DNA of 64,000 nucleotides, from contig NZ_QWGG01000001.1 in assembly GCF_003730195.1 (NCBI RefSeq), positions 620,001 to 684,000 of the forward strand. The letters are read 5' to 3'. The notes under the pieces were generated by a model, which was given only the letters and a program-made list of their open reading frames with translations, made no database searches and had not been told where the DNA came from. The translations under genes and the position numbers were made by a program. Positions 1 to 64,000 of this stretch are shown piece after piece. This DNA comes from Halosimplex salinum. Its GTDB lineage: Archaea; Halobacteriota; Halobacteria; Halobacteriales; Haloarculaceae. How positions within the stretch are numbered: the stretch's first letter is position 1; each line of letters starts with the position of its first letter.

Positions 1-336
1 CTGCGCGCCGCGGTCGACATCGACCGCTTCCGCTTCGGCAGCGCCGTCGCGCTCGGCGTGCTCCCGCTCTCGATCTTCGGGCTCGTCCCCGGCGACGCGC
101 CCCTCGCACTGGCCGTCCTCGGCGTGACCGCCCTGTTCGCCTTCGATCCCGACGGCGCGCGCGAGTACGACGTCGTCCCCGGTGACACGCCGGACGACGC
201 CGCTGTCGCCGACGGCGGCGACGTCGAGGACGCAAGCGGCGACGAAGCCGATGCCGAGGACTCGGAGTCCGAATCCGTCCCCGGCCGCGTCTCCAACTAC
301 GTCACCACCGACGACGAACGCGCGCCGTGGCTGTGA
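1..336 (+). CDS. C-terminal part of a membrane protein (5' end outside window)
   Basis: The reading frame is open from the first base of the window to a TGA at 334-336, so the start lies upstream. The visible 111 residues begin with a short polar stretch (DIDRFRFG), continue through about 40 hydrophobic residues that could form one or two membrane segments, and end in a long Asp/Glu/Ser-rich cytoplasmic-type tail finishing in DDERAPWL. Such acidic tails are usual in haloarchaea. I do not recognise the family and assign no function. What follows is an unrelated small gene on the same strand after a gap of about 90 bases. Confidence 0.7.
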   Translation: MRAAVDIDRFRFGSAVALGVLPLSIFGLVPGDAPLALAVLGVTALFAFDPDGAREYDVVPGDTPDDAAVADGGDVEDASGDEADAEDSESESVPGRVSNYVTTDDERAPWL

Positions 337-429
337 GTCGGTGAATTCGACTTCCGTTCTTCGGACGTAGCGACCCGATCCTCAGCCGTGAGTGGAAGGG
401 CTTTAGCGGGGGCGCGGCCATGCAACGGT

Positions 430-660
430 ATGGCAGACAATCGCGTCGTGCAGGGGCGGATGGTCACGCCCAAGAGCCTCGCGGAACTCATCGAGGGCGA
501 ATCGGTCATGGACGCCGAAGCCATCGAGGACGCAGACCGGGAGTGTCCCGAGTGCGCCGGCGACGTCCTCGAAGTCGGCTACATGCCCGGCGTCACGTCG
601 TTCGTGACCGGCTACAAGTGCCAGGACTGCGACTGGTCCGCGATCGAAGACGACGACTGA
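430..660 (+). CDS. Small zinc-ribbon protein (DUF5795-like)
   Basis: A 76-residue acidic protein starting MADNRVVQGRMVTPKSLAEL. Two CxxC knuckles, CPEC and CQDC, are separated by about 24 residues and should bind one zinc. The family resembles the small haloarchaeal proteins called DUF5795, whose function is unknown. An in-frame ATG at 388 exists, but I chose 430 because the conserved-looking part begins there and the upstream residues are low quality. A pyrimidine- and T-rich stretch (CCCCTTTAG) follows the stop, just before the tRNA gene. Confidence 0.8.
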   Translation: MADNRVVQGRMVTPKSLAELIEGESVMDAEAIEDADRECPECAGDVLEVGYMPGVTSFVTGYKCQDCDWSAIEDDD

Positions 661-714
661 ACGCCAGAGACCGAAACCCCTTTAGTGGGATTGGGCTTAC
701 CGATGCATGCAGGC

Positions 715-890
715 GGGGTCGTGGCCAAGTCCGGCATGGCGACTGACTCCAGAGGCAACGCGCCCGGGACGACACTCCAGCTGATATACTGAACGGGTCG
801 GCTGATCACTGACCCTGTGATGACCCTCTGGGGTTCCGAGGCGCAACCGGAGATATCAGTCGATCGGGGGTTCAAATCCCTCCGACCCCA
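715..890 (+). tRNA. tRNA-Trp (CCA anticodon) with intron
   Basis: The acceptor strands GGGGTCG (715-721) and CGACCCC (883-889) pair perfectly, with discriminator A890. The D arm, the anticodon stem ACTGA/TCAGT, the loop CTCCAGA with anticodon CCA at 749-751, and the T arm GGGGG-TTCAAAT-CCCTC are all present. The anticodon loop is interrupted after position 37 by an intron of about 102 bases, which gives a mature tRNA of about 74 nucleotides. CCA is not encoded. In haloarchaea the tRNA-Trp precursor is known to carry such an intron, removed by the splicing endonuclease at a bulge-helix-bulge. A promoter-like GGGCTTACC lies about 20-25 bases upstream. Confidence 0.95.
753..854 (+). ncRNA. tRNA-Trp intron, probable box C/D methylation guide
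   Basis: The intron lies between tRNA positions 37 and 38. It contains a box C-like GTGATGA at 817-823 and several box D-like CTGA tetramers (781, 789, 802, 809). Right after the C box, CCTCTGG (825-831) is complementary to CCAGAGG (749-755), which spans the anticodon and the 5' splice site. In Haloferax volcanii the equivalent intron is known to guide 2'-O-methylation of the tRNA-Trp precursor at C34 and U39. That function is inferred here from position and box elements. The exact intron ends may shift by one base. Confidence 0.8.
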
Positions 891-1018
891 TACTTCTGCG
901 CCGAACTACGACGGCGAGCACCTCGTGTGCTCGCCAGTCGTGAGGCGCGACGGATGTCTCGGTGGGATTTGAACCACGCGAGTCGGAGCGCGAACGAAGT
1001 GAGCGACCGTCTCGCGGT

Positions 1019-1046
1019 CGGGTGAAAATCCACTCCGACCCCATAC
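1019..1046 (+). repeat. Duplicated 3' end of tRNA-Trp (possible attachment-site scar)
   Basis: The 13 bases CTCCGACCCCATA at 1033-1045 repeat the end of the tRNA gene at 880-892 exactly, and the bases before them (GGGTGAAAATC) resemble the T-arm GGGTTCAAATC. A T-arm-like block in the opposite orientation (GGTGGGATTTGAACC) lies at 961-975. tRNA 3' ends are standard integration sites for archaeal tyrosine recombinases, so this looks like the remains of an integrated element. No integrase is visible in the 130 bases between the copies. Confidence 0.6.
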
Positions 1047-1121
1047 CGTATTTAAACCTTCCTTAGAATCTCCTCTGTATCCCGTCGGTGCCCACAGGCC
1101 AACCCAAAACGCTCTACCCGT

Positions 1122-1505
1122 TCAGTCACTGAACTCTTCGAGAACCGTCCTGATAGAGCGCTCTACTTCCCTGAACTCGTCGAGACTGAGCGGGTCGGTC
1201 GTCACGAACACGCCGTGGTCGCCGACAATGGTCCTCGTGATAGAGCCCCACTCGAAGACGCGAATGGTGAACTGGTACTCACCGAGTTCAGTCTCGTCGT
1301 AGGTCTGCTGGGAGGTGAACCCGAGTCGTTCGTTCGCGACGAACGGTTCCAGGTCGGCGTCCTGTTCCAGGTCGCTCCGGAGGTACAACTGCTCGTAATC
1401 GTCGGCGGTGAAGTACGTGATACTACGGACGTCGTCGCCGATCGCGGTTCGAGAGACGCTGACGAGTTCCGATTCGAGTTCGGCCAGATCTTCGGACGAT
1501 CGCAT
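1122..1505 (-). CDS. Small haloarchaeal protein (DUF7522-like)
   Basis: A 127-residue soluble acidic protein starting MRSSEDLAELESELVSVSRT. The central stretch (SITYFTADDYEQLYLRSDL, then NERLGF and GEYQFTIRVFEWG) is typical of a small haloarchaeal family of unknown function that I recall as DUF7522. There is no signal peptide and no membrane segment. The frame stays open further upstream, but those residues are Cys/Pro-rich and unlike the family, so the ATG at 1505 is preferred. Transcription runs toward the tRNA-Trp locus. Confidence 0.75.
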   Translation of the reverse strand: MRSSEDLAELESELVSVSRTAIGDDVRSITYFTADDYEQLYLRSDLEQDADLEPFVANERLGFTSQQTYDETELGEYQFTIRVFEWGSITRTIVGDHGVFVTTDPLSLDEFREVERSIRTVLEEFSD

Positions 1506-1685
1506 GGCAGACGGTACGGAACATGGCTGTAAATCATCACTTGCCAGTGGGTTACCAGTCGCACACGCGACGCGTCCGGGTCCGAGACACACCGAGCATC
1601 CCCACATCGCGGTTCGAGACGCCGTCGACTCGGGGTCTGGAACGCGGGAATTTTTGTACGAAGACTACAGTGACGTAGCAAGTAG

Positions 1686-2240
1686 ATGGCCAGTAGCGCG
1701 TGGCGGCGATTTCGTCGGAACTTCTTCAGCGTGCTGTGGATAGTCCTCGTTCTCGCTCTCACCCGTCTCAAGAACGCCCTCACCGTGGTCGGACTCGGGG
1801 TCGCCGCGGTCTATCTCTGGCAGTTCGCGGGCGTCCTCGTCCAGTTGAACCTCGTGGCGGCCGGTTCGAACCTCGCCATCGCGGTCGGGGCGCTGTTCGG
1901 CAGTGCACTGAGTTTCTTCGGGAGACCCGGCCGCGGTATCGTCGCGTTCGTGCTCGTCGTCGCGGCAGTCGGCGGTGGTGGCGCCGTTGTAGCGTCCGAG
2001 GGCGACCTCGCCACGCAGTTCGACAACCCGCTGGAGTCCGAGGGGGCCGAGACGCCGCCGGAACCCACACCGGAGACGGACCGCTCCGAACGGTCCGGCG
2101 AGTCGTCCGGGTACAGCGGTGACTACGACTGCGACGACTTCTCGTCGCAACGGGCCGCACAGGAAGTGTACGAGGAGTCGAACGGGGCACACGGGCTAGA
2201 CGGCGACGGTGACGGCGTGGCCTGCGAACATCTTCCGTAA
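1686..2240 (+). CDS. Membrane protein with C-terminal excalibur (calcium-binding-like) domain
   Basis: A 184-residue protein. The basic N-terminus (RRFRRN) is followed by three or more hydrophobic segments at about residues 14-30, 33-54 and 58-80, then one at about 85-102. A Pro/Thr/Ser-rich linker leads to a C-terminal excalibur domain: [13 protein letters not shown], then [13 protein letters not shown] at the very end. Excalibur domains have a DxDxDGxxCE core resembling a calcium-binding loop and are found in surface and nuclease-like proteins. The domain probably faces outside the cell. The gene stands alone between minus-strand genes. The function is unknown. Confidence 0.8.
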
Positions 2241-2271
2241 TCGGCCGCAGGATTCGAGCGCCCGTCGACCG

Positions 2272-3138
2272 TCACCCCAGCCACACGCTCGCGAAGGAGT
2301 CGAAGTACTCCTCGCCAGTGTCCACGAGCACGTGCTCCCCGCCCAGCCCGGTCACCCGGTTCTTCACTTCGTCGACGTGCGCGTCGAGGCGCGACCGATA
2401 CGAGTCGGCCAGTGACTGACTGAAGTACGAGCGGCGGGTCGTCTCCGTCTCCGGGTCGGCGAACAGCGCGTCCCCGACCACGTCGGGGTCACGCTCCTCC
2501 GGCGCCACGACCCGAACTACGAGCACGTCCACGTCGTTCCGAGCGAGCGCCGACACCCCGGATTCGATCGCCTCGGGTTCGGCCAGGCAGTCGGTCACCA
2601 GCACCACCAGCGACCGCGAGCGGATCTGGTCGGCGTAGGCCGAGAGGACGGTCTCGAAGTCCACCTCGCCCTCGGGCCCTAACCCGTTGATCTGGTCGAT
2701 GAGCGCCAGCACTTCCCCGCGATTCGAGCGGCCGGTGTCCAGCCGATTCACGCGCTCGCCGATCGTCGAGAAGCGGAAGTCGTTGTGCTCCTCGGCGGTG
2801 AGATAGCAGAAGCCGAGTCCGATCTTCGCGCCGTACTCGAACTTGTGGACGTTCCCCCGGCCGTAGTCCATCGACGCGCTGGAGTCGAGGAGCGTGTGGA
2901 CGGTCAGATTTCGCTCCTCCTCGAACTGCTTGATGTAGTACTCCTCGGTGCGGGCGAACAGTTTCCAGTCGATCAGGCGCGTGTCGTCGCCGGGGGAGTA
3001 CCGGCGGTAGTCGCTGAAGGTCAGCCCCTCACCCACTCGGGGCGACTGCTGTTCGCCCTGGCGGACAGCGGCGGTCTCGCGGTCCAGCGCCGCGTCGAAG
3101 CGGTCTAGTTCGTCGAGGAAGCCCGGATGTATCGTCAC
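2272..3138 (-). CDS. DUF58 (VWA-like) protein, partner of MoxR
   Basis: A 288-residue protein and the last gene of a six-gene operon. It has the DUF58 signature around residues 40-80 (YSPGDDTRLIDWKLFAR, then YIKQFEEERN), followed by a von Willebrand A-like region with DSSASMDYG as a probable metal site. The family is almost always encoded beside a MoxR AAA+ ATPase, and the pair is thought to assemble or activate protein complexes, often metal-dependent ones. The start is a GTG three bases after the moxR stop, so translation is probably coupled. No membrane segment is seen, so the protein is cytoplasmic. Confidence 0.9.
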   Translation of the reverse strand: MTIHPGFLDELDRFDAALDRETAAVRQGEQQSPRVGEGLTFSDYRRYSPGDDTRLIDWKLFARTEEYYIKQFEEERNLTVHTLLDSSASMDYGRGNVHKFEYGAKIGLGFCYLTAEEHNDFRFSTIGERVNRLDTGRSNRGEVLALIDQINGLGPEGEVDFETVLSAYADQIRSRSLVVLVTDCLAEPEAIESGVSALARNDVDVLVVRVVAPEERDPDVVGDALFADPETETTRRSYFSQSLADSYRSRLDAHVDEVKNRVTGLGGEHVLVDTGEEYFDSFASVWLG

Positions 3139-3141
3139 GGC

Positions 3142-4101
<960 letters not shown>

Positions 4102-4122
4102 GGGTGGTGGGTCTCAGGGCGG

Positions 4123-5091
4123 TCAGTTCTCGTCAGCGGCGTCGTCCGCGTCGTCGCGCTCCTGGTCGCGGATGCGGCGGTTGTACTCGCGGACGAGGTC
4201 GGCGTCCTCGACCTGGTCGGGGCCGGCGAACTCCGCCTGCTGGCTGTCGACGCCGCTCGAACTCCCGTCGCTCCCGCCGCTCCGCTCGCGGTCCGGGAAG
4301 GTCCGCTCCTCGTCGACGTCGCGCCCGCCGCCGGTCGACTCGAGTTCCGCCGTCTGGTTGTCCTCGCCCGCCGACACCTCCTCGCGGTCGCCGAGCACGC
4401 GTTCGCCGTCACGCAGGCCGGTGTACTCCTCCGGTTCCCCGGTCCCGCCGTCGGTCGCGGGCTCCGGCCGGTCGAACAGCGCCACGTCGACGACGGCGAC
4501 CTGGACGGTCGCGAGACTCAGCGCGACGGCCACGACGGTCACCGCGCCCAGCCGCCCGACGTTCACGAGTCCGAACGCCGAACTCGTCCGCAGGTCCGCC
4601 AGCACCTCGGCGTAGAGCCGGCGGGCCATCCGCGACTCGGCGTCGTCCTCGACGGCGTCCCGGGCGGTCCGCAGCTTCTCGGCGACCTGCGGGTTGACCG
4701 CCTCGAACTGTTCGACGAGGGGGTCGCGCACTCGCAGGCCGACCGCGAGCGCGAACGCGAGCGCGCCGACGGCGACCGCCACCGTCGCCGACCCGGGGAT
4801 CCCGGCGGCGCCCAGGTCCCGTCCGATCGCGTCACCGACGGGGCCGGTCACGCTCGACGGGACCGAGATCCGCTCCGGGAGCCACGCCGGGCCGAGCGCC
4901 GACAGCACGAGATTCGCGCCGAGGAAGACGGCCACGGCTTCGACGACACCGACCGTGACGGCCGCTTTCCACCCTTCGCGGCGGATCTCCGTGATCGCTC
5001 GCTCCATCCGATCGCGGGAGTCGTCCGGGTCGTGAGGGGCGTCCGTGTCTCGTGCGACGCCGCCGCCGGCAGCCGGCGTGTCGTCGCTCAT
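4123..5091 (-). CDS. Haloarchaeal membrane protein of the MoxR operon
   Basis: A 322-residue protein with a disordered, acidic N-terminus and membrane segments at about residues 40-66, 85-112 and 165-190. It ends in a long, highly charged C-terminal tail of more than 110 residues rich in Asp, Glu, Gly and Ser. The ATG at 5091 overlaps the stop codon of the upstream coiled-coil gene (ATGA), which fixes the start and indicates coupled translation. I do not recognise a characterised family. Because it sits between the coiled-coil protein and MoxR, it may anchor or scaffold the MoxR/VWA complex at the membrane. That is inference. Confidence 0.8.
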   Translation of the reverse strand: MSDDTPAAGGGVARDTDAPHDPDDSRDRMERAITEIRREGWKAAVTVGVVEAVAVFLGANLVLSALGPAWLPERISVPSSVTGPVGDAIGRDLGAAGIPGSATVAVAVGALAFALAVGLRVRDPLVEQFEAVNPQVAEKLRTARDAVEDDAESRMARRLYAEVLADLRTSSAFGLVNVGRLGAVTVVAVALSLATVQVAVVDVALFDRPEPATDGGTGEPEEYTGLRDGERVLGDREEVSAGEDNQTAELESTGGGRDVDEERTFPDRERSGGSDGSSSGVDSQQAEFAGPDQVEDADLVREYNRRIRDQERDDADDAADEN

Positions 5092-5900
5092 CCGTGCCCC
5101 TCGCACGCGGTCTCGTTCCGGTTATCGGGGTCCGAACAGAGAGTGTTCAGGTCGGACTCGAGATCGCTGATCGTCTGGTTCTTGCTGTCCAGTCTCGCTC
5201 TGAGAGAGCGGATCTGGTCGTCGCGCTCCGCGAGGGTCTCTTCGAGGTTCTGGACCTCGTTCTCGAGTTCGCCGACGCGTTCCTCCTCGTTCTCTAGCTC
5301 GGTCTGGAGGCTGCTCACGTTGGACTCCAGTTCGTTTATTCGGGCGTCGCGCTCCGCGAGCCTGCCCTCGAGTTCGTCGATCCGGTCTTCCGTGTTCGCC
5401 AGGTCCGTTTCGAGGGTGTCCACCCGGCTACGGAGGTCGCTGACGGTCGACTGGAGTTCGTCGCGCTCGTCTCGCAGGTCCGACACCTGCGTCTCGAGCT
5501 CGTCTCGCCGCTGTTCGAGGGCGCCGACCTCGGATTCGAGGCGGGAGACGTTCTCCCGCGCGTCCGAGAGGAGTCGGCGCGTGCGGGTCAACTGCGCTTC
5601 GGTGGCGTTGAGCTGGCGCTCCGTCCGGTTGAGTTCCGCGGCGACCTGGTCGACGTCCTGCGTGCGCGTGTCGAGCCTGCTCCGCGTCTGGTTGAGCTGT
5701 GATCGGGTCTGTTCAAGCTGCGTCCGGGTCTGGTTCAGTTCGTCGGTCAGTTGCGTTCTCTCCGTGCGGAGGTCGTCGTTCTGTGACCGGAGCTGCTCGG
5801 CCGAGTCCTGGTAGAAGACGGTCGCTCCCGCGGCGCCGGCGACGGTGAGGACGAGGAGGGCGACCAGTCCGAGACTGATGTTACGGCCGACTGCGCTCAT
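5088..5900 (-). CDS. Membrane-anchored coiled-coil protein
   Basis: A 270-residue protein. After a short MSAVGRN start, one hydrophobic segment (residues 8-28, LGLVALLVLTVAGAAGATVF) acts as signal anchor. Almost all the rest is a long coiled coil rich in Gln, Asn, Glu, Arg and Leu, with repeated LNQTRTQLEQTRSQ-type heptads, predicted to be about 30 nm of continuous helix. The end is a short DPDNRNETACEGHG tail with two Cys residues. Numerous N-x-T sequons suit an extracytoplasmic, N-glycosylated stalk. Both ends overlap neighbouring genes by four bases (ATGA at 5897-5900 and 5088-5091), so it belongs firmly to the MoxR operon. Confidence 0.85.
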   Translation of the reverse strand: MSAVGRNISLGLVALLVLTVAGAAGATVFYQDSAEQLRSQNDDLRTERTQLTDELNQTRTQLEQTRSQLNQTRSRLDTRTQDVDQVAAELNRTERQLNATEAQLTRTRRLLSDARENVSRLESEVGALEQRRDELETQVSDLRDERDELQSTVSDLRSRVDTLETDLANTEDRIDELEGRLAERDARINELESNVSSLQTELENEEERVGELENEVQNLEETLAERDDQIRSLRARLDSKNQTISDLESDLNTLCSDPDNRNETACEGHG

Positions 5901-8263
5901 GGGAGACCACTCGTCAGTGACGTGCGACCGCGGTACACTTGAACTCGCCGGACGATCACTTCGGTTGAGAAGACGACGAACGCGCCCAGCAACGCGACCC
6001 AGCCCCACGCGTCTCGCACCGTGCGGACGCGCGTCGACTGCTCGCGTGCCAGTCGCGCGATCGCCGCCCCCTCGTCGGGAGCGAACTCCCGGCCGCCGGT
6101 CAGGTCGACCAGCCGCTCCAGGTCGGGTTCGACGCCGAGGCGACCGTACTCCACGGGGTAGTTGACGGCGTAGCTCGTGTCGAGGGTCTCGTGGTAGCCG
6201 GCCGTCCGCGGGGTGAACTCACCTCGGTAGGTCCGCTCGGCGATCTGTCGGAAGCTGACGTTGTCGACGCTCGGGCGTTCGTCGCCGCGGTAGGTCAGCG
6301 TCGCCGGAGTCCCGACGCGGGCGTCGCTCACGTCGGTCACGCCGGTCCGGGTCCGCTCGGGGTCGCCGATGGCGTAGTTGACCGACTTCGTCACGACGAG
6401 CGAGTCGGGCTCCTCCAGCAGGCCGTCGAGCCCGCCGTCCTCGCCGTAGGCGGTGATCGAGACGACCCGCCCGAGGCCGAACCGCCAGGAGGCGATGGCG
6501 GGCGTCCCGTCGGCGGTCGCGACCTGGTAGTCCGCGCCCGCCTTGACCGCGACCTCGTTGGCCTGCGAGGGGTTCGCGGTCAGCGTCACGCCGCTCGTGA
6601 TGAACGTGTTCTGCTTGACGACGGTGAGGTTCTGGCCGCGGAACTGCCGCGAGCTCCCCCCGAACAGCAGTCGGAGGCGGCTCGTCTCGTCGGCGGCGTA
6701 GTACGAACCGCCCGACCGCTCGGCGATGCGCTGGAGGGTGTCCTCGTTCACGTCGTCGCCCGCGCCGACGGTGATCACCCGGACGCCCTGCCGGCCCAGC
6801 TGGCTGGCGACGGCGGCGGGCCGCTCGGGGTCGTCCCTGCCGTCGCTCAGCAGGATGATCGTCCCGGGGTTGTCCCCGAGCATCTCGTCCGCGCCGAGGA
6901 GTCCGTTGGCGACGTTCGTCCCGCCGCGTGTCGTCTGGAGGCGACGGATCCGTTCGGCCACTTCCTCGCGGACCTCGCCGAGCTGGCGGCGGTCGGCGAT
7001 CCGGTAGGGCTCGCCGCCGAACGCGACGACGCCGACCTGGTTCCGGTCGCCGAGCTGGTCCAGCACGTCGAGCGCGATGCCTTTCTGCGTCGCGAGCCCC
7101 TCCTCGGCGCTCCCGGAGATGTCGACGAGCAGCACGATGTTGGTCTGCCCGCCCGTCGCGTTGCCCATCCTGACCGGGAGCATCGAGGCGATGGGCGACT
7201 CCTCGTAGCCGCCCTGCTGGTAGGCGTTGTCGCCGCCGACGGTCACCAGTCCGCCGCCGTCGATGACGTGCTCCTGGAGCGCGCTGACGTTGCCCAGTTG
7301 TGACGCCGGCGTGTCCTGGACGACGACCGCGGCGTAGTCGTCGAGGTCGTCCGGGACCGCCGTCGCGTTCGTCACGTTGTACAGCGACCCGAGGTAGCTC
7401 TGCAGGGGGTAGTCGCCGCCCGCGACGTACAGCAGGTCGGGCTTCTCGACGACGCGCACGTCGTGGTAGTACACGTCGTTGCGCTCGTAGACGTCGTCTC
7501 CCTCGACCCGCGCGGTCACCCGGTGGTCACCGACCGACTCGAAGGTGTGCTCGACGGAGACGGCCTCTCCGGCGGCGACGTCCGCCTCGCGGACTTCCTC
7601 CCCGTCGACCTCGACCGTTACCGGCACGGACTCGTCGGCCTCGACGCCCGCGAGCGAGACGACGAACTCCGTCGAGAGGCCGACGCTCGCGGTCGACGGG
7701 CCGGCGACGGAGACGGCGCGCTCGGTCCGTTCGGGCGAGAGTTCGACGGCGCTGACGGTCGCGTTCAGCGCCTGCGCGTCCTCGGCGGCGACGGCGAGGC
7801 TCCGTCCGCCGGTCACCTGCCCGTCGGAGACGACGACGACCGTCCCGTTCTCCCGGAGGTTGGCCGCGACGCCGTCGCCGATCCGCGAGTCGTCGCCGCT
7901 GGCGACGGTCGCCGTGGTGACCGGGACGCCGGCGCTCTCGACGTCGTCGACGAGGTCGTCTGTCGCGTTCGGGAACACGCCCATGCTCGCCGACTCGTCG
8001 GCCAGCATCGTCACACGCGGTTCCCCCGGCGTCTCCCGCGTCTGGACCGTGTACGGCCCCATCGCCCCGGCGACGAGGAGGACGACGACGAGGACGCGGC
8101 TCGCGAACAGGAGCCGCCGGCTCCGTCGCGACGCGGAGCGCGACCCACCATCCCCGCGGAATATCAGGTACGCGAGCAGCGCCACCGCCACGGGCAGGGC
8201 CGCGAGCGGCCAGAGCTGTTCGACCCCGACCGTGAGCCCGTCCAGCGAGTAGGAGACGGACAT
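5897..8263 (-). CDS. Membrane VWA-domain protein with amidotransferase-like region
   Basis: A 788-residue protein. Membrane segments lie near residues 17-37 and 50-70, then a CARDB-like beta-sandwich region. A GATase1-like stretch around residues 270-370 follows (LLYVAGGDYPLQSYL, VTVGGDNAYQ). The VWA domain spans about 375-560, with the metal-binding DISGS, TRGGTN and LLSDGRDD. A last membrane helix sits near the C-terminus (WVALLGAFVVFSTEVIV). This is the layout of BatB-like proteins found with MoxR. The ATG at 8263 shares a base with the upstream stop; a GTG one codon earlier is also possible. Confidence 0.88.
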   Translation of the reverse strand: MSVSYSLDGLTVGVEQLWPLAALPVAVALLAYLIFRGDGGSRSASRRSRRLLFASRVLVVVLLVAGAMGPYTVQTRETPGEPRVTMLADESASMGVFPNATDDLVDDVESAGVPVTTATVASGDDSRIGDGVAANLRENGTVVVVSDGQVTGGRSLAVAAEDAQALNATVSAVELSPERTERAVSVAGPSTASVGLSTEFVVSLAGVEADESVPVTVEVDGEEVREADVAAGEAVSVEHTFESVGDHRVTARVEGDDVYERNDVYYHDVRVVEKPDLLYVAGGDYPLQSYLGSLYNVTNATAVPDDLDDYAAVVVQDTPASQLGNVSALQEHVIDGGGLVTVGGDNAYQQGGYEESPIASMLPVRMGNATGGQTNIVLLVDISGSAEEGLATQKGIALDVLDQLGDRNQVGVVAFGGEPYRIADRRQLGEVREEVAERIRRLQTTRGGTNVANGLLGADEMLGDNPGTIILLSDGRDDPERPAAVASQLGRQGVRVITVGAGDDVNEDTLQRIAERSGGSYYAADETSRLRLLFGGSSRQFRGQNLTVVKQNTFITSGVTLTANPSQANEVAVKAGADYQVATADGTPAIASWRFGLGRVVSITAYGEDGGLDGLLEEPDSLVVTKSVNYAIGDPERTRTGVTDVSDARVGTPATLTYRGDERPSVDNVSFRQIAERTYRGEFTPRTAGYHETLDTSYAVNYPVEYGRLGVEPDLERLVDLTGGREFAPDEGAAIARLAREQSTRVRTVRDAWGWVALLGAFVVFSTEVIVRRVQVYRGRTSLTSGLP

Positions 8264-10056
8264 CACAGCTCACCCCGCCGTCGGAGGTATCCGATCTCCA
8301 CGAGGACCACGAGGAGCGCCCCGAGCGCGGCGAACTCGGTGACCCGTTGCGGGACGGTCCGCGTCTCCTCCGTCGTGACGTTCTCGGCCGACCCGGTCCG
8401 CTCGGAGAGCGACTCGACGTCGACGGTCGACTCGCGCTCGTCGATCAGCGCTGCGCTCTCCGCGTGGTCGCCGGCGGTGTACAGCCCCGCCTCCCGCAGG
8501 GTGACCGTCGGACCGTCGAGCGGACCGGACGGCCCCGTCACGCGGTCGGCGTCGAACTGGACCGCGTCGCCGGTCTCGTGGTTGAGCGCCGACAGCGGCT
8601 CCCGCCCGGCGAGGTGGAAGACGGCGCGCTTCCAGAACACCGGATACTGGTAGTTGTACCTGAAACTCGACCGCTCCTCGATGTACCCGTAGTACATGAG
8701 CCGTCCGCCCTCGCGCCGGTCGGTCGCGAGCAGCGGCGTCCCGTCGCGCAACTCGACGAGCGTCTCCCCCGAGCGGAGCGTCCCGGTCAGGTACTCGTCG
8801 GGCGGCTGGAAGTCGATCCCGTCCGTCAGGTCCGTCTCGGCCGTCCGCCGGATCGTCGGCGCCGTGGCGAGCTCGCCCGGCTCGACCAGCAGGAGGTCGC
8901 CGAGCCGGTCGGGGAGGTCCTGCTGGGCCTGGACGGCGACGCCGCCGCCCGCGGCGATGGCGTCCCTGCCCGTTTCGACGTTGCCCGGGAGCAACGAGTC
9001 GGCGTCGACGTTGCTGTAGATCACCACGTCGTACTCGGACTCGACCGTCGTCGGCGGGTTGTCGACAGTCAGGTCGACCTGGTCGACCAGCGAGAGGGCG
9101 GTCGTCAGGTAGCGGTTCCGGTCGTTCGTCAGCACGAGCACGTCGACGGTGGGGTCCGCCGGCGCGACGACCGGGACGGCGTCGTCCGTCTCGAAGTCGT
9201 CGCCCGGTTCGAGGCGTGCCTCGCTTTCGCCCGCGGGCACCGGGAACGTCACCGTCGCCACGTCGCCCGCGCCGAGGTCGACCGTCTCCGCCTCGTCGCC
9301 GAGGCTGACGGTGCGGCTGACGGGCTCGTCGCCGAAGTTCTTCACCGAGAGGGTCACCTCGGACTGTCTGAACCGCCGGTCGACGAAGCCGACGTTGGCG
9401 TCGCCGCCGGCGTCGAACTGTCGGAGCGACACGCTCAGCCCCCTGGCGCGCAGCGACCTGACCGCGTCCGTCCACTCCTCGCCCGCGAAGTCGCTGAGCA
9501 CCACGACGCGGCCGTCCTCGTTCGAGAGCGCCCGCGCCTGCGCGACGGCGCCGCGCAGGTCTCCGGGCGCGTCCGTCGCGTCGAGCCGTTCGAGCGCCTC
9601 GCGAGCGGCGCTCGGCGGCCCGCGCCGGACGACCACCTGTCCGCCGCCGGCCGTCGTGACGACCGAGGTCCGGGTCGTCACCTCCTCGTCGGCCGCCGCG
9701 AGCGCGCGGTCGAGTCTGGTCTCGCCGCCGTCGGTCGTCGCCATGCTCGCGCTCGTGTCGACGACGATCACGGTCTCCTCGACGACCGCGCGCTCCTCGA
9801 CGGGGACGTAGGGCGCCGCGAGCGAGCCCGCGAGCAACAGGACGGCGAGGATCTGGATCAACAGCAGGAGACTGCGTGCGATCCGTTCGAACAGCGGCGT
9901 CGTCGCACGCTGGCGCTGCTCGTCGACGACGAAGCGAAACGTGGGGAGCTCCACCCGGTCGGGGTCCGGCCGGATGAGGTACAGCAGGACGATGGGGACC
10001 ACCACCAGCGCGGCCGCGAGACCGAGCGGGGCGAGAAACACGTCGGAGAGGGCCAT
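8263..10056 (-). CDS. BatA/VWA-domain membrane protein, first gene of the MoxR operon
   Basis: A 597-residue protein. The N-terminal segment (residues 7-27) followed by PDPDRVELPTFRFV is the BatA N-terminal domain; a second helix lies at about 60-80. The VWA domain (from about residue 92) has VDTSASMATT as its metal site and later VVVLSDFAGEEW. A long beta-rich extracytoplasmic region follows, and a C-terminal membrane helix (AALGALLVVLVEIGYL) precedes RRRGEL. It is the promoter-proximal gene; the divergent 172-base gap upstream should hold the operon promoter. In related systems BatA/BatB proteins act with MoxR and DUF58 in envelope maintenance or complex assembly. Confidence 0.88.
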   Translation of the reverse strand: MALSDVFLAPLGLAAALVVVPIVLLYLIRPDPDRVELPTFRFVVDEQRQRATTPLFERIARSLLLLIQILAVLLLAGSLAAPYVPVEERAVVEETVIVVDTSASMATTDGGETRLDRALAAADEEVTTRTSVVTTAGGGQVVVRRGPPSAAREALERLDATDAPGDLRGAVAQARALSNEDGRVVVLSDFAGEEWTDAVRSLRARGLSVSLRQFDAGGDANVGFVDRRFRQSEVTLSVKNFGDEPVSRTVSLGDEAETVDLGAGDVATVTFPVPAGESEARLEPGDDFETDDAVPVVAPADPTVDVLVLTNDRNRYLTTALSLVDQVDLTVDNPPTTVESEYDVVIYSNVDADSLLPGNVETGRDAIAAGGGVAVQAQQDLPDRLGDLLLVEPGELATAPTIRRTAETDLTDGIDFQPPDEYLTGTLRSGETLVELRDGTPLLATDRREGGRLMYYGYIEERSSFRYNYQYPVFWKRAVFHLAGREPLSALNHETGDAVQFDADRVTGPSGPLDGPTVTLREAGLYTAGDHAESAALIDERESTVDVESLSERTGSAENVTTEETRTVPQRVTEFAALGALLVVLVEIGYLRRRGEL

Positions 10057-10229
10057 CGTCTCTCGGATCGCCCGGGAACCATATTGGTCTTGTGTTGACG
10101 TGTCTCCGTCGGGATCCGAGGACGACGCCGAGGGATCCGGGTCCGTCTAGACTGATAGCCCACCGTCCGGCGGGACGCTTTACATCGAGCTACAAGCGCT
10201 TAGGTGGAATACCGCATCGGTGTAGATAG

Positions 10230-10511
10230 ATGATGCAGTCATCCACATCAATCGACACCGAAGACACCTACCCGATCGACGACGACCAGACCGCCAGCGA
10301 AGCAGTGCTCGACGCCATCGCCGAGGAGGCCGGCGTCGACGTACTCGACCTCGCCGTCCCGCTGTACGACGCCGTCGACCCCGACGCGCTCGACGCGTTC
10401 TATCGGACGGCCGCCGGCGCCGACGGTGCGGGGCCCTCGTCCGTCTCGTTCTCCTACTACGGGTACGAGGTCGAAGTGTCCGGCGACGGCGAACTGGTCC
10501 TCCGTTCGTAG
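10230..10511 (+). CDS. HalOD1 output-domain protein
   Basis: A 93-residue protein containing one HalOD1 domain: the helical part (SEAVLDAIAEEAGVDVLDL, then PLYDAVDPDALDAFY) and the beta part (SVSFSYYGYEVEVSGDGELVLR). HalOD1 is a haloarchaea-specific domain predicted to be a signalling output module. Two consecutive ATG codons begin the frame and either may be used. The next gene starts directly after its TAG stop. Another HalOD1 gene occurs at 36945-37217. Confidence 0.88.
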   Translation: MMQSSTSIDTEDTYPIDDDQTASEAVLDAIAEEAGVDVLDLAVPLYDAVDPDALDAFYRTAAGADGAGPSSVSFSYYGYEVEVSGDGELVLRS

Positions 10512-10682
10512 ATGGCTTCGTCCGCAGGCCCTGACCCCCTGGAGGTCTGCGCGCGTTGCGGTGAGCGACTGGTGGGCTCGGAGTGGTACCCCGCGCGCAC
10601 TCGCGCCGACGGCGACGGCTCGCTGACGATACTCTCTTTCTGTGACGACCGCTGCCTGCGCGCCTGGCGGGAGACCGACTGA
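10512..10682 (+). CDS. Mini zinc-binding protein (DUF7576-like)
   Basis: A 56-residue protein whose ATG follows the HalOD1 stop codon without a gap, so the two are co-translated. It carries CARC near the N-terminus and FCDDRCL near the C-terminus, giving four cysteines for one zinc site, with the conserved WYPARTRADGDG between them. This fits the small haloarchaeal zinc proteins I recall as DUF7576, often encoded next to HalOD1 genes. The function is unknown; a role as adaptor or partner of the HalOD1 protein is inference. Confidence 0.8.
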   Translation: MASSAGPDPLEVCARCGERLVGSEWYPARTRADGDGSLTILSFCDDRCLRAWRETD

Positions 10683-10683
10683 G

Positions 10684-13638
10684 TTACTCGCCCGTCAGGT
10701 CGGCTTCGAACAGTTCCCGGCAGAGTTTGCGCTGGGCGGCCCGCACGTGCGTGTTGTACGTCGGCTGGCTGATCCCCATCGACTCGGCGACCTCGCTCCC
10801 GGTCTGGTCGCGCGGCGTCTCGAAGTACCCGCCGAAGTAGGCCGTCTGGAGCACTTCCAGTTGCCGCTCGGTCAGTTCCTCGGTCAGCGTCGCGCGCAGT
10901 TCCGTCGGCGTCTGGCGCGGCCGCTCGTCGGTCCGCTGGGCGACCAGTTCGGACTCGGGGTAGTTCCGGACGAACATCTCGACGAACTCCCGGATATCCG
11001 CGTCCGCTGCGACCTCGATCACCACCGTCGCGACGCCGTCCTCGACGGTCACCGTCCGCGGTCGACCGCCGTGGCTTCGAACCGTCTCACAGAGGCTCTC
11101 CTCGGCCAGCGTGGCCTCGAACAGACAGACCGGGACGCCGTCCTCCTCGTACTCGGAGACGAGCGACACGTCCGTCGTCGCCATGTCCGGTGCGAACGAG
11201 AGGAGTTCGTCGGCCGGGACGCCGCGACTCGACATGTAGACGCGGAGCGCGCCGTCGGGCGACGGGACGACACCCTCCATCTGGAGGTCACACCCGGTCT
11301 CGGCCGCGAGGTCGACGACCTCGAGGCCACGGTCCTCGACGACGAACTCGAGTTCGGCCACCTCGTCGCTCACGAGGGCCTTCTTGCTCTCGACGGCGTT
11401 GATGGCGTAGGCGATGGTGTCGCTCAGCTCCGCGAGCACGGAGCGCTCGAGGTCGTCGAACACGCCCGGCTGGTTGGCGTAGACGTTGAGGACGCCGTAC
11501 AGGACGTCGCCGTAGACGAGCGGCAGGGCGATCGAGGCGTGATAGCCGCGCTCGAGCGCCGCCTGACGCCACGGCCCGAAGTCGGGGTCGTCGACGACGT
11601 TGTTCACGACCTGTGGCTCGTGGGTCCTGACGGCTTTGCCCGCGGGCCCGCGGCCGGCCGCCTCCTCGCCGGCCGTCACGGTCGTCGCGTCGAGATACCC
11701 CTTCTCGGCGCCGGCCCACGTGCGGGGCGTGACTTCGTCGGTGACCGTGTCGTGTTCGCCCACCCACGCCAGTTCGTAGGGGCCCACGTCGGCCAGTTCG
11801 TCGCAGACGACCGTCTCGACCTCCTCGCGCGTCGACGCCCCGACGAGCGACTGGCCGATGCTCCTGATGGTGTCGTTGATGCGGTTGAGCCGTTCGAGCG
11901 ACTCGTTTTGCTCCTCGAGCGTCTCCTCGCGGTCCTGGAGCAACTGCTCGCGGTCGGCGCGGGTACACGCCGTCTCCACCGTCGCGGCCGTCGTCTGCAG
12001 GAAGTCGAGTTCGACCTCGCAGAACCCCTCGGACGCCTCCGTCGCGGTGACCAGCAGGCCGTGGGTGCCCAGCGGGACCGCCGCGAGTTCGGTCAGGTCG
12101 TCGCCGGCGCCCGACACCGAGGCGACGTCGTCGACGATCCGCGTCTCTCCCGCGGTGAACGCCTTCCACAGCGGCCCCGACGGGGTCTCGCTCAGCGTGG
12201 CCGTCGGGAGTTCGTCCGCGCCGCGCTCGGTCTCGCCGGCGGTCCGGAGCTGCCCGGCCTGTTTGTCGTACCGGACGAACGCCGTCAGCGGGAGCGTGAG
12301 CGTCTCGTCCGCGTGCTCGACCGTCGATCGGACGATCTCCTCGTGGGTCTCGGCCTCCATCAGGTCGCGGCTCATCTCGTTGAGGGCGGCCAGCTGGGCC
12401 TGCCGCTGTTCGCGCTCGAGTTCGTAGCTCACCCACTGCGCGGTCAGTTCGAGGAACGTGCGCTCGGACTCGGAGAAGGGCCGTTCCCGCGGCTCCTCCG
12501 AGGCGAAACAGAGCGTGCCGTACTGCTCGTCGCCGACGGTCACCGCCGTCCCGAGGTAGCTGTCGAGCCCGTAGGTCTCGTACGCCTCACAGCCCTCCCA
12601 CCCCTCTTCGGTCGCGTTCTGGACGCTGACGATCCTGTCGGTCTCGAGGACTCTCCTGCAGTAGGTCCCCGAGAGCATCGCGGACTCGCCGGCCTGGATC
12701 AGTTCGTGGGAGCCGACCGCGTCGACGAGTTCGTACCGGTCGCCCGGCGTGTGCGAGAGGTACCCGATATCGAGGTCGAATCGCCTGCAGCCGAGTTCGA
12801 GGAACCGCCGGAGCTTCTCCTCGAACGTGAGGTCGAGCCGCGAGATGATGTCGTGTGTCTCCTGGAGGGTCTCGGTTCGCTCCCGGAGCGCTGCCTTCGC
12901 CTGTGTCCGCTCGCGGAGCGTCCCCATCATCCGTTCGACCTCGCGTTCGGGCCGTTCGGCTCCGAAGAACTCCTCGGGCGGCGTGTAGTAGAAGTTGTTA
13001 CACACCGTGTCGCCGTATATCAGATGGGGGTGCGTGCGGACGATGTCCCGGACGACCTCCGCCGGAAACGCCTCGCGGTCGTACTGACACATCGCGATAC
13101 AGTCCTCGTTCGCGAAGACCTCGTTTATCCTGCTCTCGTACTGCATGAACTGCTCGATGGACGCCCCGTCCTCGAGGAGCCAGTCCGTCTCCGCGACCAC
13201 CCGTAGCGCCTCGTACTCCTCGGTTGCCGCGTCGATGACGTCCTCGTAGAGCGCGATCATCGAATCGGGGTCGAACGAACCGTCCCTGAGATACGTGTTC
13301 TGGACGGTCTCGAACACCAGCGCACCGGACTCGACCGCCGCGTCGACGTCGACGCCGCGCGAGCGCAACGCCGCCTGGACGGCCCCGAGCGAGCGCTCGT
13401 CGCCGACGTACATGCACCGCTCGCCCCGGTCGAGCCCTTCGCGCAGGAACGGGACGGCGGCCGCGTATCGCTCGTCCTCGCTCTCGTAGACGAGCGCGAA
13501 GTGGTCGTTCGCGTGGTCGTGCCCGTCCATCGGTTCGATCGGACCGCGGAACTCCGGGCTCCGCCGGAGCGAATCGACCCCGCTGTCCAGCCCGACGACC
13601 GGGTTCCGTTCGTCGCCGCGGAGCGTGTTCATGCTCAT
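10684..13638 (-). CDS. Large sensor-regulator: MEDS, GAF repeats, Bat-type HTH
   Basis: A 984-residue soluble regulator. An MEDS (methanogen/methylotroph DcmR sensory) domain spans about residues 45-210 (HFALVYESEDERYAA at its start). A short coiled coil follows, then GAF domains at roughly 250-410, 430-560 and 590-740, separated by coiled-coil linkers. The C-terminus has a bacterio-opsin-activator-like domain and an HTH_10 DNA-binding domain (LTERQLEVLQTAYFGGYFE, then SEVAESMGISQPTYNTHVRAA). The family senses redox or ligands and activates transcription; bat itself controls bacteriorhodopsin genes. It is convergent with the HalOD1 pair. An alternative start at 13533 would drop only the unstructured N-terminus. 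Confidence 0.9.
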   Translation of the reverse strand: MSMNTLRGDERNPVVGLDSGVDSLRRSPEFRGPIEPMDGHDHANDHFALVYESEDERYAAAVPFLREGLDRGERCMYVGDERSLGAVQAALRSRGVDVDAAVESGALVFETVQNTYLRDGSFDPDSMIALYEDVIDAATEEYEALRVVAETDWLLEDGASIEQFMQYESRINEVFANEDCIAMCQYDREAFPAEVVRDIVRTHPHLIYGDTVCNNFYYTPPEEFFGAERPEREVERMMGTLRERTQAKAALRERTETLQETHDIISRLDLTFEEKLRRFLELGCRRFDLDIGYLSHTPGDRYELVDAVGSHELIQAGESAMLSGTYCRRVLETDRIVSVQNATEEGWEGCEAYETYGLDSYLGTAVTVGDEQYGTLCFASEEPRERPFSESERTFLELTAQWVSYELEREQRQAQLAALNEMSRDLMEAETHEEIVRSTVEHADETLTLPLTAFVRYDKQAGQLRTAGETERGADELPTATLSETPSGPLWKAFTAGETRIVDDVASVSGAGDDLTELAAVPLGTHGLLVTATEASEGFCEVELDFLQTTAATVETACTRADREQLLQDREETLEEQNESLERLNRINDTIRSIGQSLVGASTREEVETVVCDELADVGPYELAWVGEHDTVTDEVTPRTWAGAEKGYLDATTVTAGEEAAGRGPAGKAVRTHEPQVVNNVVDDPDFGPWRQAALERGYHASIALPLVYGDVLYGVLNVYANQPGVFDDLERSVLAELSDTIAYAINAVESKKALVSDEVAELEFVVEDRGLEVVDLAAETGCDLQMEGVVPSPDGALRVYMSSRGVPADELLSFAPDMATTDVSLVSEYEEDGVPVCLFEATLAEESLCETVRSHGGRPRTVTVEDGVATVVIEVAADADIREFVEMFVRNYPESELVAQRTDERPRQTPTELRATLTEELTERQLEVLQTAYFGGYFETPRDQTGSEVAESMGISQPTYNTHVRAAQRKLCRELFEADLTGE

Positions 13639-13944
13639 CGTCGCTGACTCACCGTCACCGTTCTCGAACAGTCCCGCTCTGTACGGCTCAGCTCGGTTCC
13701 GTTGCGATCCGACTCGAGGAGAGAATGGCGTATCATAGTGATCTAGCGGACGCGGCGGTATCGTCGTCGTCGATAGGAGAGGGCTACTCCGTATAAGGCA
13801 AGCGATTATTTGTTGACAGTACGTGCCACGTCCGGGTCAGATACGCGCCACTCGGCGCCGAGTGGCGACACCTGGGGACCCGGTAGTTACCAGTTCGATC
13901 CGTCTACTGGCGGGCGACCGGGCGCAGGACGGCGGGCGCACAGG
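13639..13944. other. Gap of about 305 bases, promoter side of the MEDS/Bat gene
   Basis: No coding frame with good composition is seen. The stretch near 13730-13810 is locally richer in A and T (GTATCATAGTGATC, GTATAAGGCAAGCGATTATT) and could hold the promoter of the minus-strand regulator. A GGCGCCGAGTGGCGAC run near 13850-13868 forms a short palindrome. Nothing else is recognisable. Confidence 0.4.
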
Positions 13945-14709
13945 TCACTCCGGGAACAGTTCCCGCTCGTGCTCGATGCCGTCGATGCGCTCGACGTCCT
14001 CGGGGTCGAGGGCGAGCGTCCGGGCCTCGAAGTTCGCTCGCAGGTGCGCCCGCGAGGACGCCTTCGGGATGGTGACGACGTTGTCGTGGGAGAGCGCCCA
14101 CGCGATGCTCACCGCCGCCGCGGAGGTGTCGTGTTTCGCCGCCACGTCTGTCAGTACCGGGTCGTCGAAGGCGTCGCCGCCGATCAGCGGCGAGTAGGCC
14201 ACCAGCGGGTAGTCGTGGGCCTGCGCGTCGGCGAGCAGTTCGCGGTCGCCGTAGTAGGGGTGGAACTCCACCTGATGGGCCCCGATCGGCGTGTCGAGCA
14301 CCTCGCGCGCCTCCTCCAGCTGGTCGGGCTCGAAGTTCGAGAGCCCGACCTCGCCCACCAGCCCCGACTCGCGCAGTTCGTCGAGCGCGGGCAGGGTCGT
14401 CTCCGGGTCGTAGTCGCCCCGGGGCCGGTGGACGTACAGCAGGTCGACCGCGTCGAGTCCCAGTCGGTCGAGACTCGCCTCGGCACCCGACCGCACGTCG
14501 TCGCCGGCCAGCGAGTCGACCCAGAGCTTCGTCGCGACGGTCAGCTCCTCACGGGCCACGTCGCTCGCGGCGACCCCCTCGCGGACGACCGCCTCGTTGT
14601 CGTATATCTGTGCCGTGTCGAGGTGGCGATACCCGACGTCGATCGCGGTCTCGATCGTCGACGGATCGCCGATCCCCATCGTCCCGAGTCCGACCGGTGG
14701 CAGGTCCAT
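13945..14709 (-). CDS. Aldo/keto reductase
   Basis: A 254-residue member of the aldo/keto reductase superfamily, NADPH-dependent oxidoreductases with a TIM-barrel fold. Visible signatures are DVGYRHLDTAQIYDNE (containing the catalytic Asp and Tyr), VATKLWVDS (catalytic Lys) and YVHRPRGDYDPETTL (catalytic His), then GLSNFEPDQL and VTIPKASSRAHLRAN, which binds the cofactor phosphate. The length is slightly short for the family, as is usual in haloarchaea. The substrate is unknown; the sequence is closest to the 2,5-diketo-gluconate reductase group. It is transcribed alone, about 75 bases downstream of the nuclease gene on the same strand. Confidence 0.93.
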   Translation of the reverse strand: MDLPPVGLGTMGIGDPSTIETAIDVGYRHLDTAQIYDNEAVVREGVAASDVAREELTVATKLWVDSLAGDDVRSGAEASLDRLGLDAVDLLYVHRPRGDYDPETTLPALDELRESGLVGEVGLSNFEPDQLEEAREVLDTPIGAHQVEFHPYYGDRELLADAQAHDYPLVAYSPLIGGDAFDDPVLTDVAAKHDTSAAAVSIAWALSHDNVVTIPKASSRAHLRANFEARTLALDPEDVERIDGIEHERELFPE

Positions 14710-14784
14710 ATCGATCGCAGCGGAGCCAGTCGGTTGGCTCTGGCGGTCGCCGCGGTTGCGGAGTGGGTCGGCCCCAGCGGCCGC

Positions 14785-15882
14785 TCAGTCGTACGTGTAC
14801 CGCAGGACCGTCTCGCCGTCGCGCTCGACGACGACCGTGTCGCCGCCGTTGTTCCAGACGGCCGCGTCTCGCCCCCAGTAGAGCGCGTCCGCGGTGTCTT
14901 CGCCCGTACCGGATCGGAGCGTCACGGTCTCGCCGGGTCCGAGCGCGAAGCCCTCGGGGACGGTGTAGCCGTGACCGGCCTCGTCGCCGACGGTCCAGCC
15001 GCCGAGCGCGAGCGTCTCGTCGCCCGCGTTGCCGAAGACGACGTACTCGTCGTTCAGGTTCTCGTGGTCGTCGCCCGCGGCGTCGGCGTGGACCCGGTCC
15101 AGCGCGAGACCGGTGTCCGACGTCGCGAGCGCGCCGTCCGTGCCGTCCCGGTCGCCACTCTCGCCCCCGGTGTCACTCGCGGCTCCGCCAGCGCCGTCCG
15201 TCCGGCAGTGCCAGAGACCGCGTTCGGCCGCCTGCGCGTCTGCCTCCGCGGCGTAGTAGCGGTCGGACCGGTCGAACGTGCTGTCGTAGACGCGGGCGTG
15301 GCCCGTCGCCACCAGCCGGTAGTTGAAGTCGGTCCGGTTCGCCCCACCGTCGGTCGTCGTCCCGTCGGCGACTGTCACTCCGTCTGTGTCCGCAGTCCCG
15401 GTCGCAGCCGTCACGTCCCGCTCGCTCGCGTTCACGTGGACGTACGCGAGGAGTCGTCCGTAGCGGTCGCGCCGGTCGGCGGTCGGGTCGACGACGAGCG
15501 TCACCCGCGTATCGGCGAGCCACCGCTCGGCGAACGCGCTGGCGTCCTCGCCGGCGGCTTCGAGACATGCCGCGCCCGTCTCGTCGTCCGGCACGCCCTC
15601 GTACTCCGCCGGGTCGTTGTCGGCGTGGACCTCCGGCGTGTCGACGCCGAGGAGTCGCACCGTGTCGGTCGACCCGTCGGGGTAGCGCACGTCGATCGTG
15701 TCGCCGTCGACCACGTCGATCACCGTCGCGACCGCCCCGTTCGACGCGTCGGGTGCGGTGGCCGTCGACCCGGCGTCGGCCCCGCCGCCGGCCTCCAGCC
15801 CGAGCCCCGCACACCCGCTCAGCGTCGCGAGGGTCGCGACCGCCGCGACCGCGACGACCGCGACGAGCCGGCGTCGTTCCAT
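14785..15882 (-). CDS. Secreted lipoprotein nuclease: SNase domain plus lamin-tail domain
   Basis: A 365-residue protein. The signal peptide (MERRRLVAVV...) ends in a lipobox LSGC, so Cys24 is probably lipidated. A thermonuclease (SNase-like) domain follows at about 45-250, with VVDGDTIDVRYPDG, VRLLGVDTPEVHAD and RRDRYGRLLAYVHV; it contains the expected Asp, Arg and Glu residues and a long acidic insertion. A C-terminal lamin-tail domain at about 265-365 (EYVVFGNAGDETLALGGWTVGD) is a beta-sandwich often attached to extracellular nucleases. It probably degrades extracellular DNA at the cell surface. The frame is open further upstream, but the start at 15882 puts the signal peptide correctly at the N-terminus. 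Confidence 0.9.
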   Translation of the reverse strand: MERRRLVAVVAVAAVATLATLSGCAGLGLEAGGGADAGSTATAPDASNGAVATVIDVVDGDTIDVRYPDGSTDTVRLLGVDTPEVHADNDPAEYEGVPDDETGAACLEAAGEDASAFAERWLADTRVTLVVDPTADRRDRYGRLLAYVHVNASERDVTAATGTADTDGVTVADGTTTDGGANRTDFNYRLVATGHARVYDSTFDRSDRYYAAEADAQAAERGLWHCRTDGAGGAASDTGGESGDRDGTDGALATSDTGLALDRVHADAAGDDHENLNDEYVVFGNAGDETLALGGWTVGDEAGHGYTVPEGFALGPGETVTLRSGTGEDTADALYWGRDAAVWNNGGDTVVVERDGETVLRYTYD

Positions 15883-16169
15883 GGGTGCAGTCACGGAGCC
15901 AGCGGCATCAGGATTGGCTTCTCGCGGGCCGATTCCCGCCGTCGCTCGCCCCGACCCACTGTCGGGTTCGACGCGGCGCCGCAGGGTACAGAGCACCGCT
16001 CACCGGCGAACGGGGCCGAGAAGCGTCACCGTATACCGTGCGCCGGCCGCCGTTGCCAAGTTACTTTACCCGAGGCCGCCTCTGTACCGGTACACGTGTT
16101 TTCTCTACCGCCTGGTGGACAGCGAATCGCTCCCGCGACGAACCGACGAGGGCCACGGTCGGGTGACGT

Positions 16170-16976
16170 ATGAATCCGAACCGCGTCGATTCGCTCGTCG
16201 ACCTCGTGTACGGGCTGTTGATCGCGATCTCGGTGGGGCTGATCGTGGTCGTCGAGAACGCCGTCGGCCTGGCGTTCGGGTTCGGCGTCCTGATCTCCTT
16301 CATGATCCACGTCGTCTGGAAGATGGCCCGGTTCGACCCCGACTGGATGACCACGGCTGTCAAAGAGACGGTCGAGGAGACCGTCGAAGAGACGGTCGAC
16401 GAGAAGGTCGGCGATACGGTCGAAGAGACGGTCGAGGAGACGGTCGGCGAAACCGTCGAGGAGACCGTCGGTGAAACCGTCGAGGAGACCGTCGGGGAAA
16501 CAGTCGAGGAGACCGTCGGCGAAACCGTCGAAGCGACCGTCGAGGAGACGGTCGAAGCGAAGGTCGGCGAGACGGTCGAGGAGACCGTCGGAGAGACGGT
16601 CGGCGAAACCGTGGAGGAGAAAGTCGGCGAAACTGTCGAGGAGAAAGTCGGAGAAGCCGTCGAGGAGAAAGTCGGAGAAACCGTCGAGGAGAAAGTCGGA
16701 GAAACCGTCGAGGAGAAAGTCGGAGAAACCGTCGAGGAGAAAGTCGGAGAAACCGTCGAGGAGAAGGTCGGCGAGACGGTCGAAGACACCGTCGGCGAAA
16801 CCGTCGAGGAGACGGTGGAAGAGACCGTCGAGGAAACCGTCGAAGACACGGTCGGCGAAACCGTGGAGGAGACGGTGGAAGAGACGGTCGAGGAGAAAGT
16901 CGGAGAGGTCGTCGAGGAACAGCTGGGGGCGGCTGAGGGCGACTCCGAAGACGAGGACACCGACGGGGGGAGCTGA
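16170..16976 (+). CDS. Membrane protein with unbroken four-residue (E/G)-E-(T/K)-V repeats
   Basis: A 268-residue protein. Two hydrophobic segments at about residues 12-30 and 33-52 form a hairpin anchor. From residue 64 to 248 a valine occurs at every fourth position, about 47 times in a row, in tetrads such as EETV, GETV, EEKV and GEKV; the chain ends in an acidic tail (SEDEDTDGGS). A strict 4-4 spacing is not the 3-4 heptad of a normal coiled coil, so the hydrophobic stripe would wind around the helix. Its stop overlaps the start of the PiT permease gene by one base, so the two are translationally coupled. A role in anchoring or regulating the permease is inference. Confidence 0.85.
   Translation: MNPNRVDSLVDLVYGLLIAISVGLIVVVENAVGLAFGFGVLISFMIHVVWKMARFDPDWMTTAVKETVEETVEETVDEKVGDTVEETVEETVGETVEETVGETVEETVGETVEETVGETVEATVEETVEAKVGETVEETVGETVGETVEEKVGETVEEKVGEAVEEKVGETVEEKVGETVEEKVGETVEEKVGETVEEKVGETVEDTVGETVEETVEETVEETVEDTVGETVEETVEETVEEKVGEVVEEQLGAAEGDSEDEDTDGGS
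16359..16925 (+). repeat. Tandem 12/24-base coding repeat array
   Basis: This stretch encodes the tetrad repeats of the preceding entry. The units are 12 or 24 bases. Four 24-base copies starting at 16659, 16683, 16707 and 16731 are identical (GTCGAGGAGAAAGTCGGAGA then AACC), flanked by variants at 16635 and 16755. The identity at silent sites points to recent expansion by slippage or unequal recombination. It is coding DNA, not a CRISPR: there are no spacers. Confidence 0.9.
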
Positions 16977-18154
16977 TGGTCCAGCTCCTGCTCGTCGTCG
17001 GCGTGCTCGTGGCGATGTTCGTCGCGTACAACATCGGCGGGTCGACGACGGGGCCCGCGTTCGGGCCGGCCGTCGGCGCCGACGCCATCTCGAAGACGGC
17101 CGCCGCGGCGCTGATGGGTGTGTTCTTCTTCATCGGCGCCTGGACGATCGGGCGGAACGTCGTGACGAAGCTCGGGACGGAACTCGTCGTCGACACCGGC
17201 GTGTTCACGCTCGAATCGTCTATCGTCGTGCTCTTCTTCATCGGCGTCGCGCTGCTCGTGGGCAACGTCTTCGGCGTGCCGGCCTCGACGTCGATGACCG
17301 CCGTCGGTGCGATCGCGGGGCTCGGCCTCGCCGGCGGCGTGCTCGACCTCGCCGTCATGGGCGAAATCGTCACCTGGTGGGTCGTCTCGCCCATCATCGG
17401 CTTCTGGGTGTCGCTGATCATCGGCCGGTACTTCTACGCGCGACTCAACCGGCTGGTCGCGATGGAGCGCAGCGAGGGGCCGTTGCTCGATATCGACCGC
17501 TCCGGCGTCCTGCCGATCCCGCGCGTCCACCAGACGACGAACCGACGGGAACTGTTCGGGACGATCACGGTCATCTCGATCGGCTGTCTGATGGCCTTCA
17601 GTTCGGGAACGTCGAACATCGCCAACGCCGTCGCACCGCTGGTCGGCAGCGGCGAACTCGCGATGGACCCGGCGATCGTCCTCGGCGGTATCGCCGTCAC
17701 GATCGGCGCGTTCACCATCGCACGGCGGACGCTCGAGACGATGGGGAGCGACATCACGGAACTGCCGCTGACGGCGGCCATCGTCGTCGCGTCGGTCAGT
17801 TCCATACTCGTCGTCTTCCTCTCGACGCTCGGCATCCCCGCGAGTTTCGTCATCATCGCGACGGTGTCGATCATCGGCCTCGGGTGGGGCCGAGCGACCC
17901 GACCGGTGACCGTCCCCGAGGCCGTCACCGCCGAGAAGTCGCCGTCGGTCACCGTCGACGCGCTGGCCGCCGACGAAGAGGGCGAGGAGTTGCCGCCGAT
18001 CGGCGAGGAAGACCCCGAGACCGTCCCCAGCGCCGGGGACCTGTTCGACCCCGCGACGACCGCCCGGGTCGTCCTCATGCAGAACGTCGTGCCGGCTATC
18101 GCGTCCGTCGGCGCGTATCTCACCTTCCGATTCCTCCCGATCGCCGGCGTCTAA
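16976..18154 (+). CDS. PiT-family inorganic phosphate (or sulfate) permease
   Basis: A 392-residue membrane protein with about ten hydrophobic segments. Two PiT signature regions are visible: near the N-terminus (MFVAYNIGGSTTGPAFGPAVGA, here with GG in place of the usual AND) and in the second half (MAFSSGTSNIANAVAPLVGSGEL), the inverted repeat of the family. The VPASTSMTAVGAIAG stretch matches the conserved loop. A cytoplasmic acidic loop lies at about 325-365. Such permeases import phosphate with a cation. The usual partner, a PhoU-like DUF47 protein, is absent here; the coupled upstream gene encodes the tetrad-repeat membrane protein instead. Confidence 0.88.
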   Translation: MVQLLLVVGVLVAMFVAYNIGGSTTGPAFGPAVGADAISKTAAAALMGVFFFIGAWTIGRNVVTKLGTELVVDTGVFTLESSIVVLFFIGVALLVGNVFGVPASTSMTAVGAIAGLGLAGGVLDLAVMGEIVTWWVVSPIIGFWVSLIIGRYFYARLNRLVAMERSEGPLLDIDRSGVLPIPRVHQTTNRRELFGTITVISIGCLMAFSSGTSNIANAVAPLVGSGELAMDPAIVLGGIAVTIGAFTIARRTLETMGSDITELPLTAAIVVASVSSILVVFLSTLGIPASFVIIATVSIIGLGWGRATRPVTVPEAVTAEKSPSVTVDALAADEEGEELPPIGEEDPETVPSAGDLFDPATTARVVLMQNVVPAIASVGAYLTFRFLPIAGV

Positions 18155-18163
18155 CCGGCAGCG

Positions 18164-19468
18164 TCAGGCCGACACCGCTTCGGCCTCGGCCCGCAGTCGC
18201 TCGACCACCGCCGGCCGGCCCCGAACGACGAGGTCGACGGTCTCGGCGACGTAGTCGACCGACTCGACGCTCGCGCAGTCGTAGGCGCGCGAAACGAGTC
18301 CCATCGCGTCGTCGCAGCTGGGGACCGTCAGCTCGGCGCGCTCGGTGGGTAACCGGTCGACCACGGCTTCACGGAGTCGGTCCAGGTTCGTCCCCTCGCG
18401 GACGCTGACCGGGATCGGGTCCGGTGCCAGTCCGTCGACCGCGGCTCGTCGCTCCTCGGAGGCCTCGTCGTCGAGCAGGTCGACCTTGTTCAGCGCCGTG
18501 ACGACGTCCGACTCGTCGACGCCCTGCCCGTCGAACACGTCGAGGGCGACCCGTACCTTCTCCCGCAGTCGCGCGGGTGGGTCGCTCGCGTCGGCGACGA
18601 GCACGACGGCGTCGGCCGCCGCGGCGTCCGAGAGCGTCTCACTGAACGACTCGACCAGCCAGTGGGGCAGGTCCGCGACGAACCCGACGGTGTCGGTACA
18701 CAGCACGCGTCGCCCGTCGATAGTCGCCCGCCGGGTCGTCGTCTCCAGCGTCTCGAACAGCCGGTCCTCGACGCTCGCCGTCTCCGTCGCGGCGTCGGGA
18801 TGGGGATCGGCGTCGGGCCCGCCCGCCGAATCGCCGTCCAGTTCCAGGTCATCGGCCAGTTGGTGGAGCAGCGTCGACTTGCCGGCGTTGGTGTAGCCGG
18901 CGAACGTCACGATGTCGAACCCCTGCTCGCGGCGCTCGGCGCGGTGCTGTTCGGCGGGGCTCGGCAGGTCCGCCAGCTTCCGTTCGAGGTCCGCGATCCG
19001 ATTCTCGACGCCGTCTATCGGCGTCCCCTTCTCGACTCGTTTGTTCATGCCCTGTACGTCCGAGCGCTCTCGCAGCCGCGGCAGGTCGTACTTCAGCCGG
19101 GCGAGTTCGACCTGTAGCTTCGCCCGGCGCGTGCTCGCCTGCTCGGCGAAGATGGCGAGGACGAGCCGGTAGCGGTCGAATATCGCCGTTCCCTCGGGGA
19201 GCGCCTCCCGGATAGCGGCCGTCTGCCGGGGCGTCAACTCGCCATCGACGGCGACGAGGTCCGCCCCCGTCTCCGCGACTCGCGCCGAGAGGTCTGCGAC
19301 CTTCCCGCGTCCGAAGTACGTCCCCGGGTCCTCAGTGCGGGCCTGCGTCACGGCGTCTCGCACCTCGTAGCCCGCCGCCTCGGTCAGCGCCCGTATCTCG
19401 TCGGTCTCGACCGGTGGTTCCGCCGCTCGCGCCGCGACGATCGCGTCCGTTCCTGGTTGTCGTCTCAT
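18164..19468 (-). CDS. hflX: GTPase HflX
   Basis: A 434-residue GTPase. The N-terminal HflX domain includes GRGKVADLSARV and DLVAVDGELTPRQ, followed by a helical linker (RAKLQVELARLKYDLPRL). The G domain carries G1 GYTNAGKSTL, G3 DTVGFVADLPHWLVESF and G4 NKVD. HflX binds ribosomes and can split or rescue stalled ribosomes under stress. An acidic insertion (GGPDADPHPDAATET) lies in the G domain, as is common in haloarchaea. An open frame extends upstream of the chosen ATG, but the residues before MRRQPGTDA are unlike the family. Confidence 0.93.
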   Translation of the reverse strand: MRRQPGTDAIVAARAAEPPVETDEIRALTEAAGYEVRDAVTQARTEDPGTYFGRGKVADLSARVAETGADLVAVDGELTPRQTAAIREALPEGTAIFDRYRLVLAIFAEQASTRRAKLQVELARLKYDLPRLRERSDVQGMNKRVEKGTPIDGVENRIADLERKLADLPSPAEQHRAERREQGFDIVTFAGYTNAGKSTLLHQLADDLELDGDSAGGPDADPHPDAATETASVEDRLFETLETTTRRATIDGRRVLCTDTVGFVADLPHWLVESFSETLSDAAAADAVVLVADASDPPARLREKVRVALDVFDGQGVDESDVVTALNKVDLLDDEASEERRAAVDGLAPDPIPVSVREGTNLDRLREAVVDRLPTERAELTVPSCDDAMGLVSRAYDCASVESVDYVAETVDLVVRGRPAVVERLRAEAEAVSA

Positions 19469-19792
19469 GTGTGTCTCTGTGGATTCTATCTGCGAGCGAT
19501 ACGAGGCCCGGCCGACGCGACGGCCGACGTGACCGACGGCCGCCGGGCTCTGCGGTCGAGAAGTACACCGGTCGCGAGAGGGTCGTAGCGCCCGCCTCCG
19601 CCGCGCCGTCGGGCCGCCGCGGAGACGCCCGCGAGCGTCCGTCGGCGCTGTCGCCCCCGTTACGGACGGGCGCTGGACGCTCACGCGGGTCGGACCGGTC
19701 AGCGGTAGTAACTGATCTCCATCGCCGTGTCCGCTCGATCGGTCGCGTCGGACAAGAGCGTTCCCGTGGGGTGGCAACCGTTAGCACGCCGG
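19469..19792. other. Gap of about 320 bases upstream of hflX
   Basis: Both flanking genes lie on the minus strand. The bases next to hflX (GATTCTATCTGCGAG region, 19482-19497) are the only locally AT-richer stretch and may hold the hflX promoter. The rest is GC-rich with no believable reading frame, repeat or RNA that I can recognise. Confidence 0.4.
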
Positions 19793-20770
19793 TCAGAAGT
19801 CGCCGAGCGTGGCCTGGTTGGCTTTCAGGGACTGGGCGGGGTAGCCCAGTTCCGACGTGATGGCGGTGGCGAACTCGTCGGCGAAGCCGTGCTGGGTGTA
19901 CACCTGCTCGGGGTCGACGGCGGAGACGAGGGCGAGGAGTTCGTCGTAGTCGCAGTGGTCCGTGAGGACGAACCCCTCGTCGAAGCCCCGACGGTAGACG
20001 AACGAGTCGTCGACGGCCCATCCCGAGAACCCGGCGGTGACAGCACCGGTCGACTCGACCAGCGACTCGACCCAGGGGCTCCGTGGCGACCCCGAGCAGA
20101 CGAGCGCGTCACCGGCGCCGAGTTCTCCCTCTGAACCGTAGCGCTCGCCGGGGAAGGTCACGTCGCGGTGGTCCTCGATCACGTCGCTCACGTCAGCGAC
20201 GGCGTCCGTGACGAACACGCGGTCGCGCGGCGAGTCCGCGAGGAGTCGCTGGAGCTTCTGCGCTCGCCCCAGCGCGTACCCGAACATGAGGACGGGTCGA
20301 TCCATCGTCTCCGCCAGCCACGACCGGATCGCGTCGACCGATTCCTCCGTGGATGGGAACCGATATTCGGGCTTCCCGTAGGTCGACTCGAGTATCAGCA
20401 CGTCCGCGTCGACGGGGTCGAACCCGTCGAGGTGGAAGCGGTCCCGCGTCGAGCAGTCGCCGGTGTAGAGGTACCGCCGGCCGGTGTCGGGGTCCGTGAG
20501 CCGCATCGCCCGCGAGCCGACCACGTGGCCCGCCGGAAACAGTTCGGCCGCCGGGTGGTCGACCGCGGTCGGGGCCGCCCCGCCGCGCCGGGCGCCGACC
20601 AGCGCGGCCGTCAGGTCCGAGGCGACGACCGCCGACCCGCTGGCGTAGTGGTCGCCGTGGGCGTGGCTCACGAGCGTCGCGTCGGCGTCGCCGCTCCCGT
20701 CCGCGACGAACCGCTCGCCGCCGGCGAACGTGATCTCGATCCCACTGCGTAGCCGAACCCGCCGCGTCAC
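19793..20770 (-). CDS. Metallo-beta-lactamase-fold exonuclease / mRNA 3'-end-processing-like protein
   Basis: A 325-residue protein of the metallo-beta-lactamase fold. Metal-binding motif SHAHGDHYASG (HxHxDH) lies near residue 37, followed by FPAGHVVGSRAMRL, YTGDCSTRDRFHLDGF and LESTYGKPEYRFP, and near the C-terminus LTDHCDYDELLALV. This is the group annotated as ligase-associated exonuclease or mRNA 3'-end processing exonuclease in archaea. The GTG at 20770 is chosen because a TATA-like CGTATATTCG lies about 27-30 bases upstream, which fits a leaderless transcript; a second GTG at 20791 lies inside that promoter. Confidence 0.85.
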   Translation of the reverse strand: MTRRVRLRSGIEITFAGGERFVADGSGDADATLVSHAHGDHYASGSAVVASDLTAALVGARRGGAAPTAVDHPAAELFPAGHVVGSRAMRLTDPDTGRRYLYTGDCSTRDRFHLDGFDPVDADVLILESTYGKPEYRFPSTEESVDAIRSWLAETMDRPVLMFGYALGRAQKLQRLLADSPRDRVFVTDAVADVSDVIEDHRDVTFPGERYGSEGELGAGDALVCSGSPRSPWVESLVESTGAVTAGFSGWAVDDSFVYRRGFDEGFVLTDHCDYDELLALVSAVDPEQVYTQHGFADEFATAITSELGYPAQSLKANQATLGDF

Positions 20771-20930
20771 GCCCGCCCGTTGGCCCCTCACTCGAATATA
20801 CGTGTCGTCGGGCGGCCCCACGCCCGGCGCGCTGCCCCACGCCCTGCCCACCGCCCGACCGCCGCCACGCCGCCATCAGTTTCACCGACGGTCGACTCGC
20901 GAATCGCCGGCAAGCGGCCGTCTGCATTCA

Positions 20931-20976
20931 CTTTCACTTCCGCTCCGGGGTAGGCTGGCGTTTTATAGCCCGGAGT
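20931..20976 (+). promoter_or_regulatory. Promoter and operator of the PolB2 operon
   Basis: A 21-base element at 20931-20951 (beginning ACTTTCACTTCCGC) is repeated exactly at 24425-24445 before another operon. TTTTATA at 20962-20968 lies 28 bases before the ATG, a leaderless arrangement. The TATA box is flanked by an inverted repeat CTCCGGG (20944-20950) and CCCGGAG (20970-20976), a likely repressor or activator site. An AGTTTCAC lies further up at 20878. The hexamer ACTTTC fits ANTTTC, the element reported upstream of DNA-damage genes in Sulfolobales. Its role here is inference. Confidence 0.7.
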
Positions 20977-20992
20977 CCGTCGGATACGGGCG

Positions 20993-21703
20993 ATGCCAGA
21001 ACCTGTCGACGTTCCGACCCTCGATCCCGGGCTCACGCTGTTGCGCCCGCCCGGGCCGCGCTCGACGGCGATCCATCGTCTCGCGCTCGCGACACTCGCC
21101 GAATCGACCGGGGTGGCCTACTGGGTGGACGCCCGCAACGCCGCCTCGACGTACACGCTGTACGACATCGTACACTCGCCGCGCAGGCTCAGAAATCTCC
21201 GGGTGGCGCGGGCGTTCACCGCCTATCAGCACCACGCGCTCGGACGCCGCGTCGTCGAGCGGGTGGACGGGCGGACCGGACTGCTCGTCGCGCCGAACGT
21301 CGCGTCGCTGTACCGCGACGAGGACGTGCCCCGGTACGAGCGCGAGCGCCTGCTCGACAGCACCGTCCGGACGTTCGCGGCGCTGGCCGACGCTCGCGAG
21401 ATCCCGACGCTGCTCAGCGTGCCCGCCGGTCGTGACCCGGGCCCGGCCGCCGAGCACGCCGACCGAATCATCCGGTGTGAGCGGACGGAGATGGGGTATC
21501 GCTTCGAGGGACCGGGCGTCGAGACGACCGTCTACTGGGACGAGGGGTACTGGCAGACGACCATCCCCTACTGGGTCGACCTGCTCGGCGTCGCGTCCGA
21601 GTCGCTCGGGCCGGGAGTCGATCCGGTCGGAACCGGTTCGCCGGAGCCCATCGAACAGATCAGTCTCGCCGCGGCGGCCGGCGCGGCGGGGGGCGCGGAC
21701 TGA
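20993..21703 (+). CDS. Inactivated RecA/RadA paralogue of the PolB2 operon
   Basis: A 236-residue protein. The order of elements follows the RadA/RecA core. The Walker A region is degenerate (RPPGPRSTAIHRLA, without GKT). GVAYWVDARNAASTYTLYDI sits where RadA has its IDTE strand. LRVARAFTAYQHHAL closely mimics the RadA VARAYNSDHQ helix, and the Walker B strand lacks its Asp (GLLVAPNVASLY). It is therefore unlikely to hydrolyse ATP. Comparative work has described inactivated RadA-like genes next to archaeal polB2. By analogy with bacterial ImuA, it may recruit the polymerase to damaged sites; that is inference. First gene of a three-gene operon, sharing one base with the next. Confidence 0.8.
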   Translation: MPEPVDVPTLDPGLTLLRPPGPRSTAIHRLALATLAESTGVAYWVDARNAASTYTLYDIVHSPRRLRNLRVARAFTAYQHHALGRRVVERVDGRTGLLVAPNVASLYRDEDVPRYERERLLDSTVRTFAALADAREIPTLLSVPAGRDPGPAAEHADRIIRCERTEMGYRFEGPGVETTVYWDEGYWQTTIPYWVDLLGVASESLGPGVDPVGTGSPEPIEQISLAAAAGAAGGAD

Positions 21704-22017
21704 TGGGCCGGACCAATCCCACGTATCGGGACTTCCTCCGGCGACTGGAAGACGACTGGCGCTCCTTCCGACGGGGACTGCGCCGGCGCTCCCAGAGCGA
21801 CTTCGACCGGCTGTTCGAGCGGGCGCGCGACCACGCCGACGCCGCGGGCTACGCCAACGGCACCGACCCCGAGTTCGCCTTCCTGCTGTCGGTCCTGGTC
21901 GCACAGGAGCGCGAACTCCGGGAACTGCGCGAGCGAGTCGACGCGGTCGAGACGGACCGCGGCGACGGGGGCGACGCCAGCCCCGCTTCGGTCGGTGCCG
22001 GGACCGGGACCGAGTGA
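21703..22017 (+). CDS. Small helical protein of the PolB2 operon
   Basis: A 104-residue protein, very rich in Arg and Asp/Glu, with helical segments (TYRDFLRRLEDDWRSFRRGL, then FAFLLSVLVAQERELRELRE) that may form a coiled coil. It ends in a disordered Gly/Ala/Ser tail. I recognise no domain. The gene overlaps both neighbours by one base (TGATG), so all three proteins are probably made in fixed ratio. A small protein has been reported at this place in other polB2 loci. It may bridge the RadA paralogue and the polymerase. Confidence 0.75.
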   Translation: MGRTNPTYRDFLRRLEDDWRSFRRGLRRRSQSDFDRLFERARDHADAAGYANGTDPEFAFLLSVLVAQERELRELRERVDAVETDRGDGGDASPASVGAGTGTE

Positions 22018-24314
22018 TGTCTCTGCTCACTCCGGAGTTCCGGCCGGACGGGACGGTCCGCGAGTGGCACGCGACGGCCGACGGCGTGGAGACCCGGGTG
22101 AACGACGACTACGCGCCCTCGCTCTCCGTCGCGGCGCCCGACCCCGTCCGGGCGGACCTCGCGGCCGCGCTGGCCGCCGACCCGAAGGTCGTCGAGACGG
22201 CGACCGAGCGCCGCTACCTCTCGCTCGATGCGGACGAACGCGAGCCCGTTCTCCGAGTCGACCTCGCCCGCGTCGACGAGGTACGGACGCTGGCTCACGA
22301 GATCCTGTCCCACCACGCCGCCGACTACGCGCCGGGGACGGTGCGGCTCTACGACGTGGACCTCGCGCCGGGGTTTCGCTACTGCGTCGACACCGGGACC
22401 GCGCCGGTGCCCGAGCGGGAGTTGCGCCGGCTGGAACTGTCGATCCCCGAACGCGCGCTGGCCGAGGACGACCTGACCGCGCTCCGGGTCGACGGCGAGG
22501 CGCTTCGCGCCTCGAAAGCGAGCGGGGACGGGGGACCCGCGAGCCGCCAGGCCGACCGCGCGGTCCTCGACTCCCTCCGCGAGCGCGTCGAGGTGGTCGA
22601 TCCGGACGTGCTAGTCTGTTCGACCGCCGAGCTGATCCCGCGGTGTCACGAGCGAGCGGAGGCGCTCGGGCTCGACGACTTCCGGCTGGGGCGGGCGGAC
22701 GGCTACGAGCGCCTCGCCGGCGCGAGCACCTACGAGAGCTACGGACAGGTGGGTCACTCGCCGGCCCGCTACGCGCTCCCCGGACGAGCCATCGTCGACC
22801 GGTCGAACAGCTTCCTGCTCGGGAAAGCCGGGCTGCCCGGACTGCTCGACCTCGTGGGTCGGTCGTGGCGGCCGCTCCAGGAGACAGCCCGCGGCTCTAT
22901 CGGGACGATCCTCACGTCCATCGAGATCAAGGAGGCACGCGAGCGGGACGTGCTCGCGCCGTGGAACAAGTGGGAGCCGGAGGCGTTCAAGTCGGTCGGG
23001 ACGCTCCACGACGCCGACCGCGGCGGGTTCACGTTCGCGCCGGAGCCGGGAATCTACGAGGACGTCGTGGAGGTCGACTTCGCCTCCCTCTATCCCTCGA
23101 TCATGCGCGAGTACAACGTCAGCCCGGAGACGGTGAACTGCGACTGTCACGATCGGGAGGACGTGCCCGGCCTCGGCTACAGCGTCTGCGAGGACCGGGG
23201 CTTCCTCGCCGACGTGCTGGGCGGCCTCATCGACGACCGCGCCCGATTCAAGGAGGAACTCGCCGAGTTGCGCGAACGAGCGGCGACGGACGCGCTCGAT
23301 GTGGCCAGTGGAGACTATCAGGCCACGCACGCCGAACCGGACGGCGACTCGCCGGTCGCCGAGCGCGTCGCCGCGCTGGAGGGGCGGATTGACGCGCTGA
23401 AGTGGGTGCTCGTCTCCTGTTTCGGCTACCAGGGCTACCGGAACGCGAAGTTCGGGCGCATCGAGTGTCACGAGGCGATCAACGCCTACGCTCGCGAGAT
23501 CCTGCTGGACGCCAAGGAGCGACTGGAGGCCGGCGGCTGGCGGGTCGTTCACGGGATCGTCGACAGCCTGTGGGTGCAACCGCGGGCGGCGGATCCCGAG
23601 CCCATCGACGAGATCGCGGCCGTCGTGTCCGAGGACGCCCGCATCTCGCTGGAGGTCGAGGCGCGCTTCGACTGGGTGGCGTTCGTCCCGATGCGGAACT
23701 CGTCGGCAGGCGCGCTGACGAAGTACTATGGCAAGGTCGCCGGCGCCGATCCGGAAGACGATGACGCGTTCAAGTTCCGCGGGATCGAGACGCGTCAGCG
23801 CTCGACGCCGCCGTTCGTCGCCGCGGTCCAGCGCGACCTGATCCGGACGCTCGACGCCTCGAACGAGAGCGGTGAGCGAAGCGAACCGCGAACGGAGCGA
23901 CCCGCGAGCCACGACCCCGAAGCCGTCTGCGACCGCCTCGCTCGCGCGCTCGGTCGGCTGGAGCGCCGGGCGGTCGACGCCGAGGACCTGGTGATCCGAC
24001 AGCGCGTCTCGAAGTCCGTCGAGGCGTATGCCCAGCGGACCCGGACGGTCGCGGCGCTGGAGCGGACGGCGGCCCACGGACTTGAGCGACCGCCGGGAAC
24101 GAGCGTCGAGTACGTCGTCGTCGACGACGGGCGAGGAGACGCCGACCGCGTCCGGCTCCCGTTCGAGGACGCGAGCGACTACGACGTGGAGTTCTACCGC
24201 GAACGTCTGATCCGCGCGGCCGAGAGCGTCGTCTCGCCGCTGGGGTGGGACCGCGGGCAGATCCGGCGGTACCTCCGCGACGGGCGGGACCTCACGCTCG
24301 CCGCCTTCGAGTGA
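22017..24314 (+). CDS. polB2: Family B DNA polymerase PolB2 with altered motif C
   Basis: A 765-residue family B polymerase, similar in length to other PolB2. Motif A (EVDFASLYPS) is intact with Asp354. Motif B has Lys462 (LKWVLVSCFGYQGYRN). Motif C, normally YGDTDS, reads HGIVDS at 512-517: the first Asp is replaced, but the second, metal-binding Asp (516) is kept. The exonuclease motifs are lost (DPDVLVCSTAELIP in place of the DNFD type), so it should lack proofreading. This pattern fits a translesion polymerase; Saccharolobus Dpo2 has been reported active in such synthesis. The last gene of the operon, overlapping the small protein gene by one base. Confidence 0.9.
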   Translation: MSLLTPEFRPDGTVREWHATADGVETRVNDDYAPSLSVAAPDPVRADLAAALAADPKVVETATERRYLSLDADEREPVLRVDLARVDEVRTLAHEILSHHAADYAPGTVRLYDVDLAPGFRYCVDTGTAPVPERELRRLELSIPERALAEDDLTALRVDGEALRASKASGDGGPASRQADRAVLDSLRERVEVVDPDVLVCSTAELIPRCHERAEALGLDDFRLGRADGYERLAGASTYESYGQVGHSPARYALPGRAIVDRSNSFLLGKAGLPGLLDLVGRSWRPLQETARGSIGTILTSIEIKEARERDVLAPWNKWEPEAFKSVGTLHDADRGGFTFAPEPGIYEDVVEVDFASLYPSIMREYNVSPETVNCDCHDREDVPGLGYSVCEDRGFLADVLGGLIDDRARFKEELAELRERAATDALDVASGDYQATHAEPDGDSPVAERVAALEGRIDALKWVLVSCFGYQGYRNAKFGRIECHEAINAYAREILLDAKERLEAGGWRVVHGIVDSLWVQPRAADPEPIDEIAAVVSEDARISLEVEARFDWVAFVPMRNSSAGALTKYYGKVAGADPEDDDAFKFRGIETRQRSTPPFVAAVQRDLIRTLDASNESGERSEPRTERPASHDPEAVCDRLARALGRLERRAVDAEDLVIRQRVSKSVEAYAQRTRTVAALERTAAHGLERPPGTSVEYVVVDDGRGDADRVRLPFEDASDYDVEFYRERLIRAAESVVSPLGWDRGQIRRYLRDGRDLTLAAFE

Positions 24315-24361
24315 GCACGGGGCGGCGAGCGTGGCGGCGGATCACCCCGAGACGCGCGACC

Positions 24362-24472
24362 ACTTTCACGGCCGGAAAACCACTTTCACCCGCAGGACGG
24401 CGGGCGGATCGCCGGCGGATCTCTACTTTCACTTCCGCTCCGGGGACGCGGCTAACGGCTTTTGTACCGGAG
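24362..24472 (+). promoter_or_regulatory. Promoter and operator of the zinc-ribbon operon, copy of the PolB2 promoter
   Basis: Three ACTTTCAC blocks lie at 24362, 24382 and 24425. The last begins a 21-base element identical to 20931-20951. TTTTGTA at 24460-24466 takes the place of the TATA box, 28 bases before the ATG at 24488. CTCCGG (24439-24443 region) and CCGGAG (24467-24472) form the same inverted repeat around it. The similarity continues into GGAGTC. Two promoters 3.5 kb apart with this degree of matching strongly suggest shared regulation. Confidence 0.7.
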
Positions 24473-24487
24473 TCACTGGTCGGAGGT

Positions 24488-24736
24488 ATGACGGCGAGCG
24501 AATACACGAGGGACGGCCCGGCGAACCAGTACGCGGGCGACGACCCGGGCGGTGAGCGCGGGGAATCGGAGCCAGACGAGTCGAGACCCGACGGCTGGTC
24601 GCGATATCGGTGCCACGGCTGCGGGTTCGAGTTCGGCGGCGAGACCGTCGGCGCGGCGCGGTGCCCGCGCTGTGGCTGTATCGGCGACCACGACCGAACG
24701 GGAGCGCTCGCGGGGGCGACGGATGGTGGCCCCTGA
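24488..24736 (+). CDS. Zinc-ribbon protein co-regulated with PolB2
   Basis: An 82-residue protein. The first 35 residues are acidic and disordered; the second half is a zinc ribbon, YRCHGCGFEFG then ARCPRCGCIGDHDR, with two CxxC pairs about 16 residues apart. The start at 24488 follows GGAGG. It resembles small rubredoxin/UspA-linked ribbons of haloarchaea, but I cannot name a family. Its promoter is nearly a copy of that of the PolB2 operon, so it may act in the same response. It overlaps the next gene by 14 bases. Confidence 0.75.
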   Translation: MTASEYTRDGPANQYAGDDPGGERGESEPDESRPDGWSRYRCHGCGFEFGGETVGAARCPRCGCIGDHDRTGALAGATDGGP

Positions 24737-24926
24737 GGAGCTCGCCGACCTGCTCTCGGACCCGTATCGCGTGGCCTGCCCGAACGGTCACACGGCGCTG
24801 AACCCCGCCGAGACGACGCCCAGCGCCTACTGTCGGACGTGCCGGGAGTCGTACCACGCCCGGGAACTGGCCGACCGACGGCGGGACCCCGACCCGTGCA
24901 AGCATCACCGCAAGAGGAAGGACTAA
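24723..24926 (+). CDS. Small zinc-binding protein
   Basis: A 67-residue protein starting MVAPEELADLLSDPYRVACP. Cys and His residues (ACPNGH, YCRTCRESYH, CKHHRKRK) give one or two zinc sites, and the basic end could touch nucleic acid. The ATG lies 14 bases inside the end of the preceding zinc-ribbon gene, so the two are translationally coupled. No known family is recognised. A role in DNA-damage tolerance is inferred only from the shared promoter upstream. Confidence 0.7.
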   Translation: MVAPEELADLLSDPYRVACPNGHTALNPAETTPSAYCRTCRESYHARELADRRRDPDPCKHHRKRKD

Positions 24927-25275
24927 GTATGCGTGGGATTAACATGCAGGTGGAGCCATACGGGGCTCCCGACGTGAACCACCGTCGTGAACTCCCGGAA
25001 TATTGGCACCGCGCACGAATCAGCGCACGAACCGCGACGGGGCCTGGCCACCCCGTCGCACCTCGAGGCTTTTATCGACGTCACTCCTTCCGAGCGACCG
25101 CGCCGGATACGGTGACCCGCTCGTCCGGCGACAGGCGTTCGAGCGCGGGAGACCGTCCGAACCGCTCCGACCACGGCGACCGCCGATTGAGCCGTGACTG
25201 TCTCGGTCTGCGGCCGTTCACGGTCATCCGCTCGTCGGGCAGTAACACTATTGTGGAGCACAGAAACAGGGTGGT
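24927..25275. other. Gap of about 350 bases with no confident gene
   Basis: A plus-strand frame is open through most of this stretch, but its composition (Arg/His/Ser-rich, not acidic) is unlike haloarchaeal proteins and I reject it. GGAGCC and GGCTCC near 24953-24970 form a short hairpin. The bases near 25240-25256 (CAGTAACACTATTG) are the AT-richest part and may hold the promoter of the pilin-like gene. Confidence 0.4.
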
Positions 25276-25977
25276 GTGAACGGACGCTGGGGCGGCCGCG
25301 GGATCTCGGAGGAGACGCTCCTGGTTCTGATGGCCGTGGCCGCGGTGCTGTTGGCGATGTCGGTCGTCACGTCGCTCTCGGGGAGCGACGCGGACCCGGA
25401 CCGGCCCCGGGCGAGTTTCGTCTTCGAGACCGACGAGACGGACGTGCTCGTCACGCACTACGGCGGCGACGCACTCAACGGGTCGACGCTGTACGTGGAG
25501 TCCGAGCGCCGCGGCACGCTCGGGAACTGGTCGAACGAGAGCGGGGCCTGCGCGACCCCCGTGTCGAACGTGACCACGGGGACGAGCTGTCTCGTCCCCG
25601 GGGCGGCGTACGAACAGCTCTACGTCGTCTGGCGCGGACCGGGCGACGAGCGGCTCATCCTCGACCGACGCCCCGCCGCGGACACGCCGACACCGACTCC
25701 CACGGCGACGCCGACGGTCACCCCCACGCCGACTGTGACCCCGACACCGACGCCAACGCCCGCGGTGACGCCCACGCCCACCCCTGCGCCAAACGGGACG
25801 ACCGTGCCGGGAACGCCGGGCAACGCGACGGCGACACCGGCGCCAAACGGGACGACCGCACCCGCGGGAACGCCGACAGACGGGACTGCGACGGACGGGA
25901 CCGCGACCCCCGGAGGGACCGTCACGGGGACGCCGACGGGGGCGGACACGCCGACCGCGACGCCGGTCGACGGATGA
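25276..25977 (+). CDS. Pilin-like surface protein with Thr-Pro stalk
   Basis: A 233-residue protein. The start RWGGRGISEETLLVLMAVAAVLLA resembles a prepilin: short basic leader, Gly-Ile-Ser junction and a hydrophobic helix, so it may be cut by the PibD peptidase. A globular part of about 100 residues with two Cys (GACATPVSNVTTGTSCLV) and several N-x-S/T sequons follows. The last 100 residues are Thr/Pro/Ala repeats (TPTPT), a typical glycosylated stalk. Three overlapping GTG codons compete as start; 25276 gives the shortest leader. It probably sits on the cell surface; the exact class is uncertain. Confidence 0.75.
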   Translation: MNGRWGGRGISEETLLVLMAVAAVLLAMSVVTSLSGSDADPDRPRASFVFETDETDVLVTHYGGDALNGSTLYVESERRGTLGNWSNESGACATPVSNVTTGTSCLVPGAAYEQLYVVWRGPGDERLILDRRPAADTPTPTPTATPTVTPTPTVTPTPTPTPAVTPTPTPAPNGTTVPGTPGNATATPAPNGTTAPAGTPTDGTATDGTATPGGTVTGTPTGADTPTATPVDG

Positions 25978-26086
25978 GCGCCGAGGGGTTCTTCATCGCT
26001 CACGCTAGAGGGGCCAACGAGCCGATGGACGCGAGCGAGCGCGGCGGCGGTGCGGGTCGGCGGATTCCGGCACTGGAGGGAGTCCC

Positions 26087-27466
26087 GTGAGCGGCGACCT
26101 CGGGAGCTTCGGGACGGACGACACGGGGCCCGAGCAGGTGATCTGCCACGTCGACATGGACTGTTTCTACGCCGCGTGCGAACGCCTGCGCGAGCCCGCG
26201 CTCCGGGGTCAGCCGCTGGTCGTCGGGATGGGCTACGAGTCCGAGGAGCCCCACGGCGCGGTCGCCACCGCGAGCTACGAGGCCCGCGAGTTCGGCGTCG
26301 AGAGCGCGATGGCCATCTCCGAGGCGCTCGAGCTGCTCCCGCGCAAGGTCGAGGCGGCGACGGACCCGGACCTCGACGTCGACGAGGCTGGGTTCTACCG
26401 CCCGGTCGATCTGGACTACTACAACGAGGTCGGCGCCGAGGTCAAGGCGATCCTCCACGAGTCGGCCGACACCGTCCGCGAAGTGAGCATCGACGAGGCG
26501 TACCTCGACGTGACCGACCGGGTCCGCTGGGAGAGCGACGCGAGTGCCGCGGGCGACGAGGGAGACTCGCTCCCCACCGTCGACGCCTTCGCCCGTGACC
26601 TCAGGGCGCGGATCCGCGAGGAAGTGGGCGTCGTCGCGAGCGTCGGCGTCGCGCCGACGATGAGCGCCGCGAAGATCGCCAGCGATTACGACAAGCCCGA
26701 GGGCCTCGTGGTCGTCGAACCCGGCGAGATACGGGCGTTTCTCGCCCCGCTGGACGTCGCCGAGATCCACAACGTCGGGCCGGTCACCGCCCGCGAGCTC
26801 CGGGAGATGGGCATCGAGACCGCGGGGGACCTGGCGGCCGCCGACCCCGACCGCATCCGCGACCGCTTCGGCGAGCGCGGACTGGAGGTCCGGCGGTTCG
26901 CCCGCGGCGAGGACCCTCGCGAAGTGACGCCCGTCGGCGAGCCCAAGAGCCTCTCCCGCGAGTCGGCGTTCACCGAGGCGACCGAGGCGACGGACGAGAA
27001 GCGGGAGAAGGTCCGGTCGCTCGCCGAAGACGTGGCCGAGCGCGCCCGGCGGGAGGGCGCGCTCTACCGGACCATCGGGATCAAGGTCGTCACGCCGCCG
27101 TTCGACGTGAACACCCGCGCCGAGTCCCTCCCCGGTCCCGTCGAGGACGCCGACCTCCTCGAGTCGACCGCACTAGACCTGCTCGAGGAGTTCGAGGACG
27201 ACCGGGTCCGAAAGCTCGGCGTCCGCGTCTCGAACCTCTCCTTTACCGAGGACGAGCAGGCGAGTCTGACGGGGTTCGAGAGCGCGTCCGGTTCAGACGC
27301 GTCCGCGGGCGATGGCGCGTCCGGTGCCGACAGCGCGTCCGCGGACGGCACTGCGTCTGCGGACGACTCGGAGTCCGCATCGGCACCCGGGAACGGGGAC
27401 GAAGCGGTCGAGGGCGATACCGCTGGCGAGCGCGACGGCCAGCGCTCGCTCCGGGAGTACGAGTGA
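26087..27466 (+). CDS. dinB: Y-family DNA polymerase IV (DinB)
   Basis: A 459-residue translesion polymerase. Catalytic motifs HVDMDCFYAACE (Asp23, Asp25) and VSIDEAYLDV (Asp136, Glu137) are intact. The helix-hairpin-helix thumb (APLDVAEIHNVGPVTARELREMGI) and the little-finger domain follow, to about residue 385. A disordered Ser/Ala/Asp-rich linker leads to QRSLREYE at the very end, which fits a PCNA-interacting peptide (QxxLxxY). The start is a GTG preceded by GGAGGG, so translation uses a Shine-Dalgarno site. It lies 1.8 kb after polB2, but without the ACTTTCAC promoter element. Confidence 0.95.
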   Translation: MSGDLGSFGTDDTGPEQVICHVDMDCFYAACERLREPALRGQPLVVGMGYESEEPHGAVATASYEAREFGVESAMAISEALELLPRKVEAATDPDLDVDEAGFYRPVDLDYYNEVGAEVKAILHESADTVREVSIDEAYLDVTDRVRWESDASAAGDEGDSLPTVDAFARDLRARIREEVGVVASVGVAPTMSAAKIASDYDKPEGLVVVEPGEIRAFLAPLDVAEIHNVGPVTARELREMGIETAGDLAAADPDRIRDRFGERGLEVRRFARGEDPREVTPVGEPKSLSRESAFTEATEATDEKREKVRSLAEDVAERARREGALYRTIGIKVVTPPFDVNTRAESLPGPVEDADLLESTALDLLEEFEDDRVRKLGVRVSNLSFTEDEQASLTGFESASGSDASAGDGASGADSASADGTASADDSESASAPGNGDEAVEGDTAGERDGQRSLREYE

Positions 27467-27508
27467 GTATCCAGCAGATCTTTGTAGGAGACCGTCGAAC
27501 GCGGTGGC

Positions 27509-28231
27509 ATGCGACTGGCCCGCTTACAGACTCCTGAAGGAGTCGTGGAGGGACGCTACGAGGACGGGACGGTGATCACCGACGAGGGCGAGTACGTCGT
27601 CGGCCGCGACGGCGACCTCACCTACCCGTGCTCGCCGTCGGCGCTGTACTGCGTCGGCCGGAACTTCGCGGAGACGCTCGACCAGATGGACTACGAGCGC
27701 CCCGAGGAACCCGACTTCTTCGTCAAGCCGCCGGCGTCGCTCGTCGGGCCCGAGGACCCGGTCCGCTACCCCGACTGGACCGACGAGTTGACCTACGCCG
27801 GCGAACTCGTCGCCGTGATCGACGAGCGCTGCCGGGACGTGACGCCCGAGGAGGTGCCCGAAGTCGTCCGCGGGTACACGATCATGAACGACGTGGACGC
27901 GCTCGACCAGCAGGGTCGGACGGCCAGAAAGGCCTTCGACACCTCCGGGCCGCTCGGCCCGTGGATCGAGACGGATCTCGACCCGCGGACCCTCGACATG
28001 GAGACGCTCGTCAGCGGGGAGCGGCGCCAGGAAGCCAACACGGAACTGATGCTGTTCGACCCCTACGAGATCGTCTCATATCTCTCCCGGCGGTTCACGT
28101 TCCGGCCGGGAGACGCCATCGCGTTCGGGAGTCCCGCGAACCCCGGCACCGTCGAGCCCGGTGACACCGTGGAGATCACCTACGAGGGCGTCGGGACGCT
28201 GCGCAACACGGTCGTCGCGGCGGGCGACTGA
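27509..28231 (+). CDS. Fumarylacetoacetate hydrolase family protein
   Basis: A 240-residue protein of the FAH fold. Visible signatures are YCVGRNFAETLDQM, DFFVKPPASLVGPEDPV, the metal-binding region ELTYAGELVAVIDERC, the helix YTIMNDVDALDQQG, and PGDAIAFGSPANPGTVEPGDTVEI near the end. Family members hydrolyse or decarboxylate beta-diketo acids (fumarylacetoacetate, 2-hydroxyhepta-2,4-dienedioate, acylpyruvates) using Mg2+. The true substrate cannot be read from sequence; an acylpyruvase-type activity is plausible. It stands alone, about 40 bases after dinB. Confidence 0.9.
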   Translation: MRLARLQTPEGVVEGRYEDGTVITDEGEYVVGRDGDLTYPCSPSALYCVGRNFAETLDQMDYERPEEPDFFVKPPASLVGPEDPVRYPDWTDELTYAGELVAVIDERCRDVTPEEVPEVVRGYTIMNDVDALDQQGRTARKAFDTSGPLGPWIETDLDPRTLDMETLVSGERRQEANTELMLFDPYEIVSYLSRRFTFRPGDAIAFGSPANPGTVEPGDTVEITYEGVGTLRNTVVAAGD

Positions 28232-28341
28232 GGCGCGGAGTCGGTACCTCGAACGCGGGGCGCGGAACGGGCGGTTTCGTCGCGAGCACTCGGGTTCCGC
28301 TATCATCGAAATAAAGAGCGTCGACGGGTAACGGAGGGACA

Positions 28342-29688
28342 GTGAACGCCAACGACAGGGCTATCACCGCGCTGGTGATGCTCGCCCACGGCGCGGTCCA
28401 CACGTACGAGATGGCGGTGCCGCTGTTCGTCGTCGTCTGGCTGACGGAGTTCGAGGTCATCTCGCTCGGCGTCGCCAGTTTCGACGTGACGACGGCGACC
28501 GTCGGCGTTATCGTCACGCTCGGCTACGGCCTGTTCGGCGTCGGCGCGCTCCCGGGCGGGATCCTCGTCGACCGGATCGGCTCCCGGCGGCTCATCAGCG
28601 CCTGTCTGTTCGGTATGGGGCTCTCCTACGTCCTGCTCGGTCTCGCTCCGAACATGGTCGTCGTCGCCGCCGCGCTCGTCCTCTGGGGGCTGGCGGCCAG
28701 CGTCTACCACCCGGCGGGGCTCTCGCTCATCAGCAAGGGCGTCGAGGAGCGCGGGACCGGCCTCGCCTACCACGGCATCGCCGGCAACCTCGGTATCGGA
28801 CTCGGGCCGCTCGCCGCCGCGGTCATGCTCCTGTTCGTCGAGTGGCGGACCGTCGCGCTCGTCCTCGGCGCGCCCGCCGTGCTGGCGGCCGTCTACGCCG
28901 CCCGCGCGAACTTCGACGAGACGGCGGCCGTCGACGCGGAGGCCGCCGCCACGGACGGCGGGTCGGCGGGAGACGGGCCCGAAACCGACGACTCCAAGGC
29001 CGGGAGCGGCGTCGACGACCTCGGCGAGTTCCTCGCGGAGTCCCGGCGGCTGTTCGCCGGCGCGTTCGTCCTCGTGTTCGTCGTCGTGATGTGCTCCGGG
29101 CTCTACTACCGCGGCGTCCTCACCTTCCTCCCGGAACTCCTGCGCGAGCTACCGGGCTTCGAACCCATCCCCGTGGAGACGCTCCTCCCCGAGTCGCTCC
29201 GCTCGGCGCTGGGCGTCGAGTCGGGGACCGGCCAGACGCTCAACCCGCAGGACTACTTCTACTCGGGACTGCTCCTGGTCGGCGTCGTCGGGCAGTACGT
29301 CGGCGGCAAGCTCACCGACCGCATCCCGGTCGAGTACGGCATCGCCGGCTCGTTCGGCGTGCTCGCGGTCCTCGCCGTCCTGTTCGTCCCGGTCTCGAAC
29401 ATGGGAATCGGACCGCTGATGGCGCTCGGGGCGCTGCTCGGCGGCTTCCTGTTCGTCGTCCAGCCGATGTACCAGGCGACCGTCGCGGAGTACTCGCCCT
29501 CGGGCACTCGCGGCCTCTCCTACGGGTTCACGTATCTCGGGGTGTTCGGCGTCGGCGCGCTCGGCGGCACTATCGCCGGCGGCATCCTCTCTTTCGCCGA
29601 CGCGACCGCGCTGTTCCTCGTCCTCGCCGCGATCGCCGCGGTCGGGTCCCTGATCGGCGTCGTGCTGGCCCGTCGGACCGTGGCGTGA
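28342..29688 (+). CDS. Major facilitator superfamily transporter
   Basis: A 448-residue carrier with about twelve membrane segments. The loop 2-3 motif reads GGILVDRIGSRRL, fitting the MFS consensus. The large loop between the two halves (residues about 190-230) is acidic, as usual in haloarchaea. The repeated GLGPLAAAV- and GALGGTIAGGIL-like regions lie in helices 5 and 11. The substrate is unknown. The start is a GTG with GGAGGG just before it and CGAAATAAAG about 30 bases upstream as a possible TATA element. Confidence 0.88.
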   Translation: MNANDRAITALVMLAHGAVHTYEMAVPLFVVVWLTEFEVISLGVASFDVTTATVGVIVTLGYGLFGVGALPGGILVDRIGSRRLISACLFGMGLSYVLLGLAPNMVVVAAALVLWGLAASVYHPAGLSLISKGVEERGTGLAYHGIAGNLGIGLGPLAAAVMLLFVEWRTVALVLGAPAVLAAVYAARANFDETAAVDAEAAATDGGSAGDGPETDDSKAGSGVDDLGEFLAESRRLFAGAFVLVFVVVMCSGLYYRGVLTFLPELLRELPGFEPIPVETLLPESLRSALGVESGTGQTLNPQDYFYSGLLLVGVVGQYVGGKLTDRIPVEYGIAGSFGVLAVLAVLFVPVSNMGIGPLMALGALLGGFLFVVQPMYQATVAEYSPSGTRGLSYGFTYLGVFGVGALGGTIAGGILSFADATALFLVLAAIAAVGSLIGVVLARRTVA

Positions 29689-29769
29689 GACGCCGCGACA
29701 CCGCGACTCCACCCCGTTTGCGCGGCTCTGGCGTAGCATAGCGCCGACATCCGGCAGACCGACGCGGCG

Positions 29770-30147
29770 TCAGTCGACGCCGTTCTCCAGATTGTCCAGA
29801 AGTTTGCCGACGAACAGCCCCATCCGAGGGGACAGGTCGCCGTTCTCGGGCGTCTCGGTCGGGTGGGCGGCCATCGTCTCGACGAAGCGCTCGCCGAAGG
29901 TCATCGTGTGCATCATGTCCACGACGTCGACGGTGAGCCCCGCGTCGCTGGTGTCCATCTCGGGGTGACGGTCCGTCTCGGCGGCGGAGTAGGTGATCGT
30001 CCACGAGGGGCCGCCGACGGCGTCGAGCACCGTCTCCAGCGACCCGATCTCCAGCGGGCCGTCCGGCGCGCCGACGTACACCGTCCCCTCCTCGACGGTC
30101 GTCTCGTAGCGCGTCACAGTCCCATCCACTCCATCGGTCGCGACCAC
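29770..30147 (-). CDS. Small conserved-type haloarchaeal protein, function unknown
   Basis: A 125-residue acidic soluble protein with a beta-rich first half (TRYETTVEEGTVYVGAP, then WTITYSAAE) and a helical second half (DVVDMMHTMTFGERFVETMAAHP). I do not recognise the family. The GTG at 30147 is preferred because TTTAAC lies about 25 bases upstream on its strand, which would give a leaderless transcript; an in-frame ATG at 30195 would place the promoter inside the gene. It is divergent from the HerA-like gene. Confidence 0.7.
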   Translation of the reverse strand: MVATDGVDGTVTRYETTVEEGTVYVGAPDGPLEIGSLETVLDAVGGPSWTITYSAAETDRHPEMDTSDAGLTVDVVDMMHTMTFGERFVETMAAHPTETPENGDLSPRMGLFVGKLLDNLENGVD

Positions 30148-30299
30148 TCTACTCCACGTTCGTGGTCCGCAGTTAAATCGCTTGACCTTACGCACGGCCG
30201 CACCGACGCGGCCGCTCGCGGGGATCCGTTCGGCGGCGGTGCCGCGTCTGACGGAGGTCTGACGGGGGCTTATGGCTCCGCCGCGGCTGTCGATCGGTA

Positions 30300-32243
30300 A
30301 TGGCAGAGACAGAGTCGATCACCGTCGCGGACGTGAGCGACGGACCCTGTGGGTCGGGCGAGCCGGGTCGGCCGGTCGACCTGCCCGTCGTCGAGTTGCT
30401 GACCGGCCGGGGATTCGTCACCGGGAAGTCCGGCTCCGGCAAGTCCAACACCGCGAGCGTCGTCGTCGAGAAGCTGCTCGACAACGGCTTCGGCATGCTC
30501 ATCGTCGACATCGACGGCGAGTACTACGGGCTCAAGGAGGAGTACGAGATCCTCCACGCCGGCGCCGACGACGAGTGCGACATCCAGGTCACCGTCGAAC
30601 ACGCCGAGAAGATCGCCACTCTCGCCCTCGAACAGAACGTCCCCATCATCCTCGACGTCTCCTCGTTCCTCGACGAGGACGAGGCCGCGGAGCTCCTGAC
30701 CGAGGTGTCCAAGCGGCTGTTCGCCAAGGCCAAGAAGCTCAAACAGCCGTTCCTCATGCTCGTCGAGGAGTGCCACGAGTGGATCCCCCAGAAGGGGAGC
30801 GTCGGCGAGTGCGGCAAGATGCTCATCAAGATCAGCAAGCGCGGCCGGAAACACGGCCTGGGCATCGTCGGCATCAGTCAGCGCCCCGCCGACGTGAAGA
30901 AGGACTTCATCACCCAGTGCGACTGGCTCGTCTGGCACCGGCTCACCTGGAACAACGACACGAAAGTCGTGAGCCGCGTGCTGGACCGCGAGTACGCCGA
31001 GGCCGTCGAGGATCTCGACGACGGCGAGGCGTTCATGATGAACGACTGGGCCGAGGAGATACAGCGGGTCCAGTTCCGCCGCAAGCAGACGTTCGACGCC
31101 GGCGCGACCCCCGGCCTCGACGACTTCGAGCGCCCCGACCTGAAGTCCGTCAGCGACGACCTGGTCTCCGAACTCGCCGAGATCAGCGAGGAAAAAGAGC
31201 AGACCGAGGACCGCATCTCGGAACTGCGCGACCAGTTAGACGAGAAGAACTCGCGGATCGCGGAGCTCGAAGCCGAACTGCAGGACGCTCGCGACATGCA
31301 GCGGATGGCCGACCAGTTCACGCAGGCGCTCGTCGACCACGTCAAGGGCGCGAACCCGGGCCGTACCGAACAGGAGCGCATGCGCGACCGGCGTCAGGCC
31401 GCGACGGGCGACCAGGCCTCGTTCGACGACGCCGAGACGTGGAGCGACTCCGGCCCTCGACCCGGCGACGAACCGCCGCTCCCGGACGAGACGGCCCGGG
31501 AGGACGACGGCTACGAGGAGACCGCGATGACCTGGGCCGGCGACGCCCCGGCGGCGAACGCGAGCAATGCGAACGGTGCGAGCGCGAACGGCGCGAATAC
31601 GAACGGAGACGCCGCGACCGCCGACGCCGGCGGGATGTTCGACATGGCCGGCGCGTTCGGCGACGACGGCGGCGCGGCCGACGCCGGGACGGCGGACGGC
31701 GGCGCGGCGACCGACGGTGGGCTGGTGAGTAACGGGGAGTCCGAACTGTCGGACCGAGCGAGCGCACACCCCGATTCGACCGTCCCGTCGACGGTGACGC
31801 GCGGCTTCGACGGCGTCGAGGAGAACCCGCTGGGCGACCGGGCGGCCGACGCGTTCGCCTCGGGCACGTCGACAGCCGTCGACGACGAGGCCGTCGCCGA
31901 CGCGGCGGCGTTCGCTCGCGAACTGGCGGACGACCTCGCCGACATGGAAGCCGAGACCCGTCAGATGCTCCGCTACTACCGCGACCACGGCCCGGGAACG
32001 CCCATGGACGCGCTGTTCGCCGCGGGCGGCTCCGAGGACCGCACCGAGGCGTACGCCCGGAACCGACGCCTGCGCGTCCACGGCCTCGTCGAACACGTCG
32101 GCCGCGGCCGCTACGACTATCGCGTCCCCGAACTGCTCGAAGAACGGACAGAGGGCGAGACGGTCGACCCGTTCGTCCAGCAGGTCGAGAGCCCGCTTGA
32201 CGAACCCGTCGGGGACGCGAGCGACGCCGGCAGCGCGGACTGA
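30300..32243 (+). CDS. HerA-like (DUF87) ATPase with helicase-type core
   Basis: A 647-residue protein. Walker A is GKSGSGKSN (about residue 42), with NGFGMLIVDIDGEYYGL just after. The Walker B region reads LMLVEECHEWIP, and a later GIVGISQRPADVKKDFI sensor motif matches the HerA/FtsK superfamily. The ATPase core covers residues 25-290. A coiled coil (290-340) and a long disordered Asn/Ala/Asp-rich linker lead to a C-terminal winged-helix-like domain (MLRYYRDHGPGTP, then RNRRLRVHGLVEHVGRGRYDY). No nurA is nearby, so it is not the HerA-NurA end-resection pair; it probably acts on DNA or on a membrane complex. Confidence 0.85.
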   Translation: MAETESITVADVSDGPCGSGEPGRPVDLPVVELLTGRGFVTGKSGSGKSNTASVVVEKLLDNGFGMLIVDIDGEYYGLKEEYEILHAGADDECDIQVTVEHAEKIATLALEQNVPIILDVSSFLDEDEAAELLTEVSKRLFAKAKKLKQPFLMLVEECHEWIPQKGSVGECGKMLIKISKRGRKHGLGIVGISQRPADVKKDFITQCDWLVWHRLTWNNDTKVVSRVLDREYAEAVEDLDDGEAFMMNDWAEEIQRVQFRRKQTFDAGATPGLDDFERPDLKSVSDDLVSELAEISEEKEQTEDRISELRDQLDEKNSRIAELEAELQDARDMQRMADQFTQALVDHVKGANPGRTEQERMRDRRQAATGDQASFDDAETWSDSGPRPGDEPPLPDETAREDDGYEETAMTWAGDAPAANASNANGASANGANTNGDAATADAGGMFDMAGAFGDDGGAADAGTADGGAATDGGLVSNGESELSDRASAHPDSTVPSTVTRGFDGVEENPLGDRAADAFASGTSTAVDDEAVADAAAFARELADDLADMEAETRQMLRYYRDHGPGTPMDALFAAGGSEDRTEAYARNRRLRVHGLVEHVGRGRYDYRVPELLEERTEGETVDPFVQQVESPLDEPVGDASDAGSAD

Positions 32244-32313
32244 CGGCGCCTCTCTCCGTGACCGCCGACGTGGTGGCGAAGCGCTTATTTTGCGACTCTG
32301 TGACACGAGAGTC

Positions 32314-34818
32314 ATGACAGCAGACGGGAGCGCTGACGGCGACGGAACGGTGGGTGACGGCGGTCGGGAGCGGCGTTCGCGGACGCTCGCAGGGTCGATC
32401 GGCCGGCGTCGATTTCTCGGATTGAGCGGAGCGGTGGCCGGACTCTCGGTGAGCGGCTGTTCGGGGCTGTTCGGGTCGGAGTCGGCGACCGACCCGGGAC
32501 CGTCCGACGGGTCGTCACCGACGCCGGAGTCGACCATCGGTGACCTCGACGCCGGTGGGACGCCCGCCGAGACGGCGAGTGCGGACGCCGAGCGGATCGA
32601 GTCGGTGCTGGATGACCTCTCGCTGGCCGAGAAGATCGGCCAGACGACACAGCTCGAACCGAAGGAGCGCGGACAGGTGTACGATATCGACAGAGCGCGT
32701 GACGAGGTCGACTCGTTCGGCGTCGGGTCGATCCTCTTCGGCGGGGCGAACGCCCCCGGGGCGACCGCCGAGGAGGCCGCGGAGTTCTTCGACGAGATGC
32801 AGTCGGCGGCGATGGACTCGGTCGGCGTCCCCTTGTTGATCGGCCTCGACGCCGTCCACGGCAACGCGACGGTGGCGGAGGCGGCGGTGTTCCCACACCA
32901 GATCGGGGTCGGGGCCACGTGGAACACGGGGCTCGCGCGCTCGCTGGCGGCGACGACGGGTCGGTCGCTGTCCGCGGTCGGCGTCAACTGGACGTTCTCG
33001 CCGGTCGCCGACGTGGCCTTCGACCCGCGGTGGGGCCGCTACTACGAGTCGTTCAGCGAGGACCCCCTCGTGACGGGCGCGTTCACCGCCGCGATGGTCC
33101 GCGGGTACGAGCGGGTCGACGACGGCGACAAACGCGTCGCCGCGTCGGTCAAACACTTCGCCGGCTACTCGCTGCCCGAGACGGGGAACGACCGCGAACC
33201 CGCAGACGTGTCGCGGCGGACGCTCGAAGACACCGTCCTCCCGCCGTATCGTGCGGGCGTCGACGCCGGCGCCGAGACGGTGATGGCCAACAGCGGGTCG
33301 GTCAACGGCGTCCCCGCCCACGCCTCGGAGTGGCTCCAGACGACCGTGTTGCGCGAGCGCTGGGGGTTCGACGGCCTCGTCGTCTCCGACTGGACCGACC
33401 TCCACAACCTGGTGACCGCGCACGGCTACGCGTCGGACTTCCCCGAGGCCGTCGCGATGGCCGTGAACGCGGGCGTCGACATGTACATGGCGCCCCATCC
33501 CCGGCAGATCCGGCCGTACCAGTCGGCCCTCCGGGAGCACGTCGAGAGCGGCCGCGTGTCGGAGTCGCGGCTCGACGACGCGGTCCGCCGGATCCTCCGC
33601 GTCAAGGACCGACTGGGCCTGTTCGACGACCCGACGGTCCCCGTGGAGCGCCATACGGAGGCGGCGACGGAGCGCGACCGGACGCTCGCCCGTCGCGCGG
33701 CCGCCGAATCGCTGACCCTGCTGTCGAACGAGGGCGGGACGCTCCCGTTCGGGGACGACGTGGACTCGGTACTGGTCGCGGGGCCGACGGCCGACTCGGC
33801 GCGTCGACAGCTCGGCGGGTGGACGACCGGCTGGCAGGGCGTCGAACAGCCCGAGGCCGCCCCGGAGACCGTCACGGTCGCCCAGGGCGTCGACGCTGCC
33901 GCGCCCACGGGCGTGGACGTGACCGTCGTCGAGACCGGCGCGCAGACCCTCTCGAACCGTGACGAGGTCGAGCACGCGGCCGCCGAGGCCGACGTGACCA
34001 TCGCGGCCATCGGCGAGGAACCCTACGCCGAAGGCGAGGGAGACGTCGACGACCTGTCGCTTCCGCCGGGTCAGCGCGAACTCGTGTCCGCGCTCGGCGA
34101 CGCCGACGCTCCATCCGTGGGGGTGATCGTCGCCGGCCGCTCGCGTGGGTCCCCGGACCTGTTCGACGACCTCGACGCTGCGCTGATGGCGTACTATCCG
34201 GGGAGCGAGGGCGGCCGTGCGGTCGGCGACGCTCTGTTCGGCGCCAAACCGCCTGCGGGCCGGTTGCCGTTCACGTGGCCCCGCGACGTCGGCCAGATCC
34301 CGGACGTGATCACTCACCGGACGCCGCCCCACGACGGCGGCGCGGTCGGGGACGGTGTCGGGGCAGGCGGTGGTGACGGATCGGCACCGCAGTTCCCGTT
34401 CGGCCACGGCGGGAGCTACGTCCCGACCTCGCACGACGGGATGACGCTCTCCGCGTCGACGGTCGAGAGCGCCGCGGCGACCGACGGCGTGACCGCGACG
34501 GTCGAGATCACCAACGAGGGCGACCGGGCCACCGACGAGGTGGTCGTCGTCCTCGCCGACTACGACCACGAGGCCGACGGGTCGGACAGTCCGGCGATCC
34601 CGCCCGCACGGCAGGTCGTCGGGTTCGAGCGCGTCGGCGTCGACGCGGGAGAAACGACGACGGCGGCGGTCCCGCTCTCGCTCGATGCGCTCGCGGTGAC
34701 GAGCGGTGGGATGACCGGGTCCGGCGAACGGGTCGTCCCCGCGGGGTCGTACGAACTCGCGTCGGCGGAGGCGACGGCGACGCTCAGGATCCGCGATTCG
34801 ACGTCGCTCGACAGGTGA
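32314..34818 (+). CDS. Glycoside hydrolase family 3, Tat-exported lipoprotein
   Basis: An 834-residue enzyme. The N-terminus has a twin-arginine signal (GRRRFLGLSGAVAG) ending in a lipobox SVSGC, so the enzyme is folded before export and anchored by lipid outside. The GH3 N-terminal barrel runs from about residue 80 to 420: KIGQTTQLE, LIGLDAVHGN, SPVADVAFDPRWGRYYESF, VKHFAGYS and FDGLVVSDWTDLH, in which Asp is the catalytic nucleophile. The C-terminal GH3 and fibronectin-III-like domains follow. It is probably a beta-glucosidase or beta-xylosidase acting on external oligosaccharides. A TTATTTTG box lies about 28 bases before the ATG. Confidence 0.93.
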   Translation: MTADGSADGDGTVGDGGRERRSRTLAGSIGRRRFLGLSGAVAGLSVSGCSGLFGSESATDPGPSDGSSPTPESTIGDLDAGGTPAETASADAERIESVLDDLSLAEKIGQTTQLEPKERGQVYDIDRARDEVDSFGVGSILFGGANAPGATAEEAAEFFDEMQSAAMDSVGVPLLIGLDAVHGNATVAEAAVFPHQIGVGATWNTGLARSLAATTGRSLSAVGVNWTFSPVADVAFDPRWGRYYESFSEDPLVTGAFTAAMVRGYERVDDGDKRVAASVKHFAGYSLPETGNDREPADVSRRTLEDTVLPPYRAGVDAGAETVMANSGSVNGVPAHASEWLQTTVLRERWGFDGLVVSDWTDLHNLVTAHGYASDFPEAVAMAVNAGVDMYMAPHPRQIRPYQSALREHVESGRVSESRLDDAVRRILRVKDRLGLFDDPTVPVERHTEAATERDRTLARRAAAESLTLLSNEGGTLPFGDDVDSVLVAGPTADSARRQLGGWTTGWQGVEQPEAAPETVTVAQGVDAAAPTGVDVTVVETGAQTLSNRDEVEHAAAEADVTIAAIGEEPYAEGEGDVDDLSLPPGQRELVSALGDADAPSVGVIVAGRSRGSPDLFDDLDAALMAYYPGSEGGRAVGDALFGAKPPAGRLPFTWPRDVGQIPDVITHRTPPHDGGAVGDGVGAGGGDGSAPQFPFGHGGSYVPTSHDGMTLSASTVESAAATDGVTATVEITNEGDRATDEVVVVLADYDHEADGSDSPAIPPARQVVGFERVGVDAGETTTAAVPLSLDALAVTSGGMTGSGERVVPAGSYELASAEATATLRIRDSTSLDR

Positions 34819-34892
34819 TCTGACGGAATCGGCTGTGACCGACCGCTCGCCTCGACCACAAAATTCATCACGGATTGACAACTCGATTCGAT

Positions 34893-35489
34893 GTGATATC
34901 CTTCTCCCGGCGGCAGATACTCGGGGCAGGTACTGCCCTTCTCACCGGAGTGAGCGGTTGTACGGGCGCGGACGGGGACAGGGGGACAGACACGGCCACT
35001 GCCACGGAGCGCTCCTACGAGCGGAGCGTCTCGGACCCGGCCGCCCGGACCGTCAGGAACGTCGACGGAGCACCGGCGGTCCGCTCGTCGGCCCGCTCGA
35101 CAGACGAAGTGATGCTTGGGACCCCGGCGAGGCCGGCAGACGAGCGCTGGACCGTCTCGAACTCGGACGAGCGAGACGCGCTGGAGTTCTCCGGGGCGAC
35201 GAGCGGTGCGGACGCGGCACGAACGTTCGCGGCCGAGACCGACCTCTCGGAAGCGACGCTCCTGATCCACCAGTACTACGTGAAAACGTGCGAGACGCGC
35301 CGACTGGACCGCCTCGAATGGGGAGCGGCCGAACAGGGGCCGGAGGGGGCGGTCGCGATCGAACTGGCGTACGAACGCACGGAACTGGACGGAGACTGCG
35401 AGGGCGATGGCCTCGGACCGATAGAGGCGACGCTGTTCCGGATCCCGGACGAGGTGGGGCTGGTCACGCGGTTCGGGTACACGGCCTGA
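34893..35489 (+). CDS. Small Tat lipoprotein, function unknown
   Basis: A 198-residue protein whose N-terminus (SFSRRQILGAGTALLTGVSGC) is a twin-arginine lipoprotein signal with Cys23 as lipidation site. The mature part is acidic; it has a Cys pair (KTCETRRLDR and DGDCEGDG) that could form a disulfide. No known domain is seen. The GTG at 34893 is chosen because ACAAAATTC lies about 28 bases upstream, as in a leaderless transcript; the TTG at 34875 would add a weak leader. It follows the GH3 gene by 75 bases and may share its regulation. Confidence 0.75.
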   Translation: MISFSRRQILGAGTALLTGVSGCTGADGDRGTDTATATERSYERSVSDPAARTVRNVDGAPAVRSSARSTDEVMLGTPARPADERWTVSNSDERDALEFSGATSGADAARTFAAETDLSEATLLIHQYYVKTCETRRLDRLEWGAAEQGPEGAVAIELAYERTELDGDCEGDGLGPIEATLFRIPDEVGLVTRFGYTA

Positions 35490-35517
35490 CCGGCTACCCT
35501 GTAGACAGCGACGCCGC

Positions 35518-36849
35518 TCAGATCTCCGGGAGCCGAAGCCCGGCGACGACCATCGCGAGCGCGCCGACGGCCAGCAGGGCGAGGCCGGGGACGAACGACC
35601 CCGTCAGGTCCCGGAGACCGCCGACGAGGAACGGGCCGAAGAAGCCGCCGAGTTCGCCGACCGCGAACACGAGGCTCACCGCCGTCGCCGTCAGCGCCGG
35701 GCCGATCTCCTCGATCTCGGTCGGGATAGCGCGGACCAGCGGGGAGACACCGCCGACGCCGCTCCCGACGACGAGCGCCGCGGCGGCCGCGGTGACTGCG
35801 CTCCCGACGAACACGAGCGCCACGACGCCGACGACCGCGGCCAGTCCGCAGACGACGACCGCTTCGCGTCGGCGATTGAGCCGATCGGACGCCGGCGGGA
35901 CGACGATAGTCCCGACGGCCTGCCCGACGACGAACAGCGTCGCGACCGTGGCGGCGGCCTCGGGCGAGACACCGCGCGACCCGGCGAGCGTCGGGAGCCA
36001 CCCCTGCAGGCTATGACCGAGCAGGAGATAGACGGTCCCTATCACGACAAGGAGTCGCATCACGCGGTGGGAGAACACGTTCGCCACGTCGGCCCGGAGC
36101 GAGGCCACCGAGAAGCCGCTCTCTTCGTCGCCGCCGTAGGGCGTCCCGTGGCGGCGGGCGTGCCAGACGGCGACCGGGACCCACACGAGGAGGAAGGCGA
36201 GCGCAGCGCCACCGAGCGCGCGGAACGTCGGCCGCCAGCCGCCGAGCGCGGGGCCGAGGATCGCCCGACCGACGCTGTAGGCGGCGGCTGTCCCGGCGTA
36301 GGAGCCGAGGATGTACACCGTCGACATCGTCCCCAGGAGGCGCGAGGGGAAGATGCTCGCGACGAGTTTCGGCAGGCCGAACGTGATCCCCGTCGCGCCC
36401 ACGGCGAACAGCACCGTCGTCGCGAGCATCCCGGCGAAGCCGACTGTCGCCGACCGGAGCAGCTGGGCGACGCCGAAGATCAGGACCGCGAGCGCGATCC
36501 CCCGACGAGCGCCGATTCGGTCGAGCGCGAGCCCAGAGAGCAGGGAGATCGGGACGTACGTGAGCGGCACCGCGCCGACGAGCGCGCCGGACTGGGTGTC
36601 CGAGAGACCGAGACCGTCGGCGATCGGTTCGAGGAAGGCCGCGAGCACGAACCAGTTCGCCATCAGGAGGAGGTAGCCGACCGCTCCGAGGACGACGAGC
36701 AGGTAGGAACTCCGCGGGACGGCGTCGGCGGCGTCCGCGGCGGGGACGTCGGCGCCGTCCGGGTCGCCGGCGGGAATGTCGGCGCCGTCCGGGTCGCCGC
36801 CGGCCGCGTCCTCGTCGCTGGACGGCCCGTCGGCGTCGTCGTCCACCAT
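35518..36849 (-). CDS. Major facilitator superfamily transporter
   Basis: A 443-residue carrier with about twelve membrane helices after a disordered N-terminus that repeats GDPDGAD(I/V)PA. The signature loop reads GLALDRIGARRGIAL and a later loop PASDRLNRRREAVV. It resembles the CynX/NimT-like or nitrate-type MFS group, but the substrate is unknown. A cytoplasmic linker between the halves (ARRHGTPYGGDEESGF) is short. The gene is convergent with the small Tat lipoprotein gene. The N-terminal repeat is encoded by a short tandem DNA repeat near 36740-36800. Confidence 0.88.
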   Translation of the reverse strand: MVDDDADGPSSDEDAAGGDPDGADIPAGDPDGADVPAADAADAVPRSSYLLVVLGAVGYLLLMANWFVLAAFLEPIADGLGLSDTQSGALVGAVPLTYVPISLLSGLALDRIGARRGIALAVLIFGVAQLLRSATVGFAGMLATTVLFAVGATGITFGLPKLVASIFPSRLLGTMSTVYILGSYAGTAAAYSVGRAILGPALGGWRPTFRALGGAALAFLLVWVPVAVWHARRHGTPYGGDEESGFSVASLRADVANVFSHRVMRLLVVIGTVYLLLGHSLQGWLPTLAGSRGVSPEAAATVATLFVVGQAVGTIVVPPASDRLNRRREAVVVCGLAAVVGVVALVFVGSAVTAAAAALVVGSGVGGVSPLVRAIPTEIEEIGPALTATAVSLVFAVGELGGFFGPFLVGGLRDLTGSFVPGLALLAVGALAMVVAGLRLPEI

Positions 36850-36944
36850 GCATCGGTGTTGCGACCGACGCCCCTATAGCCGATCGGTCGGCGCCCGCTG
36901 CTGGTCACGGACGCTCGCGGGCGGTCACGGACGCCGGCGGTCGG

Positions 36945-37217
36945 TCACTCGCTTTTCAGGAACCGCGCGGTCCCGTCCTGCCCGACGGTGATGCGGTAGC
37001 CCTCGTAGCTGAAGGTGATCTCCATCCGCGCGTCGGGGCTCGGTGGAGTCGAGAAGAGATTGTCGAGGACGTGGTCCACGCAGTCGTACATGTTGCCGAC
37101 CTCGGTGACGTCTTTGCCGTCCATCTCGGCGACGGCGACCGCGACCTGCGCGGCCGGTTCATCGGCGTCGGTGTCGAGATCTCTGCGCACGACGTCGGTC
37201 TCACGTTCGTCGTCCAT
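36945..37217 (-). CDS. HalOD1 output-domain protein
   Basis: A 90-residue protein with one HalOD1 domain: AVAVAEMDGKDVTEVGNMYDCVDHVLDNLF as helical part (split here as AVAVAEMDGKDV and LYDCVDHVL-like helix), then MEITFSYEGYRITVGQDGTARFL as beta part. It is the second HalOD1 gene in the window. It is divergent from the HTH regulator gene at 37335, with a shared promoter region of about 117 bases in which GATAGATTTAGTGATTC is the AT-rich part. Confidence 0.87.
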   Translation of the reverse strand: MDDERETDVVRRDLDTDADEPAAQVAVAVAEMDGKDVTEVGNMYDCVDHVLDNLFSTPPSPDARMEITFSYEGYRITVGQDGTARFLKSE

Positions 37218-37334
37218 CGCTCGGTGGTTCGGCCCCGATAGATTTAGTGATTCACCCTTACGTAACAAACAGGTACGTAGCTTGCACCGAACCGCCGGCG
37301 CGGTCTTATTCGGCTCCGGGCCCAACTGGAGGGT

Positions 37335-37997
37335 ATGAGCGTCATCGGAGAGTTCACCGTGCCGGCAGCGTCGTTCGTGCTCGCGGACGCGCTCGCCTCC
37401 CACCCGGAGATGCGACTGGAGGCGGACCGACACGCGACCCACAGTCCGAGGGAGGTCCTTCCCTTTCTCTGGGCGACGGGCGGCGACTTCGAGGCGTTCC
37501 GGGACGAACTCGACGCGTCGCCGTCGATCGAGTCCGTCTCGGTCGCCGAGCGGACGGAGGACGCGGTGCTGTATCGGATCACCTGGGCGAAGCCGTTCCG
37601 CGAGCTGATCCACGACATGGTCGACCACCACGCCGCGATCGTCGAAGCCGCCGCGAGCGGCACGCAGTGGACGCTCCGGTTGCGCTTCGCCGACGAGGAG
37701 ATGGTGTCGTCGTTCCGGGAGCACTTCGACGAGACCGGCCGGCACTTCGAGGTGCGGTCGCTGTGGCACTCCACGGGACCGCGCCAGCGGGAGTTCGACC
37801 TCACCGAAGACCAGTACGAGGCGCTCGCGACCGCCGCCCGTGCGGGCTACTTCGACGTCCCGCGGAAGGTGTCCGCCGCGGACCTCGGTGACCGACTCGG
37901 GATATCCGGGAACGCCGCCTCACAGCGGATTCGACGCGGCTCCGGCGCGCTCGTCCGAAACGCGCTGCTGATCGACGAGGGCGTCGACTGCAGTTAA
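37335..37997 (+). CDS. Bat-type HTH_10 transcription regulator
   Basis: A 220-residue regulator. The first 150 residues are a bacterio-opsin-activator-like sensory domain (FTVPAASFVLADALASHPE, then LEADRHATHS), and the C-terminus is an HTH_10 DNA-binding domain (LTEDQYEALATAARAGYFDVPRKVS in two helices, then LGDRLGISGNAASQRIRRG as recognition part). These regulators bind near promoters in haloarchaea. The ligand or signal is unknown. It faces the HalOD1 gene, which is likely its target or signalling partner. Confidence 0.9.
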   Translation: MSVIGEFTVPAASFVLADALASHPEMRLEADRHATHSPREVLPFLWATGGDFEAFRDELDASPSIESVSVAERTEDAVLYRITWAKPFRELIHDMVDHHAAIVEAAASGTQWTLRLRFADEEMVSSFREHFDETGRHFEVRSLWHSTGPRQREFDLTEDQYEALATAARAGYFDVPRKVSAADLGDRLGISGNAASQRIRRGSGALVRNALLIDEGVDCS

Positions 37998-38055
37998 ACG
38001 GCGTTACGACCGAAGGCCGTAGCTGATTCGTGTGCGGCGACTCCCTTCGAGTACC

Positions 38056-38406
38056 ATGACAGCAGAGTCCCATCCCCTTCGTGCTGCAGACGCGTTCGAC
38101 GCCGACGCGACCCGCGTCTTCCGCGCCCTCTCGGACGCCGACAGGCGATTCCTGGTCGCCGTCCTCGCCGAGCGCTCCGGTGAGACGGCGCTCGAGGAAC
38201 TCGCGACCGAACTCGCGGCGTGGAGAGGTGACGGCGACGACGGTACGTCGGTCGAAACCACACACGCGACGCTGTATCACACTCACGTGCCGAAACTCGC
38301 GGACGCCGGAGTTCTGGATCACGACCGCGAGCGCGGCGTGGTGAGGCTGGCGGCCGACGCCGACGCGGTCCGCGAGTGGCTCACCCTCCCGGATCTCGAG
38401 GGGTGA
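38056..38406 (+). CDS. ArsR-like winged-helix protein (DUF7344-like)
   Basis: A 116-residue protein with a winged-helix fold: VFRALSDADRRFLVAVLAE as first helices, ATLYHTHVPKLADAGVLDHD as recognition helix and start of the wing, then RGVVRLAADADAVREWL. It matches the haloarchaeal group that I recall as DUF7344, presumably DNA-binding. Its stop codon touches that of tpiA on the other strand without any gap. The promoter lies in the short stretch behind the HTH_10 gene. Confidence 0.85.
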   Translation: MTAESHPLRAADAFDADATRVFRALSDADRRFLVAVLAERSGETALEELATELAAWRGDGDDGTSVETTHATLYHTHVPKLADAGVLDHDRERGVVRLAADADAVREWLTLPDLEG

Positions 38407-39054
38407 TCAGGAGAGCGGTGCGACGAGGTCCTCGAGGGCGGCCTTCGGGTCGTCGGCCTTGGCGACGCCGCTCGCGAGGAGCACGCCCGACGCGCCCAGT
38501 TCCCGAGCGGCCGCGAGGTCCTCGCCGGTCGAGATACCGGCGCCGCAGTAGACGTCGACGGACTCGTCGACCGCCGCGGCGGCCTCGACCGCGTCCGTGA
38601 CGATGTCGGGGTCGGCCTTGCTGACCGGCGTCCCGGTGCCGATGAGCTCCGGCGGTTCGACCGCGACGGCGTCCGGGCCGAGCGCGGCCGCGGCACCGAC
38701 CTGTTCGGGGTTGTTCGCACAGACTACCGTGTCGAGGTCCGTGCGGTCGGCGGCGTCGAGGCTCGCGTCGATGTCGGCGAGCTTGCGCCGCGCCTCCGAG
38801 TGGTTGATCATTGTGCCGACCGCGCCGGCGTCGGCGACGGCTTCGGCGAGGGTACTCCCGGTGTGGCTGCCGTGCTCGACGGGGCTGACGTGCTGTGCCC
38901 ACGTCTCGACGCCGGTGTCTGCGACGGCCCCGAGGTGGGCGGCCTGCGGTGCGACGGCGACGCGGACGCCGCTGTCTTCGCTCACTTCGTGTGCCGCCTC
39001 GGCGATCTCGACGGGGTCACACGGGTAGGCTTTCAGATTGACCAGGACGAACAT
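38407..39054 (-). CDS. tpiA: Triosephosphate isomerase
   Basis: A 215-residue enzyme of the short archaeal type. It interconverts dihydroxyacetone phosphate and glyceraldehyde 3-phosphate. Visible signatures are [10 protein letters not shown] (with catalytic Lys), the catalytic-His region [13 protein letters not shown], catalytic Glu in [12 protein letters not shown], and the phosphate-binding [13 protein letters not shown] and [22 protein letters not shown] box on its strand lies about 25 bases before the ATG, so the transcript is probably leaderless. Confidence 0.95.
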
Positions 39055-39208
39055 ACCCGTGTGGGGGACCCCGACGACAAAATAGGTTGTGAGTCAGGAG
39101 ACGCGGACACGACCCTCCGGCGGTCGGTGACGACAGGTGTTGCCGCGGCGATCGCTCGGCGCGAGATGGGTGAGAGTTAAGGCGGATTACTCGCAACGTA
39201 CTCCCGTT

Positions 39209-39769
39209 GTGACAGAGGGGACCGGCGAACGGGGAACGGTGTTGGTCGTCGAAGACGAGGACCACCTCGCCGAGTTGTACACGGAGTATCTCGCCGACGA
39301 GTACGACGTTCGGACCGCCTACGGCGGCGTCGAGGCCATGGAGATGCTCGCATCGGACCTCGACGTCGTCCTCCTCGACCGTCGGATGCCGATCGTCTCC
39401 GGCAACGAAGTCCTCGCCGAGATCGAGGAGCGCGGGTTGCAGTGCCGGGTGGCCATGGTGACGGCCGTCGACCCCGACTTCGACATCATCGACATGGGCT
39501 GTGACGACTACGTCGTCAAACCGGTCACGCGCGACCGCCTGACGGACGTCGTCGAGCGGCTGATGAAGCTCTCGGAGTACAACGACCGGATGCGCGATCT
39601 CACCTCGAAGAAGCTCAAGCGCAACGTCCTGCAGGTGGAGAAGACGGAGTCAGAACTCGACGAGAGCGACACGTTCCAGCGCCTCCAGACGGAGATCGCC
39701 GAGATGGAGGAGACCATCCAGGGCATCGCCGACGACCTCGGCACCGACTACGTCGCGAAAGAACAGTAA
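39209..39769 (+). CDS. HalX-domain response regulator
   Basis: A 186-residue protein. The receiver domain (residues 1-120) has acidic pair VEDEDH, phospho-acceptor Asp in DVVLLDRRMP, and Lys in DDYVVKPVTRDRL. The C-terminal HalX domain is helical (SKKLKRNVLQVEKTESEL, then LQTEIAEMEETIQGIADDL). HalX regulators are common in haloarchaea and act downstream of histidine kinases, none of which is encoded here. The start is a GTG; an upstream ATG would add residues unlike the family. It is convergent with the aMBF1 gene. Confidence 0.92.
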   Translation: MTEGTGERGTVLVVEDEDHLAELYTEYLADEYDVRTAYGGVEAMEMLASDLDVVLLDRRMPIVSGNEVLAEIEERGLQCRVAMVTAVDPDFDIIDMGCDDYVVKPVTRDRLTDVVERLMKLSEYNDRMRDLTSKKLKRNVLQVEKTESELDESDTFQRLQTEIAEMEETIQGIADDLGTDYVAKEQ

Positions 39770-39794
39770 CCGCCGCGCGTCTCGACCCGTCTTC

Positions 39795-40328
39795 TCAGGA
39801 GTCTTTCCGCTCGACGACGTCACCGAGCGTGTACTCGCCCGTCGAGGATCCACCGGACCACTCCGACTCGTCGGCGGTCCCACCCGCCGAGAGGTCGACG
39901 TCGAGCGCGCTCTCGATCTTCGTCTGGACGTCGTCGGCCGGGAGCGTGTCGCCGCGTTCGATCTTTCGGATGAGGCTCGCCTTCTCGTTGAGTTTGCGCG
40001 CGAGGTCCTCCTGGCTCAGGCCCGCGTCCTCGCGGGCCGAGCGGACGATCTCGTCGTAGTCCTGTGCGAGTTCGTCCATCTCGTCGAACATGTCCTGGCG
40101 ACGCTGCGAGGAGCCACCCGAGCTCGAGGACGACGACGTCGACGACCCGCTCGACGAACTCGACGAGGACGACGACGTGGAGTACTTCGTCGACGCGCCG
40201 GAGGAGGTCTGCTGTTTCACCTCGGTCCCGAAGTCCGTACACTCGTCGCAGACGTCGAGTTCCGCCCCCTCGACCTTGACGCGGTTGGGGGAACTCGTCT
40301 CGCTCCCGCACATCTCACACTGAACCAT
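39795..40328 (-). CDS. Archaeal multiprotein bridging factor 1
   Basis: A 177-residue protein. The N-terminal zinc ribbon has CEMCGSE and CDECTDFG. A linker of about 30 residues consisting almost only of Ser, Gly and Thr follows (residues 55-78), then a C-terminal XRE helix-turn-helix (EIVRSAREDAGLSQEDLARKL, then EKASLIRKIERGDTLPADD). aMBF1 is a conserved archaeal protein that associates with ribosomes and bridges transcription factors in eukaryotes. An ATACTTTATC box lies about 28 bases before the ATG on its strand. Confidence 0.93.
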   Translation of the reverse strand: MVQCEMCGSETSSPNRVKVEGAELDVCDECTDFGTEVKQQTSSGASTKYSTSSSSSSSSSGSSTSSSSSSGGSSQRRQDMFDEMDELAQDYDEIVRSAREDAGLSQEDLARKLNEKASLIRKIERGDTLPADDVQTKIESALDVDLSAGGTADESEWSGGSSTGEYTLGDVVERKDS

Positions 40329-40469
40329 AGTCCATCCTTACCGGCGACTGTTGATAAAGTATACGCCAGCGACGGCGTGGTTGGTCCGGCCCGCTCCGCG
40401 GACCGCGGCGCAGCCGACCGGGGGGACTCGCCCCATCCCCTTTTTGCCGCGCTCGTCCGTACCGGTGGT

Positions 40470-41345
40470 ATGGAGACGAGACCACTCGGCGACACCGGAC
40501 AGGAGAGCACGGTACTCACCTTCGGCGCCATCGCGCTGGACTTCCTTGACCAGGACGAGGCGGACGAACTGACCGAGGAAGTGCTCGACCGCGGGGTGAA
40601 CCACGTCGACGTGGCCCCCCAGTACGGCACCGCGGAGGTGAAACTCGCGCCGACGCTCGAAGACCGCCGCGAGGAGGTGTTCCTCGGCTGCAAGACGCTC
40701 GAACGCGGCTACGAGGCTGCCTGGGAGAAACTGGAGGAGTCCCTCGACCGCCTCGGCACCGACCACATCGACCTCTACCAGTTCCACGCCGTCACGGAGC
40801 ACGAGGAGGTCGACCGGATCACCGCCGACGACGGCGCGCTGCGGGCCTATCGGGAGGCTCAGGAGGAGGGACTGATCGACCACATCGGCCTCACGAGCCA
40901 CGGTCGGCCAGACGTGATCCGCAACGCCGTCGAGCGCATCCCGGACCTGGAGACGGCGATGTTCCCGGTCAACGCGACGGTCGCCGCGAAGGACGACGCG
41001 GACCACGACTTCCTGAACCTGGCGCGCCAGCTCTCCGAGCAGGGACTGGGCGTGATCGCCATCAAGACGTTCGCGAAACGGCCCTGGCCCGACTCGATGC
41101 CGGAGGACGAGCGCCCCTACGAGACGTGGTACGAACCGTACGACGACCCCGACGAACTCGCGCGGTGTCTCCGATACACCCTCTCGCAGGACGTGACCAC
41201 GCTGACGAACGCGGGCGATCCACGTTTAGTCGACCCGATCCTCGACGCGGCAGAGTCGTTCGAACCGATGAGCGCCGACGAGCGGGCGGCGATGGTCGAC
41301 GAGCGCCGCTCCGAGGAGTCGCCGGTCCCGACCGACCTCTCCTGA
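40470..41345 (+). CDS. Aldo/keto reductase
   Basis: A 291-residue aldo/keto reductase of a different subgroup from the one at 13945. It starts METRPLGDTGQESTVLTFG; the catalytic Asp and Tyr are in HVDVAPQYGTAEVKL, Lys in VFLGCKTLERGYE, and His in LYQFHAVTEHEE. The C-terminal part (LRYTLSQDVTTLTNAGDPR) corresponds to the cofactor-binding end. The substrate is unknown. CCTTTTTGCC about 28 bases before the ATG is a probable promoter; the gene is divergent from the aMBF1 gene. Confidence 0.92.
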   Translation: METRPLGDTGQESTVLTFGAIALDFLDQDEADELTEEVLDRGVNHVDVAPQYGTAEVKLAPTLEDRREEVFLGCKTLERGYEAAWEKLEESLDRLGTDHIDLYQFHAVTEHEEVDRITADDGALRAYREAQEEGLIDHIGLTSHGRPDVIRNAVERIPDLETAMFPVNATVAAKDDADHDFLNLARQLSEQGLGVIAIKTFAKRPWPDSMPEDERPYETWYEPYDDPDELARCLRYTLSQDVTTLTNAGDPRLVDPILDAAESFEPMSADERAAMVDERRSEESPVPTDLS

Positions 41346-41354
41346 CGGCTGGTT

Positions 41355-41370
41355 GTCCACTTCTGGACAG
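41355..41370. promoter_or_regulatory. Inverted repeat upstream of the ABC importer operon
   Basis: TGTCCA-CTTC-TGGACA is a perfect inverted repeat about 85-100 bases before the start of the solute-binding protein gene and just after the aldo/keto reductase stop. A half-like TTGTCCG recurs at 41394-41400. TTTTTATTC and CTATATTCC (41426-41450) follow as promoter candidates. It may be an operator of the thiamine-type importer or a weak terminator of the preceding gene. Confidence 0.4.
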
Positions 41371-41454
41371 ACACGGACTGGAACGGGCGATATTGTCCGA
41401 TTCCGTGCGGGACGGATCGCGGGGGTTTTTATTCGCGACCTATATTCCCTGGTT

Positions 41455-42621
41455 ATGGACCGACGACGTTTCGTCAAGGCAGTGGGTGCCGGGGTGGCCG
41501 GCCTCGCCGCGGGGTGTAGCGCGGAACCGACCGAGGACGGGTCGACCGAGACGACCGACGACGCGACCGACAGTCCGACCCAGAGCGGGACGGCCGAGGG
41601 CACGGTCACCGGCACGATGTCTGGACAGACGCCGGTGCTCCGGGTCGGGACCTACTCGTCGTACGTCGACGCGCCGAGTACCAGCCCGGGGCCGTGGCTC
41701 AAAGAGCAGTTCGAGGCCGAGTACGACGCCGAACTGCAGTGGTTCGCGCCGGAGGGCAACATGGACTACTTCCTCCAGCGCCGCCAGCAGAACGTCACCA
41801 TCGACACGGACCTGTTCCTCGGGCTGACGCCGGAGAACCTCGTCAAGGCCGACCGCGAGACCGGCGAGGGCGACTCCCTGTTCACCAGCGTCGACACGGG
41901 CGACCTCTCGAACGAGAGCCACGTCGTCGACGACTACCGCTTCGACCCGCAGGACCGCGCCATCCCCGTCGGCGCCTCCTACATCAGCCTCGTCTACAAC
42001 CAGAACCTCCTCGACGAGCGAGGCATCGGCGGGCCCGAGACCTTCGACGACCTGACGAGCGAGCCCTACGAGGACGGCCTGCTCGTCCCCAACCCCCAGA
42101 ACAGCGAGACCGGGCTCGAGTTCCTGTTCTGGACCGTCGACCAGTTCGGCGAGGACGGCTACCTCGACTACTGGAGCGACCTGATGGACAACGGCACGCA
42201 GGTCCTGAAAGACTGGGGGACCGCCTACGACGCGTACTCGAACGGGGAGGCACCGATGGTCGTGTCCTTCTCGACCGACCAGGTGTACGCCGACCGCTAC
42301 GACCAGGACATGGCCGAACACCAGATCGCCTTCCCGAACGGCCAGGGGTACGCCTATCTCGAAGGCGCCGCGCCCTTCACCGGCACCGACAAGCTCGACC
42401 TGGCGACGGAGTTCATCGACTTCGTCCTCCAGCCGGAGATGCAGGCCGAGATCGCCGAACGGAACGTCGGGCTGCCGTCGGTCGACAACGCGACGCTCCC
42501 CGACGACTACTACGACTTCGTCCACGAACCCGACGAGATCGTCAGCTTCGGGTACGACGAGCTGATGGGCAACGTCGAGCCGTGGCTGAACGACTGGTCC
42601 CAGCAGATCGCGAGCCAGTAG
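41455..42621 (+). CDS. thiB: ABC importer solute-binding lipoprotein (thiamine type)
   Basis: A 388-residue extracellular binding protein. The signal is twin-arginine (MDRRRFVKAVGAG) with a lipobox ending at Cys21, followed by an acidic Thr-rich linker. The mature part starts LRVGTYSSYVDAPSTSPGPWLKEQFEAEY and carries the typical two-lobed fold, with DTDLFLGLTPENLVKA, RAIPVGASYISLVYN and YLEGAAPFTGT; this matches the thiamine/thiamine-phosphate binding family ThiB. It is the first gene of a three-gene operon with permease and ATPase genes. Iron or polyamine transport is a less likely alternative. Confidence 0.85.
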   Translation: MDRRRFVKAVGAGVAGLAAGCSAEPTEDGSTETTDDATDSPTQSGTAEGTVTGTMSGQTPVLRVGTYSSYVDAPSTSPGPWLKEQFEAEYDAELQWFAPEGNMDYFLQRRQQNVTIDTDLFLGLTPENLVKADRETGEGDSLFTSVDTGDLSNESHVVDDYRFDPQDRAIPVGASYISLVYNQNLLDERGIGGPETFDDLTSEPYEDGLLVPNPQNSETGLEFLFWTVDQFGEDGYLDYWSDLMDNGTQVLKDWGTAYDAYSNGEAPMVVSFSTDQVYADRYDQDMAEHQIAFPNGQGYAYLEGAAPFTGTDKLDLATEFIDFVLQPEMQAEIAERNVGLPSVDNATLPDDYYDFVHEPDEIVSFGYDELMGNVEPWLNDWSQQIASQ

Positions 42622-44364
42622 ATGCGACTGGCGCGGGTCGCCGAACGGGTTGGTGCGCCCGCTCTGGGAGTGGTGACACTCGGACTCCTCGGCGTGATGT
42701 TCGTCTACCCGGTCGCGATCGTCCTCGTTGAGTCCGTGCAGGTCCCCGGCGGCTACTCGCTCGCGCCGATCACGGCCATCCTCACAGACGAGTTCTACTT
42801 CGGCGTGTTCGCGCAGGCGCTCTCGGACCCGGCGGTGCTCGTCCGCTCGTTCCCGGACTACCGTCTCGGCCTGTTCGGATTCACCGTCTACCAGGCGATT
42901 CTGTCGACTATCGCGGCCGTCCTGCTGGGACTCCCCGGGGCGTACGTGCTCGCTCGCTTCGAGTTCCCCGGGCGCCGAACGGTCCGGTCGCTCACGGCGC
43001 TCCCGTTCGTGATGCCGTCGATCATGGTCGCCATCGGGTTCGTCGCGACGTTCGGACGCAACGGCGTGTTGAACACGGTCCTGCGGTCGCTCGGACTCCC
43101 GACGGTCGAGCTCCTGTTCACGCTGAAGATCATCGTCCTCGCTCACGCGTTCTACGACGCGCCGCTGATCGCCCGGATCACGGCCGCGGCGTGGGAGGGC
43201 GTCGACGCCGAGATGACCGAGACAGCCCGCTCGCTCGGTGCGTCGCCGCTCCGAGCGTTCCGTGACGTCATCGTCCCGCAACTGCTCCCCGCCGTACTGA
43301 CGGGCGCGCTCCTCACGTTCATCTTCTCGTTCATGTCGTTCGCCATCGTCCTCGCTCTCGGGGGGCTCAGCCTCGCGACCGTCGAGGTGTGGGTGTACGA
43401 CAGGGTCAACCAGCTGGACTACCAGACCGCGACCGCGCTGGCGGTGCTGGAGATGCTGTTCTCGCTGGCGCTCACGTACGCCTACCTGCGCTACGAGGCC
43501 AGACAGCGCGCCACGAGCGCCGCTCGCCCGGCCGAGCGCGTCGATCTCTTCGGGGCCGTCTCGAAGCGTCGGCTGTTCGCGTGGGGGTACGCCGTCGTCG
43601 CTCTCGTCGTCTTCGTCGGCCCGATGGCGAGCATGGTCCTCGCGAGCGTCACGGGTTCGGAGGGACTCACGCTCCGGAACTACCAGTTCCTCCTCGACCG
43701 GCAGGCCGACGCGTACGACTTCCAGGTCAAACCGCTGACCGCCGTCGTCAACTCCCTCCTGTTCGGCGGCGGGACGCTCCTGCTGGCGGTGCCGATGGGC
43801 GTGTTCCTCGCCGTCGTCAGCACCCGGAACTTCCGCGGTCGGAAGCTGATCGACACGCTCGCGATGGCCCCCTTCGCCGTGAGCGGGGTCGTCGTCGGCC
43901 TCGGCCTCCTCCGGGGGTTCGTCTTCGGCACCGAGGCCTTCGGCTACCGCTTCACCATCGCCGGACCGATCGCCATCGTCGCCGCCCACGCCGTCGGCGC
44001 CTACCCGTTCGTCACCCGGAACGTCGCGCCCGCGCTGGCCGGCATCGACGACTCCCTCGTCGAGTCCGCGCGCTCGCTCGGGGCATCCCGGGTTCGGGTG
44101 ATGCTCGACGTCGAACTCCCGCTGGTCGTCCCGGCCATCCTCGCCGGGACGGCGTTCGCGTTCGCCATCAGCATCGGCGAGTTCGATTCGACGGTTATAC
44201 TGGCCTCGGGCGGAACCAGCTACACCATGCCAGTGGCGATCGAGCGCTTCATCGGCCGGCGACTCGGCCCCGCGACCGCGATGGGCGTGGTCCTGCTCGT
44301 CGTGACCGGCGTGAGTTTCGTGATCATCGACCGCCTCGGCGAGGGGAGTGGTTTCGGTGGGTAG
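42622..44364 (+). CDS. thiP: ABC importer permease, two fused domains (thiamine type)
   Basis: A 580-residue permease with about twelve membrane helices made of two homologous halves. Each half has the EAA loop that contacts the ATPase: ETARSLGASPLRAFRDVIVPQ in the first (about 200-220) and ESARSLGASRVRVMLDVELP in the second (about 485-505). This fused layout is that of ThiP and of the iron permease FbpB. The ATG follows the TAG of the binding-protein gene directly, so the genes form one operon. Confidence 0.88.
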   Translation: MRLARVAERVGAPALGVVTLGLLGVMFVYPVAIVLVESVQVPGGYSLAPITAILTDEFYFGVFAQALSDPAVLVRSFPDYRLGLFGFTVYQAILSTIAAVLLGLPGAYVLARFEFPGRRTVRSLTALPFVMPSIMVAIGFVATFGRNGVLNTVLRSLGLPTVELLFTLKIIVLAHAFYDAPLIARITAAAWEGVDAEMTETARSLGASPLRAFRDVIVPQLLPAVLTGALLTFIFSFMSFAIVLALGGLSLATVEVWVYDRVNQLDYQTATALAVLEMLFSLALTYAYLRYEARQRATSAARPAERVDLFGAVSKRRLFAWGYAVVALVVFVGPMASMVLASVTGSEGLTLRNYQFLLDRQADAYDFQVKPLTAVVNSLLFGGGTLLLAVPMGVFLAVVSTRNFRGRKLIDTLAMAPFAVSGVVVGLGLLRGFVFGTEAFGYRFTIAGPIAIVAAHAVGAYPFVTRNVAPALAGIDDSLVESARSLGASRVRVMLDVELPLVVPAILAGTAFAFAISIGEFDSTVILASGGTSYTMPVAIERFIGRRLGPATAMGVVLLVVTGVSFVIIDRLGEGSGFGG

Positions 44365-45388
44365 CCTCGAACTCGACGCCGTCCGCAAGGAGTTCGCCGA
44401 CACCGTCGCGCTCGACGGCGTTTCCCTCGACATCGCCGAGGGCGAGTTCTTTACCCTCGTCGGCCCCTCGGGCTGTGGCAAGACGACCACGCTCCGTACC
44501 ATCGCCGGCCTCGAGACGCCTACCAGTGGTAGCGTCCGCTTCGACGGCGTCGACGTTTCGGGCGTCCCCACGGAGGAGCGAGACGTGGGCATCGTCTTCC
44601 AGAACTACGCCCTGTTTCCCCACATGAGCGTCCGCGAGAACGTCGCCTACGGGCTGAACTTCGTCGAGCCCCCGGACGGCAAATCGACCGACGAGCGCGT
44701 CACCGAACTGCTCGACCTCGTCGACCTCTCCGGGATGGGCGACCGCGAACCCGACCAGCTCTCGGGCGGCCAGCAGCAGCGCGTCGCGCTCGCCAGAGCG
44801 TTGGCACCGGCTCCCGACGTCCTCCTGCTCGACGAGCCGATGTCTGCGCTCGACGCCCGCCTGCGGGAGACGCTCCGCCGGCAGGTCAAGCGCATCCAGG
44901 CCGAACTCGACGTGACGACCGTCTACGTCACCCACGACCAGGAGGAGGCGCTCGCCATCTCCGACCGCCTCGCCGTGATGCACGACGGGCGCGTCGAACA
45001 GGTCGGGACGCCCCGCGAGGTGTACGAGCGCCCCGCCACGGAGTTCGTCGCCGCCTTCGTCGGCGAGAACAACCTCTTTCGCGGCGAGGCCGTCGGCACC
45101 CGCGACGACGGGACGACGACCGTCGCCGTCGACGGGACGGAGTTCCGGGTAGCTGACGGCGACCTCGCGGCCGGCGACCTCACATTCTGCGTCAGGCCGG
45201 AGGACCTGACCGTCGACGCCGACACCAACCGCTTCGAGGTGACCGTCGACACCGTGGAGTTCCTCGGCGAGACGACCCGCTACTACGTCGACTGGGGCGA
45301 GAAGAGTATCGTCTTCCGCACGCCGGACCCCCACGACGCCGAGCGCCTGACGCTCGGATTCGACCCGGGTGACGCGCGGGTGCTGTGA
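44357..45388 (+). CDS. ABC importer ATP-binding protein (thiamine/iron type)
   Basis: A 343-residue ATPase. Walker A is GPSGCGKTTT, the Q-loop FQNYALFPHMSV, the signature LSGGQQQRVALARAL, Walker B VLLLDEPMSALD, and the H-loop YVTHDQEEAL. A C-terminal TOBE domain (residues about 250-340) may sense substrate or regulators. The GTG at 44357 is chosen because GAGGGGAG lies about 9 bases upstream; a GTG at 44348 is possible. Its start lies inside the end of the permease gene, 8 bases before the stop. Confidence 0.92.
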   Translation: MGSLELDAVRKEFADTVALDGVSLDIAEGEFFTLVGPSGCGKTTTLRTIAGLETPTSGSVRFDGVDVSGVPTEERDVGIVFQNYALFPHMSVRENVAYGLNFVEPPDGKSTDERVTELLDLVDLSGMGDREPDQLSGGQQQRVALARALAPAPDVLLLDEPMSALDARLRETLRRQVKRIQAELDVTTVYVTHDQEEALAISDRLAVMHDGRVEQVGTPREVYERPATEFVAAFVGENNLFRGEAVGTRDDGTTTVAVDGTEFRVADGDLAAGDLTFCVRPEDLTVDADTNRFEVTVDTVEFLGETTRYYVDWGEKSIVFRTPDPHDAERLTLGFDPGDARVL

Positions 45389-45445
45389 CTCGCTCCCTCG
45401 TGATATATCGGGAGTCTTAACAGCTGTATCGCCGTGACAAGAGAC

Positions 45446-46198
45446 ATGATAACCCTCGCGTCGGACTTCCCGACTCCCTACCCCGCGGCGATGCGGGGCG
45501 TGATCTGCTCGCGTAGCGACGCGCGCATCGAAGAGATCGCGCACGACTTCCCGCGCCAGGACGTGCGAGCGACGGCGTTCTGGCTCAGAGAGGTGCTGCC
45601 GTACTTTCCGCCCGCCACGCACTGCGTCGTCGTCGACCCCGGCGTCGGGACCGACCGAGCGGCCGTCGTCGTCGAGGCCGGCGACCACCACGTCGTCGCG
45701 CCGGACAACGGCGTCGCGATCCCGGTCGCTCGCGAACTCGCCGGCGACGACTTCGCGGTCTGGGAGATCGAGTACGAGGACGACGAGACGGCGAGCAACA
45801 CCTTCCACGGGCGGGACGTGTTCGCTCCCGGCGCGGCCGACGTCCACGACGCGGGCGGACCCGAAGCAGTCGACCGCTGCGTCCCGACCGACGACTGGGT
45901 CGACCTGACCTTCCCCGAACCTGAAGTCCTCGCCTCGGCGGCCCGCGGCGAGGTGCTCGTCGTCGACGGGTTCGGGAACGTCGTCACCAACGTCCCCGGC
46001 GAGACGGTCGCCGACCGCGACACCGTCCGCGTCGGCGGCGAATCGGTCCCCGTTCGAGACGCGTACGCCGCTCTGGACCCGGAAGACCGACTCGTCACCG
46101 TGGGGAGCCACGGCAACGTCGAGTTCGCCGTCAACCAGGGCCGCGGCGACGAGGCGTTCGGCCTCGCGGTCGGCGACGACGTGCTGCTGGAGTGGTAA
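45446..46198 (+). CDS. S-adenosylmethionine hydrolase (SAM hydroxide adenosyltransferase, DUF62)
   Basis: A 250-residue enzyme of the fluorinase/chlorinase/SAM-hydrolase family. The N-terminal signature ITLASDFPTPYPAAMRGVI replaces the usual ITLTTDFG. VVDPGVGTDRAAVVVEA, VAPDNGVAIP and SNTFHGRDVFAPGAA are the conserved substrate-binding and catalytic stretches, and DGFGNVVTNV belongs to the C-terminal domain. Known archaeal members hydrolyse SAM to adenosine and methionine. The ATG at 45446 lies 28 bases after TCTTAAC, fitting a leaderless transcript; a GTG 12 bases upstream is an alternative. Confidence 0.92.
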   Translation: MITLASDFPTPYPAAMRGVICSRSDARIEEIAHDFPRQDVRATAFWLREVLPYFPPATHCVVVDPGVGTDRAAVVVEAGDHHVVAPDNGVAIPVARELAGDDFAVWEIEYEDDETASNTFHGRDVFAPGAADVHDAGGPEAVDRCVPTDDWVDLTFPEPEVLASAARGEVLVVDGFGNVVTNVPGETVADRDTVRVGGESVPVRDAYAALDPEDRLVTVGSHGNVEFAVNQGRGDEAFGLAVGDDVLLEW

Positions 46199-46202
46199 CT
46201 CC

Positions 46203-46778
46203 TCAGTCGACGAACCCCCGGAGATTCGTTAGGTTCTCGGGACCGAGGCCGGCGACCGAGAGCAGTTCGTCGTCGCTCGCCGCGCGAACGTCTCGCTCGG
46301 TGACGTAGCCCGCGGTCCGCAACTTCCCGGCAGTCGTCGGGCCGATGCCCGCGACTTCCTCGAAGGGGACCTCCGTCTCGTCGGTGCTATCGTCTGAGTC
46401 GTCTCCGTCGACCTCTGCCTCTTCTCCCCCCTCGCTCGCGAGGAGGTCGAGCGCCTCCCGGAGCGCGTCGGCCTTGTGTTTCGCCTTGCGACCCTCCTCG
46501 CGCTCGTAGGTCGAGAGGTGTTCGCGGAGGCGGTCGTACTGTCCGGCGTCGCTCGGCATCTCGGCGCCCGGACGCGGTCGATAGCGGGTGCCGAGTTCCG
46601 CGTCGAAGGTGTCTCGGCGGACGAGCGTCGTGTTCCCGGACTCGTCGCGGAGGAGCGCGACGCTGTCGTCGGTGTAGATCACCTGCCGCAACTCGGCGGT
46701 GCGCTGGTCCTCGACGACGAGTCCGATCTGTGTGTCGATCCTGCTGGTTCTCGACGGATCGTAGTTTGCGTCTGACAT
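46203..46778 (-). CDS. Helix-hairpin-helix protein
   Basis: A 191-residue acidic protein. The N-terminal half (SRIDTQIGLVVEDQRTAELRQV, then DDSVALLRDESGNTTLVRRD) looks like a small beta domain. A charged helix and a disordered acidic linker lead to two helix-hairpin-helix motifs (EVAGIGPTTAGKLRTAGYVT and LLSVAGLGPENLTNLRGF), which bind DNA without sequence preference in many repair proteins. The function is unknown. It ends back to back with the SAM hydrolase gene. Confidence 0.85.
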   Translation of the reverse strand: MSDANYDPSRTSRIDTQIGLVVEDQRTAELRQVIYTDDSVALLRDESGNTTLVRRDTFDAELGTRYRPRPGAEMPSDAGQYDRLREHLSTYEREEGRKAKHKADALREALDLLASEGGEEAEVDGDDSDDSTDETEVPFEEVAGIGPTTAGKLRTAGYVTERDVRAASDDELLSVAGLGPENLTNLRGFVD

Positions 46779-47347
46779 CGTGATTTCGGACGTGCCTGGT
46801 TGTTTCGCGGCGGCACGAACCGTGTCGATACCCACGTTCTCCGGCGATTTGGGGCTGTCGCTTCGGCGGATATCTATGAAATATTTGGGGTGCGGTGGCG
46901 CGCGCTGTCGCGAGTCTCGTCTCGCGCCAGCACCGTGCGAGGGATGAGTAACGCAGGAGCGAAGCGACGAGTAACGCAATCGGATGGGGAGGTGTGTGGC
47001 CGTCTGCAGTGCCGTGTGGTGCGGTCTGCTGGGTTGTCCTGGCGGACTGAAAGGGCGAGGCGCGCTCGCGTTTATTTCAGTCGCCTGAGCGGCCCCTATC
47101 CGCGCGAGTGTGGTGCTGTGCGGTTGTCCGAGCGCGGATAGGCCGCTCAGCGACCGCGAGTGCGAGGTGCGAGCGAAGCGAGCACCTCGACATGCGAACG
47201 GCGAACGGAGTGAGCCGTGAGCGAGCGGGTCGAGGGCTTTCAGCGGCTGCTGTCGAGTACGGGTGAGATGACTGCTAGCGAGCGGGTCGAGGGCTTTCAT
47301 CGCTCGCCGTCGTTCGCTCCAACCGACGCTCCTCGACTCCAAACCCC
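46779..47347. other. 570-base intergenic region, mostly structured
   Basis: No convincing gene is present. Bases 46860-46890 are AT-rich (GGATATCTATGAAATATTTGG) and may be the promoter region of the helix-hairpin-helix gene or of a plus-strand RNA. GAGTAACGCA occurs twice (46945 and 46969). The region from 47041 to 47299 contains several hairpins and a direct repeat and is described separately. Confidence 0.5.
47041..47299 (+). ncRNA. Candidate structured non-coding RNA or palindromic element
   Basis: Three hairpins follow each other. The first has GACTGAAA (47045-47052) against TTTCAGTC (47075-47082), with an inner GCGAG/CTCGC. The second is long: CTGAGCGGCC..TATCCGCGC (47085-47105) against GCGCGGATAGGCCGCTCAG (47132-47150), about 19 pairs with two bulged Cs and a 26-base loop. 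The third has CGAGGTGC (47163-47170) against GCACCTCG (47182-47189). A 22-base direct repeat starting at 47221 and 47278 follows and contains GGGCTTTCA, complementary to TGAAAG of the first hairpin. Strand is uncertain. Confidence 0.5.
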
Positions 47348-47956
47348 TCAAAGCGCCTTCATCGCGTAGTAAAAGCGCTGGAGCGCGGTGAAGTGGCCGA
47401 CGACGGCGAAGAAGACCAGCAGCCACCCGACCACAGTAAGCCCCGAGAACGACCCCGTGACGAACGCGGCGACGGTACCCACGAGAACGACCAGCGCGAG
47501 GCGGTCGGCGCGGCCGACGAGGCCGCCGTAGACGCGGTCGAGGCCGACGGCCTGGGCCTGCGTGCCGAGGTAGGAGGTCATCAGGACGCCGGTCACGGCG
47601 GCCAGACCGAGGGCGTAGGCCTCCAGCCCGGCGGCGAGGCCGGCGATGACGACGATGTCGGCGTAGCGGTCGAGGACGTGGTCGAGCAGGTCGCCGGCGG
47701 CGCTGCCGGTGCCGGTCTCGCGGGCGAGCTCGCCGTCGACGAGGTCGAGCCAGCCGTTGAGCGCGACGGCGACGGCGCCCCCGAGATACAGGAGCGGGTC
47801 GCGGCGCGGGGCGACCACGAACGCGGCGGCGCCGACGACGGCGAGCGCGAACGCGATGACGCTCACGCCGTTGGGCGTCAGCCCGACACGTTTGGCGAGG
47901 GAAACCGACGGCCTGACGGCGCCCTTGACCGCGGGGCGGAACCTGTCCAGGGTCAT
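47348..47956 (-). CDS. CDP-alcohol phosphatidyltransferase (archaetidylinositol-phosphate synthase type)
   Basis: A 202-residue membrane enzyme with about six helices. The family motif D-x2-DG-x2-AR-x8-G-x3-D-x3-D is complete: LDLVDGELARETGTGSAAGDLLDHVLDR, read here as DLVDGELAR then GDLLDHVLD. It transfers an alcohol phosphate to a CDP-activated archaeal lipid; among archaea the closest use is archaetidylinositol phosphate synthesis. It is the last gene of an operon with hisC and the AK6-like kinase, 13 bases after the kinase stop. Confidence 0.9.
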   Translation of the reverse strand: MTLDRFRPAVKGAVRPSVSLAKRVGLTPNGVSVIAFALAVVGAAAFVVAPRRDPLLYLGGAVAVALNGWLDLVDGELARETGTGSAAGDLLDHVLDRYADIVVIAGLAAGLEAYALGLAAVTGVLMTSYLGTQAQAVGLDRVYGGLVGRADRLALVVLVGTVAAFVTGSFSGLTVVGWLLVFFAVVGHFTALQRFYYAMKAL

Positions 47957-47969
47957 CCTGTGGACGTAC

Positions 47970-48506
47970 TCATAGATAGTCCATGAACGAAACTGTACCG
48001 GCCTGTGGCTCGCGCTCCCCGGCGACGACCGCCTCGATAGCGGCCGCCGTCTCCGAGGGGTCCAGATCCGTCGCGTCGACCTCGTAGACGTTCTCCTCGC
48101 CGTGCTCTCGGACGGCTTCCGAGAGGATCAGGTCGAGCGCCTCCGACTCGGCGTTCTCCGCGGCCTTCTCCTCGGGTTCGCCCCGCTCGGTGAGTCGGCG
48201 CGTCAGCTCCTCGGGGTGACAGCGGAAGACGACCACGCGGTCGGCGTCGAAGCGGTGAGCGAGGTGGGACTCGAAGAGCACGTCGTCGCGCTCGTCCGCG
48301 CGGTCGTCGAGGTACTCGGCGACGGCGTCCAGGTCGGCGACGGCGGAGTCGCGGTCGTCGTCGTGCTCGACGATCAGGTCCTCCTCGTGGATGGCGTCGT
48401 TGAGGTGGATCACGTCGAACTCGTCGAGCGCGTCGCTCTCGGATTCTAGCCGCTCGACGGCGGTCGACTTGCCCGTTCCGGGGGTGCCGGTCACGGCGAC
48501 GCGCAT
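47970..48506 (-). CDS. AK6/Fap7-like nucleotide kinase
   Basis: A 178-residue P-loop kinase. Walker A is VTGTPGTGKSTAVERL at the very start; FESHLAHRFDADRVVVFRC and LTRRLTERGEPEEKAAENAESEAL carry the nucleotide-binding and lid regions of the AK6 (Fap7) family. In archaea and eukaryotes this family acts as adenylate kinase/ATPase in maturation of the small ribosomal subunit. Its ATG shares one base with the stop of hisC, and it precedes the lipid synthase gene. Confidence 0.88.
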   Translation of the reverse strand: MRVAVTGTPGTGKSTAVERLESESDALDEFDVIHLNDAIHEEDLIVEHDDDRDSAVADLDAVAEYLDDRADERDDVLFESHLAHRFDADRVVVFRCHPEELTRRLTERGEPEEKAAENAESEALDLILSEAVREHGEENVYEVDATDLDPSETAAAIEAVVAGEREPQAGTVSFMDYL

Positions 48507-49588
48507 CAGGCCGAAACCTCCGCGAGCACTTCGTTGAGCGTCTCGACGGCGCGCCGGGTCTGCGGCTTCGTCCCGCAGGAGATGCGGATGCACTCCGGGA
48601 GGCCGAAACTGGAGCAGTCGCGGACGATGACGCCCTGTCGCTGGGCGGCGTCGGCGACGGCGCTCGCGTCGCCCACCTCGACGAGGACGAAGTTGCCGCC
48701 GCTCTCCCACGTCTTCGCGTCGAGGGTTTCGTGCATGTACTCGCGGGCCCACTTCGCCGTCTCGACGGTCTGCTCGACGTGGTCGTCGTCGTCGAGCGCG
48801 GCGAGTCCGGCCCGGCAGGTGAGTTCGGTGACGCCGAAGGGCGTGTTGACGCTGGCGTAGGCGTCGGCCCACTCCGTGGGCGTGACGGCGTAGCCGAGGC
48901 GCATCCCCGCGAGACCGTAGGCTTTCGAGAACGTCCGGACGACGGCCACGTCGTCGCGCTCCGCGACGAGGTCGACCGCCGACGGCGAGTCCGTGAAGTG
49001 GATGTACGCCTCGTCGTAGACGACGAGCGTCTGTTCGTCCGTCTCCTCGGCGACGGTGCGAACGTCTTCGAGCGACATCTCGGATCCGGTCGGGTTGTGC
49101 GGGCTGGTGACGTAGACGATGCGGTGGCCGTCGTAGGCCGAGAGCACCGTCTCGGGCGTCTGTGCGAAGTTCTCGCTCTTCTCCATCCGGTACTCGTCGA
49201 CCTCGCCGTGGTGGTAGCGGGCCGACATCGGGTAGTAGGCGAAGCCGGGTTTCGGGACGAGGACGCGCTGGCCGGGGTCGATGAACGCGCGAGCGAGGTA
49301 GTCGAGCGCGGTGTCGCCGCTCGGCGTCAGCCAGATCTGCTCGTCGTCGACCCCGTGGCGGTCGGCGATCTTGGCCGTGAGGTCGGTGTGCGAGGTCTTC
49401 GGGTAGCTGTAGACGCGGTCGGCGTGGTCTCGAACGGCGTCGACGGCCTTCGGGCTGGCGCCGAAGGGGTTCTCGTTCGAGGAGAGTTTGACGAGGTCGT
49501 CGGGGTCGAGTCCCCGGTCGCGAGCGACCTCCTCTATCCCTCTCCCGGCGCGGTAGACGGTGTGGTCGGAGAGGTCCCGTGGTTCCAT
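48506..49588 (-). CDS. hisC: Histidinol-phosphate aminotransferase
   Basis: A 360-residue PLP enzyme of histidine synthesis that converts imidazole-acetol phosphate and glutamate to histidinol phosphate. Visible signatures are VKLSSNENPFGASP, the PLP-binding VTSPHNPTGSEMS and VVYDEAYIHF, the Schiff-base lysine in RTFSKAYGLAGMRLGY, and the C-terminal Arg in PECIRISCGT. The frame is open for 63 codons upstream of the chosen ATG, but that part is unlike the family. First gene of an operon; hisD lies 8 kb away, so the his genes are scattered. Confidence 0.95.
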   Translation of the reverse strand: MEPRDLSDHTVYRAGRGIEEVARDRGLDPDDLVKLSSNENPFGASPKAVDAVRDHADRVYSYPKTSHTDLTAKIADRHGVDDEQIWLTPSGDTALDYLARAFIDPGQRVLVPKPGFAYYPMSARYHHGEVDEYRMEKSENFAQTPETVLSAYDGHRIVYVTSPHNPTGSEMSLEDVRTVAEETDEQTLVVYDEAYIHFTDSPSAVDLVAERDDVAVVRTFSKAYGLAGMRLGYAVTPTEWADAYASVNTPFGVTELTCRAGLAALDDDDHVEQTVETAKWAREYMHETLDAKTWESGGNFVLVEVGDASAVADAAQRQGVIVRDCSSFGLPECIRISCGTKPQTRRAVETLNEVLAEVSA

Positions 49589-49741
49589 ACCAAGGGGAAA
49601 CGCGCGGCGGGTCTTAAGGGTGCTCACACGGCGTGAGGCCGTGACAGGGACGGCGCACTCGCGGCCGTCCACGACCGCTCGCGACCGCCGCTCCGGCGGG
49701 AAGTGGGTAGCTTGAAGGGAGTCGCGTCCTCCCGGTCGGAC

Positions 49742-50197
49742 ATGTCTGCGCTGGATACGGCGATGTACACGCTCCACCTGGTGTTCGGCGGGGTGTGGGC
49801 CGGTAGCGTCGTCTTCGTCACGCTCGGCGTCCTCCCGACCGCCCGGGACGGCACCGCCAACGCCGAACCGCTACGGGCCGTGATCGAACGCCTGCGATGG
49901 GTCTCGCGGACGAGCGCGCTCGTCCTCTTCGCCTCTGGGGGACACATGGCCGGGCAGCTCTACACCGTCGAGTCGTTGACCGGGTCGCCCCGCGGCCACC
50001 TCGTCCTCAGTATGGTCGCGCTCTGGCTCGCGCTCGCGGCGCTCGTCGAGATCGGGTCGAGCAAGCTCGCCGGCGGCTTCGACCAGATGAAGGTCCGCCA
50101 GCCCGCCCGGGACGCCCGGCCGTTCTTCCTCGCCGGCTCCGTCGTCGCCGCCCTGCTACTCGTCGTCGGTGGACTGCTCGCCTCGGGATTCAGCTAA
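49742..50197 (+). CDS. Four-helix membrane protein (CopD-like)
   Basis: A 151-residue protein with four membrane helices (about residues 8-28, 55-75, 83-103 and 126-148). A His in the first helix (YTLHLVFGGVWAGSVVF) and one in the second (FASGGHMAGQLY) are arranged as in CopD or DUF2269-type proteins, which may bind haem or copper. The exact function is unknown. The upstream stretch contains GTAGCTTGAAG as promoter candidate; it is divergent from hisC and convergent with the GMC oxidoreductase. Confidence 0.75.
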   Translation: MSALDTAMYTLHLVFGGVWAGSVVFVTLGVLPTARDGTANAEPLRAVIERLRWVSRTSALVLFASGGHMAGQLYTVESLTGSPRGHLVLSMVALWLALAALVEIGSSKLAGGFDQMKVRQPARDARPFFLAGSVVAALLLVVGGLLASGFS

Positions 50198-50221
50198 ACC
50201 GGCGCGTTCCGCCGCCCAGAA

Positions 50222-51838
50222 TCAGAGGTCCGAATCGACGTGGTCGGCTGCTTTGAGCGCCAGCGCCGCGATCGTGAGCGTCGGGTTCATCGCCCCGCTC
50301 GTCACGAACACGCTGGAGGACGCCACCGAGAGGTTCGCCACGTCGTGGGTCCGCAGGCGGGAGTTCACGACGCTCGACTCGGGGTCGGTCCCCATCCGCG
50401 TCGTCCCCATGTGGTGTGCGGCCGGTCCCGTGTTCTCCGGGCCGACCGTCCACTCCACGTCGGCCCCTAACTCCTCCAGTACCCGAGTCTGGATCTCGTT
50501 GGCTCTGGAGAGCGTCCGTCGGGTCCGGTCGTCGAGCGACCACTGCACGTCCGGGACGGGGTTGCCGTGGTCGTCGGTCGTCGACGGGTCGAGTGCGATC
50601 CGGTTGGCCGCGCGCGGAATCTGGCCGACGAGCCCGCCCATCGCGACGTGCGTCCCGTAGCTCTCGCGGAGCGTGTCGAGCAGGTCGTCGCCCCACTCGT
50701 CGGAGCCGAGCGCCTGCTCGACCGGCGAGGGGCCCGCGTAGTTCAGGAACTCCAGTTTGATCGGGCCCACACCGTCGAAGTCGTTGTCGTAGTACTGGTG
50801 GGACTCGGTGGTGTTGAAGCCGACGTGGTTCTGGCGCGTCGGCTCGTCGAGCGTCCCGCCGACCCCGGCGAAGAGGTGTTCCATGAAGTACCGCCCGACG
50901 AGGCCGCTGGAGTTCGCGAGCCCGTCGGGGTGGGCGCCAGAGCGCGAGAGGAGCAACAGTCTCGGGATCTCGATGCCCCCTGCGGCGAGGACGAACTGTC
51001 GTGCGTCCTGCCGGTGTTCCGTCCCGTCCGGCGCGGCGTACACGGCCGCTGTCACGCGGTCACCCGGTCGGTCGGTTTCGAGGCGCTGGACGGGGACCCG
51101 GTCGAGCACGCGGGCACCGGCCGCCTCGGCGGCCTCCACAGTGTGATCGGCGCTGTACTTCGCGCCGGAGGGGCAGACCGGCTGGCAGGTGCCGTAGCCG
51201 AGGCACTCGCCGCGGCCGTCGTAGGGTTCGGAGTTGCGGGCGTTCGGCACCGAGTGAGTCGCGATCCCCAGTTCCTCGCAGGCCTCGTCGAACAGCGAGT
51301 CGCTGTAGGAGGGCGGGAAGGCCGGGAGCGGATGGGGCTCCTCCCGCGGCGGCGCGAACGGATTGTCCGACGCGCCGGCGACGCCGAGCGCCGACTCCGC
51401 CTCGGCGTAGTACGGCCGCAGGTCCTCGTAATCGATCGGCCAGTCGGCGCCGACGCCGTCGCGCGAGCGGCGCTCGAAGTCCGACTCGTGGAGGCGCATC
51501 ACCATTCCCTGCCAGTGGAGCGTCGACCCGCCGACGCCCTTCACCCGCATCGCGTTCAGCGGGTAGAACAGGTCGCCGCTCGCGCTGAAGGCGTCGCGCT
51601 CGCCGCCCATCTCCCACACCGAGAGCGGGCCGTGAGCCGGTCGTATCGACCGCTCCATGCGCTCGCGACGCTCTGCCGGGTCGAATCGCGGCCCCGCTTC
51701 GAGGACGACCACGTCGTGACCGTGCTCGGCGAGTCGCGCGGCGACGAGCGCGCCCGCCGGTCCCGCTCCGACGACGCACACGTCGACTCGCTCGCTGGGC
51801 GTTCGGTCGACTGCGTCGTCGGTGTCGGTCGCGCTCAC
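50222..51838 (-). CDS. GMC-family FAD oxidoreductase
   Basis: A 538-residue flavoprotein. The FAD-binding motif VDVCVVGAGPAGALVAARLAEHG begins near residue 20, here read as VVGAGPAG then LEAGPRFD. VGGSTLHWQGMVMR is the second FAD signature. YGTCQPVCPSGAKYSA with two Cys, and near the end HHMGTTRMG and VASSSVFVTSGAMNPTLTI, belong to the GMC C-terminal region with its catalytic His. Substrates of the family are alcohols and sugars. The GTG at 51838 is chosen because the apparent promoter and iron box lie at 51900-51921; the TTG at 51907 would be inside it. Confidence 0.88.
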   Translation of the reverse strand: MSATDTDDAVDRTPSERVDVCVVGAGPAGALVAARLAEHGHDVVVLEAGPRFDPAERRERMERSIRPAHGPLSVWEMGGERDAFSASGDLFYPLNAMRVKGVGGSTLHWQGMVMRLHESDFERRSRDGVGADWPIDYEDLRPYYAEAESALGVAGASDNPFAPPREEPHPLPAFPPSYSDSLFDEACEELGIATHSVPNARNSEPYDGRGECLGYGTCQPVCPSGAKYSADHTVEAAEAAGARVLDRVPVQRLETDRPGDRVTAAVYAAPDGTEHRQDARQFVLAAGGIEIPRLLLLSRSGAHPDGLANSSGLVGRYFMEHLFAGVGGTLDEPTRQNHVGFNTTESHQYYDNDFDGVGPIKLEFLNYAGPSPVEQALGSDEWGDDLLDTLRESYGTHVAMGGLVGQIPRAANRIALDPSTTDDHGNPVPDVQWSLDDRTRRTLSRANEIQTRVLEELGADVEWTVGPENTGPAAHHMGTTRMGTDPESSVVNSRLRTHDVANLSVASSSVFVTSGAMNPTLTIAALALKAADHVDSDL

Positions 51839-51899
51839 GGCCGTCGCCCCCGTTCGGGACGGCCGACCGTCCGGTACCCCTGTGTCGTCACACCCGGGA

Positions 51900-51921
51900 T
51901 TAGGCAAACCTAAACTTAGGC
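51900..51921. promoter_or_regulatory. DtxR/Idr-type iron-responsive operator
   Basis: TTAGG-CAAA-CCTAA (51900-51913) is a perfect inverted repeat, followed by a third half site ACTTAGGC. It matches the known DtxR-family pattern TTAGGnnnnCCTAA, used in haloarchaea by SirR/Idr regulators with iron or manganese. It overlaps the most likely TATA region of the minus-strand GMC oxidoreductase gene (AAGTTTAGG on that strand), so a bound repressor would block transcription. Confidence 0.65.
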
Positions 51922-52104
51922 GTTGTCATGCCGGCCGAGCCGTTACGGCGGAGAGCGGCGGTGCGGAGTACTTAATCGTCCGCGGCGACTACTTCGAGTG
52001 CGTGCCTTTAGTCCCCGCCCGAGCGTACCCGGATGGGAGCGATGACAGCGCGGAGAACCCGGGCACGCGACACACGAGTGGCGCCGTAAGCGCCCACGCA
52101 GTCC

Positions 52105-52333
52105 GGGACTCCTGACGGAGTCCCACCGCCGAGCGGTTCACGCCATCTCGGCATTCGGAGGCGCCTGACGGCGCCTCCCGCCTCAGCGGGCTTCGCCCGC
52201 TTCGGCAACCGGTGGCGCTAACGCGCCACCCGACTCGGCGGCTACCACCGCCTCGTCAAACGGGGACGCTGACGCGTCCCCCGCCTCTGCGGGCTTCGCC
52301 CGCTTCGGCAACCGGTGGCGCTAACGCGCCACC
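52105..52333. repeat. Regular array of perfect hairpins with TNAC loops
   Basis: Five perfect stem-loops start at 52105, 52157, 52211, 52262 and 52314, a spacing of 51-54 bases. Stems are 8-9 pairs and differ in sequence (GGGACTCC, GGAGGCGCC, GGTGGCGC, GGGGACGC, GGTGGCGC), yet the loop is always TGAC or TAAC. The 31-32 base spacers contain second palindromes (GCGGGC-TTC-GCCCGC at 52186 and 52289, GGCGG/CCGCC near 52238-52252) and end in TCGGCAA-like bases. 47 bases at 52186-52232 recur exactly at 52289-52335. The period is not a multiple of three, so it is not coding. Confidence 0.85.
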
Positions 52334-52491
52334 CGCCCGGCACGAGGGTTTCCCGGCTGACCCGGCACGCCGCCAGGGATGATGTCGGTCGTTAGTGTCC
52401 CGGGCGACATTCGACACCGAGTAGCTCCGCGACCGCCCTTCCGGTGCCGAGTAACACACCGTTAAGAGACCCACGTCCGAACCGCGTGCCA

Positions 52492-52887
52492 ATGGCTATC
52501 GACCCGGAAACCGTCGCCGTCGCGGCTATCTCACTTCTCGGCGCTGTTGCGGCCGCCGTCGTCACGCTCCGTCACTACGATCCGCCGCCTCGAGAGGACG
52601 TTGACGCGGAACCGGACCCCTACTTCGAAGCGGTCGTGTTCTTCTTCCTCACCGCCGTGCTGTTCGCGGTCCTCGGGTTCGCCCTCTCGTTCGTCGTCGA
52701 GCAGGCCAGCCCGTACGGCCGGATCGCGACGCTGTTGCTCACGCCTATCGGGCTGTACTCGGCCTACGCGACGTACACCGGACGCATCGGGGACGACGAG
52801 GACAGCGCGGGGACGCTGATGGGGGTGGTCAGCGCCGTCGTCCTCGGCGTGTATCCGCTCGTCTTCGGTGTGCTCTCGTCGGTGTGA
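52492..52887 (+). CDS. Four-helix membrane protein, function unknown
   Basis: A 131-residue protein with helices at about residues 9-27, 47-70, 76-92 and 108-128. The loop between the first two is acidic (DPPPREDVDAEPDPYFEA), and between helices three and four lies GRIGDDEDSAGT. I recognise no family. CACCGTTAAGAG lies about 30 bases before the ATG as TATA candidate. The start lies after the hairpin array and is the first coding sequence beyond it. Confidence 0.78.
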   Translation: MAIDPETVAVAAISLLGAVAAAVVTLRHYDPPPREDVDAEPDPYFEAVVFFFLTAVLFAVLGFALSFVVEQASPYGRIATLLLTPIGLYSAYATYTGRIGDDEDSAGTLMGVVSAVVLGVYPLVFGVLSSV

Positions 52888-52897
52888 GCGCCCCGTC

Positions 52898-53737
52898 TCA
52901 GAGCAGCGCCAGCACCGCAGCCGTCGAGTTCTGCGGGTCCGGCAACTGGTCGCTGAACGCGACGACGACGTACAGCAGGGAGAACAGGGTCGCGTTGTAG
53001 ATGCCGTGGATCAGCGCGGGAACGACGATGTTGTCGGTGAGTTCGTAGCTCGCGCCGAAGACGAGGGCGGGGCCGACGAGCACGCCGAGCGCGACGAGGT
53101 TGCCGGTCGCCGAGCCGCCGGTCAGCGCGAACCAGTGGAGGGCGGCGAAGACGGCGCTCGGGATGAGGACGCCGACTACCGGGCCGAACACTTCGCGAAC
53201 GCGCCCCTGCACGACGCCGCGGAAGAGCAACTCCTCGCCGGGTCCGATGATCAGGATCGAGGCGGGGATGAGGATGAGGAGGACTTCGGGGTTCTCGAGA
53301 CCGATCTCGGCGGCCTGGTTCGTCCCGGTGTCGACCTGCAGGAGTGTGACGAGGACCGAACCGGCGAAGGCGGCGCCGAGGGCGAGCACGTACCCGCCGA
53401 CGACGATAGCCACCTGCCGCAGGGTCGGCACGTCGACGTCGATGTCGAACGGACCGGGAACGCCTTCGAATCCGAGGATCGACCGTATCTTCGGGCCGAC
53501 GACCGGTCGCAATCGGAGATACGCGAGGGCGACGCCCATACAGCCCACGCCCTGGACGAACACGAGGCTGAGGACGATCTGGGCGGTCACCGGGAGGTCG
53601 ATGCCCAGTCCGGCGACCAGCACGCCCAGCGTGACGCCCGTCAGGACGAACCCGAGGAGGAGACCACCGGCGCCGAGACCCACCGCGGAGACCAGCGCGA
53701 CCGCCGTTCGAAGCGGCGACCGTTCTCTCGTTGACAT
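52898..53737 (-). CDS. CPBP-family intramembrane metalloprotease
   Basis: A 279-residue membrane protein with about seven or eight helices. The catalytic motif GPGEELLFRGVVQGRV (EExxxR) and the second motif SAVFAALHWF (FxxxH), followed by LIHGIYNATLF (HxxxN), are in the usual order for the CPBP/Abi family of intramembrane glutamic or metal proteases. Family members process lipidated or membrane proteins, or confer protection from bacteriocins. Its substrate is unknown. It is convergent with the preceding membrane protein gene. Confidence 0.92.
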   Translation of the reverse strand: MSTRERSPLRTAVALVSAVGLGAGGLLLGFVLTGVTLGVLVAGLGIDLPVTAQIVLSLVFVQGVGCMGVALAYLRLRPVVGPKIRSILGFEGVPGPFDIDVDVPTLRQVAIVVGGYVLALGAAFAGSVLVTLLQVDTGTNQAAEIGLENPEVLLILIPASILIIGPGEELLFRGVVQGRVREVFGPVVGVLIPSAVFAALHWFALTGGSATGNLVALGVLVGPALVFGASYELTDNIVVPALIHGIYNATLFSLLYVVVAFSDQLPDPQNSTAAVLALL

Positions 53738-53811
53738 AGGGGTGCGTTAGCCCGACGGGATGAAAAGCGGTTCCCTCGACCGCCGACCGGACCCGGTCCT
53801 CCGCCCGCCCC

Positions 53812-53967
53812 TCAGTACGGGAGCAGGTAGAGGACGACCGCGAGGAACGGGACCAGCGCCAGCAACATCGCGATAGTGTAGCCGAACATCTCCCGCGCCT
53901 TTATCTCGGTGATGGCGAGGAGCGGCAGGCGCTCGACGAACGAACCGCTCGTGGCAGGCGCGGACAT
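53812..53967 (-). CDS. 51-residue membrane protein
   Basis: MSAPATSGSFVERLPLLAIT is the start; a single helix (about residues 30-49, TIAMLLALVPFLAVVLYLLP) follows a KAREMFG loop and the chain ends in Tyr. The coding frame has normal haloarchaeal third-base GC. An unusually AT-rich block (53969-54000: AAAATATTATTTCTTTGATAG) lies directly upstream and contains a good TATA candidate for a leaderless transcript. Short single-helix proteins of this kind are common but uncharacterised in haloarchaea. Confidence 0.65.
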   Translation of the reverse strand: MSAPATSGSFVERLPLLAITEIKAREMFGYTIAMLLALVPFLAVVLYLLPY

Positions 53968-54147
53968 ACGCCGAAAATATTATTTCTTTGATAGTAAAAG
54001 TAACAGCGCTTTACGGACACGTACGCCCGTCCTACTCGCGCTCGGCGACTACTGTTAGGACGTTTAAGGGCTACCCAACAGCCCGGAAGCGTACACCCCA
54101 CGTTCAGGGTAAGGTATATGTGAACGCTCCGCACACGTCGACGTACG

Positions 54148-54339
54148 ATGGTAGAATGCGACCACTGCGGCGAAGACGTGTTCCACGTCTGGCGGCGACG
54201 AGAGCGAACCGAGACGATGACCCACCGGACGGTCAGCTGGGTCTGTGGGGATTGCCACCCGGACCTGCAGACCAGTGCTCGCACGGGGTCGACTGCGAAG
54301 CGAGCCGTCACCGACGGCGGACCGCGGCCGGAGTCGTAG
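54148..54339 (+). CDS. Small zinc-ribbon protein
   Basis: A 63-residue protein. CDHCGEDVFHVW at the start and WVCGDCHPDLQ about 25 residues later supply four cysteines for a zinc ribbon, with the basic stretch WRRRERTETMTHRTVS between them. The C-terminus is disordered. GGTATATG about 32 bases upstream is the TATA candidate. Many such mini zinc proteins occur in haloarchaea and some affect biofilm formation or stress; no function is assigned here. Confidence 0.75.
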   Translation: MVECDHCGEDVFHVWRRRERTETMTHRTVSWVCGDCHPDLQTSARTGSTAKRAVTDGGPRPES

Positions 54340-54465
54340 CTCGGGCGGCTCTCGGGGTCGAGACCGGCCCCGCCGGCAGGTCCGTCCGGGGGAGGCCTCT
54401 TTCAGTGGTAGTAACTTACTTGTAGGCGAGGCCGAAACGTCAGTGCGATAGAGAGACCGGGGTGT

Positions 54466-55518
54466 ATGAGCAGGACGTTCTACGGCGTCCTCGGGGTGGG
54501 GCCCGACGCCGCCGACGACGAGATTCGCTCCGCGTATCGTGAGCGCGTCAAAGACCACCACCCGGACGTGAGCGCCGCGCCGGACGCCGCGGACCAGTTC
54601 AAGCGGATCACGGCCGCGAAGGAGACCCTCGTCGACGCGACGGAACGAGCCCGGTACGACCGACTGGGCCACGACACCTACGTCAGTTCGCACGCGGACT
54701 CGTCGCTGTGGAACGACGCCAGCGACGCGCCCGGCGCGCGGAGTGAAACCGGCGCTCCGGCGGGATCGGACAGTTCGACGACGACGGAGTCTCGGGCTCG
54801 GAGTGACCGTTCCCGGGGCGCGGGCCGGGCCTCGACGACTGGCTCGGACCGGTCGACGGCCTCGAGGACCGGGAATCGAACACAGTCGTCGACAGCGACT
54901 TCCGAGCGAGATTCGTCCGGTCGGAGCGCCGCCGAGTCCACCGGAGCCACGTCGGTGGATGACGAGGCGAACGGTCCCGGGGCGGCGGGGTCGACGACGG
55001 CGTCACAGACCGCGGACGCTTCGACCGCGAGTTCGTCGGCGTCGACCGGTTCCGTGGGCGATTCGCGCACTTCGGAGTCGAAGACCGAGTCCACGGGCGA
55101 CGACCACTCCTCGTCGTCGGACGGTCCCTCCGGCGACCGGCCATCTGAAGCACGAGCGGGGGCGAAGCGGCGTCGTCGGGACAGGCGGCGGACGCGGAGC
55201 GGGGACAGAAGCGGTGAGGCGGCGAGCGGACCGTACGCGCGAACCAGTTTCTGGGACGCCGCGGGGGCGGAGACGTCGTCGGCAAGTCGGTCCGAGCCGA
55301 TAGTCGACCGGTTCCTCGCGGTCGTTCGGGCACTCGGTCCGTGGATCCTGATCCACCTGCTGTTCCTCTCGCTGGCGGTCGGGACCGGGTGGTACGTGTA
55401 CGCCGTCGTCCTCCCGCCCGCCGAGCAGTCGCTCCCGCTCCTGTTCGTCCTGGTGGGTGAGATCGGCCTCGCGGTCGTTCTGTCGACGTTGCACATACTC
55501 TCGACGATCTACCGATAG
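54466..55518 (+). CDS. J-domain protein with long acidic linker and membrane anchor
   Basis: A 350-residue protein. Residues 4-67 are a J domain with HPD at 32-34 (DHHPDVSAAPDAADQFKRI) and RARYDRLGHD at the end, so it should stimulate DnaK. About 200 residues of Ser/Thr/Asp-rich disordered sequence follow, with a basic patch (RRRRDRRRTRSG). Two helices at the C-terminus (residues about 283-304 and 315-340) anchor it in the membrane. It lacks the G/F region and zinc domains of DnaJ. It may bring the chaperone to membrane clients. Confidence 0.88.
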   Translation: MSRTFYGVLGVGPDAADDEIRSAYRERVKDHHPDVSAAPDAADQFKRITAAKETLVDATERARYDRLGHDTYVSSHADSSLWNDASDAPGARSETGAPAGSDSSTTTESRARSDRSRGAGRASTTGSDRSTASRTGNRTQSSTATSERDSSGRSAAESTGATSVDDEANGPGAAGSTTASQTADASTASSSASTGSVGDSRTSESKTESTGDDHSSSSDGPSGDRPSEARAGAKRRRRDRRRTRSGDRSGEAASGPYARTSFWDAAGAETSSASRSEPIVDRFLAVVRALGPWILIHLLFLSLAVGTGWYVYAVVLPPAEQSLPLLFVLVGEIGLAVVLSTLHILSTIYR

Positions 55519-55611
55519 CGGTCGCTCGCGCGCTCTGGAGGGGTCTTCTGCTTCAAACCGGCGTTTGTCCTACGGGAAAACCCATTAGGCTCGGCCAATA
55601 CGGATCGGGTA

Positions 55612-56790
55612 ATGGGTCGTTTGCTGCCGTTCAAGTCGGAGCCGACGCGGACGCCCGACGAGCCGCGGGTCCTCGACCTCGACGACGAGGCGACGGAGGA
55701 GGCGCTCTCCGCGCTCTCGTCGGACACGTCCCGGAAGATACTCGCGACGCTGTACGAGGAGCCGAAGACGCCGCCGGAGATCCGCGACGAGGTCGGAACC
55801 TCTCTCCAGAACGTCCACTATCACGTCGAGCGACTGGAGGACGCGGAGCTGATCCAGTCGGCCGGCGAGGGGTACTCCGAGAAGGGCACGGAGATGACTA
55901 TCTACGCGCCCGCCAGCGAGGCGCTCGTCCTGTTCGCCGGTCGCGAGCACCACCGGTCGCGACTCAAGACCGCGCTGACGCGGCTCCTGGGTTCCGTCGG
56001 CCTGCTGGCGGTCGCGAGCCTCGCCGTCCGGCGGATCTTCGGCGAGTCCGGTCTGGACCTGGGGGAGTACGGCGTCTCGTTCGGGAGCAGTGCGGCCGAC
56101 GGTGGCGGCGGCGCCGAACCGCAGGACGCCGACGGTGGAGACGCCGACGCCGGTGCCGGTGGGGGCGACGGCGGTGGCGGGGGAGACGGCAGTGGCGGCG
56201 GAGACGGTGGCGACGGTGTTGATATCTCTCAGGAGACGACGGAGACTCCGACGCCCGAGGACGACGTGGGGATCATGGGCGGCGAGAGCGACGGTACCGC
56301 GACGCCGACGGCCGAGCCGTCACCGACGCCCGACGCCACGCCGACGGTGACGGCTGACCCGTCTGCGACACCCACTGCCGCGGGGACCCCGTCGCCGACG
56401 CCGGCCGGAACTCCGGCACCGACACCGGAGGGAACGCCGTCGCCGACGCCGGCAGGAACCCCGTCGCCGACCGCGACGCAACAGCCCACGCCGACGCCGC
56501 AGGCGACGCAGACCCCGACTGCGGTGGCCGCGGACACGCCGATACCCACGGAGGAGCCGACCGCCACCCCGGCCCCCACGGAAGCGCCGTCCGACACTCC
56601 GGCACCGAGCGGGATGGAGTCGGGGACTGTCGACGGCGCGACCGAGGTTCCGGCCCAGACCGTGGAGGGCGCCCGACAGCTCTCGGAGAGCGGCGGGGAC
56701 GGACTCCTGGCCGACCCCGCGGTCGCGTTCTTCCTCGGTGGGCTGTTCATGATACTCGTCGTCACCGCCTGGTGGTACGTCCAGGGGTAG
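55612..56790 (+). CDS. Membrane-anchored ArsR-like regulator with external Thr-Pro stalk
   Basis: A 392-residue protein. Residues 20-105 form a winged helix (ALSSDTSRKILATLYEEPKTP, then VGTSLQNVHYHVERLEDAELI). A helix at about 125-143 (LLGSVGLLAVASLAVRRIF) may cross the membrane. Then comes a Gly/Asp-rich stretch and about 110 residues of Thr/Pro/Ala repeats, and a C-terminal helix (AFFLGGLFMILVVTAWWYV). If both helices cross, the DNA-binding domain is inside and the repeat stalk outside. That architecture suggests direct membrane-to-promoter signalling. Related genes occur in other haloarchaea, without known function. Confidence 0.82.
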   Translation: MGRLLPFKSEPTRTPDEPRVLDLDDEATEEALSALSSDTSRKILATLYEEPKTPPEIRDEVGTSLQNVHYHVERLEDAELIQSAGEGYSEKGTEMTIYAPASEALVLFAGREHHRSRLKTALTRLLGSVGLLAVASLAVRRIFGESGLDLGEYGVSFGSSAADGGGGAEPQDADGGDADAGAGGGDGGGGGDGSGGGDGGDGVDISQETTETPTPEDDVGIMGGESDGTATPTAEPSPTPDATPTVTADPSATPTAAGTPSPTPAGTPAPTPEGTPSPTPAGTPSPTATQQPTPTPQATQTPTAVAADTPIPTEEPTATPAPTEAPSDTPAPSGMESGTVDGATEVPAQTVEGARQLSESGGDGLLADPAVAFFLGGLFMILVVTAWWYVQG

Positions 56791-56847
56791 GCGTTCGTGT
56801 CGGCCGCGATAGCAAGTCGTATGGGTCAGTCGCGGTAAGAGCGACCC

Positions 56848-58143
56848 ATGAACGTGCGACGTGTGGACGCGCTGGACCCGGCGGAGCGTGCCGCGCTGTT
56901 CGACCGCGACGCGGGCGTGGAGGCGGTGCGCGACGACGCCCGGGCGATCGTCGACCGCGTCCGCTCCGAGGGAGACGTGGCGATCCGCGAACTCTCGAGC
57001 GAGATCGACGGGGTCGAGGTCGGCAACCTCGACGTGACCGACCAGGTCGAGCGCGCCTACGAGGAGATCGACGACGAGACCCGCCATGCCATCGAGGACG
57101 CGGCGGAGAACGTTCGAGCCTTCCACGAGCGCCAGCGCCCGGAAGACTGGACGGACGACTTCGAGGGCCGGACGCTCGGCCGACGCTTCCGGCCGCTCGA
57201 GACCGTCGGCGTCTACGCACCCGGGGGGACGGCCGCCTACCCCTCGAGCGTCCTGATGGGCGTCATCCCCGCCGTCGTCGCCGGCGTCGACCACGTCGCC
57301 GTCGCGACGCCGCCCGCCGAGGAGATCAACCCTGTGACGCTGGCGGCCATCCACGTCGCCGGCGCGGACGCCGTCTACCAGGTCGGCGGCGCGCAGGCCG
57401 TCGCCGCGCTCGCCTACGGCACCGAGACGATAAACGCCGTCCAGAAGGTCGTCGGCCCCGGCAACCAGTGGGTCACCGCCGCGAAGGCGGAGGTCCGCGG
57501 CGACGTCGAGATCGACTTCCTCGCCGGGCCGAGCGAAGTGCTCGTCGTCGCCGACGAGACGGCCGACCCCTCGCTGGTCGCCGCGGACCTGGTCGCGCAG
57601 GCCGAACACGGCGAGACGAGTTCCGTCGTCGCCGTGAGCGACGACGAAGCGACCGCCGACGCCATCGCGGCCGCGGTCGACGACCACGCGACCGGACGCG
57701 AGCGCGAGGAGACGATCCGCGCGGCCCTCGACAGCGACGCGAGCGGCGTCTTCCTCGCTCGCTCGATGAGCGAGGCCGTCCTGTTCGCCGAGGAGTACGC
57801 GCCCGAACACCTGTCGATCCAGGCCGACGACGCCGACTCCCTGCTCGACCGGATCCCCAGCGCCGGGAGCGCCTTCCTCGGCCCCTACAGCCCCGTCGCG
57901 GCGGGCGACTACGCCACGGGGACCAACCACGTCCTCCCGACGAACGGGAAAGCCCGAGTCACCGGCGGGCTCTCGGTCGACACGTTCCTCCGCTCGACGA
58001 CGGTCCAGCGCCTCTCCCGCGACGCGCTCGGCGACCTGCGCGAGACGGTCACGACCCTCGCCGACGCCGAGGGACTCGAAGCCCACGCACACAGCGTCGA
58101 CGCCCGCTTCGAAGACGGCGACGGCGCCGCCGACACGGAGTAA
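56848..58143 (+). CDS. hisD: Histidinol dehydrogenase
   Basis: A 431-residue enzyme that catalyses the last two steps of histidine synthesis, oxidising histidinol to histidine with NAD+. Visible signatures are PLETVGVYAPGGTAAYPSS, VYQVGGAQAVAALAYGTETI, VVGPGNQWVTAAKAEV, IDFLAGPSEVLVVAD, the metal-binding QAEHGE, the catalytic PEHLSIQ, and the end SAGSAFLGPYSPVAAGDYA and GTNHVLPT. The length and motifs are standard. It is monocistronic here and not next to other his genes. Confidence 0.96.
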   Translation: MNVRRVDALDPAERAALFDRDAGVEAVRDDARAIVDRVRSEGDVAIRELSSEIDGVEVGNLDVTDQVERAYEEIDDETRHAIEDAAENVRAFHERQRPEDWTDDFEGRTLGRRFRPLETVGVYAPGGTAAYPSSVLMGVIPAVVAGVDHVAVATPPAEEINPVTLAAIHVAGADAVYQVGGAQAVAALAYGTETINAVQKVVGPGNQWVTAAKAEVRGDVEIDFLAGPSEVLVVADETADPSLVAADLVAQAEHGETSSVVAVSDDEATADAIAAAVDDHATGREREETIRAALDSDASGVFLARSMSEAVLFAEEYAPEHLSIQADDADSLLDRIPSAGSAFLGPYSPVAAGDYATGTNHVLPTNGKARVTGGLSVDTFLRSTTVQRLSRDALGDLRETVTTLADAEGLEAHAHSVDARFEDGDGAADTE

Positions 58144-58221
58144 CGGCCGACGCCCGGCTCGGTCGCTCTCTCACCGACGCGGGTCGTCAGGTCTTTCTGC
58201 GAACCCTCCGTTCGGTCTGGC

Positions 58222-58725
58222 ATGACAGCCGACGCACTCTACCGGCCGGCGGACACGGTCGACGTCTCCGGGATCCAGGACGTCGCGGCAGCGGCCTGGC
58301 ACGCGGCCTACGACGACATCCTCGGCGAGGACGTGGTCGACGAGATGATGGACGAGTGGTACGAGGACGACGCTATCGTGTCCGGCGTCGAGCACACCGC
58401 ACAGGACTTCTTCGTCGCGGTCGTCGACGACGAGGTCGTCGGGTACGCCCACGTCGGACCGCACCCACCCCGCCGGGTCCACCAGCTGTATCGCCTCTAC
58501 GTCCACCCCGACCACTGGCGGGAAGGGATCGCCCGGAACCTCCTCGCGGAGGTCGAACAGGCGCTGTACGACCGGGACGTGAGCGCCTACGAGGCCGAAG
58601 TGTTCGTCGAGAACGAGCGCGCCGTCGCCTTCTACGAATCCACGGGGTTCGAGCAGGTCGACGAGACGGAGACCGAATTGAAGGGCGTCACGGCCGCCCA
58701 GTACATCTTCCAGAAGCGACTCTGA
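58222..58725 (+). CDS. GNAT-family N-acetyltransferase
   Basis: A 167-residue acetyltransferase. The acetyl-CoA binding region reads LYRLYVHPDHWREGIARNLLAEVE, with the Q/R-x-x-G-x-G/A motif modified to WREGIA, and the C-terminal part ERAVAFYESTGFEQVDE is typical of GNAT. The first 60 residues (ADTVDVSGIQDVAAAAWHAAYDD) match the RimI-like substrate part. The acceptor is unknown. Confidence 0.9.
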   Translation: MTADALYRPADTVDVSGIQDVAAAAWHAAYDDILGEDVVDEMMDEWYEDDAIVSGVEHTAQDFFVAVVDDEVVGYAHVGPHPPRRVHQLYRLYVHPDHWREGIARNLLAEVEQALYDRDVSAYEAEVFVENERAVAFYESTGFEQVDETETELKGVTAAQYIFQKRL

Positions 58726-58792
58726 GGGGTCCCGTCGCCGTCGTGCGGTCCGGTCGCTCGCCAACAGGGTTAACACGTTCGGCACAGAAGTT

Positions 58793-59170
58793 ATGAGCAT
58801 GAGTTCCACGACGGAGAGCGGACCCGAGCCGGGCGGGGAGGAGATCGCGGTGACGGAGGCGGCCGCCGCGGAGGCGCTCTCGCTGCTCGAAGACGAGGAC
58901 ATGGACACGGACGTGGCCGGACTGCGGCTGTTCGTCCAGCAGGGCGGCTGTGCCGGGCTCTCCTACGGGATGCGCTTCGAGTTCGAGCCCGACGAGGACG
59001 ACACGGTGTACGAACACCACGGGCTCAGAGTGATCGTCGACCCGGCGAGCATCGACTACGTCGAGGGCTCGGTGCTCGACTTCGAGGGCGGACTGCAGGG
59101 CGAGGGGTTCCACGTCCAGAACCCCAACGTGGTCAGCGAGTGCGGCTGCGGCGAGAGCTTCCGCACCTAG
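58793..59170 (+). CDS. HesB/IscA-type iron-sulfur carrier
   Basis: A 125-residue A-type carrier. The three conserved cysteines are in [13 protein letters not shown] and at the end SECGCGESF, in the IscA/ErpA order. ITxxA-like [13 protein letters not shown] begins the domain and [14 protein letters not shown] the central part. These proteins hand 4Fe-4S or 2Fe-2S clusters to target enzymes. ATG codons at 58793 and 58799 are both possible starts. Its stop overlaps that of the dodecin gene on the other strand within the palindrome CTAG. Confidence 0.93.
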
Positions 59171-59367
59171 TCCTCGAGCTCGAACGCCACCTCGACCTCC
59201 GCCTGGTACTCCCTGTTCTGGACGCTCGCTATCTCGACGCCCATCTCCTCGACTTCCACCCAGTAGACGTTCTGGAGCGTCTCCTCGGCGCGCTCGACGG
59301 CGTCGTCGACGGCCTCGTCGAAACTCTCGGTACTGGTCCCGATCAGCGTGATTTTCTTGAATACCAT
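59167..59367 (-). CDS. Dodecin flavin-binding protein
   Basis: A 66-residue protein of the dodecin family: [23 protein letters not shown], split as [10 protein letters not shown] then [17 protein letters not shown], and [14 protein letters not shown] with the aromatic Trp that stacks on the flavin; then [12 protein letters not shown]. Dodecins form twelve-subunit spheres that store riboflavin or FMN; the Halobacterium protein is the classic example. The ATG is at 59367; upstream in-frame residues are not part of the family. Confidence 0.95.
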
Positions 59368-59434
59368 CGCGAGCGGAGTGTACGAGCGCCGCACACAAAA
59401 GAGTCCGCCGAGTGACAGCCTATCGTCGCCGCTC

Positions 59435-60091
59435 TCAGGCCGTTCGCCGCTCGAGTCGGTCCTCGATGTACTCGCTCACGCCGTTGAGGTGAGCGGTGCC
59501 CCAGGTCGCGACGACGACGGCGCCGAGGGTGTTGAACACCAGGTCCATCAGCGAGTCGGTGAGCCCGTACTGGGTCAGCACGGTGCCGGTCCCGAGCATG
59601 GCGGCGACTTCGGCCAGGGTGAACTCGATAATCTCCCAGAAGACGCCGTACGCGAGGACGAACATGAGGATGAAGACGAAGATGAAGCGGGGCGGCAGGT
59701 GGGTCTGGTCGGAGTGTTCGTCGATGGCCCGGACGGTGGCGTAGCCGACGCCGGCCACGACCGACGAGGACAGCGCGTGGGTCATGTGGTCCCACCACCA
59801 GATAGTCCTGTAGAAGCTCTCTCCGCCCGGGACGCCGATCGTGCCGAAGGCGTGCAGGAAGACGGCGCTCGTGATCCACAGGGTCAGCCCCGCGTCCAGC
59901 GGGATGCCGTAGTCGCGTTCGAGTACCGGGACGAGCTGGGCGATGCCGAGCGCGACGCCGGCGTTGACGACGATCGGGATGTTGCGTTTCCAGACGCCGA
60001 CGAGCAGGACGCCGAACATCACGGCCTCCATCGCCCACGTGATCTGGCGCTGTCGTCGTTCGCTGATACCGAGGTGGTCTCGGATCCTCAT
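59435..60091 (-). CDS. Membrane protein, DUF2238/YjdF-like
   Basis: A 218-residue protein with about six helices. The conserved looking [37 protein letters not shown] contains His and Asp residues in a membrane environment; [16 protein letters not shown] and [15 protein letters not shown] follow. This resembles the DUF2238/YjdF group of unknown function. Its ATG overlaps the stop of the upstream membrane protein gene by four bases (ATGA). Confidence 0.8.
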
Positions 60092-60717
60092 GCGAACTCC
60101 TCCTCCAGTCGAGTCTCGGGCGTCATCCGACGGTGAATGTATCCCTCGAACAGGACGCCAGCGACGAGACCGGCGATCCCGGAGGCGACGAACTCGACCA
60201 TGAGCGCGTGCTCTATCGCTCCGCGGTCGACGGTCCCGTCGGCGCCGGGCGCGAGCAGGAGCTCTGTCCCGAGATAGAGGTCCGACCCCCAGCGGGCCAG
60301 CGCCCACAGGCCGGCCGCCGCGAGGGTGGTGACGACGACGAACAGGACGGCGAAGCCGACGCTCATCTCGACGTCGGTGAAGAGGTGCAGATTGACGGCC
60401 ACGAGAAGGGCGAACGCGGCGATAGAGAGGTACGTTGCGACGTCGCTGGTCACCTGAAACCGGGCGACGGCGCGCCCGACGACCGGGAGTCCCGCGAGCA
60501 GGACGATCTCCCACGGCGGCATCGCCCTCGGACTGCGCCGGACGAACGCCGGTAGTGCGACCACGATGCCGATCATCGCGGCGAAGGCCGCCCACAGATA
60601 GTCGTCCGTCAGGAGGCTCTCTCCGATCACCAGCCAGAGCACACCGACCACGATCCACGCCGCGACCGCGTTGGTCTTGGTGTCCGTCAGCAGTGCGCCG
60701 AGATCCCGCTGTGCCAT
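60088..60717 (-). CDS. Six-helix membrane protein coupled to the DUF2238-like gene
   Basis: A 209-residue protein with about six hydrophobic segments: residues 18-34, 40-58, 70-84, 92-112, 118-140 and 172-190. The loop RWGSDLYLGTELLLAPGADGT lies between the last two and the C-terminus is charged (RRMTPETRLEEEF). I recognise no family. It is translationally coupled with the following membrane protein, so the two may form a complex. Confidence 0.78.
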   Translation of the reverse strand: MAQRDLGALLTDTKTNAVAAWIVVGVLWLVIGESLLTDDYLWAAFAAMIGIVVALPAFVRRSPRAMPPWEIVLLAGLPVVGRAVARFQVTSDVATYLSIAAFALLVAVNLHLFTDVEMSVGFAVLFVVVTTLAAAGLWALARWGSDLYLGTELLLAPGADGTVDRGAIEHALMVEFVASGIAGLVAGVLFEGYIHRRMTPETRLEEEFA

Positions 60718-60805
60718 ACTACTCCCATCAAAACGACTCCACCACTGAAACGCTATCGGCTCCGGGAGGGCGAACGAGACAGAACGATGAGAGAACGCGT
60801 GGCCG

Positions 60806-61114
60806 TCAGGCCGTCTCGGGGCGACAGGCGACCTCGTAGTCGCCGTCGTCGTCGACGCCCATTATCGCCCACTCGTAGTCCGGCGCGGCGGCTTCGATCC
60901 GCTGTTCGAGTTCGGGTACGTCGTCGGCCCACGTGACGAAACACCGGTACTCCCCGGAGTCCGGCGTCTCGTCGAACTCTTCGGCCGGTGTGACGTGCAC
61001 GACCCGCCACTTCCGCTCGGCGAGGTACTCGCCGCCGCTGTCGGTCATCGTGTATCCGAGGTCCGCGAAAATCGACCGGGCCTTCTCGTCGAGGTGCTTG
61101 GTAACAGCCCTCAT
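60806..61114 (-). CDS. Small haloarchaeal protein (possibly DUF7116)
   Basis: A 102-residue soluble protein starting MRAVTKHLDEKARSIFADLG. It has an alternating alpha/beta appearance (RKWRVVHVTPAEEFDE, then YRCFVTWADDVPELEQRI and YEWAIMGVDDDGDYEVACR). I recall a haloarchaeal family DUF7116 that begins similarly, but this is uncertain. The frame is open upstream, but the ATG at 61114 is the natural start. Confidence 0.72.
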   Translation of the reverse strand: MRAVTKHLDEKARSIFADLGYTMTDSGGEYLAERKWRVVHVTPAEEFDETPDSGEYRCFVTWADDVPELEQRIEAAAPDYEWAIMGVDDDGDYEVACRPETA

Positions 61115-61264
61115 TCGTCTATCCGTACCACGCCCCTCGGCATAAGCTTTCCTACGGTTCACCGAACTGGACGGTCATGAACGCCACTCATACGCCGGTA
61201 GCGCACTCCTACCGCGGTTTACTGGGCGAGATTCGTCGTGGGCCGGCAGAGGAGAAGACGGTGT

Positions 61265-61336
61265 GGACGGGGTGGATGGCGGGTATGGTTCGGATGGTGC
61301 GGACGGGGTGGATGGCGGGTATGGTTCGGATGGTGC
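61265..61336 (+). repeat. 36-base tandem repeat, two copies
   Basis: The 36 bases at 61265-61300 (GGACGGGGTGGATGGCGGGT and onward) are followed by an identical copy at 61301-61336 and a short partial third (GGACGG). The stretch has strong strand asymmetry (rich in G and T on the plus strand). It lies between two minus-strand genes. I see no gene using it: the frame encoding Gly/Asp repeats on the plus strand has no plausible start region. Confidence 0.7.
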
Positions 61337-61370
61337 GGACGGCGGGGGCGGTGTCGGTCGATACTCTCGG

Positions 61371-61610
61371 TTACTCGTGGGCGGAGTCCCATTCGTCGGG
61401 CTTCTTGAAGTTGCTGCAGTCGTTGCACTTGATCCGTCCCATTGAGTCCATCGCCGTCAGGAACGACTCGCAGTTCCCGCAGTAGAACCCCCACCGGCGC
61501 TCCCGGTCCGGGGTCCGGTAGACGACGTAGAAGGGGCCGTCGGACCCGCGCTCGGCGTCGTCCGTGTCGACGTACAGCGTCTCGGCGTCGGGGCCGGTCT
61601 TCGTCTCCAT
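61371..61610 (-). CDS. Small zinc-finger protein (DUF5816-like)
   Basis: A 79-residue protein. WGFYCGNCESFLTAMDSMG, then IKCNDCSNFKKPDEWDSAHE give two CxxC pairs for a zinc site; the C-terminal EWDxAHE is characteristic of the haloarchaeal family DUF5816. The function is unknown. It is divergent from the nucleotidase-like gene. Confidence 0.85.
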   Translation of the reverse strand: METKTGPDAETLYVDTDDAERGSDGPFYVVYRTPDRERRWGFYCGNCESFLTAMDSMGRIKCNDCSNFKKPDEWDSAHE

Positions 61611-61725
61611 ACCTGTCCTGTCGGCGAGGCGCCCCTAAACCCTTCCGTCACCGGACCACGTGGGACCGCGGCGCTCCGTCCGCGACCGAAGACGCTATGC
61701 GACCGTGGTCGTTCCGATCCGACAG

Positions 61726-63081
61726 ATGCCGCCCCGAGTCCTCCACTATTCGGACCTGGAGAACGCCTACGACACCCCCGAACGGGTCGCGCGCGTCGCC
61801 GGTCTCGTCGCCGACCGGCGCGACGCCGACACGCTCGTCGCGGGGTCGGGCGACAACACGGGTCCGGGCGTGCTCTCGCTGGTCACCGACGGTCGCCAGT
61901 CGCTCGACTTCTTCGACGCGGTCGACCCGCACGTCGACACCGTCGGTAACCACGACTTCGACCACGGGTTCGACGCGCTCCGGGGAACCGTCGAGGACTC
62001 GCCCCAGCAGTGGGTGCTCGCGAACGTGTCGCTCGACGGCGAGTCGTTCGGCGCGAGCAACGGGATCGAACCCAGCACGACCGTCGCCGTCGACGACGCG
62101 ACGGTCGGCGTCGTCGGCGTGCTCGACCCCGCGACGCCCGACATGACGCCCGGGACCGACGCGCTCGACTTCGAGGACCCCGTCGGCGCGGTCGACCGTG
62201 AGAGTCGGCGCCTCCGCGACGACGGCGTCGACCACGTCGTCGCGCTGGCACACACGTCCGACGACGACTCGCGAGCTATCGCCGCCGAGACTGACGTCGA
62301 CGCCGTACTCGCCGGGCACTCGCACCACCAGCACGCGACCGACGTCGACGGGACGCCGTTCACTCGCCCCGGCGCGACCGGTGAGTACGTCTACGAAGTC
62401 GATCTCGGGTCGGGCGAGGTGACGCTCCACGACGCCCAGGAGAGCGAACCGGAGCCCGCTGTCGTCGCGGCGCTGACGGACCGCATCGCGGACGAGGGGT
62501 TAGACGAAGTCGTCGCGCACGTATCGGATCCCCTCTCGCGCGACCGCGAGCGGCGACTCGGGGGCGAGTGGCGACTGGGTAACTTCGTCGCCGACGCCTA
62601 CCGGTGGAAGACCGGCGCCGACGTGGCGCTCCAGAACGGCGGCGGGGTCCGCGAGGGGCCGCCGCTGTCGGGCGAGGTGACCGTGGCCGACCTGATCAGC
62701 GTCAGCCCGTTCGAGGAACCGGTGGTCGTCGTCTCGCTCACCGGCGCGGAACTGCGTGCCGTCGTCGACGAGGCCGACGGACAGCGCATCGACGGGCTCA
62801 AAGACTACTGGTACGGTCACGTCAGCGGCATGCGCGTCGACGCCGAAGACGGCGGCTACGAGCCGTACGTCGACGGAGAGGCGGTCGACCCCGAGGGAGA
62901 GTACACCCTCGCGGTGCCGAACTACCTCCTGCTCACCGATCTGGAGTTCCCGACGCTTACGGAGGACCACGCGGTCGAGACGTACGGCCTGCAGTACGAC
63001 GTCGTCGTCGAGTACGCCCGCGAGTGCGGCATCGACGCCGCTCTCGAGGGGCGACTCCCGGATTTCGCCGCGCGGGAGTGA
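61726..63081 (+). CDS. 5'-nucleotidase / UshA-type metallophosphoesterase
   Basis: A 451-residue enzyme. The metallophosphoesterase domain (1-215) has VLHYSDLEN in place of the usual DxH start, then LVAGSGDNTG, TVGNHDFDHG and LAGHSHHQHA, so most metal ligands are present. The C-terminal 5'-nucleotidase domain covers about 245-450 (LGNFVADAYRWKTGADVALQNGGGVRE). There is no signal peptide, so it should work inside the cell, unlike bacterial UshA. It probably hydrolyses nucleotides or related phosphoesters. Confidence 0.88.
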   Translation: MPPRVLHYSDLENAYDTPERVARVAGLVADRRDADTLVAGSGDNTGPGVLSLVTDGRQSLDFFDAVDPHVDTVGNHDFDHGFDALRGTVEDSPQQWVLANVSLDGESFGASNGIEPSTTVAVDDATVGVVGVLDPATPDMTPGTDALDFEDPVGAVDRESRRLRDDGVDHVVALAHTSDDDSRAIAAETDVDAVLAGHSHHQHATDVDGTPFTRPGATGEYVYEVDLGSGEVTLHDAQESEPEPAVVAALTDRIADEGLDEVVAHVSDPLSRDRERRLGGEWRLGNFVADAYRWKTGADVALQNGGGVREGPPLSGEVTVADLISVSPFEEPVVVVSLTGAELRAVVDEADGQRIDGLKDYWYGHVSGMRVDAEDGGYEPYVDGEAVDPEGEYTLAVPNYLLLTDLEFPTLTEDHAVETYGLQYDVVVEYARECGIDAALEGRLPDFAARE

Positions 63082-63143
63082 CTCGATTCCTCTCGTCCGA
63101 CCAATAGAAAGGTTCAGGCGGGCCCCCCGAGAATCGGTAGCTG

Positions 63144-63545
63144 ATGACGCAGGTCGTCGTCCCAGTACGATATCCGCTCTCGGAGCACTCCCGCGCCACG
63201 CTGGCGCGCGCCATCGACATCGCCGACGAGCGCGACGCGCAGTTGACCGTCGTCCACGTCAACCAGTACCAGGACAAGGACCAGGCCACGCGACGCGACC
63301 TGAAAGACGCCGTCGAAGGCGAGTTCGGCCCGCTCTCGGACACACGCTACGTCGTCCGAAACGGACTGCTCGTCGAGGAGACGCTGCTCGACGAGATCGT
63401 CGCCGAGGACGCGGACATCGTCGTGATCGGGAAGAAACAGGCCGGCCGCTGGCGCCAGATGATCCGCCGACTGGTCGACGACCCCGACGTCGAGACGTTT
63501 CTCCGCGACGAACTGGACTGCGACGTTATCACCGCCGAACGCTGA
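63144..63545 (+). CDS. Universal stress protein, UspA type
   Basis: A 133-residue protein of the Usp fold: VVVPVRYPLSEHSRATLARAI at the start, RDAQLTVVHVN in strand two, and IVAEDADIVVIGKKQAGRW in the nucleotide-binding region. The usual G-x2-G-x9-GS/T loop is weak (GKKQAGRWRQMIRRL), so ATP binding is uncertain. It ends back to back with the MscS gene without any gap. Confidence 0.88.
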   Translation: MTQVVVPVRYPLSEHSRATLARAIDIADERDAQLTVVHVNQYQDKDQATRRDLKDAVEGEFGPLSDTRYVVRNGLLVEETLLDEIVAEDADIVVIGKKQAGRWRQMIRRLVDDPDVETFLRDELDCDVITAER

Positions 63546-64000
63546 TCAGGGCCGCTCTTCGCCGTCTCCCTCTCGGTCGTCGTCGACCGGCCGGTCGCCC
63601 GCCCCGGAGGTCCGATCCCCGTCTCCGCGCGGTCCGCCGTCGACTGGTTCGTCCTCGTGAGCGCCGGGAGGACCTCTCGACTCCCCTTCCGGCGGCGCGG
63701 AGCGGTCACTTCTGGGATCGGCGCCCCGCGGGCGCTCGCCGACTGCGACCTGCATCTCGCCGCTCGTTTCGTCGAACACGTGGTGCTGGTGGGGGTACGC
63801 GATCTCGACTGGTTCGTCGTCGAGCACCGCTTCGAGGGTCGTCTGGATGCGAGACCGGATACGCAGGAGCCAGTAGGGCTCCTCGACCCAGTAGCGCAGT
63901 CGCAGGTTGATCCCGTGGTCGCCGAACTCGTCGATGTAACAGGTCGGTCCCGCGGGGTATCGCGCGGCGCCGACCCGGATCGCGGGGCCGCCGCTGACGA
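63546..64000 (-). CDS. C-terminal part of a MscS-type mechanosensitive channel (N-terminus outside window)
   Basis: The frame is open to the right edge, so the first part of the gene lies beyond the window. The visible 150 residues contain AIRVGAARYPAGPTCYIDEFG, then INLRLRYWVEEPYWLLRIRSR and VLDDEPVEIAYPHQHHVFDE, the C-terminal cytoplasmic vestibule of MscS channels. The last 65 residues are a disordered Asp/Gly/Arg/Pro-rich tail. Such channels release solutes on osmotic down-shock. Confidence 0.85.
   Translation of the reverse strand, partial: VSGGPAIRVGAARYPAGPTCYIDEFGDHGINLRLRYWVEEPYWLLRIRSRIQTTLEAVLDDEPVEIAYPHQHHVFDETSGEMQVAVGERPRGADPRSDRSAPPEGESRGPPGAHEDEPVDGGPRGDGDRTSGAGDRPVDDDREGDGEERP

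Follow-up and report, generated by a model that had tools for sequence, protein, structure and literature searches.

A radA-type promoter element shared by the polB2 operon and a zinc-ribbon gene pair of Halosimplex salinum as a candidate DNA-damage signal

The 21-base sequence ACTTTCACTTCCGCTCCGGGG, present in two exact copies in the window (that is, the whole stretch of 64,000 nucleotides of Halosimplex salinum DNA analysed here), is probably the Halosimplex version of a radA-type element, and as such it would bring the polB2 operon and a pair of zinc-ribbon genes into a common DNA-damage regulon. In its general form, the element is taken to consist of TTTCAC hexamers in tandem and a TCYGnGG tail, a TATA box being located about 29-33 bases after the hexamer start. 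A putative factor would bind the element just upstream of the TFB/TBP site and, following DNA damage, would raise transcription, an action that we picture as activation rather than relief of repression. Consequently, the polB2 operon (RadA-like protein, small protein and PolB2) and the zinc-ribbon pair, both predicted to be damage-inducible, would join the regulon of radA, RPA, nrdJ, top6B and Mre11. This reading starts from features observed directly in the genomes, namely the identity of the copies, their conservation, their geometry and the set of genes shared downstream. What is new here is the reach of the element, not the signal itself.

The features of the two promoters are collected in the table. 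The proposal of the initial annotation, that two operons share a specific promoter element, is borne out by the exact copies, and the link with DNA damage is very probable. When up to three mismatches are allowed, the window holds two matches to the 21-mer, against 0.00 expected from 100 shuffles. The copies had rightly been called identical, with the one before polB2 placed one base off (its true position is 20930-20950). The spacing of 10 and 14 bases from the 21-mer to the TATA-like boxes was correct, as were the positions of the additional upstream AGTTTCAC or ACTTTCAC copies; the latter sequence occurs four times, against 0.47 expected. Both boxes had been placed 28 bases before the ATG, a distance that holds, from the box start, for the zinc-ribbon gene (ATG at 24488), whereas that of the polB2 operon (ATG at 20993) is 32. 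Elsewhere in the genome, on another contig, the first 16 bases of the 21-mer recur exactly for a third time, before a 57-aa reading frame; near matches in this genome refer to the loci retrieved by the search. Against the shared-regulon reading, the second hexamer is degenerate in the window, with TTCCGC in place of TTTCAC.

Table. Promoter features and genes of the polB2 operon and of the zinc-ribbon pair (window coordinates)
Feature	Position	Strand	Remarks
Upstream half-site AGTTTCAC, single	20878..20885	+	Aligns with AGTTTCGT in H. aquaticum; partly conserved
radA-type (class A) element, polB2 operon	20926..20950	+	ATTCAC-TTTCAC-TTCCGC then TCCGGGG; includes the 21-mer; kept in Halosimplex aquaticum
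TATA-like box TTTTATA, polB2 operon	20961..20967	+	Position fits T-run of 52 promoters
CCCGGAG, 3' arm of the annotated inverted repeat	20969..20975	+	Not conserved; probably incidental
RadA-family protein, 236 aa, first gene of operon	20993..21703	+	Without recognisable Walker A motif
104-aa protein, arCOG07300 position	21703..22017	+	Family by position and size only
PolB2, family B DNA polymerase homologue, 765 aa	22017..24314	+	NF004418, E=4.8e-267
Upstream half-site ACTTTCAC, single	24362..24369	+	Conserved in H. aquaticum
Upstream half-site ACTTTCAC, single	24382..24389	+	Not conserved in H. aquaticum
radA-type (class A) element, zinc-ribbon pair (the 21-mer)	24425..24445	+	
TATA-like box TTTTGTA, zinc-ribbon pair	24460..24466	+	Conserved in H. 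aquaticum
Zinc-ribbon microprotein 1, 82 aa	24488..24736	+	Homologue at same place in locus L014, 77% over residues 40-82
Zinc-ribbon microprotein 2, 67 aa	24723..24926	+	Overlaps microprotein 1; homologue at same place in L014, 81%

Downstream of the first copy, the RadA-family gene, the small-protein gene and polB2 form a single same-strand run. The assignment of the first product to the RadA family comes from a profile match (E=2e-11) and is also supported by a structural model and by Foldseek. As motif C of PolB2 reads GIVDSLW, catalysis by this protein is doubtful.

The element extends well beyond the window. The exact 12-mer TTTCACTTTCAC is found at 140 sites and in all 28 Haloarculaceae genomes, versus one site for a control 12-mer of the same composition; a separate control was used because the pattern read backwards overlaps the extended element and is thus not independent. 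Specifically, the 12-mer precedes radA in 20 of the 28 genomes, its absence before the remaining eight radA genes counting against a shared regulon. In the genome of H. salinum itself it lies at C22:542824, with the radA match starting at C22:542895. It also stands before nrdJ (with a leader of about 235-335 bases), RPA, top6B, Mre11, Hef, MutS, a helicase, DUF5790 and zinc-ribbon microproteins. The geometry is often fixed: an ATG lies 50-66 bases downstream in 52 of 124 examined sites, with a TATA-like run that is near-constant in place (at +25 to +34 of the element, mostly +29, in the 52 promoters). In line with this geometry, TTTCACTT begins 61 bases before both ATGs of the window, upstream of the TATA box. 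These data suggest that the element stands before a whole set of repair genes and, together with the exact copies and the conservation described below, they underlie the shared-regulon reading. On the other side, for about half of the examined sites no gene could be assigned at the usual distance, and the recurrent target threonine ammonia-lyase is hard to explain as repair. The H. salinum gene of an HNH-repeat protein (L096), which has a DNA-binding-type domain, carries the element as well; this protein was dropped as a candidate general regulator, as no homologue was found among the sites of other genomes.

The signal had been regarded as new in the initial annotation, and it is not. Boubriak et al. 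(2008, PMC2556686) described TTTCACTTTCA in Halobacterium NRC-1 about 50 bases upstream of the UV-B-induced genes radA1, top6B, vng17 and vng280, and also reported the motif for the radA genes of other archaea. The window element is probably a variant of it; compared with the core TTTCACTTTCA, the polB2 promoter shows ATTCACTTTCAC (one mismatch) and TTTCACTTCCGC, and the zinc-ribbon promoter TTTCACTTCCGC only. Further support for damage control derives from the fact that radA1, nrdJ, rfa3 and top6B are UV-induced in Halobacterium. A literature search of open-licence papers found no later study of this haloarchaeal regulon. Taken together, the comparisons between genomes indicate that one element stands for a coherent group of genes, including radA, RPA, nrdJ, top6B, Mre11, Hef, PolB2 and the zinc-ribbon microproteins, which makes the element suitable as bait DNA for catching its factor.

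Is the element a general feature of polB2 promoters? Among 46 chromosomal-type polB2 upstream regions, it is found in six by pattern and in seven by eye, so it is not universal, and its absence from most haloarchaeal polB2 operons weighs against the shared regulon. In other words, the expectation that relatives carry the element before polB2 fails for the majority and holds for several distant lineages, while core repair genes are preceded by it throughout the family. The polB2 loci that have it belong to six branches of the PolB2 tree and to several other families, an occurrence that favours the shared-regulon reading; the literature yielded no polB2 expression data for any haloarchaeon, which counts against it. 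An Orc1/Cdc6 gene accompanies polB2 in its operon at none of the seven loci where the radA-type element is present, versus 23 of the 29 other chromosomal-type loci. Those Orc-linked loci usually display another element, a tandem CGGAA, before both orc and polB2, and in loci L015-L018 the polB2-linked orc gene has the radA-type element in its own promoter.

Judging from this exchange of elements, one damage module seems to be served by two control schemes that can replace each other. We advance tentatively, with the balance tilting slightly against it, the view that haloarchaea wire the PolB2 module to damage in either of two ways. In the first, an in-operon Orc1/Cdc6 paralogue would control itself and polB2 via the tandem CGGAA (ORB-core-like) element, for which TTTCGGAANNTTCGGAAACG is a candidate sequence. 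In the second, orc is absent and the operon would be directly under the radA-type element TTTCACTTTCAC, as in the window. A cascade might exist in some Haloarculaceae, where the orc gene itself would be under the radA-type element. If true, the Orc-type control would represent a euryarchaeal counterpart of Sulfolobus Orc1-2, and the swap makes a possible role of Orc proteins as damage regulators outside Sulfolobales directly testable.

It is worth asking whether the window element could itself be a haloarchaeal version of the A(N)TTTC signal of Sulfolobales, recognised by an Orc1/Cdc6 paralogue that is homologous to Orc1-2. ACTTTC does fit ANTTTC, as the initial annotation observed, and Sulfolobus ups promoters carry ACTTTC itself; moreover, Orc1-2 binds ANTTTC in its own promoter, and the polB2-linked orc genes of L015-L018 have the radA-type element in theirs. 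Nevertheless, the Sulfolobales hexamer, read by Orc1-2, lies at -44 to -39 from the transcription start (PMC5817253, PMC9738581), whereas the window hexamers precede the ATG by about 48-61 bases (start sites being assumed near the ATG). In other haloarchaea, the orc gene linked to polB2 carries another, ORB-core-like element at this same position, and homology is only weakly indicated by a match of six bases. With the linked orc gene also missing wherever polB2 has the radA-type element, a specific tie to Orc1-2 is unsupported; we consider this explanation unlikely and the Sulfolobus resemblance a lead only.

A slightly less probable explanation is that an ordinary strong promoter, free of damage control, underwent a recent local duplication, the sharing then being due to DNA copying. 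The two copies indeed resemble one another more closely than either resembles the general consensus, and the near-identical third copy elsewhere in the genome points the same way. However, the core matches the motif before radA, RPA, nrdJ and top6B across the family, and the sequence between element and TATA box differs between the two promoters. Moreover, in H. aquaticum both copies are retained: at each promoter, the stretch running from ACTTTCAC up to the TATA box is identical between the two species, although the flanks have diverged. The same comparison makes it highly improbable that the operator is the annotated CTCCGG/CCGGAG inverted repeat round the TATA box, with a dimeric repressor binding it and the TTTCAC part secondary: both arms are present at both window promoters, but in H. 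aquaticum, with the remaining core identical, the promoter of polB2 no longer has the CCCGGAG arm and that of the zinc-ribbon gene reads ACCGGGG instead of ACCGGAG, which speaks against a functional operator, and the 5' arm is accounted for by the TCYGnGG tail that is conserved in the general element and of which CTCCGGGG is part. The repeat is probably incidental.

The shared-regulon reading can finally be set against known systems. Like the Sulfolobales element (PMC5817253, PMC9738581), that of the window has ACTTTC upstream of BRE/TATA and damage-linked genes; unlike it, the hexamers are in tandem, and polB2 loci that have the element lack a linked orc. The alternative polB2/orc element, which is not that of the window, shares the GGAAAC core with the ORB-like TAACAGCGGAAACAGTGGGG of haloarchaeal ORB elements adjoining orc/cdc6 genes (PMC3528665), but differs from them in that it is repeated in tandem and keeps a fixed distance within the promoter. 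The gene order of the window is identical to that of the PolB2 - inactivated RadA - arCOG07300 operon (Makarova et al. 2014, PMC4104785), whose RadA-family first gene is confirmed here by profile and structure comparison. That work, in the passages considered here, treats the gene order and a nearby arORC2 gene and does not deal with promoters; in the window, no orc adjoins the operon, and the promoter bears a radA-type element. With the Halobacterium TTTCACTTTCA motif (PMC2556686), the window element has in common the site upstream of the TATA box, the targets radA and top6B and, probably, the tandem hexamer core. It differs in its degenerate second hexamer and in the TCYGnGG tail defined here; to the four Halobacterium genes, the present analysis adds the polB2 operon and the zinc-ribbon pair, along with a list of recurrent targets across Haloarculaceae.

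The 21-mer ACTTTCACTTCCGCTCCGGGG occurs in two identical copies in the window, and no further match appears when up to three mismatches are allowed; 100 dinucleotide shuffles gave 0.00 matches. In addition, ACTTTCAC is found four times in 64 kb, with 0.47 expected, and all these copies fall inside the two element-bearing upstream regions. The repeat is therefore real and beyond chance. From the start of TTTCACTT to the ATG there are 61 bases at both promoters. The initial annotation had correctly located the second copy, but set the first one base too high; likewise, the 28 bases it gave between TATA-like box and ATG hold for the zinc-ribbon pair, but not for the polB2 operon, where the distance is 32.

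Features in the window and, with contig number (C), elsewhere in the own genome (G000)
Feature	Position	Strand
Exonuclease of ligase-associated type (TIGR04122, below cut-off), divergent, flanking the polB2 operon	19793-20851	minus
First 21-mer copy, polB2 operon	20930-20950	
TATA-like box TTTTATA, polB2 operon	20961-20967	
Second 21-mer copy, zinc-ribbon pair	24425-24445	
TATA-like box TTTTGTA, zinc-ribbon pair	24460-24466	
DinB/Pol IV gene, further downstream of the polB2 operon	26087-27466	plus
Exact core upstream of radA	C22:542824	
radA match	from C22:542895	
L003, third copy	G000:C22:316094	minus
L004, element before a second zinc-ribbon pair	G000:C2:37783	plus
L108, copy before a cyclase gene	G000:C2:95280	minus
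L281, second PolB2, plasmid-type	G000:C5:81581-83710	

The first copy precedes genes for a RadA-family protein of 236 aa, a 104-aa protein and PolB2, in this order, corresponding to the PolB2 - inactivated RadA - arCOG07300 operon described by Makarova et al. (PMC4104785). Specifically, the RadA-family protein matches RadA/RAD51 structures by profile (E = 2e-11), and its AlphaFold model (pLDDT 87) retrieves RadA/DMC1 with Foldseek at about E = 1e-10. PolB2 matches NF004418 (E = 4.8e-267), and its motif C reads GIVDSLW, which would make catalysis doubtful. The plasmid-type PolB2 of the same genome shows 54% identity. The second copy precedes an overlapping pair of zinc-ribbon microproteins, 82 aa and 67 aa long, and no TTTCACTT copy lies upstream of the window's DinB/Pol IV gene.

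The same genome carries the exact core at further places, namely upstream of radA, top6B, an RPA gene and the genes of an HNH-repeat and a PAP2-like protein. Near matches stand upstream of small zinc-ribbon genes and of the gene for a CBASS-type cyclase. Microprotein pairs are thus a repeated feature of the regulon, since a second pair of small zinc-ribbon reading frames follows the element at L004, on a second contig. At L108, the one-mismatch copy TATCACTTTCAC lies about 90 bases upstream of the CBASS-type oligonucleotide cyclase (PADLOC PDLC00788, E=4e-82), a possible case of damage-linked control of a defence system. The third copy, TTTCACTTTCACTTCCGCTCCGGGGTTGGCTGGCGTTTACC, very like the polB2 promoter, precedes a 57-aa reading frame starting MRSNTTTDSTVRT.

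Among 28 Haloarculaceae genomes, the 12-mer TTTCACTTTCAC is present in all, with 140 copies (summed per-genome counts) against one of the same-composition tandem control CTTATCCTTATC, and in 20 of them it lies 68-79 bases upstream of the radA protein match. Order-wide, 55 of 59 genomes carry it. When its positions are set against those of radA, at least two more families have it in front of radA (among them G102, G117 and G124 in f8; G104, G112, G119, G139 and G145 in f10). At 52 of the 124 element sites examined for downstream genes and geometry an ATG gene starts 50-66 bases downstream; the TATA-like T-run is mostly at +29 and the common tail is TCYGnGG. Recurrent genes behind the element encode DUF5790 (PF19103) and zinc-ribbon microproteins (one cluster comprising 14 sites in 11 genomes); further ones are nrdJ (11 genomes), RPA and top6B (6 each), a DEAD/Lhr-like helicase (4), a 53-76-aa protein (7), Mre11 (2), Hef (1) and MutS (1).

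At nrdJ the element stands 235-335 bases ahead of the gene start, leaving a leader of about this length whose first part is alike between genomes (L193, L203, L205, L154, L174, L240, L178, L259, L212, L257), possibly a riboswitch or other leader RNA. In seven genomes a threonine ammonia-lyase (TIGR01127) lies 118-191 bases downstream of the element (L161, L200, L204, L216, L218, L273), a surprising member of the set, being an amino-acid enzyme. In seven genomes (L215, L219, L166, L227, L243, L264, L267) the tail of the element is of CTCGCT or CACGCT type, and the element points into the apparent antisense of another gene; its target may be a small RNA or a missed gene. Among viral contigs, TTTCACTTTCACTYCG occurs in 37, most of which have an unrelated base composition and lack the geometry. 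In a few haloarchaeal-type viral contigs the element stands, as in the host, 65-66 bases before a zinc-ribbon gene (L313, L316) or 60 bases upstream of a gene homologous to that of the L156 protein (L325), and such viruses or proviruses may respond to the host damage signal.

At polB2 itself the element is less widespread. In a footprinting comparison with Halosimplex aquaticum (L014), conservation of both elements extends from ACTTTCAC through the TATA box, whereas the CCGGAG arm is lost or altered at both promoters; the inverted repeat around the boxes, initially taken for a promoter part, is thus no conserved component. The proposed search of haloarchaeal polB2 upstream regions, covering 80 loci, recovered the radA-type element, partly degenerate, in seven (L014, L020, L083, L021, L023, L035, L051). 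These include members of Haloarculaceae, Halobacteriaceae, Haladaptataceae and Natronoarchaeaceae and, with the window, occupy six separate branches of the PolB2 tree, from which L083 is absent. Within the genus, among eight genomes, only one other was found to have a chromosomal PolB2 closely similar to that of the window (G089, 84% identity).

Instead, 23 of 46 chromosomal-type polB2 loci carry a tandem [TC]GGAA-N(2-4)-[TC]GGAA in the operon promoter (shuffled mean 0.21, maximum 3), and the same-strand upstream Orc1/Cdc6 gene carries this same tandem element in 13 of 22 cases, mostly at -58/-59 (shuffled mean 0.095). In its GGAAAC core this element is similar to ORB-like sequences, for example TAACAGCGGAAACAGTGGGG (PMC3528665). 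An orc gene within 5 kb of polB2 accompanies none of seven loci with the radA-type element and 23 of 29 others (Fisher p = 2e-4, an optimistic value as the rows are related, though the branches are scattered). In other words, the radA-type element and a linked orc are mutually exclusive at polB2. At L015-L018 the linked orc gene has a radA-type element in its own promoter.

The element is most likely read by a putative activator, which would bind the tandem hexamers directly upstream of BRE/TATA when cells are damaged. Its position and near-fixed spacing, with distances taken from start codons, favour activation; haloarchaeal transcripts are commonly leaderless, as is assumed here.

With regard to the suggested likeness to Sulfolobales, the hexamer ACTTTC is its only basis, whereas position and Orc linkage differ. 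The closer precedent is Halobacterium, where TTTCACTTTCA lies about 50 bases upstream of the start codon of four UV-B-induced genes, radA1, top6B, vng17 and vng280, with similar sequences upstream of radA in other haloarchaea (Boubriak et al. 2008; PMC2556686). Moreover, radA, nrdJ and top6B, found here behind the element, are counterparts of genes UV-induced in Halobacterium, namely radA1, nrdJ, top6B and the rfa3 RPA operon (PMC2556686; PMC1224876), the RPA gene being a putative rfa3 counterpart. The initial annotation's reading of a new regulon holds only in part: the signal itself is already known; what is new is the regulon membership and the exchange with the Orc-linked scheme at polB2.

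Follow-up and report, generated by a model that had tools for sequence, protein, structure and literature searches.

The question raised by this locus is what a run of three overlapping genes in the haloarchaeon Halosimplex salinum encodes, and under which conditions it would be expressed. Within the window analysed here (a stretch of 64,000 nucleotides, positions 620,001 to 684,000 of contig NZ_QWGG01000001.1), the open reading frames occupy positions 20993-24314 of the + strand, and at both junctions the stop codon TGA and the next ATG share one base (TGATG), in agreement with the mutasome-like operon that had been proposed from the DNA alone (hereafter the original prediction). The adjacent iRadA, PPB2 and PolB2 genes on one strand constitute a known system, the PolB2 mutasome, whose operon was described and predicted by Makarova 2014 (PMC4104785) and whose complex was modelled by Timinskas 2025 (PMC11791011); the association of polB2 with an inactivated RadA had been known in archaea, as the original prediction stated. 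The models of PMC11791011 are for other species, and none of five haloarchaeal or euryarchaeal terms looked for in its main text occurs there. As an operon, the locus is one more representative of a described family; what is added here is its promoter wiring. The features discussed below are as follows.

20926..20937, + strand: promoter element ATTCACTTTCAC, differing at one position from the Halobacterium UV motif TTTCACTTTCA and lying 67 nt ahead of the iRadA start (motif scan)
20961..20967, + strand: TATA-like TTTTATA, downstream of ATTCACTTTCAC (read from the sequence; assigned by position)
20993..21703, + strand: iRadA, inactive RadA/Rad51 paralogue, 236 aa (profile, model, family alignment)
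21703..22017, + strand: PPB2 (arCOG07300-like), 104-aa helical protein with an N-terminal MGRT arm and Arg3/Arg9 (aligned rows, model)
22017..24314, + strand: PolB2, family-B DNA polymerase, 765 aa, motif A D354, motif C IVD516 (Pfam, 14-row alignment)
24362..24445, + strand: three ACTTTCAC copies (24362, 24382, 24425), ahead of the small gene that follows (motif scan)

Across 292 haloarchaeal genomes, iRadA and PPB2 had matches in 176 and 177, respectively (E<=0.001), and this recurrence implies that the trio in the window is not due to chance. For PolB2 the corresponding number was 271, but replicative PolB probably accounts for the weak matches among these (E about 1e-3 to 1e-9). Deletion of polB2 in Halobacterium is reported to leave cells viable (PMC1906834).

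The single iRadA sequence had no match in Pfam, and comparison of 20993-21703 with RadA by a 30-sequence profile gave matches to solved RadA/RAD51 chains in the PDB (E 3e-12). A structure search with the predicted model (pLDDT 87.9) gave RadA, DMC1 and RAD51 as the top matches (best E 4.8e-11). The position of the RadA Walker B Asp (IVDSL) is occupied by P101, a proline nearly invariant across the family, and where a P-loop would be expected, between strand 13-18 and helix 26-36, the sequence is PPGPRST, without the GK[ST] motif. The protein therefore has a RadA fold without the N-terminal domain and without the ATPase residues, and its designation as an inactivated RadA paralogue holds. Regular-expression matches for a PCNA-binding motif occurred in 81 of 110 iRadA sequences, apparently mainly through a core QTTxxxW motif. 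Since the model places QTT[IL]xxW within its folded core, in strand 186-189 and helix 191-198, we do not claim it as a PIP-box.

PPB2 begins with MGRTNPTYR in the window. M1, G2, R3, T4, T7 and R9 are invariant in 29 aligned rows, an invariance that comes partly from selection because the rows were chosen for an MGRT start. The predicted model is all-helical (pLDDT 86.9), so that the protein is small and helical and carries both the N-terminal MGRT and Arg3/Arg9, as described for mutasome members. Searches revealed no relative in Pfam, no significant relative and no polymerase similarity in the PDB, and no Foldseek neighbour below E 0.001; Foldseek did not reproduce the sigma-factor likeness that PMC11791011 obtained with Dali. 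The role of this middle protein, left open by the original prediction, is no longer fully open, as arCOG07300 PPB2 was modelled in 2025 as a trimer, within a heteropentamer, that inserts an MGRT arm between PolB2 and iRadA (PMC11791011).

The polymerase matches Pfam DNA_pol_B (E 4.6e-24), and loss of the exonuclease motifs belongs to the description of its family (PMC11791011, PMC4104785). An alignment of 14 relatives shows no variation at D354 of motif A or at I514-V515-D516 of motif C; thus the first Asp of DxD is replaced by Ile and the second is retained, which equals the state of Sulfolobus IID (PMC11791011). Judged from these residues, the window polymerase is probably active, in keeping with the earlier suggestion that it may still polymerise. 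The mutasome description includes a D(K/R) loop preceded by a segment resembling that of RadA oligomerisation. The window has D261-R262; among aligned relatives D is nearly invariant and the next residue varies, so that the loop is not strictly conserved in them. A PCNA-binding motif in the iRadA or PolB2 C-terminus is present in a fraction of mutasome members. Among 30 PolB2 C-terminal tails the canonical Q..L..F was found in none and L..F/Y in all.

The window operon thus shares with the mutasome of PMC11791011 and PMC4104785 the three families and their order, the MGRT arm, the dead RadA without N-terminal domain and the replacement of the first Asp of DxD by Ile, but it is haloarchaeal, has a radA-type UV element and lacks an Orc1/Cdc6 neighbour. 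The original prediction had also drawn a parallel with bacterial ImuA-ImuB-DnaE2. Both that system and Pol V (UmuD'2C-RecA) similarly combine a RecA-fold partner, a small accessory protein and an error-prone polymerase, although neither the polymerase families nor the accessory proteins are related to those of the window operon. ImuB is a relative of Y-family polymerases and DnaE2 is a C-family polymerase. As neither a Y-family nor a C-family protein is encoded in the window operon, PPB2 has no polymerase similarity and the catalytic subunit belongs to family B, membership in ImuA-ImuB-DnaE2 was rejected and the parallel is weak; by analogy, Pol V is the closer published parallel.

When the operon would be expressed is suggested by its promoter. 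The element at 20926 does not appear in the original prediction. ATTCACTTTCAC is the sole TTTCACTTTCA site at <=1 mismatch on both strands of the 64-kb window, and Halosimplex aquaticum (locus L240) has the element at the same distance with 2 mismatches. According to the accessible text of PMC2556686, TTTCACTTTCA is an 11-bp UV-B motif upstream of TATA in Halobacterium radA1, top6B, vng17 and vng280, and the genes bearing it were induced by UV-B. The window copy likewise lies upstream of a TATA-like stretch, 67 nt from the start (~50 nt in that gene set), and radA and top6B of the source genome carry the motif; on the other hand, it has one mismatch, and polB2 is not among the genes reported in that text. 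Exact TTCACTTTCAC occurs at 11 sites in the 5.07-Mb genome, among which are sites preceding radA (52 nt), top6B (60), mcm (62) and the mutasome (66); one site lies before a PAP2-like phosphatase (by eye), one 370 nt before a RecQ-like start and two have no clear downstream gene. CdrS was also considered as owner of the TTTCAC motif and no link was found; the accessible text of PMC8406309 gives targets (ftsZ1, proteasome and others) and no motif letters.

Most haloarchaeal mutasomes lack this element, which was found at 57-72 nt before the start in 32 of 110 (leaving out L122, with 3 mismatches, and L163, with 2 mismatches and 169 nt away); coding-body control windows had it in 0 of 80. In many others, tandem CGGAA repeats take up roughly this position, and both types of promoter occur in the source genome, on different contigs. 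Among 80 named loci, an Orc1/Cdc6 gene was present within 3 kb in 29 of 39 CGGAA-type and 0 of 15 UV-type operons (Fisher test 3.8e-7, ignoring relatedness). A second locus set gave 3.0e-5 for UV type against all others, also ignoring relatedness and with L350 scored as UV-type (2 mismatches within 270 nt), although its CGGAA repeats at 65 nt make it better CGGAA-type. The two sets share species and contigs, e.g. those of Haloferax profundi, Halopiger goleimassiliensis and Natrialba swarupiae, and are therefore not independent tests. The UV-element label changes five times along the iRadA tree, two of them forced by well-supported branches, and an independent-pairs test on this tree cannot reach 0.05. 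Promoters of orc and mutasome were more similar within their own locus than after permutation (33 pairs, 13.5 vs 12.3 of 18; 0/5000 permutations as high), a comparison confounded by relatedness; individually, L295 and L282 beat all others and L241, L280, L311 and L316 beat none. At L241, L249, L250 and L271 it is the orc gene that has the UV element in front of it, which suggests a cascade. These patterns raise the idea, for which we see about even chances and limited phylogenetic independence, that haloarchaeal mutasomes can be wired to damage in either of two interchangeable ways, both at one promoter position: operons with no Orc neighbour, that of the window among them, would belong to the radA/UV gene set, and others would have their own Orc1/Cdc6-family regulator binding CGGAA repeats in its own and the mutasome promoter. 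Such a regulator would be the euryarchaeal equivalent of Sulfolobus Orc1-2, with the cascade in a few loci.

For the window operon itself, we consider it likely that it is a haloarchaeal PolB2 mutasome for lesion bypass, most likely damage-induced via the radA-type UV element at 20926. The analysis here establishes which genes are present, their one-base overlaps and homologies, the state of the catalytic residues, and the occurrence of the element both at this operon and in radA promoters; activity, extender role and complex architecture are carried over from Sulfolobus work and published models. PolB2, an exonuclease-less family-B polymerase, would extend primer ends past lesions; iRadA would dock on PolB2 rather than form filaments, and PPB2 would place its MGRT arm between them, near DNA. 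DNA damage would induce the operon of this organism through the UV element, so that recombinase and bypass polymerase may rise together, presumably with one regulator serving the radA and mutasome promoters. By analogy with Sulfolobus islandicus Dpo2, which has the same polymerase family and motif state and is reported to be a damage-inducible extender (PMC8764526, PMC7390963, PMC9738581), damage induction is expected and damage-induced translesion synthesis is the most likely function. Sulfolobus uses an Orc1-2 regulator and an ANTTTC element, whereas no orc gene is near the window operon. The window promoter element happens to include ACTTTC.

A different view, put forward in PMC4104785 because the arORC2 gene adjoins, is that the operon encodes a structural or regulatory complex at replication origins or stalled forks with a truly inactive polymerase. 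The lost first Asp of DxD and an Orc1/Cdc6 neighbour in 43 of the 80 named loci would fit it, but D354 and D516 are invariant, Sulfolobus Dpo2 is reported to be robustly active likewise without the first Asp, and no Orc homologue was found beside the window operon, either in the 3 kb upstream or in roughly the first 590 bp after PolB2; we regard this view as very improbable. The promoter element might also be a general strong-promoter feature of haloarchaea, uninformative on damage. Genome-wide, the 11-mer at <=1 mismatch is modestly commoner than its reversed control (48 vs 35), so that the case for the element rests on position and gene identity, and the exact site before the phosphatase points the same way. 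However, the exact sites number only 11 and several precede replication or repair genes, the Halobacterium genes with the element respond to UV-B, and at <=2 mismatches it is present in 29 of 30 haloarchaeal radA promoters, which makes such a general role unlikely.

It is also conceivable, if rather doubtful, that the CGGAA repeats serve the adjacent Orc1/Cdc6 gene as replication-origin boxes and are not promoter elements, since the accessible text of PMC3528665 describes one haloarchaeal ORB-like element that includes CGGAAAC and links Orc proteins with their ORBs. Yet they are direct repeats, placed 57-67 nt ahead of the start in 17 of 33 orc genes and similarly before iRadA, just upstream of a TATA-like stretch, and no G-string like that of haloarchaeal ORBs could be seen by eye in the repeat stretches inspected.

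Damage-linked promoter wiring would matter because no named DNA-damage regulator for haloarchaea was found in the cited literature. If correct, it would provide a short list of target promoters for the haloarchaeal damage response and make the adjacent Orc1/Cdc6 a candidate regulator for CGGAA-type operons. In that case, the Sulfolobus example of an Orc protein turned damage regulator would extend to euryarchaea, and the known and so far unexplained polB2-orc linkage would be accounted for.

Downstream of the window operon, dinB lies at 1.8 kb, and the order and a similar spacing are kept in Halosimplex aquaticum. As no other close dinB-mutasome pair was seen in 35 genomes compared by eye, this is not a general translesion cluster. 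Halosimplex aquaticum also has two ACTTTCAC copies at the place where the window has three, the last of which continues ACTTTCACTTCCGCTCCGGGG, like the mutasome promoter.

The mutasome-like operon of the original prediction was found as claimed, as three open reading frames joined by single-base overlaps:

20993-21703, plus strand: iRadA, inactive RadA paralogue, 236 aa
21703-22017, plus strand: PPB2, small helical protein, 104 aa
22017-24314, plus strand: PolB2, family-B polymerase, 765 aa

The prediction had named failure of the first protein to align with RadA as one of two outcomes that would count against it as a whole; a profile search did align this protein with RadA, and on that point the prediction stands. 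iRadA, whose closest named relative is that of Halosimplex aquaticum (86%), has no match in Pfam. When 30 haloarchaeal relatives were combined into a profile, this hit solved structures of RadA, RAD51 and DMC1, the best with E 3e-12, and 59 of 60 among the matches listed carry the names RadA, RadB, DMC1 or RAD51 protein. Chains of RadA, DMC1 and RAD51 were also the top Foldseek matches of its AlphaFold model (pLDDT 87.9). The P-loop letters are lost and a proline occupies the Walker B aspartate position. A QTT[IL]xxW motif (window 21554-21574, Q188-W194; Q188, T189, T190 and W194 invariant in the alignment) fits a PIP-box in its letters, yet is placed by the model in the folded core.

The N-terminus of PPB2 reads MGRTNPTYR; a 2025 modelling paper gives a conserved N-terminal MGRT plus Arg3/Arg9 as hallmarks of this protein (PMC11791011). 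Among 29 relatives, picked for their MGRT start, M1, G2, R3, T4, T7, R9, R23, R24, L26, R27, F34, D35 and A45 are invariant, and the model is wholly helical (8-18, 20-24, 28-43, 45-49, 56-88). By the rule used, an MGRT-start ORF was absent at 15 of 140 loci, in some perhaps because the examined stretch ended early. In PolB2, D354 and I514-V515-D516 are invariant across 14 relatives. Sulfolobus PolB2, with IID at the latter position (PMC11791011), is described as an active, damage-inducible extender without exonuclease that causes targeted mutagenesis (PMC8764526, PMC7390963), and by this analogy the PolB2 studied here is likely active.

Upstream of iRadA, ATTCACTTTCAC occurs at 20926, the only site in the 64 kb window within one mismatch of the UV motif. 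In Halobacterium, TTTCACTTTCA is reported to precede the TATA box of the UV-B-induced radA1, top6B, vng17 and vng280 (Boubriak et al. 2008, PMC2556686). The core TTCACTTTCAC has 11 exact copies in the 5.07 Mb genome, and for nine of them the downstream gene was identified by eye, partly backed by Pfam:

Exact TTCACTTTCAC sites and distance to the downstream gene
radA, 52 nt
HNH protein, 54 nt
top6B, 60 nt
mcm, 62 nt
mutasome, 66 nt
OB-fold RPA-like protein, 96 nt
Mre11-like phosphoesterase, 122 nt
RecQ-like helicase, 370 nt
PAP2-like protein

With one mismatch allowed, 48 sites were found genome-wide versus 35 for the reversed control; therefore the signal resides in the exact, well-placed copies.

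Across 30 haloarchaeal genomes, radA promoters carry the UV motif 53-59 nt upstream of the estimated start, with no mismatch in 25, one in three, two in one and three in one. Among 110 iRadA loci, a subset of the places found by search, 32 have it with at most two mismatches, 57-72 nt upstream of the start (UV-type). Many loci of the other class carry CGGAA repeats (e.g. TCGGAAATTCCGGAAACG) at about 50-63 nt, immediately upstream of a TATA-like stretch (CGGAA-type). TCGGAA was present upstream of 50 of the 77 loci in this other class, versus none of the reversed and two of the coding-body regions; by a loose count, 60 of the 110 loci have at least two CGGAA-type k-mers within 200 nt.

Promoter type was then compared with the separately scored presence of Orc1/Cdc6 homologues (tblastn, E<=1e-10, flanks of up to 3 kb). 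In 80 named loci, such a gene lies near 0 of 15 UV-type, 29 of 39 CGGAA-type and 14 of 26 mutasomes of neither type; coding-body control windows gave 0/80 for either element. A second, overlapping set (39 loci plus the window) gave 1 of 21 UV-type and 13 of 19 others, the sole UV-type case (L323) matching the plasmid-type Orc at 37%. These counts are inflated by relatedness: along the iRadA tree, about five changes of promoter type are seen, too few to give a test on independent pairs any power.

A strict CGGAA pattern, searched for in 15 genomes, gave 21 hits spread over nine of them. Five of these hits (L222, L226, L229, L231 and L237; L222 and L229 are two copies within one genome) lie about 58 nt upstream of an Orc/Cdc6-like gene, whose product has AAA and Cdc6-lid domains and archaeal Cdc6-1 as best solved match. 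The orc promoters linked to mutasomes number 33 in this comparison. Repeats lie within 230 nt in 19, including 17 where the distance is 57-67 nt, and five of the 33 have the UV element at up to two mismatches. At locus L295, a diverged repeat version, TTTCTGGCACTTCTGGC, is common to the orc and mutasome promoters.

Sulfolobus Orc1-2, a non-initiator Orc, is described as binding ANTTTC in damage promoters, its own included, and Dpo2 induction failed in strains with mutant or too little Orc1-2 (PMC9738581). By analogy, the adjoining Orc is the likely regulator of CGGAA-type mutasomes, and Orc-less operons, including that at 20993-24314, would depend on whatever drives radA. At four loci (L241, L249, L250 and L271) the UV element precedes the linked orc gene in place of the mutasome, an arrangement that looks like a cascade; the L241 mutasome promoter has CGGAA repeats. 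L249 and L250 carry repeated TTCCGTGAA upstream of iRadA, the reverse strand of which reads as spaced CGGAA copies. Their linked Orc is just 34% like the common one, and site and protein have possibly co-diverged.

Parts of this picture were known. The polB2-orc linkage and the dispensability of polB2 in Halobacterium were reported in 2007 (PMC1906834), the three-gene operon with inactive RadA, often with an arORC2 neighbour, in 2014 (PMC4104785), and a 2020 review mentions that the polB2 of Haloferax volcanii lies close to a radA-like gene (PMC7776575). No earlier report of the UV motif at polB2 was recognised among the papers listed by searches of the open-licence literature.

Both promoter types occur in this genome. 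A second mutasome (L043, contig C5 78000-90000) lies on a contig of 99.5 kb. Its iRadA ORF is preceded at 57 nt by CGGAA repeats, its PPB2 and PolB2 are separated by about 1.5 kb, and it adjoins an Orc/Cdc6 gene preceded by inverted repeats. The L237 Orc as query gave no match at L043; the Orc there is of another sort.

The first operon has the following neighbours:

19793-20851, minus strand: divergently oriented gene resembling metallo-beta-lactamases, with weak Pfam matches
24488-24736: small cysteine-rich ORF, 82 aa, downstream of the operon, no Pfam match
26087-27466: dinB (Y-family polymerase), 1.8 kb downstream of the mutasome

The mutasome-dinB order is also kept in Halosimplex aquaticum, beyond which no such close pairing was seen in the genomes compared. 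The cysteine-rich ORF may be part of the same response as the mutasome. Three copies of ACTTTCAC lie upstream of it (region 24362-24736), and Halosimplex aquaticum is similar, with two. The metallo-beta-lactamase-like protein ends in NQATLGDF, which resembles a PCNA-binding tail. At about 16470-16950, the ORF list shows what look like tandem repeats, TVSPTFSS being one of the units on the minus-strand reading.

Follow-up and report, generated by a model that had tools for sequence, protein, structure and literature searches.

Guide RNA locus and hairpin array

The window, that is, the whole stretch of Halosimplex salinum DNA that we analysed (64,000 nucleotides), contains an array of five perfect stem-loops at 52105-52333. 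This array occupies the spacer that separates HP1 from HP2, the two guide hairpins of a haloarchaeal double-hairpin H/ACA pseudouridylation sRNA. The locus consists of the following features, in which A and B are the two hairpins of a repeated module and scores are those of a covariance model described below.

52000-52068, + strand: HP1, with lower stem GCGTGCC/GGCACGC, conserved pocket strands AGTCCCCGCC and GAACCC, and a GA..GATGA K-turn-like motif (28-locus alignment)
52070-52072, + strand: ACA (ANA) box after HP1, ACA in most species and ATA in some
52080-52094, + strand: small hairpin ahead of the array, common to congeners without the array (L011)
52105-52124, + strand: hairpin A1, a lone A half-module (8 bp, loop TGAC)
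52128-52178, + strand: module 1, with degenerate B at 52128-52152, linker ATTC and A2 at 52157-52178 (9 bp, TGAC); 27 bits, E=0.0021
52180-52230, + strand: module 2, with B at 52180-52206 (TC/TC), linker AACC and A3 at 52211-52230 (TAAC); 52.8 bits
52232-52281, + strand: module 3, with B at 52232-52257 (TC/TC), linker AAAC and A4 at 52262-52281 (TGAC); 54.6 bits
52283-52333, + strand: module 4, with B at 52283-52309 (TC/TC), linker AACC and A5 at 52314-52333 (TAAC); 52.5 bits
52334-52406, + strand: HP2, whose pocket pairs with helix 69 of 23S rRNA (UAAC-U-AU-GACCCUC)
52407-52409, + strand: ACA (ANA) box after HP2

The five stem-loops, which had been reported in the initial annotation, were reproduced with starts at 52105, 52157, 52211, 52262 and 52314 and spacings of 52, 54, 51 and 52. 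Their stems are 8-9 bp long, the loops read TGAC, TGAC, TAAC, TGAC and TAAC in order, and elements 3 and 5 are identical. A scan for perfect 8/4/8 hairpins, which ends before the fifth one, counted four in 229 bp; each shuffled copy held 0.009 on average, and the whole 64-kb window has just nine. The second palindrome that had been noted in each spacer is present in all four intervals, though it proved to be one half of a two-hairpin repeat unit; it is degenerate at 52128-52152, and in the other three intervals its stem is broken by a 2x2 TC/TC internal loop. The module 4 region is a 95% copy of the module 2 region, with a 62-nt direct repeat at 103 nt.

When congeners were compared, the flanks of the array were constant while the array itself changed. 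All 96 of the family's high-quality genomes contain these flanks, and this family-wide conservation of the locus rules out a purely local repeat. The right flank, HP2, was also turned into a covariance model, which matches 384 of 391 genomes in the class, almost always in one copy. Both hairpins have a covarying lower stem (in HP1, for example, GCGTACC/GGTACGC among the 28 aligned loci), a K-turn-like GA..GAUGA motif and an ACA/AUA box right after the stem; a double-hairpin H/ACA guide RNA is laid out in this way. The GA..GAUGA motif, kept in both hairpin alignments, would form the predicted L7Ae K-turn. The ends of the sRNA transcript given here are inferred from conservation.

The two hairpins correspond to those of a published sRNA, for which Grosjean et al. 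2008 (PMC2584109) give Psi2621 as the target of HP1 and Psi1956/1958 as that of HP2 (H. marismortui numbering); its hairpins are also treated, as Hvo1/Hvo2, in PMC4652768. In our sequence the HP2 pocket brackets the target U in the organism's own 23S rRNA through GUUA/UAAC and GAGGGUU/GACCCUC (L035). Nevertheless, when 23S rRNA was scanned for pairing with this pocket, several chance sites scored as many or more pairs, and the assignment of HP2 to helix 69 therefore leans on the published target. Against the U2621 region the HP1 pocket pairs by eye as AACCC-GGGUU on the 3' guide side and through about three pairs on the 5' guide side, a match left unranked in the scan. According to the same paper, HP1 and HP2 are "separated by a long spacer", and the array is this spacer. 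Our locus shares with the published sRNA the two guide hairpins, ANA boxes, K-turn-like motifs, match of HP2 to helix 69 and long spacer; the modular palindromic make-up of the spacer, its range of 0-260 nt and its relation to dispersed copies are not described in the accessible parts of PMC2584109 and PMC4652768. Likewise, no description of the content of the spacer was found in the open-access text of the literature. The array gives a content to this long spacer, which had lacked an explanation in a guide RNA that is universal among haloarchaea.

Of the options first offered for the array, that of a transcribed structured RNA agrees with its position inside an sRNA gene. In line with the initial annotation, it is not coding, and a CRISPR array was rejected because the repeats vary and the spacers are palindromic and partly repeated. 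Among the other options, no evidence was seen for a protein-binding array, and a recombination site gained no support. An Rfam search of the window at gathering thresholds returned tRNA only, and a relaxed search returned sub-threshold matches only, with none to RNase P or SRP RNA, which were discarded as candidates. No plasmid relatives were found.

Spacer modules across the family

An initial set of about 80 spacers was extracted and folded, and named loci were added later. Across the family the spacer can be as short as 0 nt or as long as about 260 nt, and the long spacers repeat one module of about 51-52 bp, composed of hairpin B, a 4-nt linker, hairpin A and one C. Hairpin B spans 26 nt, with 11-nt arms interrupted by a 2x2 internal loop, and hairpin A has 8-9 bp; the B-to-A gap measures 4 nt in 46 of 54 cases and the A-to-B gap is a single C in 34 of 48. 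When B hairpins were searched for with no constraint on the internal loop, 61 with an exact 2x2 loop were obtained, of which 47 had TC/TC; shuffled spacers gave 4.6 hits and 0.09 TC/TC. The stems themselves are diverse, with outer B stems reading GCC/GGC, GCGC/GCGC, GGC/GCC, GAC/GTC or GCAC/GTGC and inner stems taking 15 forms, and both sides change in six of nine B pairs. As the B elements were chosen for pairing, the percentage of paired positions is circular, which the diversity of the stems is not.

Comparable arrays, for which a search had been suggested as a check, thus exist in other haloarchaeal genomes, across the family and with compensated stems, and the claim that stem differences are compensated on the opposite arm was borne out. 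The fixed TNAC loop, in contrast, holds within the genus and fails across the family, where the loops include GTA, AGA, TTC and GAAC. The proposed covariance model was also informative: R2, a B-linker-A model built from other species only, recovers all four window modules, three of them at E=1.3e-8 to 3.2e-8 and the fourth at 2e-3.

The retention of TC/TC bears on whether the spacer could be a neutral expansion segment, in which local duplications accumulate in a tolerant spacer and palindromes are perfected by hairpin-templated (quasipalindrome) mutation. Such an origin would agree with how quickly the spacer changes inside a single genus and with the visible local tandem duplication. However, correction by template switching would erase the TC/TC mismatch, and its conservation in 47 of 61 hairpins argues against palindromes made in this way; nor does such an origin account for the matching modules of unrelated genes whose sites are empty in congeners. 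We therefore consider a neutral expansion very unlikely.

The modules could instead form a domain with a function in the sRNA, namely a repeated arm that binds protein or serves as a scaffold; the UC/UC loop would be its recognition motif, and selection on the RNA would maintain it. The invariant UC/UC loop, the constant lengths of arm and linker and the covariation all point in this direction, as does the occurrence of B-A modules beside HP2 in Halobacterium salinarum too. Furthermore, among the sRNA loci searched, 85 of 87 modules lie on the HP2 strand, an orientation that could reflect function at the RNA level or simply descent. A protein-binding arm would be in keeping with the strong strand bias and the constant UC/UC loop, but the species lacking a spacer and an inverted array speak against a need for one. 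The spacer measures 0-1 nt in two genomes (G051 and G046) and is a module-free 23 nt in the congener Halosimplex pelagicum (G005). The two remaining modules belong to a single genome, G073 (L257, 1329-1620), in which the whole array is reverse-complemented and the RNA carries GA/GA internal loops. An identical architecture also occurs inside protein genes, and this reading appears unlikely to us. Selection on the RNA fold, which the initial annotation had taken as the simplest explanation, is not supported as the sole one: the module is found in protein genes and in a ribosomal protein leader, is inverted in one sRNA and is absent with the spacer in some species, and the structure is therefore largely that of the element rather than of the host RNA.

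At one further sRNA locus (L009, genome G080) we noticed a weak HP2-like match (28.4 bits) at 1281-1366 on the minus strand, about 130 nt downstream of the real HP2, possibly a decayed duplicate of the guide hairpin.

Module copies outside the guide RNA gene

R2, trained on spacer modules only, also detected copies that lie outside the sRNA locus, with E-values of 7.6e-6, 5.8e-5 and 1.2e-4. Of the loci holding such copies, L255 and L258 show no match to HP2 at all, and L256 has only a weak one elsewhere. In the lipoyl synthase of genome G088, a 17-codon in-frame insert corresponds to one module (AANAAPDAEAADAAEGG), and several congeners have the empty site CWSG-RDGPG-TATFM. Similarly, the S15-Halobacteria leader is 66-67 nt long in six congeners but reaches 118 nt in the H. 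salinum genome, where one module makes up the additional 52 nt. Other in-frame copies lie in a SpoVR-like gene of the H. salinum genome (L289) and in a radical-SAM gene of G138 and G080. With the exception of lipoyl synthase, these gene names were read from the translations rather than taken from a database result. Two single modules lie elsewhere in the window:

22496-22546, - strand: single module lying in frame within the DNA polymerase B ORF at 20730-24314 (+), where it encodes approximately GEALRASKASGDGGPASR; a weak match (21.1 bits, E=0.039)
47163-47224, - strand: single dispersed module (23.9 bits, E=0.012), with near-identical copies at L372 and L373

The five coding copies seen all run antisense to their gene, and an ASG core is present in the peptide encoded by four of them, counts which come from a small sample. 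The coding copies in the 20730-24314 ORF of the window, L258, L288 and L289 encode similar peptides (SKASGDGGPASR, SERASGEPASREG, SERASGDSREHG and SDRASGGSRERG) in unrelated proteins, all through antisense insertion. Separate module-like inserts lie beside the same S15 leader hairpin in G144 (L349) and G113 (L350), which suggests a repeated target.

The number of copies was estimated with R3, a broader model trained partly on dispersed copies, whose E-values, on which the copy numbers rest, are rough. At E<=0.1, 19 copies were counted in the H. salinum genome and between 5 and 31 in each of the other relatives from the family, while G046, which has a 1-nt sRNA spacer, gave none. A core pattern matched 58 times in the organism's own genome and 15 times in a reversed control, and for this reason single matches to it were not trusted. 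In 675 kb of flanking DNA a loose descriptor gave only two TC/TC matches away from the sRNA, and copies are therefore either sparse or too variable for it. The stem sequences of copies within one genome are seldom alike, which is unlike a recently active element; the exception is three near-identical copies, at L372, L373 and L374 (window 47040-47390), which share about 70-90 bp. L372 directly follows a sequence resembling the 3' end of a tRNA. By eye, no clear target-site duplication was found at the lipoyl synthase and S15 inserts, where palindromic ends blur the boundaries.

Related elements and origin of the array

The nearest haloarchaeal precedent for such copies is the PATEs of Haloquadratum walsbyi (PMC3119063), which, together with the SMRs described there, resemble the modules in being haloarchaeal and transposase-free; they lack target duplications, of which no clear case was seen by eye at the lipoyl synthase and S15 inserts. 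SMR-A inserts into palindromes of other elements, and the modules into or next to a leader hairpin; SMRs, however, are 80-110 bp long and nearly identical to one another, unlike the modules. One may ask whether the module is a fusion of the left-end palindrome (B) with the right-end palindrome (A) of an IS200/IS605-type (TnpA/TnpB) element, a terminal-only PATE mobilised in trans as single-stranded DNA. Haloquadratum PATEs are transposase-free and diverse in sequence, have neither terminal inverted repeats nor target duplications, and are known in a terminal-only form of 52 bp as well (PMC3119063); B palindromes do lie just 3' of tnpB at two loci (L429 and L430). Nevertheless, the ends of PATEs match IS605 ends, whereas 28 of 30 tnpB loci have no B or B-A motif, and in L367 the B palindrome appears by eye to lie within another hairpin rather than to form the end. 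Such an origin is improbable in our judgement and, with a B palindrome at only two of 30 tnpB loci, we did not file the element under PATEs. The L367 case (G000:C24:123480-123830) is a B-type palindrome enclosed by the two arms of a different inverted repeat (CCCCACCCT..AGGGTGGGG), immediately 3' of a tnpB gene.

Two bacterial groups of elements offer further parallels. Rickettsia palindromic elements (RPEs; PMC10969869) are short palindromes that lie in frame in unrelated protein genes and leave those genes unbroken. The combination looked for in an RPE-like element, an in-frame palindromic unit with empty sites in relatives, is found here in lipoyl synthase, and the in-frame part only in the DNA polymerase B, SpoVR-like and radical-SAM genes. 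RPEs differ in being about 150 bp long, in falling into recognisable sequence families and in belonging to Rickettsia, while the element described here is archaeal, 51-52 bp long, formed by two hairpins with free stems, and tandem in an RNA gene. REP/BIME elements (PMC3733652) are likewise small palindromes with many dispersed copies, and BIMEs combine into multi-hairpin units; however, the copies described here lie inside coding genes, and the REP tag GTAG/CGTC at the foot of the stem is absent from the module consensus.

The initial annotation had also listed a palindromic mobile repeat among its options, and the unit does behave like a dispersed palindromic repeat. We regard it as probable that the array is made up of a dispersed bipartite palindromic element, similar to RPE and REP elements, which is repeated in tandem and tolerated in the sRNA spacer. 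An element of the module family would have inserted into this spacer, where it would be harmless because each module folds on itself and both guide domains are left intact. Tandem growth may then have occurred by duplication, as the likeness of modules 2 and 4 suggests, and would be accompanied by loss. Copies would last where they fold into closed hairpins, so that stems could drift with compensation. The fixed TC/TC mismatch, the constant arm length and the 4-nt linker would probably be recognised by a mobilising enzyme, conceivably on single-stranded DNA, by analogy with REP/BIME and IS200/IS605-type elements. It is possible, though on balance doubtful, that we are dealing with a shape-defined haloarchaeal mobile element, with two hairpins, an obligatory TC/TC 2x2 mismatch, fixed arm and linker and free stems, which would be copied via a folded single-stranded intermediate recognised by its shape and tolerated in RNA genes and protein linkers. 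Across the class, such an element would have given rise to inserts in RNAs and proteins that are specific to particular lineages.

The inserts illustrate how a structured RNA, a ribosomal protein leader and proteins (among them lipoyl synthase and the DNA polymerase ORF) can be enlarged by a short palindromic element without evident damage. Sequence-based repeat finders would miss an element with a conserved shape and a free stem sequence, and comparable families may therefore be overlooked elsewhere. The empty and filled pairs of the S15 leader and of lipoyl synthase make mobility and tolerance directly testable.

Two other features of the window were noted. A tRNA gene at 715-890 (+) extends over 176 nt against a 71-nt model, giving an intron of about 100 nt, and looks like an intron-containing tRNA-Trp. 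At 51903-51920, upstream of a GMC oxidoreductase gene (50222-51907, -), there is a TTAGGCAAACCTAA-type palindrome that resembles an iron-regulator (DtxR/SirR) box and is also found in G001 and G004.
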